32,674 nucleotides of DNA, taken from positions 1-32,674 of the forward strand of contig JAKPMS010000022.1 of the NCBI GenBank assembly GCA_029548805.1. The letters run 5' to 3'. The position numbers were made by a program, and so were the translations under genes. Positions 1 to 32,674 of the stretch are shown here, piece after piece. The stretch comes from Spirochaetota bacterium (lineage in GTDB: Bacteria > Spirochaetota > Spirochaetia > Treponematales > UBA12059). How positions within the stretch are numbered: position 1 is the stretch's first letter; every line of letters begins with the position of its first letter. The notes beneath the pieces were generated by a model. That model made no database searches, was not told the origin of the DNA, and was given only the letters and a program-made list of their open reading frames with translations.

Positions 1-840
1 AAAAAGGGTGCTGTATTCTATTGTTCCCTCTGCATTGGTATGAGTCCATAAAAGGGGTTCTCCGTCGGCTTCGCTTATATTGTTGTAAAACTCAATATAA
101 TCTTCGTCTTTTAGCTCGGACTTGGGTCTGCGCCATAGAGCTTTTGCGCTGTTTATCTGTTCGTCTTTATATGTTTTTGTTCCCTTTTTTTTGCCTTTGT
201 CATCATATTTGTCTTCGTAGTAGGACAAGTGTATGGGGTAAGCTATGTGGTTGGAATACTTTTTTACCAGCTCTTCCAAGCGCCAGCGGTTAAGATACTC
301 CATGCCGTCGTCATTTACCTTAAGTATTATGCTTGTGCCCTGCTCCTCGCGCTCAGAAGCTTCTATTTCATAGCTGCCCTTGCCGTCGCTTTTCCATGCA
401 AAAGCCCTGTCCTGCCCGGCTTTGCGGCTTATTACGGTAACCTCATTGGCCACCATATAGCTTGCATAGAAGCCGACGCCAAAGCGCCCTATAAGATTTG
501 AGTCCTTTCTTTTGTCTTCAGCCATGGCTTCCAGGAAGCGCCTTGTGCCAGAGCGGGCTATGGTGCCCAGGTTTTCTACAAGGTCGGCTTCGTCCATACC
601 GATACCGTTGTCTGCCACTGTAAGAGACGAGGCTTCAGTATCAAAAGATATGCGTATTAGCGGCTCAAAACTGAAAGCTTTGAATGCATCATCGGAAACG
701 CTCAAGTATTTTAGTTTGTCTATAGCATCCGATGCATTGGATACCAGTTCCCGCAGAAAAATATCCCTGTGGGAATAAAGCGAGTGGATGATGAGTTCCA
801 GAAGCTGGTTTACTTCTGCCTTGAATTGATGAACAGCCAT
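1..840 (-). CDS. htpG: Molecular chaperone HtpG (Hsp90), N-terminal part; C-terminus lies beyond the left edge
   Basis: Reverse-strand translation from ATG at 840: MAVHQFKAEVNQLLELIIHSLYSHRDIFLRELVSNASDAIDKL...DNGIGMDEADLVENLGTIARSGTRRFLEAM...IGRFGVGFYASYMV; GHKL ATPase motifs; SD GGGAG upstream. Not in the ORF track because it has no stop inside the window. Confidence 0.97.
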   Translation of the reverse strand, partial: MAVHQFKAEVNQLLELIIHSLYSHRDIFLRELVSNASDAIDKLKYLSVSDDAFKAFSFEPLIRISFDTEASSLTVADNGIGMDEADLVENLGTIARSGTRRFLEAMAEDKRKDSNLIGRFGVGFYASYMVANEVTVISRKAGQDRAFAWKSDGKGSYEIEASEREEQGTSIILKVNDDGMEYLNRWRLEELVKKYSNHIAYPIHLSYYEDKYDDKGKKKGTKTYKDEQINSAKALWRRPKSELKDEDYIEFYNNISEADGEPLLWTHTNAEGTIEYSTLF

Positions 841-939
841 TAAAAAATCTCCCGTAAATCTATAAAATTGTTTTATTAAAATACAAATTTAACTGTATAA
901 ATGGCAAGCCGGATGATGCCACCAAGTTTCGTGGAACTA

Positions 940-1818
940 TCAATTAAAAACATAGCTTTGCCAGGGTTTTACAAAGCCCTTAAAACCCCTGTCCAAAGCT
1001 GTCTGTTCAAAGTCCTCCACATTGTCGCCATAATGCATCAGATACATTTTTTCCCTTATTTCTTCTGGAAGCCCGGACAATTCGTCAAAGGATGCATGAA
1101 CTCCTCCGCTATACAGCTGGCAGTCATGAAAAATAGCCCCAATTTTATACCTGCCCAGCACTAAGTCCAGCAACCCAGGGTCGTATAGAGTATCGCTTGT
1201 AAAGAAAACCTTTTCATCCAGTATTACGCCGTAACTTAAGGCAGAACTTTTCCAGTCCAGGGCGGAATTTGGTATATGCATGGTTCTGAGCATGGCAATA
1301 GACAGGCTTCCAAGCCTGGTTGTACATAATTCCCTGTCAGCGTTTTTTACAGCTTTCAGCTCGATGGTATCCCACATGTCTTCAAATTGCAGATATTTAC
1401 CATCGTTTATTTCGTTATATGAAGCCCCTCCTTTTAGGGATTCTTGCCAAAGCAATTTTCTGTATTTTTTTGGCGCTATCATGGTCCCCCGGCTGTGAGC
1501 CATATATCTGTACATAAGCATAACTTCTTCAAGCCCGCCAATATGGTCGGCATGAGAATGGGTTATAAGGTAATTTTTTATATTGGTTACAGACAGCCCC
1601 AATTTGGAAAGAGCTTCGGGGGTTCTTGTGCCGCAATCTATAAGTATATGCTCATCTTCCTTTACAACCAGGGCATTATTCTGGTAGAATTTCTTTGTAA
1701 AAGCACTACCGGTACCGATAAATGTAATGGAAAGAGCTTTGTCATCTCTTTTTAATTCCAGGGCTTTATTATTTTGTTTATGCAATATTTGCATATTATT
1801 TTTATTGTTTGAATTCAT
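940..1818 (-). CDS. MBL-fold metallo-hydrolase (RNase Z-like beta-lactamase fold)
   Basis: THSHADH (HxHxDH) metal motif after ILIDCGT; later FTSDT and LMHYGD motifs. Confidence 0.85.
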   Translation of the reverse strand: MNSNNKNNMQILHKQNNKALELKRDDKALSITFIGTGSAFTKKFYQNNALVVKEDEHILIDCGTRTPEALSKLGLSVTNIKNYLITHSHADHIGGLEEVMLMYRYMAHSRGTMIAPKKYRKLLWQESLKGGASYNEINDGKYLQFEDMWDTIELKAVKNADRELCTTRLGSLSIAMLRTMHIPNSALDWKSSALSYGVILDEKVFFTSDTLYDPGLLDLVLGRYKIGAIFHDCQLYSGGVHASFDELSGLPEEIREKMYLMHYGDNVEDFEQTALDRGFKGFVKPWQSYVFN

Positions 1819-1870
1819 TTATAAAAATATACTATTATTTGGCAGTTTTTTCATAGTATTGCCGGAATAT

Positions 1871-1882
1871 TTGACATATAAT
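1871..1882 (+). promoter_or_regulatory. Promoter-like sequence upstream of the M23 peptidase gene (perfect TATAAT)
   Basis: TTGACATATAAT at 1871-1882 in the divergent intergenic region; TATAAT at 1877-1882 is a plausible -10. Confidence 0.4.
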
Positions 1883-1931
1883 ACTGATGCATGCTATCTT
1901 ATTCCGATTTTCTTCTCTTATGGAGGAAGTA

Positions 1932-2963
1932 TTGGCTATTCTGAAGCATTATAAACAATTAGAAAAAAAAGCTGCAAAAAGGGCCGGTTCCATTTTAAAA
2001 AGGAGTTCTTCAAGCCTTGGAACAGCCATGAAGCGCTTTTTTAAGGCTGGCAGCCAAAAAATTACCATAATGTTTGTACCCCATACAGAAAAGCGGATTC
2101 TTAACATACAATTAAGCTTTTTTGGCCTTGCCGGAATTATTGCGGCTGTTGTAGCCATAGTGGCTGTTTTAAGTTATACGAGCAGCGACTATGCCTCTGT
2201 TGTCGGAAAGCTTTCTGGTAAAAACGAGTTGCTAAAAAGCACCCAGGCTGACCTTGACTCCATAAGGGACAGCACGGTAAGGCTAATAAACAACGCAAAA
2301 ACCTTTCAGGCGGCATTGGATTCAACGCTTAGCACCATAGGACTTTCTGGCAGGATGGAAGACAAGGTAAAGGGTGATGGTGATTTGGCAGCCTTTTTTG
2401 TACCCACAGATATAGGCAGCGGCAGATTAAGGGAAGCTGTAGAAATAGAAAGGGTCAGCGGTTACCTGGAACGCAGCGTAAAACCCATAAAAGAGCTTGG
2501 AGACACGGTTAGTGCCCAGGGCGGAATCATGTCTGAAATACCCAATATATGGCCCATTAAGGGGGGTATAGGACATATTTCCATGTACTACGGACAGAAC
2601 GAGAACCCCATTTACGGCTCATGGTATATTCACAAGGGCATAGACCTGTCCACTTTCCGCTCGGGGGATCCCATATTGGCAACAGCTGACGGCAAGGTAG
2701 TTACAGTAGCTTACGACATAAGCCTTGGAAACCATATAGTAATAGAACACAAGCACGGTTTTCTTACCCGTTATGCACATTTGTCCGCTTTTAAGGTTCA
2801 GAAAGGTGCTGTAGTAAAACAGGGCGATATTATAGGCTATATAGGAAATACCGGCCTTACTACCGGACCTCATTTACATTACGAAGTACATCTTGGGACC
2901 GAAACAATAGACCCTCTTCGTTTCCTGAACATTCGCTCAGGCACTTCGTTATTGACGCGTTAG
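1932..2963 (+). CDS. M23 family (LytM/peptidoglycan DD-metallopeptidase-type) membrane-anchored protein
   Basis: HKGIDLS (HxxxD) and HLHYE (HxH) zinc motifs, N-terminal TM segment. The track ORF starts at 1887, but a TTG at 1932 has an SD (GGAGGAAG 1922-1929) at good spacing. Confidence 0.88.
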   Translation: MAILKHYKQLEKKAAKRAGSILKRSSSSLGTAMKRFFKAGSQKITIMFVPHTEKRILNIQLSFFGLAGIIAAVVAIVAVLSYTSSDYASVVGKLSGKNELLKSTQADLDSIRDSTVRLINNAKTFQAALDSTLSTIGLSGRMEDKVKGDGDLAAFFVPTDIGSGRLREAVEIERVSGYLERSVKPIKELGDTVSAQGGIMSEIPNIWPIKGGIGHISMYYGQNENPIYGSWYIHKGIDLSTFRSGDPILATADGKVVTVAYDISLGNHIVIEHKHGFLTRYAHLSAFKVQKGAVVKQGDIIGYIGNTGLTTGPHLHYEVHLGTETIDPLRFLNIRSGTSLLTR

Positions 2964-2986
2964 GATTCTGCAGATAGGATTGTTTC

Positions 2987-3433
2987 ATGCCGTCTCCAAA
3001 AGACAGTCTCGTTAACTCATTGCTTGGCCCAGGCAGCTTTTTTAAAGGTGATCTTGTAGTGGATGGTTTTGTCAGAGTGGATGGAGACATGGAAGGGAGC
3101 ATTAGGGCTTCCGGAAAAATAGTAATAAGCGAAGCATCCAGATGCAATGCATCCATTGTTGCCAGGTCTGCCGTAATAGGCGGCACTGTAAATGGCGATG
3201 TATGCGTTACAGAAAAGCTGGTCATTCTGGAGGGCGGCGCCATAATAGGCAATGTATTTACTCCCAGCCTGGATGCCGACGGAGAAATTCTTATTCATGG
3301 GGATGTTGAAGTGCCTGGACCCATAGAAAAAGCGGAAGAGGCAATGCTGGCTTTTATACACAGGCATGGCTCATCCCTTAAGCCCTATGGCTTTGGTTCC
3401 GATACAGCTGGAGGAAAAGCTTGGCAGGCTTAG
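2987..3433 (+). CDS. Bactofilin family polymer-forming protein
   Basis: GPGSFFKGDLVVDGFVRVDGDMEGSIRASGKIVISEASRCNASIVARSAVIGGTVNGDV: typical bactofilin beta-helix repeats; directly downstream of the M23 peptidase. Confidence 0.92.
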   Translation: MPSPKDSLVNSLLGPGSFFKGDLVVDGFVRVDGDMEGSIRASGKIVISEASRCNASIVARSAVIGGTVNGDVCVTEKLVILEGGAIIGNVFTPSLDADGEILIHGDVEVPGPIEKAEEAMLAFIHRHGSSLKPYGFGSDTAGGKAWQA

Positions 3434-3924
3434 AGTTGCCGGACAATTTGCTGGCTGGCCTCATTCCCGGGCTTGGCGGCCGCGTGCCCGGCCGCAGGTC
3501 TGAGAAGAAAAAAGAAACGGTAAAAACTTCCAGCTTCAGGACAAGCCTTAAAGAAGCTGCGGCATATTCGGAAACAGAGCCATCTGATTTGGGACCTTTT
3601 TCTGCAGTAGAAGCAGAAGAGTTGCTGGATATGGTCCACAGTGCCGGAGAAGAGTTAAAAACTGATCCAAATCCAGAAAGAGTTAAAACGTACAAAAGGG
3701 CTGTTAGAGATTTTGTACATTATGTTGTGAGCAGGGCATATGACATTGACAAAAAGACTTCCGGCAGAAATATCCTTAAAAGAAAGGATTTTACGACGGT
3801 TGTAATAATAGATGAAAAACTGGAGCGCCTAGCTGCCGAAGTTTTATCTGCACAAAGGGACAAACTGGAAATTTTAAGGCGCCTTGACGAAATTCACGGG
3901 CTTCTTGTGGATTTGTTGACATGA
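3421..3924 (+). CDS. YaaR family protein (DUF327)
   Basis: VKTYKRAVRDFVHYVVSRAYDID...TTVVIIDEKLERLAAEVLSAQRDKLEILRRLDEIHGLLVDLLT; TTG start with GGAGG SD inside the bactofilin 3' end. Confidence 0.8.
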   Translation: MAGLELPDNLLAGLIPGLGGRVPGRRSEKKKETVKTSSFRTSLKEAAAYSETEPSDLGPFSAVEAEELLDMVHSAGEELKTDPNPERVKTYKRAVRDFVHYVVSRAYDIDKKTSGRNILKRKDFTTVVIIDEKLERLAAEVLSAQRDKLEILRRLDEIHGLLVDLLT

Positions 3925-3981
3925 ATTACGTTTTGCTTAAGCAGGGACAGCCTAAAGCTATTGCTTTCTGGAGACTGAATA

Positions 3982-4911
3982 ATGATATTTGACTATGAAT
4001 TGGGCGACGAGGACCTTAGGCATCTTGAAGATGAAACGCCTCTTCAGGCAGGCGAAGGCGTGGCTGTTTCGGACTTGCCTTCTCCTTTGTATGTTTTAAA
4101 AGCCCAACCATACAATGAAAGCTATTATGCCCTTTACAACTCCGAATTGCTTCCGGGCATGAAGGTTGTGGCACCAACAAGATACGGAAAAGATATATGC
4201 ACTGTTTTGGGCCAGGCCAAAACACCGGGTTTTGTGCGTGTAGACGATATAATTAAAATAGAACGAATAGCCACGCCCGAGGATATTGCCAGAATGGAAC
4301 AGGATGCGGAAAAAGAAACCGCAGCCTATGAGCTTTGCCAGGAGAAAATCGCCTTTCATAAGCTGCCCATGAAGCTTGTTTTTGCTCACTATCTTTTTGA
4401 GGAACCCAAAATTCTGTTTTTCTTTACCGCGGATTCCAGAGTGGACTTTCGCTGCCTGGTAAAAGACCTGGTGGCCATTTTTAAAATGCGCATAGAATTG
4501 CGCCAAATTGGCGTACGGGACGAGGCCAGGATGCTTGGAGGCTGCGGGGTATGCGGGCGCAACCTATGCTGTCATGGAGTCACAGACAAACTGGTTCCTG
4601 TTTCCATAAAAATGGCAAAGGACCAGAATCTTTCCCTCAATTCGCTTAAAATTTCCGGGCCATGCGGAAGACTGTTGTGCTGCCTTGCATACGAATACGG
4701 TTTTTACAAGGAAGCCAGAAAGCTGATGCCGCAAGAAGGAGCCAGAATAGCCTATGACGGGACAGTATTCAAAGTGATTGAAGTCAATGTGCCTGCCGGA
4801 AAGCTAAAGCTGGTTTCAGACGACGGGCGCTTTATGGACACGCTTGCATCCCAGTTTGTGCAGGAAGACGGACGCTGGATAATTCGGATGCCTGCATCCG
4901 ACCCTGTCTGA
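3982..4911 (+). CDS. ricT: PSP1 domain protein, RicT/YaaT-like
   Basis: Cys-rich GGCGVCGRNLCCHG...SGPCGRLLCCLAYEYGFY typical of the PSP1 C-terminal domain; YaaR-YaaT neighbourhood as in Firmicutes. Confidence 0.88.
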   Translation: MIFDYELGDEDLRHLEDETPLQAGEGVAVSDLPSPLYVLKAQPYNESYYALYNSELLPGMKVVAPTRYGKDICTVLGQAKTPGFVRVDDIIKIERIATPEDIARMEQDAEKETAAYELCQEKIAFHKLPMKLVFAHYLFEEPKILFFFTADSRVDFRCLVKDLVAIFKMRIELRQIGVRDEARMLGGCGVCGRNLCCHGVTDKLVPVSIKMAKDQNLSLNSLKISGPCGRLLCCLAYEYGFYKEARKLMPQEGARIAYDGTVFKVIEVNVPAGKLKLVSDDGRFMDTLASQFVQEDGRWIIRMPASDPV

Positions 4912-4925
4912 TAAAAGCAGTTTTT

Positions 4926-5936
4926 TTACTTTAGCAATTCCATTTCAAAAATTATATAGGAATTGCCGGGTATTACTCCCGGTAACCCCCGCCATCCGTA
5001 GGCCTGTTCCGGCGGTATAGCAACTATGCGTTTTTCTCCCTTACGCATCTCTGCAATACTTTTTTCCCAGGCTGCAATAATAGTGCCAGAGCCAAGGACA
5101 AGCTCCAGCGGCTTGCCGTGCAGGCTGGACTGGTCAAATATGCTGCCGTCCGGCAGCATGCCTTTGTAGTTCAGCCTTGCCAGCGAGCCTGGAGCTGCTT
5201 TTTCTCCACTGCCTTCTTTAATAATTTTTGACAGCCTGCCATCCTGCCCTAATTCCAGTTCGGGCCACAGTTTTAACAAAGCTGCAATATCCGACTCTCT
5301 TTGCATTTTATTTCTAAGTCTGGCAGCCTGTTCCGCCTTTTCAAAATACAAATTAAAGGCGGACTGGTCTGTTTTAAAGGCTTTTGCTTCTTCTCCTATC
5401 CTTATTATGCTTATCTTGTTTATGGGGTCACCCACAGCTATGGATTCTGCAAACTCCATGCCTTCTACTACATGGCCAAACACCGTGTAGCGGCCATCAA
5501 GATGCCTGGCCGGCCCAAGGGTAATGTAAAATTGGCAGCCGTTTGTGTCGGGGCCATGGTTTGCCATTGCAACAACCCCCGGCCCGTCATGCATAAGCTC
5601 CGGAGCAAACTCGTCCGGAAAATTGTAGCCCGGATCCCCTCTGCCATTTCCTAGCGGATCTCCGCCCTGGATTACAAAACCTGGCTCCACCCTGTGGAAT
5701 AACAGGCCGTCGTAAAAAGGCTTGCCCAAAGAAGGCCCCAAAAGGCCCTCGGAAAGGCCGGCAAAGTTTATGCATGCAAGCGGAGCCTTGTCATAGGCAA
5801 GTGCTATTGTTATGGGGCCTTTTGCCGTATCTAGCCTTGCATAAAGGCCTGCCGGCAGCTTGGTCTGCTCCTTGCATGACAAGGCAAGAATCAGCAGGTA
5901 TACCAAAAGGATAGCCTGCCTTATTTTTTTGTGCAT
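4926..5936 (-). CDS. Dual-domain peptidyl-prolyl isomerase lipoprotein: cyclophilin + C-terminal FKBP
   Basis: Start MHKKIRQAILLVYLLILALSC (lipobox) with GGAGG SD; cyclophilin motifs FHRVEPGFVIQGGDPLGNGRGDPGY, ANHGPDTNGCQFYITL; FKBP motifs ARLNYKGMLPDGSIFDQS, RIVAIPPEQAYG. The track ORF start (5993) lies in the upstream terminator region. Confidence 0.92.
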   Translation of the reverse strand: MHKKIRQAILLVYLLILALSCKEQTKLPAGLYARLDTAKGPITIALAYDKAPLACINFAGLSEGLLGPSLGKPFYDGLLFHRVEPGFVIQGGDPLGNGRGDPGYNFPDEFAPELMHDGPGVVAMANHGPDTNGCQFYITLGPARHLDGRYTVFGHVVEGMEFAESIAVGDPINKISIIRIGEEAKAFKTDQSAFNLYFEKAEQAARLRNKMQRESDIAALLKLWPELELGQDGRLSKIIKEGSGEKAAPGSLARLNYKGMLPDGSIFDQSSLHGKPLELVLGSGTIIAAWEKSIAEMRKGEKRIVAIPPEQAYGWRGLPGVIPGNSYIIFEMELLK

Positions 5937-5991
5937 AAAACCTCCGCCAAGTTTCCGGAAATTAACACAAAAACCCGGGCCGGGCAAGGGC

Positions 5992-6022
5992 AAAAAAATG
6001 CCCCGGCTGCGCTAGCCGGGGC
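5992..6022 (-). terminator. Rho-independent terminator of the PEGA gene
   Basis: On minus strand: GCCCCGGCT-agcgc-AGCCGGGGC followed by ATTTTTTT. Confidence 0.85.
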
Positions 6023-6049
6023 CATCATCAATACAAGTCTAAGGTTCCT

Positions 6050-7036
6050 TTATCTTATATTGCTGCCAACAAATGGCTCTATAATATAAGTTTTGCCTGC
6101 TTCAAAATTGTAGCTGTTAGTAATCTGGAAGGCCCCGCTTACTATGCGTATGCTATGCCTGCCGGGGCTCACTTCTCCCATATTGCCTGAAACAAGCCTG
6201 TCGTCAACATAAACCTGAATCTGGCTCCATGGATTGCTGCCAAAGCTCGGGTTAAGCATGGCCTGGGGCAGGTTTATGGAATACTTTGCAGTAAGGGGCT
6301 GCAGCACCGGGTTATAGCTGTAGCCTCCACTGCCTACAGAAAGCGGAACAGAAAACTCCATAAAGCCCGCTGCTCTGATGGTCAGGGTATAGCTACCGGG
6401 AGCTAGCTGGGTTACAAAGCTACCGGATGATGCAGCAGTGCCTATTAGCTTGCCGTTTATTATGATCTGGGCTCCCGGGATAAGATTGCCAAGGCTAAGG
6501 GGCACCATAAGGGGGCTCAGGTTTGCCGACACAGTACTGGGACCTGCTACGCTAACGGTTTGGCTATAGTCGTTGTAACCTGCAGCCCTTACTATAACAT
6601 TGTACGAACCCGCTGGCACCGAACCGTTATACGGTGTTTTTCCTACGCTAATATTGTTTATTATTACATCTGCCCCGCTTATGTTGGATGTAATGTTGAG
6701 AGGAAAATTGGTAGTGGTGGCAGGAGGCGCAAGGGTTTGGGGGGCAGTACTAGCTGCAGAGCCAAGGGGCGCATTTACTGTAAGCCCGCCGGTGCCCACT
6801 ACTATAGTCTGCTTGAATTCCTGCAGGCCGCTTTTACGCACTATTAGCGTATAGGAGCCGGGTGCTATAGATACTGTAAGACGGGGGTTGGCTACTCCTA
6901 CCAGCTTGCCGTCAAGCATTACCTGGGCAGGCCCCTCGCTGGCGGCTATGGTCAAATTGACCCTGCTTTGGGCAAAGACAGCTGTTGCTGTTAAAAAAAT
7001 CAGACTAATGGCCAGCAAAACTTTGCTTTTTTTCAT
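6050..7036 (-). CDS. Exported PEGA-domain repeat protein
   Basis: Signal peptide MKKSKVLLAISLIFLTATAVFAQ; repeated ADVIINNISVGKTPYNGSVPAGSYNVIVRAAGY-type PEGA units. Confidence 0.88.
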   Translation of the reverse strand: MKKSKVLLAISLIFLTATAVFAQSRVNLTIAASEGPAQVMLDGKLVGVANPRLTVSIAPGSYTLIVRKSGLQEFKQTIVVGTGGLTVNAPLGSAASTAPQTLAPPATTTNFPLNITSNISGADVIINNISVGKTPYNGSVPAGSYNVIVRAAGYNDYSQTVSVAGPSTVSANLSPLMVPLSLGNLIPGAQIIINGKLIGTAASSGSFVTQLAPGSYTLTIRAAGFMEFSVPLSVGSGGYSYNPVLQPLTAKYSINLPQAMLNPSFGSNPWSQIQVYVDDRLVSGNMGEVSPGRHSIRIVSGAFQITNSYNFEAGKTYIIEPFVGSNIR

Positions 7037-7182
7037 TGCTAATTCTCCTCTTGTAATTAAGGTAGTTTTTGTTTGTCCATAATTTTAAATTGTTAACAAG
7101 AATATTACTACATTTGTATTCAATAAACAATTTTATGCAGCATTACTGGCGGATAATAAAACTTTTTTTTAATTATTTCACA

Positions 7183-7210
7183 TTGAATTTTACATTATTA
7201 AGGATATAAT
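7183..7210 (+). promoter_or_regulatory. Sigma70-like promoter for the exported protein gene
   Basis: TTGAAT-16 bp-TATAAT (7183-7188, 7205-7210) about 45 bp upstream of the ATG. Confidence 0.55.
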
Positions 7211-7253
7211 AATTAATGCTTGAGTTTTAATATGACCATTAAGGAGAATCTTG

Positions 7254-7838
7254 ATGAAACGAACAATTCTGTTTTTGGCAATATTTTGCTTCGTTTTGAG
7301 TGGAGCCTTTGCCCAGTTAAGCTTTGGGGTAAGCGTTCAGCAGTATTTTGAGAGAAATGAAGAAGGCAAATTGCCCGGCTTTTCTGAAGCCTGGAAGAGC
7401 TTTCAGGATGGAGAAGGCCTTTATTGGGGACTTTTTGCAGAAATTATGGCAGGCAAGCTTGGTGTAGGGTTCTCCTTCAACAATCAGGTTTACTCTAATG
7501 ATGATCCTCTTATTGATCTTCCGGACATGTGGAACTATGACGCCAATGCATATTTGGCAGTTCATCTCTTTGGGGGCAAAGCCTTTATAGACCCCTTTGC
7601 CCAAATAGGTGTAGGCCAGTGGGGTTTTGGCTTTGTGGAAAGCAGCGACCCGATGATGGCAAGTTGGTACATGGATTATGGCGTCGGCTTGGGCCTAAAC
7701 ATTGGCATAGTAGGGGCCTTTGTAAAGGCCATGTGGAACCAGCAACTTGATGAGCCTGTTGAGGTACAGGGTGGATATGCATGGGAATTTCCAGTAATGC
7801 CGTTCAAGTGGGTGTTTGGCGCAAAAGTGATTCTGTAA
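7254..7838 (+). CDS. Small exported, possibly outer-membrane beta-barrel, protein
   Basis: Signal peptide MKRTILFLAIFCFVLSGAFAQ, Gly/aromatic-rich alternating strands, SD AAGGAG. ATG at 7254 preferred over TTG at 7251. Confidence 0.65.
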   Translation: MKRTILFLAIFCFVLSGAFAQLSFGVSVQQYFERNEEGKLPGFSEAWKSFQDGEGLYWGLFAEIMAGKLGVGFSFNNQVYSNDDPLIDLPDMWNYDANAYLAVHLFGGKAFIDPFAQIGVGQWGFGFVESSDPMMASWYMDYGVGLGLNIGIVGAFVKAMWNQQLDEPVEVQGGYAWEFPVMPFKWVFGAKVIL

Positions 7839-7854
7839 ATAGAACTTTTGTTTA

Positions 7855-7891
7855 AAAAAAAGGCTGCCCCCTAAAAGGCAGCCTTTTTTTG
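7855..7891 (+). terminator. Rho-independent terminator
   Basis: AAAAAGGCTGCC-cctaaaa-GGCAGCCTTTTTTT just after the stop of the 7254 gene. Confidence 0.9.
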
Positions 7892-7986
7892 TGCCTTGTT
7901 TAGTTCCTTTAAGCTTAGTGAGCTTTTGCGATAAACAAAAAAGGCCTTGCAGCCCGATTCCATTAAAGCTTATAGTCTTCTGTCCA

Positions 7987-9855
7987 ATGAACATATTATC
8001 CTTAGACAATGTATCCAAAACCCTTATTGCTGCCCCTCTATTTAAAAATGTGTCCCTGGGCATAAAAACTGGCGAGCGCATAGGCCTTGTTGGCAGGAAC
8101 GGCTCGGGCAAAACAAGCTTTCTTAAAATGCTTTCTGGCAGCCTGGAGCCGGATGATGGCAGCATAGCCAGAAAAAAGGGGCTGCGCATATCCATTTTAC
8201 AGCAGAGGCCGGAGTTTCCCAAAGGCGCCAGCCTTAAGGATTTTTTATATTTGGGAGACTCTTCGCTTGTCAGCCTGATAAGGGACTACGAGGCGGCGGC
8301 TCATGGCGCGCCAGGGCAGGCTGCTTTTGAAAAGCTCCAGGCCAGGATGGAAAACGAAGGCGGCTTTCTTTTTGAGCAGCGTTACGAGTCCCTTTGCAAC
8401 GAGTTTAGCCTGCCTGGAATTAACAGCCTTATGGACGGCATGTCCGGAGGAATGGTAAAAAAGGCTGCCCTGGCGCGCTGCCTTGCAGACAGTGCAGAGC
8501 TATTGCTGCTGGATGAGCCCACTAACCACCTGGATCTGTCTGCCATAGAGCTACTTGAGCGCAAGCTGGAAGAAGCAAGCTTTGCATTTGTGCTGGTAAC
8601 ACATGACAGGGCGTTTTTGCAGGCCAGCGTCAACAGGATACTGGAAATAGACAGGGAAGCAGTGCATTCCTACCCGGGAGACTACAGCTCCTTTCTGGAA
8701 ATGCGTGCGGAGCGCTACAATTCCTTGGAAAAAGCCGATTCCCGCCGCATTGCTATACTTAAAGTAGAAAAAAAATGGCTGATGCGCGGTGCAAGGGCCA
8801 GGGCAGGCAAGAGCGAAAGAAGAAAAGAGCTAATAAGGCAGATGGAAGCTGGAGCCCTGGAAAGACCCAAGGCCATGGGAGCCTTTTCTTCTGCATCAAG
8901 GCGGCTGGGCAAGCGCATTCTTGAGCTAAAAGAAGTAAGCAAGCATTACGAAGGAAAAGCCGTGTTTGAGCCTTTTTCCTACGAGTTTGTTAGGGGCGAC
9001 CGGATAGGGCTAGTAGGGCCCAACGGCTCGGGTAAAACTACACTGCTTCGCCTTATGGCCGGAGCTTTGGAGCCGGATAACGGTATAGTAGAAAAGGGCG
9101 CCAATACCCTTTGCGCATACTTTGGCCAGGATGCATCGGGTCTTCCAATGGAAGAAGGGGCGCTGGAATTTATTAAAAAACAGACAGAACTGGTCGTGAT
9201 GGCTGACGGTTCAATGCTGGACCCTGAGCGGCTTTTGGAGCGCTTTCTTTTTGACAGAAGCATGTGGGAGCAAAAGCTGTGGTCCCTGTCCGGAGGAGAA
9301 CTGCGCAGGCTGCAACTCATTTCTGTGCTTGCCATAAACCCCAATGTGCTTTTGCTGGACGAACCCACCAACGATCTAGACCTGGAAACCATAGAATTAC
9401 TGGAAGATTATATAGACGCTTTTGACGGCTGTGTTGTGGCGGTATCTCATGACAGGGCTTTTCTGGATGGCATTACTGCGACCACCATTGCAATAGACGG
9501 AACAGCCCAGCTTTTTCCCGGCTCCTACAGTTTTTACAGGGACTACCTCGATGCACAAGAAGCGCTTGCAGCCAAAAACGCTTCTTCTGCCTTGGCAGAA
9601 GACAAGGATAATAGTGTCAAAAGCCGAGAAAAGCGCGCCAAAAAGGCCAGCTTTGCAGAGCAAAAGGAGTATTCGGGCATTCTGGATGAAATAAGCCGGC
9701 TGGAACAGGAAAAAGCAGGCTTGGAAGAGCTGTTCAGCTCCGGCGTTTCCGGCACAGAGCTGGAAGCCGCCAGCCGGCGTTATGCCGAGCTTGGAGTATT
9801 GATAGAAGAGCGCACAAAACGCTGGGAGTATCTAGCTGAGCTTATAGAAGTTTAA
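7987..9855 (+). CDS. uup: ABC-F family ATP-binding protein, Uup-like (two ATPase domains, C-terminal coiled coil)
   Basis: MNILSLDNVSKTLIAAPLFKNVSLGIKTGERIGLVGRNGSGKTSFL; second GLVGPNGSGKTTLL; signatures LSGGELRRLQL and MSGGMVKKAAL; no TM segments; Uup-type linker KKWLMRGARARAGKSERR and C-terminal coiled coil. Confidence 0.9.
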   Translation: MNILSLDNVSKTLIAAPLFKNVSLGIKTGERIGLVGRNGSGKTSFLKMLSGSLEPDDGSIARKKGLRISILQQRPEFPKGASLKDFLYLGDSSLVSLIRDYEAAAHGAPGQAAFEKLQARMENEGGFLFEQRYESLCNEFSLPGINSLMDGMSGGMVKKAALARCLADSAELLLLDEPTNHLDLSAIELLERKLEEASFAFVLVTHDRAFLQASVNRILEIDREAVHSYPGDYSSFLEMRAERYNSLEKADSRRIAILKVEKKWLMRGARARAGKSERRKELIRQMEAGALERPKAMGAFSSASRRLGKRILELKEVSKHYEGKAVFEPFSYEFVRGDRIGLVGPNGSGKTTLLRLMAGALEPDNGIVEKGANTLCAYFGQDASGLPMEEGALEFIKKQTELVVMADGSMLDPERLLERFLFDRSMWEQKLWSLSGGELRRLQLISVLAINPNVLLLDEPTNDLDLETIELLEDYIDAFDGCVVAVSHDRAFLDGITATTIAIDGTAQLFPGSYSFYRDYLDAQEALAAKNASSALAEDKDNSVKSREKRAKKASFAEQKEYSGILDEISRLEQEKAGLEELFSSGVSGTELEAASRRYAELGVLIEERTKRWEYLAELIEV

Positions 9856-9856
9856 A

Positions 9857-9879
9857 GGGCTTTTCGGGTGAAAAGCCCC
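9857..9879. terminator. Hairpin between convergent genes, possible bidirectional terminator
   Basis: GGGCTTTT-cgggtg-AAAAGCCC between the ABC-F and TldE-like stops; weak T tracts. Confidence 0.45.
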
Positions 9880-9896
9880 ATCGTTATTGAATGGCT

Positions 9897-11231
9897 TTAC
9901 AGGGTAAAGCTTAATCCATCCACCAGTATGCCCGGGAGCAGGCAGCCGCCCACTTCACGTCTTTCATAGGTCATAGAGTCGACTATAAGCTGTCTTTCCT
10001 TTGTAAGATCCACCAGTTTGGTGCCAAGCATATTGTAAAGCGATTCGTCCCAACGCATATCCTTTATGGGGCCTACAATTTTTCCGTTTTCTACCCACAG
10101 GCATGAAAAGCGGGTCATGCCGGTAATCCTGGCTGCCTGTACATCGCTCCAGTTAAGGTAATGGAAGTTGGAAACATATACCCCTGAACCTAGCGCTGCC
10201 AAAGCATCGGCTTCTGCCAAGTTTCCAGCTGCAATGGCCAGGGACCTGACATCCTCGCCTTCTGTGGCTCCGTTGGCTTCAATATTATACTGCTTTGCGG
10301 TCCTAGAAGACACAATTGTGTTTACTAGCTTGCCGGAGCTGATCAAATCCAGCCGCTCCGGTGCCAACTCTCCGTTTTCGTTAAAGCGGGGTTGAACGCC
10401 CAGGCCAAAGTCCTGTGTCAGGCTGAACTTGGGAGAAAAAGCTTCCCTCTTTTCTTGCAGGGCTAAGAAGGCGCTTTCTCCCTGCCTTAAACCCCTTTCT
10501 CCCAGGCCGTACCAGGAGAAAAAGTCCGTCACTTCTACAAGGGCATCAGCACAAATAAAAGCGCGGTAGCTGCCCGGTTTGAGTACTATCTCTTCCGCAT
10601 CCAGTTTGGCAACAGCTTTTTTTGTGCTGTCCAGTTTGTCTTTATAAAGGGAGTCCTGCCATTCCCTTCCGGCAAAGGACGATTTTACTGCCCGGCCATT
10701 CGGCAGCCATGCCGAATAGTCCAGCAAAAAGGTTTCTGTCTCAAACCAGTGCCTGGCTCCGGAAGAATTGGCTGCTGCCCGGCATAAATAGCCTTGGCTG
10801 TACAAACCGGTAAAATCCAGTCCCTTAGCCGGCTCCAGTATGCGGGAAGGTATATCCTTGCTGTCCAATAGGCTGCCCTTGTAGCTGGCTTCCGATACAG
10901 AGCTGCCATCGGGTATGGCCTGGTAAGGGTCATCTGGCAATAAAGGCAATAAGGCTCTTGCCGAGCTTAATGCTTCCGATACTAGCTCGTCATCCTTGGC
11001 AAAATTGCCTGACAAGCCCAGTTGTGTGGTATGGCTTTTTTTGTCCTTCCATAATTTTATGGTCAACTCCGTTTGCAATACAGTTCCGCTTTGCCTTACT
11101 TTGCAATTGTTAAAACGCATAAAGTCAGAATTTTCTCCGTAATAAGCAAGGGCTGCGTATTCTCCTTGCTGAAGCTCGTTTAAAATTCTGTGTGTCAAGG
11201 CGTCAAAGCGGGCTTTGTTGTCAATTTTCAT
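9897..11231 (-). CDS. TldE/PmbA-like subunit of a TldD/PmbA metalloprotease
   Basis: TldD/PmbA family features (C-terminal RITGMTRFSCLWVENGKIVGPIKDMRWDESLYNMLG); lacks the HExxxH motif; ATGA overlap with upstream tldD. Confidence 0.85.
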   Translation of the reverse strand: MKIDNKARFDALTHRILNELQQGEYAALAYYGENSDFMRFNNCKVRQSGTVLQTELTIKLWKDKKSHTTQLGLSGNFAKDDELVSEALSSARALLPLLPDDPYQAIPDGSSVSEASYKGSLLDSKDIPSRILEPAKGLDFTGLYSQGYLCRAAANSSGARHWFETETFLLDYSAWLPNGRAVKSSFAGREWQDSLYKDKLDSTKKAVAKLDAEEIVLKPGSYRAFICADALVEVTDFFSWYGLGERGLRQGESAFLALQEKREAFSPKFSLTQDFGLGVQPRFNENGELAPERLDLISSGKLVNTIVSSRTAKQYNIEANGATEGEDVRSLAIAAGNLAEADALAALGSGVYVSNFHYLNWSDVQAARITGMTRFSCLWVENGKIVGPIKDMRWDESLYNMLGTKLVDLTKERQLIVDSMTYERREVGGCLLPGILVDGLSFTL

Positions 11232-12673
11232 CTTCCTCCTCCAAAAACCTCTACATCATTAAAAGCGCATACAGGGCTAGCATGTCCCACAAAGATGACC
11301 TGGTTTGGCTCGCCTTTGCCGCAGTTTGGCGTTCCAAATACCTCAAAGCTGTTTTTGTCTCCCACCTGTGCCAGGTTTCGCCAGAAGCTGCTGGATATGC
11401 CCCTGTAATTGGGGTCCCGCACGGTTTTTGTCAGTTTTCCGTTTTCTATCAGTACGCCGTACTCGCAGCCAAACTGGAACTTGTTTCGGTAATCGTCTAT
11501 GGACCAGGAGCGGTTGGTTTTCATAAGTATGCCTTTTTCTATGCTTTTTATCATGTCTGCAAAGCTGGTGCTGCCCGGTTCTAGGTTCAGGTTGGCCATA
11601 CGGTCTATGGGCGGCCTGTTCCATGAAGTGGCTCTCTGGTTGGCCACGCCAGGTACTCCGGACCTTGCCTGGCTTTCCAGGCTGCCAAGGCCGCGCATTA
11701 GTATGCCGTCTTTAATTAACAGTTCCTTTTTGGCCAAATTGCCAATTTCATCAGCTCCGTAAGTGGCAAGTTCATGGCCAATTCCCGGATCAAAACTTAT
11801 ATTCATAAGCTTTGACCCGTACTGAAAGCTTCCGAAATCCGACAACTTAACAAAGCTGCCGCCGGCATAATTGCGCTCGTCTCCCAAAATGCGGTCAATT
11901 TCCAGCGGATGACCTACACTTTCGTGTATTTGCAGCATCATCTGGTCGGGCATCAATACAAGCGTACGCTTGTCATTGGGGCAGGATGGTGCAGAAAGAA
12001 GTTCAATGGCTTCCTGACCGGTTTTTTCGGCCATATTAAGAAGATGGGGAATATCCAGCAGCTCCCAACCGCCCTGCCTGGACAAAGCTCTTGGGCCGTT
12101 GCCGCTTCTGGTCTGTATTATGTCGCCTTTTCTGGCTATGGCTTGCAGGAAGTTGCTTATATAAAAAAGGCTCTGCTCAATATCGGCACCGTTTGTGGAC
12201 ACTATTTCATAGTCATAGCGGCCATACTCCACCATGGCAGAAGTCTGTATTATTTCTTCCCCGGCTTTAAGCTTTTTGGATGCTTCTGCCATAAAGGCAT
12301 ATAGCTCGTTTACAGCCGGCACAGCTTTTTTGTCTCTTTTGCTTATGTATTCCAGTTTTGTTTCGGGTCTTACAGTGCTGTCAAACTTGTAGACTGTATA
12401 ATCTTTTACTGCTTTGGCTGTTACAAGTGCGTTGGCTGCAGCCGTTTTTATGCCTTCGGGACTTAAATCAGCGCTTGCAGCGTAGCCAAAACTGCCCTTG
12501 AACAGAACTTCCACCATTATTCCTTCATTAAAAGCCTTTACGGCTTCTTCAAAAGCTCCATCCCTTATCATATAAAATGATGCATCGCTTTTGCGTTTTC
12601 TTAGCCCGATCCATTCGGCTTCTTTTGCGCCGCTTTGAGCTGCGTTTAAAAGCCTTTGCAAATCATGTTTCAT
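11228..12673 (-). CDS. tldD: TldD metalloprotease subunit
   Basis: HESVGHPLE (HExxxH) motif, TldD architecture, C-terminal GTPNCGKGEPNQ segment; coupled to the TldE-like gene. Confidence 0.9.
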   Translation of the reverse strand: MKHDLQRLLNAAQSGAKEAEWIGLRKRKSDASFYMIRDGAFEEAVKAFNEGIMVEVLFKGSFGYAASADLSPEGIKTAAANALVTAKAVKDYTVYKFDSTVRPETKLEYISKRDKKAVPAVNELYAFMAEASKKLKAGEEIIQTSAMVEYGRYDYEIVSTNGADIEQSLFYISNFLQAIARKGDIIQTRSGNGPRALSRQGGWELLDIPHLLNMAEKTGQEAIELLSAPSCPNDKRTLVLMPDQMMLQIHESVGHPLEIDRILGDERNYAGGSFVKLSDFGSFQYGSKLMNISFDPGIGHELATYGADEIGNLAKKELLIKDGILMRGLGSLESQARSGVPGVANQRATSWNRPPIDRMANLNLEPGSTSFADMIKSIEKGILMKTNRSWSIDDYRNKFQFGCEYGVLIENGKLTKTVRDPNYRGISSSFWRNLAQVGDKNSFEVFGTPNCGKGEPNQVIFVGHASPVCAFNDVEVFGGGR

Positions 12674-12815
12674 TAGCGTCTCCCTAAGTGCCGGGCTGGT
12701 AAAACCGGCAATTGTGCAACTAATATATCAGACTTTTGCCATTTCGGGTTGGAGAAAAGCAGTATTTCGGGAAAATATTTTTTAAGAATGTCAAAAAAGG
12801 CATTTTTTCAACCCT

Positions 12816-12843
12816 TTAACATTCATGATGGGAGTTTTATAAT
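12816..12843 (+). promoter_or_regulatory. Sigma70-like promoter for trkA
   Basis: TTAACA-16 bp-TATAAT, with the -10 ending 7 bp before the ATG at 12851. Confidence 0.6.
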
Positions 12844-12850
12844 ATACTGC

Positions 12851-14284
12851 ATGAAGGTGATAATTGTTGGAGCTGGAATGATAGGCATCCATATTGCCAG
12901 GGAGCTGATAGAAGAAGCCCGCGATGTGGTAATGATAGAAAAGGATGCTGATGCTGCCAGGCGTGCTTCCGAAGAACTGGATTGCATGGTAATTAACGAA
13001 GACGGCAGCAAGCCCGAAACTCTGCGAAAAGCCGAAGCCGGAACTGCTGGCTGGTTTTTGGCTCTTACCGGTTCAGATGAAGTCAATATAGTAGCCTGCG
13101 GACTGGTATCGGCAGAGGCCAAAAGGGTAAAAACCCTGGCCAGGATAGAAAACCCGTTCTATTCTTCGCTGTCCAAGGTGCAGATGCAGGCTTTTGGCAT
13201 AGATGTTATTGTGAGTCCAGCTGCCGAGGCTGCCAATGCCATAAGCCATATTGTAAATGAAGGCTTTGCAGAAGATGTTATACCGCTCCATGATGGCGAT
13301 CTGCAATTGCGTCTTGTCCAGGCTGAAACCATTAAAGAATATGCCGGAAAAGCTTTGCGCGACGCACAGCCGGAGCTTAATGCCAGGCTTATCAAGGAAA
13401 AACCGCATAAAAAAACCGGCCAGCAAGCCCTGCTAGCAGTAGCGGTTTTAAGAAACGGCAACCTGATTGTTCCGAGCGGAGACACTGTTATAGAAAAAAG
13501 GGATTCAGTATATCTTTTAGGAACCCCCGACACTCTTGATCTGGTTTTGGGGCCAATTTATGGCATAAACGCCAGTGCCAAGCGGATTCTGGTTGTGGGA
13601 GCCACAAAAACAGTGGAACGTTTTACAGCCCAGTTTTCAGAAAGCGTAAAACCCGGATTTTGGGGCAAACTGCTGGGAAGAAAATGCCATATAAGCGTAA
13701 TTGAAGCCAACACGGACAGCGCAAAGCGTTTGGCCAGGGCTCACCAAGAAATAGAAGTAATACAGGGTGACAGCTCGGAAGAAGGTGTTCTTGAAGGCTC
13801 GGGGGTTGCCAAAAGCGACCTGGTTGTATGTGCCACAGAAAACCAGACCCAAAATATACTTACTGCCCAGCTGGCCAAGACCCTAGGAGCCAAAAAAAGC
13901 CTGGCCATAGTTACAAACGACAGATATCTTCCGCTTGCCGGCAGTCTTGATATAGATGCCCTTATAAGCATAAAAGCTGTAGTAGCTGCTTCCGTACTTA
14001 AAATTGTAAGGCGGGGCAACATAAGAACCATATACCGCTTTTTTGAAGACGATGTCGAGTTGGTAGAGCTGAGAATAAAACATGGCTCAGAACTGGCGGG
14101 ACGCCCATTGAAAGATATATCCCTGCCAAAAGATGTGCTTGTGGCATTTGTAATGCGCGGCAAGGATATTATTGTTCCCAATGGTTTGTCTGTCCTGGAA
14201 AAAGACGATGTTGTCGGAATAGTCTCCAGGAAAAAAAGCATAGCAGGGCTTGAATCCATATTTGGCGGTTCCGATGGAAATTAA
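12851..14284 (+). CDS. trkA: Trk potassium uptake regulatory protein TrkA (two RCK modules)
   Basis: MKVIIVGAGMIGIHIARELIEEARDVVMIEKD Rossmann motif, second ILVVGATKTVERF module, two TrkA-C-like segments. Confidence 0.92.
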   Translation: MKVIIVGAGMIGIHIARELIEEARDVVMIEKDADAARRASEELDCMVINEDGSKPETLRKAEAGTAGWFLALTGSDEVNIVACGLVSAEAKRVKTLARIENPFYSSLSKVQMQAFGIDVIVSPAAEAANAISHIVNEGFAEDVIPLHDGDLQLRLVQAETIKEYAGKALRDAQPELNARLIKEKPHKKTGQQALLAVAVLRNGNLIVPSGDTVIEKRDSVYLLGTPDTLDLVLGPIYGINASAKRILVVGATKTVERFTAQFSESVKPGFWGKLLGRKCHISVIEANTDSAKRLARAHQEIEVIQGDSSEEGVLEGSGVAKSDLVVCATENQTQNILTAQLAKTLGAKKSLAIVTNDRYLPLAGSLDIDALISIKAVVAASVLKIVRRGNIRTIYRFFEDDVELVELRIKHGSELAGRPLKDISLPKDVLVAFVMRGKDIIVPNGLSVLEKDDVVGIVSRKKSIAGLESIFGGSDGN

Positions 14285-15731
14285 GATTTTGTCCAAAGCT
14301 CTTGCTTTTCTGCTTTCTGTTGTTACGGGCTTTATGGCTCTGTGCATGCTTTTTGGGCTTTTGGACAAAGAAGGCGTACAGGTGCTTATTGCCTTTGGCC
14401 CTTCACTGGCTTTGGGTTTGTTATGCTTTTTGCCTGCTGCTTTTTTGTTGCGTATAAAACGGGGAGCCAGCCTGTCCAACAGAAGCGGTTACCTTTTTGT
14501 GGTTCTTGCCTGGCTTCTGGCAAGCCTGGTTGGAGCTTTGCCCTATTATTTTTACAAATCCGTACCCGCTTTGCCTGATGCAATATTTGAAACAATGTCC
14601 GGTTTTACCACAACTGGAGCCTCTGTCATAACAGAAATAGAAGCCTTGCCCAGGTCCATTTTGCTGTGGAGAGCCATGACGCACTGGCTTGGCGGAATGG
14701 GTATTGTTGTTCTTACCGTAGCCATTTTTCCGTTCCTGGGTTTCAAAGGCAGGGCTGTAATGGAAGCGGAGTCACCGGGCCCCCAAGTGGATAAAATAAC
14801 CCCTCGTTTGTCCCAGACCGCCAAAATAATGTGGCTTATTTATCTTGGTTTGACAGTGATTTTGACCATTCTGTTGATGTTCGGAGGCCTGTCCCTTTTT
14901 GACTCCATAGCACATGCTTTTGCTGCCATGGCTACAGGGGGTTTTTCCACACGCAATGCCAGTGTTGGCGCTTATGATTCTGCCTATGTGGATGGCATAC
15001 TTAGCGCTTTTATGATACTGGCTGGCATGAACTTTTCCTTGTACTGGAAACTGTTGCGCGGGCAGGCTCTTTCTGTGTTAAGGGATACGGAGCTGCGGGT
15101 ATATCTGGCAATATTTGCCACAGCCAGCATGGTAATATCCTGGAATCTTTTTTCAAACGCTTCTTATGGCAGTTTTATGAAGGCTTTCCGCTATGCTTCC
15201 TTTCAGGTATCTTCCATTTTAACAACCACCGGAAGCGCTACCGCAGACTATACCAAATGGCCGGCTCTTTCTCAGGCTATTATTTTTTCGCTAATGTTTA
15301 TTGGCGGCTGCGCCGGGTCTACCAGCGGCGGCCCCAAGATTTCCAGAATAGTTACCCTTTTTAAAATGGGTTTGTCGGAAATGCGCTATCTTTTAAACCC
15401 GCGCGGGGTTTACGGGGTTTTTGTAGACGGCAAATACCAAAGAAAATACTACGTCTACGATATAGCCGCCATGGTGTTTTTGTACATCATGTCGGCCTTT
15501 GCTTCCACTCTGGTTGTATCCGCTTTTGGCTATGATGTGCTAAGCAGCCTGACAGCTACCATGGCCTGCCTTGGCAATATAGGGCCGGGTTTTGGACTGG
15601 TGGGCCCGGCAAGCAACTTTGGCTTTATGCCTGGAGCCCTAAAATTGTGGCTTAGTTTTATAATGCTTCTTGGGCGGCTGGAGGTTTATACTGTCCTTGT
15701 GTTGTTTACCAAGTCTTTTTGGAATAAATAA
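14274..15731 (+). CDS. trkH: Trk potassium uptake channel TrkH
   Basis: Four selectivity-loop signatures: TTTGAS, ATGGFS, TTTGSA, GNIGPG; many TMs; 11 bp overlap with trkA. Confidence 0.93.
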   Translation: MEIKILSKALAFLLSVVTGFMALCMLFGLLDKEGVQVLIAFGPSLALGLLCFLPAAFLLRIKRGASLSNRSGYLFVVLAWLLASLVGALPYYFYKSVPALPDAIFETMSGFTTTGASVITEIEALPRSILLWRAMTHWLGGMGIVVLTVAIFPFLGFKGRAVMEAESPGPQVDKITPRLSQTAKIMWLIYLGLTVILTILLMFGGLSLFDSIAHAFAAMATGGFSTRNASVGAYDSAYVDGILSAFMILAGMNFSLYWKLLRGQALSVLRDTELRVYLAIFATASMVISWNLFSNASYGSFMKAFRYASFQVSSILTTTGSATADYTKWPALSQAIIFSLMFIGGCAGSTSGGPKISRIVTLFKMGLSEMRYLLNPRGVYGVFVDGKYQRKYYVYDIAAMVFLYIMSAFASTLVVSAFGYDVLSSLTATMACLGNIGPGFGLVGPASNFGFMPGALKLWLSFIMLLGRLEVYTVLVLFTKSFWNK

Positions 15732-15775
15732 CTGTCATAGATAAAAAAAACTCGGTCTGGATGTATCAAGCTTAA

Positions 15776-17110
15776 TCACTGTCTTCTGCCATGCTTTAAA
15801 TGCTTTTCTTTATACATTCTCTCGTCAGCAAGAGACAGTGCCGCTTCTATGTTATTTTGCTCATCAGGGAAAATGGCATAACCCAAACTTGCCTCACAGG
15901 CTTTTACTACTACGCCCAAATCAAATGGCTCTGAAAAGCAGGATCGGATATGACTGGTCAGCTCGTCAAGGCCATTGGGTTTTCCTATTGGAGCAATTAT
16001 CGCAAACTCGTCTCCGCCCAACCTTGCCACTGTATCGCTGCGCCTTATGGCCCCTTTCAGGCGCTTTGCCGTTTCGGCTAGAAGCCTGTCTCCGGCTTTA
16101 TGGCCGTATTCGTCATTTATACTTTTAAAGGAATCCAAATCCAGCATAAAAATGCATAATCTGCTGGCTTCGCGTAGCACCCTGATAGCTTCAACAGAAA
16201 ACCTGTCCCAGAACAGCATTCTGTTTGGCAAGGCAGTGAGTTGGTCATGAAAAGCAAGCACTTTAAACTGATTTTGCGACTTAATCAGCTTGTATAAGGC
16301 AAAAGCCGAAAAACCGGCAATCGCCATGCCCAAGCCTGATACACTAAAAGCCAGCCAATAAAAGCTTTTCCATCCACCCTTTGGGCTGCTGGACAGGATC
16401 CATACAGCTCCTGGCAGCTTGATATCTATGGATATGGGGTTCTTGTCAAGGTTTTCCCTGGTTCCGAATATAACTTTACTGGACAAACCAATATTGTCAG
16501 GGCCTTCCAGCAGGGCATCCAGGCTTGGGTGGTTTTTGATGCCGGATTTTTCCAATACTTTATCTATGTCTATGGCTACGCTTGCAATACCCCAGAACTG
16601 CGGGCCTTCATTGCCTTCTTTGAATATTCCTATTCTGCTTACTATTCCTGTACCGCCCTGTACAAGGGCCAAAGGGCTTGACAGTACAGGTTCTTTTGAA
16701 GCTTTTGCCAAAAAAATATCTCTTGACTGATCAGGAACTAGGCTTAAATCAACTCCAAGTGCAGCTTTGTTTTGCTCATACGGATAAATAAAACGCATTT
16801 TAGTGTTTTCTAAAATGGCAAAGTTTATTATATGGTCTTCATATTTTAAAAGAGTGGACGCAAACTTGTTAAAATTATCCCGGGTAAGTGTTTCCTGGGT
16901 GCTGGCAAAAGCAACAAGGCCTCTTACAAGATTTATTTTGGAATTGAGTTCCGCCTGAAGCTTTGTGCTTATAACGGAAGTTTCCTGCAGATATTTGCCA
17001 TATTCGTATTGGGCAAGCTTGCCGGCTTGTGCAAAGCCTGCAAAAATAAAAATGGCGTTTATTCCGACAAAGGCAACTGTTGGAAATAATTTTGAATATA
17101 AGGCTTTCAT
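15776..17110 (-). CDS. Membrane diguanylate cyclase: periplasmic CHASE-like sensor + GGDEF
   Basis: RLGGDEFAII active site with an inhibitory RxxD (RRSD) five residues upstream; N-terminal TM and CHASE-like SKINLVRGLVAFASTQETLTRDNF. Confidence 0.92.
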   Translation of the reverse strand: MKALYSKLFPTVAFVGINAIFIFAGFAQAGKLAQYEYGKYLQETSVISTKLQAELNSKINLVRGLVAFASTQETLTRDNFNKFASTLLKYEDHIINFAILENTKMRFIYPYEQNKAALGVDLSLVPDQSRDIFLAKASKEPVLSSPLALVQGGTGIVSRIGIFKEGNEGPQFWGIASVAIDIDKVLEKSGIKNHPSLDALLEGPDNIGLSSKVIFGTRENLDKNPISIDIKLPGAVWILSSSPKGGWKSFYWLAFSVSGLGMAIAGFSAFALYKLIKSQNQFKVLAFHDQLTALPNRMLFWDRFSVEAIRVLREASRLCIFMLDLDSFKSINDEYGHKAGDRLLAETAKRLKGAIRRSDTVARLGGDEFAIIAPIGKPNGLDELTSHIRSCFSEPFDLGVVVKACEASLGYAIFPDEQNNIEAALSLADERMYKEKHLKHGRRQ

Positions 17111-17212
17111 AATCCCCTGTACTTATATTATAGGCTGGCAAAGCTTTTATGAAAAGACAAAATGAATTAATACTTGACCCGCCAGCCAATAGGGCTTTAG
17201 GATGGACAGGAT

Positions 17213-19381
17213 ATGAAACGTATCGCCATTTTTGTATTTATGATTATTACCCTTGACGGAGCATTTGCCCAATATATAAATCTGGGAGAAGAAAGGGCTT
17301 ATGTACGCAGGGACTTTGAACAGTCTTGGACAACCATAGCACCAAGAGTGGATGATCCCAAATGGACACTGGTAAAAGAGGACAACAAGGATACAGTTTT
17401 AAAAATGAACCGCCTTGGCTTGCCAGATTTGCCGGTATCCGGAAGCCTGTCTTTCTTAAACAACGCTCCAAAAGATTTTACGGTGGTAATACCGTTTCAG
17501 GCTACTTTGGACCTGGTAAACAGCAGTGATCCGGCTTTGTTTATCAAAGAAATTGGACAGCAATGGGCCGTTTACCTGAACGGAGTACTGGTACGCAACG
17601 AGTTTGTAGCCAAGGGCGAAAGATATATAGAACGCTATCTTAGAAATGTTGTCATTCCAATTGATACGCTGCTTATAAAAAACGGCACAAACATTTTGAC
17701 ATTTAGGCTTAGGGGAGATCCTTACAACGGTCGCTGTGTTCTGGATCATGGCAGTTCCTTGCAATTAGGATCCTATAGAAGTTTAAGTATTAAAAGCAGC
17801 GAGTATCATATATATATTCTAAGCGGTGTTTATATATTCTTTGCTTTATTCCAGTTTATTTTATTTTTGCTTAGAGCAGAGGACAAAAGCAGCCTTTTTT
17901 TTGGCTTGGCTGCCTTATTAATGGGGATTTTTTTGTTCAGCCGCAGTACTTATGCTGCAAGCCTGCTTGGAAATACTTCAATTTCTTTTCATATAGGGTA
18001 TTTTTCGCTGTTTCTTTTTACGCCGGCACTGCTTGTATTTCTTGAAGCTGTTTTAACTAGCAGAATTAGCCTTTGGCCTGGTATTAATGCCATAGTAGCA
18101 ATTATTTTTGTTGTGCTTGGCCTTATATTCAAGCTGCAGGCGGTTGTAAATGTTTGGTATCTGGTAGCCTTAAGCAATGTGCTGTATGCTTTTGTTTTTG
18201 TGCTTAGGAAAAGCCTGGTATCTGAATACCAAAGCATCAAATCGGGGCAAATTGAAGAAAACCAGGATTCCGGCCAGACTGTGCCAAAAGACAAGGACAA
18301 GTGGTTTTTAAAACTGATTTTAAGCCCGCCGGGCCGTACCTTTTTAATATCTGTTTTTTTTGCCATAGCCATAGTGATGGACATCTATTTTGGATGGGCT
18401 TATGGAAAAAAGTCGGACTCTCTTACTCCTTTTTTCTTTTTTATTTTTGTTTCTTTGCTTGCAACCATACCTGCAGAACGTTTTTCCGTAATGCGGGCCA
18501 GGGTAGACAGAATAAATCTGGGTTTGGAAGCGGAAGTGGAAGCAAGAACTGCCAGGCTTGCCAATGCGGCTAATGAACTGCTTGAACTAAACAGGGAATT
18601 GTCAAAATCTACCGAACACCTGGGAGAAATTATCAAGGAGTCTGAGCGGGACCTGAGAACTGCTGCCACAGTACAAAAAGGATTTTATTCTGTTGTGCCA
18701 CCCAGTAATCCCGAATGGGATGTTGCATACATATTTGAGCCTTTGGCAGGGGTATCTGCTGATTTCTTCGACTTTTATTCAAATGATGGCAGGCTGGCGG
18801 GTATTTCCATAGGAACAGTTTCCGGAGCAGGTATAGCCAGCGGCCTTCTTACTGTTCTTGTGCGCAACATCATGGCTCACGGTATACAGGACAGCTGGAC
18901 GATGCCAGTGAACAAAGCCATGGACGGTATCAGCCATCTGTTAAGCAGGGAGTTGTCCGGTTCAGGCAGCACTGTAAGTTGCATAAACTTCATGTTATCA
19001 GGAAAAAAACAAAATTTTGTAAATTCTTCATACTCACCAGTATTGCTCAAAAAAAGAGACAGCAAAAAAATTGAAGTGTTTGGCGATTTTAAGTACGACA
19101 AAAGCCGTCCGTTTTTGGGGCAGGAAGGATACAGGGCAGAGTCTGTAAACCTGGAACTGGCTTCCGGAGATGCTGTATTTCTTTATTCTGCCGGTATGCT
19201 CAACGTATCAGGCATAAGCGGAAACGCTTTTGTTCCTTCTATGCTTATGGATTCTTTTTCCAACGCAGACTCCAGTTCCGCAGATTCTCTGCTGGCATCG
19301 GTAATACTGGATTACAAGAACAGTGTGCCGCAGGTTGACAGAAAAACTGACATAACAGCCATTATGCTTTTAAAGCGTTAA
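17213..19381 (+). CDS. 7TM-DISM-like receptor with C-terminal SpoIIE/PP2C-like domain (degenerate)
   Basis: Signal peptide, extracellular jelly-roll-like DISM region, about seven TMs, coiled coil, then SADFFDF...IGTVSGAGIASGLL...FLYSAGM...KTDITAIML. Confidence 0.8.
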   Translation: MKRIAIFVFMIITLDGAFAQYINLGEERAYVRRDFEQSWTTIAPRVDDPKWTLVKEDNKDTVLKMNRLGLPDLPVSGSLSFLNNAPKDFTVVIPFQATLDLVNSSDPALFIKEIGQQWAVYLNGVLVRNEFVAKGERYIERYLRNVVIPIDTLLIKNGTNILTFRLRGDPYNGRCVLDHGSSLQLGSYRSLSIKSSEYHIYILSGVYIFFALFQFILFLLRAEDKSSLFFGLAALLMGIFLFSRSTYAASLLGNTSISFHIGYFSLFLFTPALLVFLEAVLTSRISLWPGINAIVAIIFVVLGLIFKLQAVVNVWYLVALSNVLYAFVFVLRKSLVSEYQSIKSGQIEENQDSGQTVPKDKDKWFLKLILSPPGRTFLISVFFAIAIVMDIYFGWAYGKKSDSLTPFFFFIFVSLLATIPAERFSVMRARVDRINLGLEAEVEARTARLANAANELLELNRELSKSTEHLGEIIKESERDLRTAATVQKGFYSVVPPSNPEWDVAYIFEPLAGVSADFFDFYSNDGRLAGISIGTVSGAGIASGLLTVLVRNIMAHGIQDSWTMPVNKAMDGISHLLSRELSGSGSTVSCINFMLSGKKQNFVNSSYSPVLLKKRDSKKIEVFGDFKYDKSRPFLGQEGYRAESVNLELASGDAVFLYSAGMLNVSGISGNAFVPSMLMDSFSNADSSSADSLLASVILDYKNSVPQVDRKTDITAIMLLKR

Positions 19382-19385
19382 AAGC

Positions 19386-20135
19386 ATGCATAATTTGGAT
19401 GGCTCTTCAGAAACGGAACTATCTGTACTTGCAGCAGAAAACCCATGTATAGGTTTATATTCGGAAAAGGGGCTCCATTCTTCATTAAAGGCTGTTTATG
19501 CCCAAGCTCCCGGTGCAAGGATAGAAGTAAAAGTGGAGGCCAGAATTGTAGATGTATTGCTTCCGGAAGAAATTATAGAAATACAGACCCGCAATTTGGC
19601 TTCGATAAGTGAAAAACTTCTGGAGCTCGCATGCATAATGCCTGTAAGAGTGGTTCATCCTATCATTACAGAAACCATGATAGAACATTTAAACCCTGGT
19701 AACGGTACTGTCAGGCAGGGTAAACGAGCCAAAACAAGGCGCGATTTCTTTAGCCTTTTTGACGAACTGGTTTATGCTCCGCTGATAATTGCTTCTCCCA
19801 ATATACGTTTTGAGGTATTGCTTGTAAGCGTAAGGGAAATGCGAATTGCGGACGGAAAGGGTTCCTGGAAACGCAAGGGCGAAAGAACCCTGACCAGGGA
19901 GCTTGAGGAAATCCTGTCAGTAAAAAAACTTGAAAAAAAGGAAGACTGGCTTGAGCTTCTACCCGATGCAGGCAGGGGACTTTATGATTCAGTAAGCCTG
20001 GGTACCGCCTTGGGGATAAATACCGCAAGGGCAAGGAAAGTACTGTATTCATTCTGCCGGGCAGGGCTTTTGTGCCAAGCCGGTATGGAGGGCCACAAAA
20101 AATTGTACACATTAGCTAGTTCCTGGAACCTTTGA
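19386..20135 (+). CDS. Conserved hypothetical protein; possible PD-(D/E)XK nuclease-like fold with C-terminal winged helix
   Basis: EKGLHSSLKAVY...ARIVDVLLPEEIIEIQTRNLASISEKL (E / D / ExQ pattern); C-terminal LGINTARARKVLYSFCRAGLLCQAGMEGHKKLYTL resembles a wHTH; 4 bp downstream of the SpoIIE-like gene. Confidence 0.55.
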   Translation: MHNLDGSSETELSVLAAENPCIGLYSEKGLHSSLKAVYAQAPGARIEVKVEARIVDVLLPEEIIEIQTRNLASISEKLLELACIMPVRVVHPIITETMIEHLNPGNGTVRQGKRAKTRRDFFSLFDELVYAPLIIASPNIRFEVLLVSVREMRIADGKGSWKRKGERTLTRELEEILSVKKLEKKEDWLELLPDAGRGLYDSVSLGTALGINTARARKVLYSFCRAGLLCQAGMEGHKKLYTLASSWNL

Positions 20136-20240
20136 GACAATTGTTTTTTGTACTGCATATAGTATGAACAGAATGGCTATATACTCTATATGGTATCGTT
20201 TTTGGCAAAACAGACTTTTTCTCAAAGGTTCCAGGAACTA
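20117..20240. repeat. Inverted-repeat element 1 (124 bp)
   Basis: Perfect 21 bp arms TAGTTCCTGGAACCTTTGAGA (20117-20137) / TCTCAAAGGTTCCAGGAACTA (20220-20240); overlaps the stop codon of the 19386 CDS. Confidence 0.9.
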
Positions 20241-20280
20241 AATACACATTACCCAAGGACTTATAGCTGCAGCATTTTTG

Positions 20281-20405
20281 TAGTTCCCCAAATCTTGATG
20301 TAAACTGCTATTGCTACTATATGTTGTATGATACCATTCAAGCCTATACGATATATGGTAGTGTTTTTGTAAAAACTGACTTTTACATCAAGATTTGGGG
20401 AACTA
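20281..20405. repeat. Inverted-repeat element 2 (125 bp)
   Basis: Perfect 24 bp arms TAGTTCCCCAAATCTTGATGTAAA (20281-20304) / TTTACATCAAGATTTGGGGAACTA (20382-20405); right arm contains the aminotransferase stop codon. Confidence 0.9.
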
Positions 20406-21521
20406 GATAAGCCATGCTTCCAGGGCTGCCAAAGCTTCCGGCAAATTGACTCTTCCGTAGCCAAGCCTGAAATGGGCAGTATCATACCCGTACAGGCTGC
20501 CAGGCAGTATAAGTACCCCAGCTTCTGCCACCAGCTTTTCAGCTAGCGCTTCGGCATTTCCTTTCTTTGTCAGCCTGGGAAAGGCAATGGAGCCTCCTTC
20601 CGGGGCAATCCATTCTGCAAAATCAGGCCAGTTTGCAAAAAAGTCTTTTATTAGTACCAGGTTTTTCTTTACGAGGCTTTTATTTTTGTCAGCAAGCTTT
20701 TCCAAGTTTTTTATTGCTATTTCTGCCAGGAACTCGCTGGGCGCTGATGAACAAATGGAGTTGTAGTCTTTTACCACAGCTATTTTGTCCAGCAAATCCC
20801 CTCTGCGGCTAGCTAGCCAGCCTATGCGCAGGCCGGCAAGACCGGAATGCTTGCTTAGCACATCCAGAGCAATGCCGTTTTCATATACTTCGCTTACAGA
20901 AGGCAGGCGTTTTGCATGGTGTTCCAGTCTTCTGTACACTTCATCAACAAGCAATATTGCCCCGCTTTTACGGGCATAATCTACAACAGCCAAAAATTCT
21001 TCCTCTGTAAGCATGGCTCCTGTTGGATTATGCGGGATATTCAATACAATCAGCTTGGCAGGGCCTAGTTTTTCAAGTTCAAAAGGGTCCAGAACCCACT
21101 TTTTTTCTCCATTGGCCAGTTCTGCAATACGAAATTCCCATGGAATGACTTTGCAGCCCAAAGCCTGTGGTATTTCTGACAGGGATTGGTAGCATGGCTG
21201 GTTGACTATTACCCTGTCGCCTTTTTCCAGCAAGGCAAGGTACAGGTTCAGTATAGCTTCCTGGGCCCCCGAATGGACAAAAATATCATCTGCTCCTAGC
21301 CCAAGATAATGGGCAGCTATAGCTGTACGCAAAGTTGGGGCACCCCTTGTTTCTGTATAGCCAAGCCAATGGTCCATAATGCGTTCTGCGGCGCCAGCTT
21401 CCATGGCAAGGAGTTCCTTGATGGCTACTGATTCGCAATCGGAACTGCATAACAGATAGGGAGCATTGAATTCGTGTTTTGCAAAAAAGCGCTCCAGGGC
21501 AAAGGGTTTAAAAAAGCTCAT
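20403..21521 (-). CDS. PLP-dependent aminotransferase, class I/II (fold type I)
   Basis: NIPHNPTGAMLTEEE, ILLVDEVYR, LSKHSGLAGLRIGWL (PLP lysine); GGAGG SD. Confidence 0.9.
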   Translation of the reverse strand: MSFFKPFALERFFAKHEFNAPYLLCSSDCESVAIKELLAMEAGAAERIMDHWLGYTETRGAPTLRTAIAAHYLGLGADDIFVHSGAQEAILNLYLALLEKGDRVIVNQPCYQSLSEIPQALGCKVIPWEFRIAELANGEKKWVLDPFELEKLGPAKLIVLNIPHNPTGAMLTEEEFLAVVDYARKSGAILLVDEVYRRLEHHAKRLPSVSEVYENGIALDVLSKHSGLAGLRIGWLASRRGDLLDKIAVVKDYNSICSSAPSEFLAEIAIKNLEKLADKNKSLVKKNLVLIKDFFANWPDFAEWIAPEGGSIAFPRLTKKGNAEALAEKLVAEAGVLILPGSLYGYDTAHFRLGYGRVNLPEALAALEAWLI

Positions 21522-21544
21522 AAAACCTCCATAAAAATTGCTGT

Positions 21545-21712
21545 TAGTTTCCCGAAGCTTGGTGGTTTTTTAAACCATGACTATAAAGCAATTACATGGA
21601 AATAGCAGTAAAAATTTTCCAAATAACAGCGCAAATATGACGTTATGCGACTTATGTGCTCTTTTATTATTTATATAACAATAATTTGGAGCCAACAAGC
21701 TTCCGGGAACTA
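21545..21712. repeat. Inverted-repeat element 3 (diverged, 168 bp)
   Basis: Imperfect 21 bp arms TAGTTTCCCGAAGCTTGGTGG (21545-21565) / CCAACAAGCTTCCGGGAACTA (21692-21712), followed by AAATACCCATT as after element 1 (AAATACACATT). Confidence 0.65.
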
Positions 21713-21757
21713 AATACCCATTGCAAAACAAGCTTATTTTCCAATATACACTTGAAT

Positions 21758-23155
21758 ATGTTCAAAACTATCGCAAAAAGAAACCCTTTTGGGCCTCTGT
21801 CGTTTTATCGCGAGTTATTAGTAATAGCTGTGCCGGTCATGTTGCAGCAAGCCATACAGAGCCTTGTATCGCTTATAGACAATTTTATGGTTGCCGGTCT
21901 TGGAGATGCCAGCATGGCGGCAGTCAATGTGGCAAATCAGGTGAACTTTGTGTACCTGGTTATTATGATAAGCCTGTCCGGGGCGGGCGGCATATACATG
22001 TCACAGTTTAGAGGAGCCAAGGATGAAGACGGTATGCAGCAGGCTTACCGTTTTAAAGCCCTTACTACCATGGGCATGTCTGCCCTGTATTTTGCGCTTT
22101 GCCAAAGCATGCCTGAAGCACTTATAGCCATGATGACCCATGGAAATGCGGCCCAGGCCGAAATAGTTGCTGGCGGCGCTCAATATCTCAAAATTGTATC
22201 ATGGCTGTTTATACCTATGGGGCTGTCCCAGTCCATAGGCACAGCCTTCAGGGAAATAGGCAAACCCGGAGTGCCGCTTGCCATATCTGTAGCCGCAACC
22301 CTAGTAAACACTTTTTTTAACTGGATACTCATATACGGAAACTTTGGCGCTCCCAGGCTAGAAATTGCCGGGGCAGCCATTGCCACCGATATTGCCAGGG
22401 CTGTGGAGGTCGTTTGCTTCATTATCTATGCCAGGGCTGCCAAAGCGCCCTTCTTTGTTCCACTGACCAGGCTGTTTAAAGTAAAGTGGCGGCTTTTTAA
22501 GGAAATACTTGGCAAATCCAGCCTTATGCTGCTGTCGGAAACAAGCTGGGTCATTTCAGAAACAGTCACCACCGCTCTGTATAACGGAAGAGGCGGAGCA
22601 GAGGTTGTGGCTGGCATGTCTGCCGGCTGGGCAGTAGCCAATATATTTTTTCTAGTGTTTACCGGGATACATGTTTCCACTGGGGTAGTGGTAGGGGGCC
22701 TTTTGGGGGCTAATAAATTGCCGGAAGCCAGGGTAAAAGCCCGCTGGGTTATAAGCGGCTCTGTTGTTGGCGGTACTGCAGTTGCGCTGCTTCAGTCATT
22801 AAGCATTCTGGCTGTACCCGTTGTTTTCATGAACCTGAGCTTAGACGCCATAAAGGTTACAGGCGGCCTTCTGCTGGTGATATCAGCCTATCTGCCTTTA
22901 TGGAGCCTTCTTAATGCACAATTTGCGGTATCCCGCTCTGGCGGAGATACCCTGATGGGTGTGGTGGTGGATGTAGGAGTTACCTATTTCTTGTTCATAC
23001 CCGGAGCTTTTGCCTTGGCTATACTTACTCCTATAGGGCCTGTTGCTATGTACGGCATAATCAAGCTGACCGACTTTATAAAATGGTATGTGGCACAGCG
23101 CTGGCTAAAAAAAGAGCGCTGGCTTAAAAACCTGGCGCAGCCCAAAGTACTGTAG
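21758..23155 (+). CDS. MATE family efflux transporter
   Basis: ELLVIAVPVMLQQAIQSLVSLIDNFMVAGLGDASMAAVNVANQ; ~12 TMs. Start MFKTIAKRN preferred; the track extension (21656) runs into element 3. Confidence 0.92.
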   Translation: MFKTIAKRNPFGPLSFYRELLVIAVPVMLQQAIQSLVSLIDNFMVAGLGDASMAAVNVANQVNFVYLVIMISLSGAGGIYMSQFRGAKDEDGMQQAYRFKALTTMGMSALYFALCQSMPEALIAMMTHGNAAQAEIVAGGAQYLKIVSWLFIPMGLSQSIGTAFREIGKPGVPLAISVAATLVNTFFNWILIYGNFGAPRLEIAGAAIATDIARAVEVVCFIIYARAAKAPFFVPLTRLFKVKWRLFKEILGKSSLMLLSETSWVISETVTTALYNGRGGAEVVAGMSAGWAVANIFFLVFTGIHVSTGVVVGGLLGANKLPEARVKARWVISGSVVGGTAVALLQSLSILAVPVVFMNLSLDAIKVTGGLLLVISAYLPLWSLLNAQFAVSRSGGDTLMGVVVDVGVTYFLFIPGAFALAILTPIGPVAMYGIIKLTDFIKWYVAQRWLKKERWLKNLAQPKVL

Positions 23156-23257
23156 CTGCAAAGAAGCAAAAATCAGAAATAAAGCGCCAGTTTTACACCT
23201 GCGTGCAAGCTGTCTTTTATTTTTGTATTGTTTTTTATATTGCCCGGCAAAAAGCTA

Positions 23258-23286
23258 TTGACAGTATTTTGGCTTTAATACATACT
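23258..23286 (+). promoter_or_regulatory. Likely S10 operon promoter
   Basis: TTGACA (23258-23263), 17 bp spacer, CATACT (23281-23286). Confidence 0.6.
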
Positions 23287-23300
23287 CCTCGAGCTGCCAA

Positions 23301-23454
23301 CCCGGGTGCCGTGGCACCTGCAAAGGGTTGCAGACGCCGGACGAGTTTTCGTTACGGTGAAGCGGGGTTCCACGACCCCGGGCACAGGGTTTTCGGGCAC
23401 GCCCGCCAGGGTACGGCTTGTTGAATGCCTGGGTAAGCGATCTTTGGAGGATAC
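23301..23454 (+). promoter_or_regulatory. Structured GC-rich 5' leader of the S10 operon
   Basis: Consecutive hairpins: GGTGCCGTGGCACC; CTGCAA-aggg-TTGCAG; ACGA-gttt-TCGT; CGGGGT-tccacg-ACCCCG, ahead of the GGAGG SD. Confidence 0.5.
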
Positions 23455-23760
23455 ATGAAAGACAGAATCCGTGTAAGACTCAGGGGTTTTGACGTCCGCC
23501 TTATAGACGAAAGCGCAAAATCCATTGTAGCTACAGTGCAAAGAGCTGGTGCCAAGGTTTCAGGGCCCATACCTCTTCCCACTAAAATCAGCAAGTACAC
23601 CGTGCTTCGCTCGCCCCATGTCAATAAAAAGGCAAGGGAACAGTTCGAGATGCGAACACATAAACGGCTGATAGATATCCTTAGCCCCACACCGGATGTT
23701 ATGGATGCATTAATGAAGCTCGAATTGCCCGCCGGGGTGGATGTCGAGATAAAGCAGTAA
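23455..23760 (+). CDS. rpsJ: 30S ribosomal protein S10
   Basis: [41 protein letters not shown]. Confidence 0.98.
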
Positions 23761-23804
23761 ATGGACGGTTTCGTACCGTACTGTTCAACGCTTAGGAGCA
23801 ATCA

Positions 23805-24431
23805 ATGATTGGATTGATCGGAAAAAAAGTTGGAATGACCCAGGTTTTTGACAGCACCGGAAAGCTTGTTCCGGTTACGGTTATTGCTGTTGCCAACAAC
23901 AAGGTTGTTTCCAAAAAGAAGACCGAGACTGACGGCTATAATGCTGTGGTTATAGGTTACAAGGACATGAAAAAATCTCATGTTACAAAACCCTACGCGG
24001 GCCAGTTCCCCGAAGGCATGACTCCCACCAAAATTCTGCATGAGCTGCGTGATTTTTCTGCGGAAGTTGAGCCTGGAGCCGAGTTGGGGGTGTCGCTTTT
24101 TGAAGGCACCCGCTTTGTGGATGTGACGGCTGTAAGCAAAGGCAAGGGGTTCCAGGGTGTTATTAAACGCTGGAATTTTGGCGGCGGCAGAAAAACCCAC
24201 GGCTCAAAATTTCACAGAGAGCCAGGTTCGACAGGCCAGAACACCTACCCGCACAAAACCTTTAAAAACAAGAAAATGCCGGGTCATATGGGTAACGAAC
24301 GCGTAACCGTGCAAAACCTGAAGCTTGTAAAAGTGGATGCGGAAAACGGTTTTATGCTGGTTCGCGGAGCTGTTCCGGGTCCGCGAGATTCTGTTGTGGT
24401 CGTACGCTCGGCCGTCAAGAAAGCTAGATGA
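23805..24431 (+). CDS. rplC: 50S ribosomal protein L3
   Basis: MIGLIGKKVGMTQVFD...KGKGFQGVIKRWNFGGGRKTHGS. Confidence 0.98.
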   Translation: MIGLIGKKVGMTQVFDSTGKLVPVTVIAVANNKVVSKKKTETDGYNAVVIGYKDMKKSHVTKPYAGQFPEGMTPTKILHELRDFSAEVEPGAELGVSLFEGTRFVDVTAVSKGKGFQGVIKRWNFGGGRKTHGSKFHREPGSTGQNTYPHKTFKNKKMPGHMGNERVTVQNLKLVKVDAENGFMLVRGAVPGPRDSVVVVRSAVKKAR

Positions 24432-24443
24432 GGATAGACTGAT

Positions 24444-25079
24444 ATGGAAGGCAAAGTCTTTTCCGTAAGCGGCCAGGAATTACGGACCATTGACATGTCA
24501 GACAACGTTTTTGGCTTGCCCATAAACGAAGACGTTATCTGGTATGCTGTTAACAATGAGCTGGCCAATGCCAGGGTAGGCACTGCGGACACCAAAACCC
24601 GTAAAGAGGTGCATGGCACCGGCAGGAGGCCCTACGCCCAGAAAGGCACTGGCAGGGCAAGGCATGGAGACGTTAAATCCCCCATTTTTGTGGGCGGCGG
24701 CACCATTTTTGGGCCCCATCCAAGGGATTATTCATACTCCATAAACAAAAAAGCAAAACGCCTCGCAATGAAGAGTATTCTGAGTCTTAAGGCCCAGAAC
24801 AATTCCATGAAAATTGTAGAGGACTTTAGCGTGGAAAGTGCCAAGACCAGGGATATTTCCGCCATTCTTGACAAGCTGCTGCCTTCAGGCAAAAGGGAGC
24901 GCACTGTTGTCATTCTAAAAGATGATGACAGCTTGATCAAAAGGGCAGGAAGAAATATTCCATGGCTTCACTTTTTGACTTTTAACCGTCTAAGGGCTCA
25001 CGACCTCTTTTACGGAAGAAACGTAATAGTTATGGAGTCTGCTGTAAGCGGGCTTAACGACTTTTACGGTGAAGAGTAA
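24444..25079 (+). CDS. rplD: 50S ribosomal protein L4
   Basis: [45 protein letters not shown]. Confidence 0.98.
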
Positions 25080-25090
25080 GGTAGCTTGTA

Positions 25091-25375
25091 ATGCAGTACG
25101 AAAGCATACTTATAGAACCTGTCCTTAGCGAAAAGACCAATCTTTTGCGCGAAGAAGGAAAATACGTCTTCCGTGTTGACCATAGGTCCAATAAAACCCA
25201 GGTCATGGAGGCGGTCAGAAGGCTTTTTAATGTGCATCCTGTTTCATGCACAATTATCAATGTAAAAGGTAAGCCCAAAAGGCTTCGCTACCGCTCGGGT
25301 TATACTTCGTCCTGGAAGAAAGCCGTTGTTAGTCTTGCCAAAGGCGAGACAATCAAGGTTTTCGAGGGCGTGTGA
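25091..25375 (+). CDS. rplW: 50S ribosomal protein L23
   Basis: LIEPVLSEKTNLLREEGKYVFRVDHRSNKTQVMEAVRRLFNV. Confidence 0.97.
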   Translation: MQYESILIEPVLSEKTNLLREEGKYVFRVDHRSNKTQVMEAVRRLFNVHPVSCTIINVKGKPKRLRYRSGYTSSWKKAVVSLAKGETIKVFEGV

Positions 25376-25393
25376 GCGGAATAGGGGAAAATT

Positions 25394-26221
25394 ATGGCTA
25401 TTAAAACATTCAGGCCGACAACCCCGGGACTCAGGCACAGGGTGCAGGTTGTAAACGACGCCCTTAGCGTGGGTAACGAACCCCTCAAGAGTCTTACCAG
25501 CGGTAAGAAGCAGAAAGCCGGCCGTGCATCCAACGGCAGAATTTCTATGAGGCACAGGGGTGGCGGCCATAAACGCAAGTACAGGGAAATAGACTGGAAG
25601 CGGGACAAGTTCGGAGTTCCGGGCAAGGTTGCAAGCATAGAGTATGACCCCAACAGGTCTGCCAATATTGCCCTTGTAAACTATGTTGATGGAGAAAAGC
25701 GATACATTATTGCACCCCAGGGTTTGCTTGTAGGCCAGTCTGTCATGAGCGGACCCGATGCTTCCATCAACGTGGGCAACGCTATGCCGCTGGAAAGCAT
25801 CCCGGTAGGGTTTACTGTTCACAATGTGGAGCTGACTCTTGGCAAAGGCGGACAGATTGCCCGCTCTGCAGGCTCTGGCGCCCTTATAGTAGGCAGTGAT
25901 GGGGACTATATTACTTTGAAGCTTCCTTCCAACGAGCTGCGCCTGGTTTTCAAAAAATGCATGGCAACTATTGGCACAGTGGGCAACGAAGATCACATGA
26001 ATCAGCGTTTTGGCAAGGCCGGCCGCATTCGCTGGCTAGGCAAGAGGCCAAAGGTCAGAGGCGTTGCCATGAACCCGGTGGATCACCCCCATGGCGGAGG
26101 TGAGGGCCGTGGAAAAGGTTACAAGCAGCCTGTTACCCCTTGGGGACAGCCTTGTAAGGGTTACAAGACGCGCGATCCCCATAAGCCGTCCAGTCGCTTC
26201 ATTGTGAAGCGCCGCAAGTGA
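25394..26221 (+). CDS. rplB: 50S ribosomal protein L2
   Basis: [17 protein letters not shown]...[19 protein letters not shown]. Confidence 0.99.
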
Positions 26222-26239
26222 AAAGGATAGGAGCAAACC

Positions 26240-26521
26240 GTGTCCAGGTCAGTTAAGAAGGGCCCGTTCATAGAAAAAAGCCTTTACAAGAAAATTCTTG
26301 AGGCTTCAAAAACGGGCGACAAAAGGGTTTTAAAAACCTATTCCCGCTGCTCCACCATAATTCCCGAGATGGTAGGCCTTACCTTGTCTGTTTACAATGG
26401 CAAGAGCTGGATTCCTGTATACATTACAGAAAACCTTGTAGGGCATAAGCTGGGAGAATTTTCTCCTACCCGTATTTTCAGGAGTCATGCAGGCTCTGAT
26501 AAAAAAGCGGACAGGAAATAG
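26240..26521 (+). CDS. rpsS: 30S ribosomal protein S19 (GTG start)
   Basis: [14 protein letters not shown]...[25 protein letters not shown]. Confidence 0.98.
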
Positions 26522-26528
26522 GTGAAGT

Positions 26529-26891
26529 ATGGCAGCTAATACAGTTTACAAGGCAAATGCCAGATATTTGATGGGTTCTCCGTCCAAGGTTCGGCCCGTT
26601 GCCGATTTGGTCAGGAACAAGCCCTACACAGAAGCTTTGGCAATTCTAGATCATCTGCCCAACAAGGGTGCCGGGTTGATCAAAAAGGTGCTTGTTTCAG
26701 CAGCATCCAATGCCCTAAACAAAAACCGGAAACTTGCAGAAGACATGCTCTATGTCAAGGAAGTTCAGGTTAACGACGGGCCCAGATTGCGCCGGGTATG
26801 GTTCAGGGCTCGCGGAAGGGCCGATATGCTTGTAAAACAAATGTGCCATATTTCTGTGGCCGTTGACGAAATAGCAAGGGCGGAGGCGTAA
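26529..26891 (+). CDS. rplV: 50S ribosomal protein L22
   Basis: [30 protein letters not shown]...[17 protein letters not shown]. Confidence 0.97.
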
Positions 26892-26892
26892 A

Positions 26893-27690
26893 GTGGGACA
26901 AAAGGTTAATCCCATCGGTCTCAGGATCGGCATAAATAAGGATTGGAAGTCCCGCTGGTATGTAGACCCCAGAGACTATGCAAAAACACTGCATGAAGAT
27001 CTTAAGCTCAGGAAAAATCTTCATGAATTGCCTGAGGCAAAAAACGCTGATATCTCGGAAATCGAGATAATAAGGCATCCGCAAAGGGTTACGGTGGTAA
27101 TTCACACAGCCAAACCCGGAGTTCTAATAGGACAAAAGGGTGCCAACATAGAGAGGATTGGGCTTGAGCTTCAGAAATCTGTTTCTAAAAAGATTAATCT
27201 GAAGATCAAGGAGGTCAAAAAGGTAGAAACCAACGCACAGATAGTGGCACAGAATATTTGCAGGCAGCTTGAGGGCAGGGGTTCTTTCCGAAGGACTATG
27301 AAAACTGCTGTAAGCACTGCAATGAGGGGCGGAGCCCAGGGCTGCAAGGTGCGCATGTCTGGCCGTCTTGGCGGCGCGGACATGAGCCGTACCGAAGAAT
27401 ACAAAGAGGGCAGGGTCCCGCTACATACTCTCAGGGCCGACATAGACTACGGCTTCTGGGAAGCATTTACGAGTTATGGCAAAATTGGTGTAAAAGTTTG
27501 GATATGCAAGAGCGACAACACTGTCAGCGCTGACAAAAAGGATGATGCCGGTCTTATGCCGGGCAGGCCCCGCAGAGAGTACGGCAGCAGGCCTGAAAGA
27601 AGCAGCGAACGGCATGGTCAGGACAGGGCTCCAAGAGGGCCCAGATCCGGCAGCAGTAGCTCAAGAGGTCCAAGAGAGGCTAGGAGCTAG
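26893..27690 (+). CDS. rpsC: 30S ribosomal protein S3 with Arg/Gly/Ser-rich C-terminal tail (GTG start)
   Basis: [22 protein letters not shown]...KIGVKVWI, then low-complexity tail [41 protein letters not shown]. Confidence 0.98.
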
Positions 27691-27692
27691 GT

Positions 27693-28115
27693 ATGCTTTC
27701 ACCTAAAAGAGTAAAACACCGCAAAGTGCAGCGCGGACGTGTAAAGGGCGAAGCACATAGCGGCAATGCAATATCCTTTGGAGAATACGGGCTTGTTTGC
27801 CAGGAACCCATGTGGATAACCAACCGGCAGCTTGAAGCAGCCCGCGTTGCATTGAACAGGTCCATAAAAAGGGGCGGCAAGCTGTGGATAAGGATTTTTC
27901 CGGACAAACCATTCTGCAAAAAGCCTCTGGAAGTCCGCATGGGCAAAGGCAAGGGCGGCCCTGAGTACTGGGTTGCCGTGGTAAGGCCCGGAACCGTCAT
28001 GTTTGAACTGGCTGGAGTTCCAAGAGAAACCGCCGCCGAGGCCATGCGCCTTGCAGGATCTAAGCTTCCAATTAAAACGAAGTTCATAGCCCGCGCCGAT
28101 ATGGAAATGGAGTGA
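27693..28115 (+). CDS. rplP: 50S ribosomal protein L16
   Basis: [25 protein letters not shown]...[34 protein letters not shown]. Confidence 0.99.
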
Positions 28116-28119
28116 GCCA

Positions 28120-28329
28120 ATGAAAAATTCGTTCAAGGAACTTAAGCTGGAAGAACTTGTAGCCAAGCGTGAAGAGCTGGGAAAAAAATACTTTGACCTT
28201 CGCTTTCAGATGGTAATAGGTCATGTGGACAATCCGCTAAAAAAGCGCGAGCTCCGCAGGCAAATAGCCAGGCTAAATACGCTTATAAGCCAAAAAGAGG
28301 CTGGTGCCGCAGGCACTGCCAAAGCCTGA
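28120..28329 (+). CDS. rpmC: 50S ribosomal protein L29
   Basis: ELVAKREELGKKYFDLRFQMVIGHVDNPLKKRELRRQIARLNTLI. Confidence 0.96.
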   Translation: MKNSFKELKLEELVAKREELGKKYFDLRFQMVIGHVDNPLKKRELRRQIARLNTLISQKEAGAAGTAKA

Positions 28330-28343
28330 TGGAGGACAAGTAA

Positions 28344-28607
28344 ATGGAAGATAAAGTCGAAAGAAAAAGGCCGGTCCTTCAGGGCATTGTAGTTAGTGAC
28401 AAAATGGACAAAACCATAGTTGTCGAAATTTTGATGAGGAAGCTTCATCCTCTTTATAAAAAGTACTTGACCAGAAGCAAAAAGGTTAAGGCCCATGACG
28501 AGAACAATGAAGCCAAATCCGGTGATACTGTACGCATTGTTGAAACAAGGCCCTTGTCAAGGGAAAAAAGATGGCGCTTGGCTGGCATAGTCGAGCGGGC
28601 AAAATAG
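28344..28607 (+). CDS. rpsQ: 30S ribosomal protein S17
   Basis: [42 protein letters not shown]. Confidence 0.98.
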
Positions 28608-28625
28608 AAACCGGAGAGAATCGGA

Positions 28626-28994
28626 ATGATACAGGTTGAATCAAGGCTTAATGTGGCCGACAACTCCGGCGCCAAAATTGTGCAGTGCATAAAGGTTCTA
28701 GGTGGATCCAAAAGGCGCTACGCATCTATTGGCGATATTATTGTTGTCGCTGTTAAGACTACATTGCCAAATTCGGCAATTAAAAAGGGTTCCGTAGAAC
28801 GGGCTGTCATAGTCAGGGTACACAAAGAGTACCGCAGGCCTGACGGAACCTACATCAGGTTTGATGACAATGCCTGCGTCATCATTGACGCTAACAAAAA
28901 CCCCAAGGGCAAACGTATTTTCGGGCCTGTCGCTAGGGAATTGCGCGACAAGGACTACATGAAAATAGTGTCGCTTGCCCCTGAGGTCCTCTAA
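28626..28994 (+). CDS. rplN: 50S ribosomal protein L14
   Basis: [44 protein letters not shown]. Confidence 0.99.
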
Positions 28995-29004
28995 GGAGAG
29001 GGCG

Positions 29005-29328
29005 ATGACGCAAGACAAGGTAAAGACAAAGCTTAGAAAAGATGATCTTGTCAGGATAATTTCCGGCAAGGAACGCGGAAAACAGGGAAAAATTGTCAAG
29101 ATAGACATAGTTAAGGGCAGGGCCATCATTCACGGGCTCAACATGGTAAAAAAGGCCATGAAAAAGAGATCCCAGAATGACAGGGGCGGTATTGTAGAAA
29201 TAGAAGCCCCTATCAGGCTTAACAACATGATGATAGTCTGCAAAAAATGCGGCCCAACCCGGATATCTTACAAGCTGGAAGGCGACGCCAAAAAACGCGT
29301 TTGCCGCAAATGCGGGGAGGCATTCTGA
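29005..29328 (+). CDS. rplX: 50S ribosomal protein L24
   Basis: [41 protein letters not shown] (KOW). Start moved from 28975 to ATG 29005 (SD AAGGAGAG). Confidence 0.97.
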
Positions 29329-29909
29329 TGGCAGCCAAGCAGAAAACTGCAAAAGAGATAAAGGTAAATGTACCCAGGCTCAAGAAAATATACGCAGAAA
29401 AAATAGCCCCCGAACTGATAGGCGAATTCGGATACACATCCAGTATGCAGGTTCCAAGGCTTGTAAAGATGATTGTTTCCATGGGTGTGGGCGAGGCCAG
29501 GGAGAATAAAAAGCTTCTGGATGCTGCTGTTACGGATATAGGTATTATAACAGGGCAGAAGGCTGTAAAGACCAAGGCCAAAAAATCCATTGCCACCTTC
29601 AAATTGAGAGAAGGCCAGGAAATTGGTTGCAGGGTTACGCTCAGGGGCGCCCAGATGTGGGAATTTCTGGACAGGCTTGTAAATGTTGCCCTGCCTCGTG
29701 TAAAGGACTTCAGGGGAGTCAATCCCAATGCATTTGATGGTCATGGCAATTATTCCATGGGTATTACCGAACAGATCATTTTTCCGGAAATTGACTATGA
29801 CAAGATTGAAAAGGTGATGGGCATGAATGTGGCCATCGTAACCAGTGCCAGAACGGACAAGGAAGCCAAAAGCCTGCTTGCCAAACTGGGCATGCCTTTC
29901 AGGAAGTAG
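29328..29909 (+). CDS. rplE: 50S ribosomal protein L5
   Basis: [26 protein letters not shown]...RDKxx-type L5 fold, [32 protein letters not shown] junction with rplX. Confidence 0.98.
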
Positions 29910-29921
29910 GAGAGTATTTTA

Positions 29922-30107
29922 ATGGCGAGAAAAGCTATGATACTTAAGGCGCTTGAAAAGCCAAAGTATATGACCAGGCGTGTCAATCGCTGCAAAATAT
30001 GCGGGCGGCCCCGAGGCTATTTAAGGAAGTTCGACATGTGCCGAATTTGCTTCCGGAAGCTGGCAAACGAAGGCCTCATCCCGGGCGTTACAAAATCGAG
30101 TTGGTAG
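29922..30107 (+). CDS. rpsN: 30S ribosomal protein S14, zinc (type Z) form
   Basis: 61 aa, [25 protein letters not shown]: two CxxC motifs. Confidence 0.98.
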
Positions 30108-30117
30108 GAGGAGAGGA

Positions 30118-30516
30118 ATGAGCGTTTCTGACCCCATCTCCGATATGTTGACCAAGGTTCGCAATGCAAGCATGGCTCGACATGAAAAGGTAGACATACC
30201 TACATCCAGGCTTAAGCTTGAGATTGTAAAAATTCTTAAAACCGAAGGTTTTATTAAAAACTTCAAGAAGCTCGTACAGGACAATCAGAATTATATCCGG
30301 ATTTTCCTAAAGTATGATGAAGAAAACGAACCCATCCTTCATGGGCTGGAAAAAGTTTCCAAACCTGGAAGAAGGGTATACACCGGCTATAAGGGTTTGC
30401 CCAGGGTGCACAACGGATATGGAACACTGATTGTTTCCACCTCCGAAGGTGTTACAACCGGCAAAAAAGCTGCTGAAAAAAAGGTCGGTGGCGAGCTTAT
30501 CTGCACCGTTTGGTAA
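30118..30516 (+). CDS. rpsH: 30S ribosomal protein S8
   Basis: [33 protein letters not shown]...GGELICTVW. Confidence 0.98.
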
Positions 30517-30531
30517 AAGAAGGGAAGCGCC

Positions 30532-31077
30532 ATGTCTAGGATAGGCTATAAGCCAATAACGGTACCTAAAGGCGTTACTGTCGCCGTGCATGGTAAGAAG
30601 GTTAATGTGGAAGGCCCAAAGGGCAAACTGTCGCAGGACCTGGCCACGGATCTTGTTACTTTTGACATAAAAGACGGCATCATAAACGTCAGCAGGTCCA
30701 ATGAAGAAAAGCAGACCAAGGCTTTTCATGGCCTTTATCGTAATTTGATAAATAATATGGTTGTTGGTGTTACCGAGGGCTTTAAAAAAGTTCTCATAAT
30801 CAATGGAGTGGGCTTTAAGGCAGATATCCAGGGAAAACTGCTTATCTTAAGCCTTGGGTATTCCAGTGATATATATGTGGGCATACCTGAAGGTATCAGC
30901 GCCACCATAGAAGCCAATAACCAGAAAATAGTGTTGTCAGGCACTGACAAGCAGCTGGTAGGCCAATTTGCCAGTGAAATTCGCAGGCTGCGTAAACCTG
31001 AACCATATAAAGGCAAAGGTATCCGCTATGAGACCGAGACCATTCGCAAGAAGGTCGGTAAAACAGGCGTTAAATAA
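30532..31077 (+). CDS. rplF: 50S ribosomal protein L6
   Basis: MSRIGYKPITVPKGVTVAVHGKKVNVEGPKGKLS...RKPEPYKGKGIRYETETIRKKVGKTG. Confidence 0.98.
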   Translation: MSRIGYKPITVPKGVTVAVHGKKVNVEGPKGKLSQDLATDLVTFDIKDGIINVSRSNEEKQTKAFHGLYRNLINNMVVGVTEGFKKVLIINGVGFKADIQGKLLILSLGYSSDIYVGIPEGISATIEANNQKIVLSGTDKQLVGQFASEIRRLRKPEPYKGKGIRYETETIRKKVGKTGVK

Positions 31078-31086
31078 GGGACGGCC

Positions 31087-31452
31087 ATGAGTACTAAAGA
31101 ACTTTCAGAGAAAAACAGGCGAATGGCAGCAAGAAAGCTGCATATTCGCAAAAGAATAAGTGGTACTGCCATAAGGCCAAGGCTGGCAGTTTTTAAATCC
31201 AACAAGTATCTGTATGTACAAGCTATAGACGATGAGGCCGGTGTAACCCTGGCTTCTGCCAGCACGCTTGAACAGGCTCTCAAGGGCACCAAAGCCACAA
31301 TAGAGGGTGGTGCAAAGCTGGGAGAGCTTATAGGAGCCCGTCTTGGAGAAAAGAAAATAGAAGCTGTTCTTTTTGACAGAAGTGGTTATCGCTATCATGG
31401 CGTAGTCAAGGCTATAGCTGACGGAACCCGCAAAGCCGGGATCAAATTCTAG
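31087..31452 (+). CDS. rplR: 50S ribosomal protein L18
   Basis: RKRISGTAIRPRLAVFKSNKYLYVQAIDDEAGVTLASAST...FDRSGYRYHGVVKAIADGTRKAGIKF. Confidence 0.98.
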   Translation: MSTKELSEKNRRMAARKLHIRKRISGTAIRPRLAVFKSNKYLYVQAIDDEAGVTLASASTLEQALKGTKATIEGGAKLGELIGARLGEKKIEAVLFDRSGYRYHGVVKAIADGTRKAGIKF

Positions 31453-31461
31453 GGGGCGTTC

Positions 31462-31971
31462 GTGGATAAAAGAGACAGGGATGACAAATCCCGCGATATC
31501 TACGTTGAAAAGCTTGTCAAGTTAAACCGGACGGCCAAAGTGGTTAAGGGCGGCCGCAGGTTCTCCTTTTCGGCTTTGACTGTAGTCGGTGACAAGGCAG
31601 GTAATGTGGGCTATGGATTTGGAAAAGCCAACGATGTTACAGAAGCCATCAGAAAGAGTATAGACAAGGCAAAAAGAAACATGGTCAAGCTTTCCATCAA
31701 AAATGGAACCATACCCCATGATATAATAGGTTATTACAAAGCATCCAAAGTAATAATGATGCCTGCTTTCCCCGGCTCCGGAATTATTGCCGGCGGAGCT
31801 GTGCGTGCCATCATGGAAGCCGGCGGCATAACGGACGTTCAGGCCAAATGTATTGGTTCCAGGACTGCCATAAATGTGGTAAAGGCAACTTTTTCCGGGC
31901 TTGGCAACATAATGGATGCAAAGGCAGTTGCGCATAACAGGGGCAAGGCCATTATGGATATGTGGGGTTGA
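31462..31971 (+). CDS. rpsE: 30S ribosomal protein S5 (GTG start)
   Basis: [42 protein letters not shown]. Confidence 0.98.
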
Positions 31972-31973
31972 TT

Positions 31974-32171
31974 ATGGCTGAAATGATAGAAATAAAGCTT
32001 AAAAGAAGCACTATCGGCAGAAAGCCGGACCAGAGGGCAACAGTACGTTCATTGGGCCTTGGAAAAATAAATTCCACTGTTGTCCAGGAAGCAAGCCCTT
32101 CCATTTTGGGTATGGTAGAAAAAGTAAGGCATTTGGTAGAAGTAAAACCCCATGCCACGGCCAAGGAGTAA
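31974..32171 (+). CDS. rpmD: 50S ribosomal protein L30
   Basis: [39 protein letters not shown] 31974 preferred over GTG 31962. Confidence 0.95.
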
Positions 32172-32176
32172 TTTAA

Positions 32177-32623
32177 ATGAGCGACTTTAATCTATACCGG
32201 CCAGAAGGAGCCTCCCGCCCCAAGAAAATTGTAGGGCGTGGCCGTGGTTCCGGCATGGGGGGAACCGCGGGCAAAGGCCACAAGGGCCAGCAGTCCAGGT
32301 CGGGAGCGCAGATATACCCTGGTTTTGAAGGCGGTCAGATGCCTTTGTACAGGCGACTGGCCATACGCGGTTTTAACAACAAGCGTTTCAGGGTGGATTT
32401 TCAGATTGTAAACCTGTTTGACATTGAATCCAGTTTTGAAGCCGGCGAAATAGTTGATGTTGTATCGCTGATGGCTAAAGGCCTTGCAAAAAAGGCTCAA
32501 AAACCGGTTAAAATTCTTGGAGATGGCAAAATAAGCAAAGCTCTTACCTTCATGGTAGACAAGGTTTCGGCATCTGCCAGGGCAAAAATTGAAGCTGCCG
32601 GCGGAAAAATCGAAACTCCCTGA
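32177..32623 (+). CDS. rplO: 50S ribosomal protein L15
   Basis: GASRPKKIVGRGRGSGMGGTAGKGHKGQQSRSG...FEGGQMPLYRRLAIRGF. Confidence 0.98.
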   Translation: MSDFNLYRPEGASRPKKIVGRGRGSGMGGTAGKGHKGQQSRSGAQIYPGFEGGQMPLYRRLAIRGFNNKRFRVDFQIVNLFDIESSFEAGEIVDVVSLMAKGLAKKAQKPVKILGDGKISKALTFMVDKVSASARAKIEAAGGKIETP

Positions 32624-32661
32624 TTACTGAAAAATCAAGAAAGAAGGCAGTAGCCAATGGC

Positions 32662-32674
32662 AGATCGGAAGAGC
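32662..32674. other. Probable Illumina adapter remnant at the sequence end
   Basis: The final 13 bases are AGATCGGAAGAGC, identical to the common TruSeq adapter stem. Confidence 0.85.

Follow-up and report, generated by a model that had tools for sequence, protein, structure and literature searches.

MITEs of near-constant length and concertedly varying terminal repeats in a spirochaete genome, and an insertion sequence that shares their ends

The closest described systems to the elements reported here are the bacterial MITEs derived from insertion sequences, a kind to which the Correia elements and ERIC also belong. A 9-bp target duplication is typical of the insertion sequence IS1, and length constraints on transposons have been studied with engineered IS50/Tn5 elements. 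MITEAba12 (PMC6382973) exemplifies the bacterial group and, like the present family, is short, lacks an open reading frame (ORF), has terminal inverted repeats (TIRs) and a target-site duplication, and occurs in many mostly intergenic copies whose ends are common to an insertion sequence (IS). The present family differs from known bacterial MITEs in that, from copy to copy within a single genome, its two terminal repeats change together, its length stays within one base at 50-66% identity, and its partner transposase passes no curated family threshold. A further point of comparison is provided by the IESs of Paramecium, which are transposon-derived, are below about 150 bp, and are constrained in length rather than in sequence, a property that has been explained by DNA looping of the ends (PMC3464196).

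The whole stretch of DNA that was analysed, referred to as the window, is 32,674 nucleotides long and represents contig C202 of a 2.39-Mb draft spirochaete genome (G000) in 215 contigs. A first-pass annotation of this window described two tandem inverted-repeat elements that begin TAGTTCC, end GGAACTA, and have related loops. Coordinates, arms, and loops were all reproduced from the sequence: element 1 is 124 bp long with perfect 21-bp arms, and element 2 is 125 bp long with perfect 24-bp arms. A 25-base loop pattern is found at two sites in the whole window, one in each element, where none is expected. The features of the locus are the following.

19386-20135, plus strand: upstream flanking gene, an ORF whose last codons and TGA stop (20133-20135) lie inside an arm of element 1
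20106-20114, unstranded: TACACATTA, left copy of the 9-bp target-site duplication around element 1, a 9/9 match to 20243-20251; the family-wide offset and length agree
20115-20242, plus strand: element 1 as a complete MITE copy, outer dinucleotides (GC ... AA) included; 124-bp core at 20117-20240
20117-20137, plus strand: left arm of element 1, a perfect 21-bp terminal inverted repeat
20151-20164, unstranded: internal dyad 1 of element 1 (TAC-N8-GTA), the family-enriched motif at position 35
20182-20195, unstranded: internal dyad 2 of element 1 (TAC-N8-GTA), the family motif at position 66/67
20220-20240, minus strand: right arm of element 1, a perfect 21-bp terminal inverted repeat
20243-20251, unstranded: TACACATTA, right copy of the 9-bp target-site duplication around element 1
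20281-20405, plus strand: element 2, a full MITE copy of a subfamily other than that of element 1
20281-20304, plus strand: left arm of element 2, a perfect 24-bp terminal inverted repeat, close to the ends of this genome's IS (TAGTTCCCCAAAGCTTAATAT)
20315-20328, unstranded: internal dyad 1 of element 2 (TAC-N8-GTA)
20347-20360, unstranded: internal dyad 2 of element 2 (TAC-N8-GTA)
20382-20405, minus strand: right arm of element 2, a perfect 24-bp terminal inverted repeat
20403-21521, minus strand: convergent aminotransferase gene (PF00155), whose TAG stop coincides with the CTA that ends element 2

A Pfam search with the upstream flanking gene returned no family.

Both elements belong to a large dispersed family. 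The covariance-model search that had been proposed at the outset was run together with DNA searches, and these recovered at least 150 full-length copies from the genome. When 370 kb of this genome were searched for inverted-repeat elements between 60 and 400 bp in length, 134 were obtained, and 116 of them are exactly 124 or 125 bp long. These 116 copies align in 125 columns, with single-base gaps that fall mostly in the loops, at a mean pairwise identity of 66% and a minimum of 50%. A 9-bp target-site duplication, located 2 nt outside TAG...CTA, accompanies 37 of them (8/9 or better), whereas flank swapping gives an expectation of 0.98 copies and a maximum of 5 in 1000 trials; the target consensus is about TAAANNTTTA. 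The core of element 1, with its perfect duplication, has a 100% identical twin at C165:15162-15285 that is flanked by a duplication of its own, TTCATTTTT. No target-site duplication is left at the flanks of element 2. The comparison with homologous loci, likewise proposed in the first-pass annotation, yielded an element-free site in G007 (HGW-Spirochaetae-3), a relative from the same genus, where the same convergent gene pair is found with stop codons 18 bp apart and no element between, and where the element-free homologue of the upstream gene ends KLYGLKP*. A single copy of the 116 lies in a large ORF, the others being intergenic or near contig edges, and the surrounding genes are convergent in 34 cases, tandem in 31, and divergent in 30. 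A terminator role for the elements was considered, and these orientations lend it no specific support.

Short (124/125 bp) and non-coding, with terminal inverted repeats as their borders (arms of 21-24 bp), associated with a duplication of fixed length, dispersed in copies that include an identical pair, absent from a homologous site, and sharing their ends with an IS, the elements are a family of MITEs, that is, non-autonomous DNA transposons, and not structured RNA. The 9-bp duplications and the IS with the same ends contradict the initial views that no standard family fits and that the elements are unlike an ordinary MITE. A literature search of partial coverage found no description of this MITE family, and a scan of GTDB contigs for the exact TIR pair of this genome gave 0 hits.

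Two MITE copies of this genome, at L071:6702-6940 and L073:6439-6677 (contigs C74 and C94), contain a second repeat family of about 115 bp that consists of three successive hairpins (GGGCAGCTC..GAGCTGCCC, GTAAATCC..GGATTTAC, and GACTTCTAAAAACTTCAGTTTTTAGAAGTC), part of which also flanks the MITE copy in L032. Three loci of relatives (L107, L109, and L113) harbor TAGTTCCTCGAAGCTTGTTGG repeated head to tail, an arrangement of tandem partial terminal repeats that possibly represents the remnants of one-ended or nested events.

The terminal repeats of the MITEs match those of an IS of about 1.25 kb, of which this genome has fragments at contig ends and relatives have intact copies. The transposase fragments found here are mostly at contig ends, as expected of a repeated IS in a draft assembly. 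The draft breaks at partner-IS copies at the ends of contigs C40, C26, C24, C208, C134, C151, C210, C194, C154, and C161 of G000. The IS termini in this genome read TAGTTCCCCAAAGCTTA(A/T)TATC, are close to the arms of element 2, and fit the element-2 subfamily best; for the element-1 subfamily (TGGAACC), no matching IS was found in this genome. G007 carries an intact IS of 1229 bp with perfect matching TIRs and a single ORF of 391 amino acids, and related intact ISs of 1.2-1.3 kb are found in other genomes. Palindromic elements also occur in the relatives, and the consensus of their ends is TAGTTCNTCGAA(G/C)CTTG. Altogether, the transposase family is present in 34 of 149 relatives, in addition to this genome, and the named records with the transposase are nearly all from Spirochaetota, with a few from Eisenbacteria.

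The affiliation of this transposase is a distant one. In a Pfam search no family passes threshold, and a PDB sequence search returned nothing relevant. The NCBIfam IS1 model gives weak hits for all 19 members (best 3.2e-11), with the three proteins scored reaching 14.5-24.5 bits against a curated cut-off of 100, and the ISL3 model gives a partial N-terminal hit of 38 bits against a cut-off of 180. The predicted structure (mean pLDDT 82) has a DDE/RNase-H-type fold, and its best PDB structure hits are the ISCth4 transposase and retroviral integrases. The protein resembles the IS1 and ISL3 transposases distantly, in an N-terminal zinc-binding and helix-turn-helix region and in a predicted RNase-H-type catalytic domain with conserved D..D..E candidates. 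The partner IS differs from IS1 and ISL3 in its TIR (TAGT[TG]C..), its size of 1.2-1.3 kb, and its near-restriction to Spirochaetota. No clear 9-bp duplication was seen to flank the intact IS in relatives, and contig ends interrupt the copies present in this genome. On account of the weak IS1 and ISL3 hits and the RNase-H-type model, we call it an IS1-type-like DDE element and do not file it in IS1. The MITEs are probably moved in trans by this poorly known insertion-sequence enzyme.

These findings also bear on the proposal that the elements are folded single-stranded DNA recombination substrates, either integron attC sites or REP/REPIN sequences moved by a Y1 transposase. A hairpin with conserved ends and a variable stem would suit such a substrate, and the TAG at the base of the stem recalls the tags of REPs. 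However, 9-bp duplications mark staggered double-strand insertion by a DDE enzyme and not single-strand HUH or tyrosine recombination, the ends TAGTTCC / GGAACTA contain no R boxes (GTTRRRY / RYYYAAC) of the attC type, and the IS with shared ends encodes a predicted RNase-H-type transposase, so that we regard this proposal as extremely improbable.

The first-pass annotation had described the outer stem, P1, as variable with its pairing kept. Paired changes do exceed chance, but perfect 21-bp arms are found in only 22 of the 116 full-length copies, the mean being about 2.6 mismatches. Young copies are no more perfect in their arms than old ones (2.62 mismatches where the target-site duplication is intact versus 2.57 where it is not, p = 0.97). 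Certain arm positions are invariant, namely TAGTT, A11 A12, and T15 T16, and these look like protein contacts. On a tree built from 77 interior columns, 53 same-branch double changes fall at paired arm positions, compared with 5-20 in slid controls, and 35 of the 53 lead from one Watson-Crick pair to another, compared with 1-4; although tree error inflates this count of independent arm changes, the concerted change itself is real. A whole-element tree gives 35 double changes, 23 of them paired-to-paired, versus 3-15 and 0-2 in the controls. Among copies with interiors at least 85% identical, 152 symmetric arm differences are observed where 39 are expected, as for instance between element 1 and C204:1933, where positions 7 and 9 differ symmetrically. 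Positions as far in as 17-22 are affected by concerted changes, and near-identical copies show such changes at several positions at once.

Covariation of this kind could be taken as the mark of a structured or mobile RNA selected for its folded form, with P1 closing a three-way structure that also contains the inner stem P2 and the P3 hairpin. The predicted folds are indeed strong: relative to dinucleotide-preserving shuffles, the plus strand gives z-scores of -8.0 for element 1 and -10.3 for element 2, the minus strand gives about -8 for both, and the alignment displays raw covariation in P1. Against this, the mismatches of P1 have little strand preference (G-U 58 versus A-C 48 in 64 copies, and 78 versus 51 in a larger set) and occur independently of the duplications. 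Within P2, mismatches lean to G-U over A-C (164 versus 68), but this is the bias that column composition predicts (156 versus 71), and the tree-based count of 19 double changes, set against 12-21 in controls, reveals no covariation excess. Furthermore, no Rfam 15 family matches at the gathering threshold, the copies are flanked by 9-bp target-site duplications and transpose to new sites, and relatives retain the ends and the length of the element and not its interior sequence. The selection for a folded form, whether of RNA or of a single DNA strand, that the first-pass annotation put forward is consequently not upheld, and the RNA reading is very unlikely.

The pairing of P2 has another source, since both of its sides copy a near-palindromic motif, TAC-N8-GTA. 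This motif is encountered at element positions 35 and 66/67, with 174 hits in 116 copies where 7.9 are expected, and also at position 36 in two relatives, G001 and G003. Local hairpins at the internal dyads of the relatives' copies have no covariation, and the dyads therefore look like a sequence motif and not a stem. They are possible protein-binding sites. As sites for the transposase they were rejected, because they are absent from the ends of the IS in this genome.

With variable arms that stay paired above chance, the other idea of the first-pass annotation, a mechanism that regenerates the inverted copy at each site, therefore remains a live reading, and many of the paired arm changes are apparently independent. 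Template switching is described as homogenising the arms of inverted repeats (PMC8604942, PMC7202029) and as able to maintain hairpins (PMC8794818), and it is most likely the cause of arm matching here. Its main rival dispenses with arm copying altogether: purifying selection for ends that fit one transposase would keep the arms alike, and several transposase lineages would give rise to the subfamilies. In agreement with this, TIR variants of the IS family differ between species, and end sequence and transposase therefore plausibly co-evolve; the invariant arm positions, too, resemble protein contacts. Mismatches are nonetheless as frequent in copies with intact duplications, and unmatched arms therefore do transpose, while the reach of concerted changes to positions 17-22 and their occurrence at several positions at once in near-identical copies also speak against selection as the sole cause. 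We consider this rival a serious one, although at somewhat less than an even chance. Arm-to-arm copying combined with shared transposase sites fits the arm data better than does selection on a folded RNA.

The length of the elements is kept where their sequence is not. Copies are 124/125 bp in this genome and 115/116 bp in relatives whose interiors are almost unalignable: in G003, 17 of 17 copies are 115-116 bp at a mean interior identity of 42% (minimum 22%), and the copies of G001 and G002 are also 115-116 bp. A pattern spanning 99-159 bp, run against 294 genomes, recovered 26 elements from 5 genomes that belong to 2 genera, and among the matches listed all are 115 or 116 bp. No family elements of about 40-100 bp were found, a few are 165-178 bp long, and other genomes have further size classes of 142-143 and 177-178 bp. 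A minor class of 167-169 bp (L062:9786-9954, L062:19649-19815, L063:9956-10123, and L077:856-1024) shares the terminal repeats and differs in its interior. Descent alone might account for the fixed length, if the copies stem from a few recent masters and indels have had no time to accumulate, and some copies are in fact identical or nearly so. Such recency accords poorly with identities that fall to 50% here and far lower in G003, with the single pair of sizes among matches listed from two genera, and with the lack of family elements below about 100 bp, and we judge it unlikely.

We infer instead that the fixed length is imposed by the geometry of synapsis, to which a protein bound at the internal dyads may contribute. 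Short looped DNA is length-sensitive, and the Paramecium IESs are a natural precedent for a constraint of this kind. The IESs form a size ladder with steps of about 10 bp, whereas the MITEs have one or two sizes per genome (115/116, 124/125, 142/143, 177/178). The observed sizes of 115.5, 124.5, 142.5, 165-169, and 178 bp are not cleanly in helical phase across species, and strict phasing is therefore kept as a hypothesis for which the sizes are suggestive only. A stronger version, put forward here tentatively and with some doubt, is that the MITEs are length-locked nucleoprotein scaffolds, or molecular rulers, in which transposition would require the ends to lie exactly 115/116 or 124/125 bp apart and two TAC-N8-GTA protein sites to be present, the other sequence would be nearly free, and the ends would be matched by hairpin-templated copying.

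Taken as a whole, the elements are very probably MITEs whose ends are bound by the IS transposase and which insert with a 9-bp stagger; their arms would be re-matched, and their length would be set by geometry. The transposase of about 390 residues, encoded by the IS of about 1.25 kb with the same TAGTTC..-AA-CTT terminal repeats, would bind both ends and insert the element at another site, AT-rich and in most cases intergenic, by a joining step staggered by 9 bp, from which the 9-bp duplications would result. The arms would vary because the transposase reads only some positions (the invariant ones), and the remaining positions would drift and be re-matched from time to time, most likely through hairpin-templated copying from arm to arm as the DNA replicates. 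A second force on the arms would be selection for ends suited to one and the same transposase. The fixed length would most likely arise from the geometry of joining two ends on DNA shorter than the persistence length, to which protein on the two internal dyads perhaps contributes.

Among the relatives searched, about one in four has the partner transposase, which is without a Pfam family. Concerted change of terminal repeats can mimic the covariation of an RNA stem, and represents a trap for the discovery of noncoding RNAs. Finally, several spirochaete genomes harbor natural copies in which the sequence is near-random and yet the length is kept, such that the question of DNA looping or a molecular ruler becomes testable with real elements.
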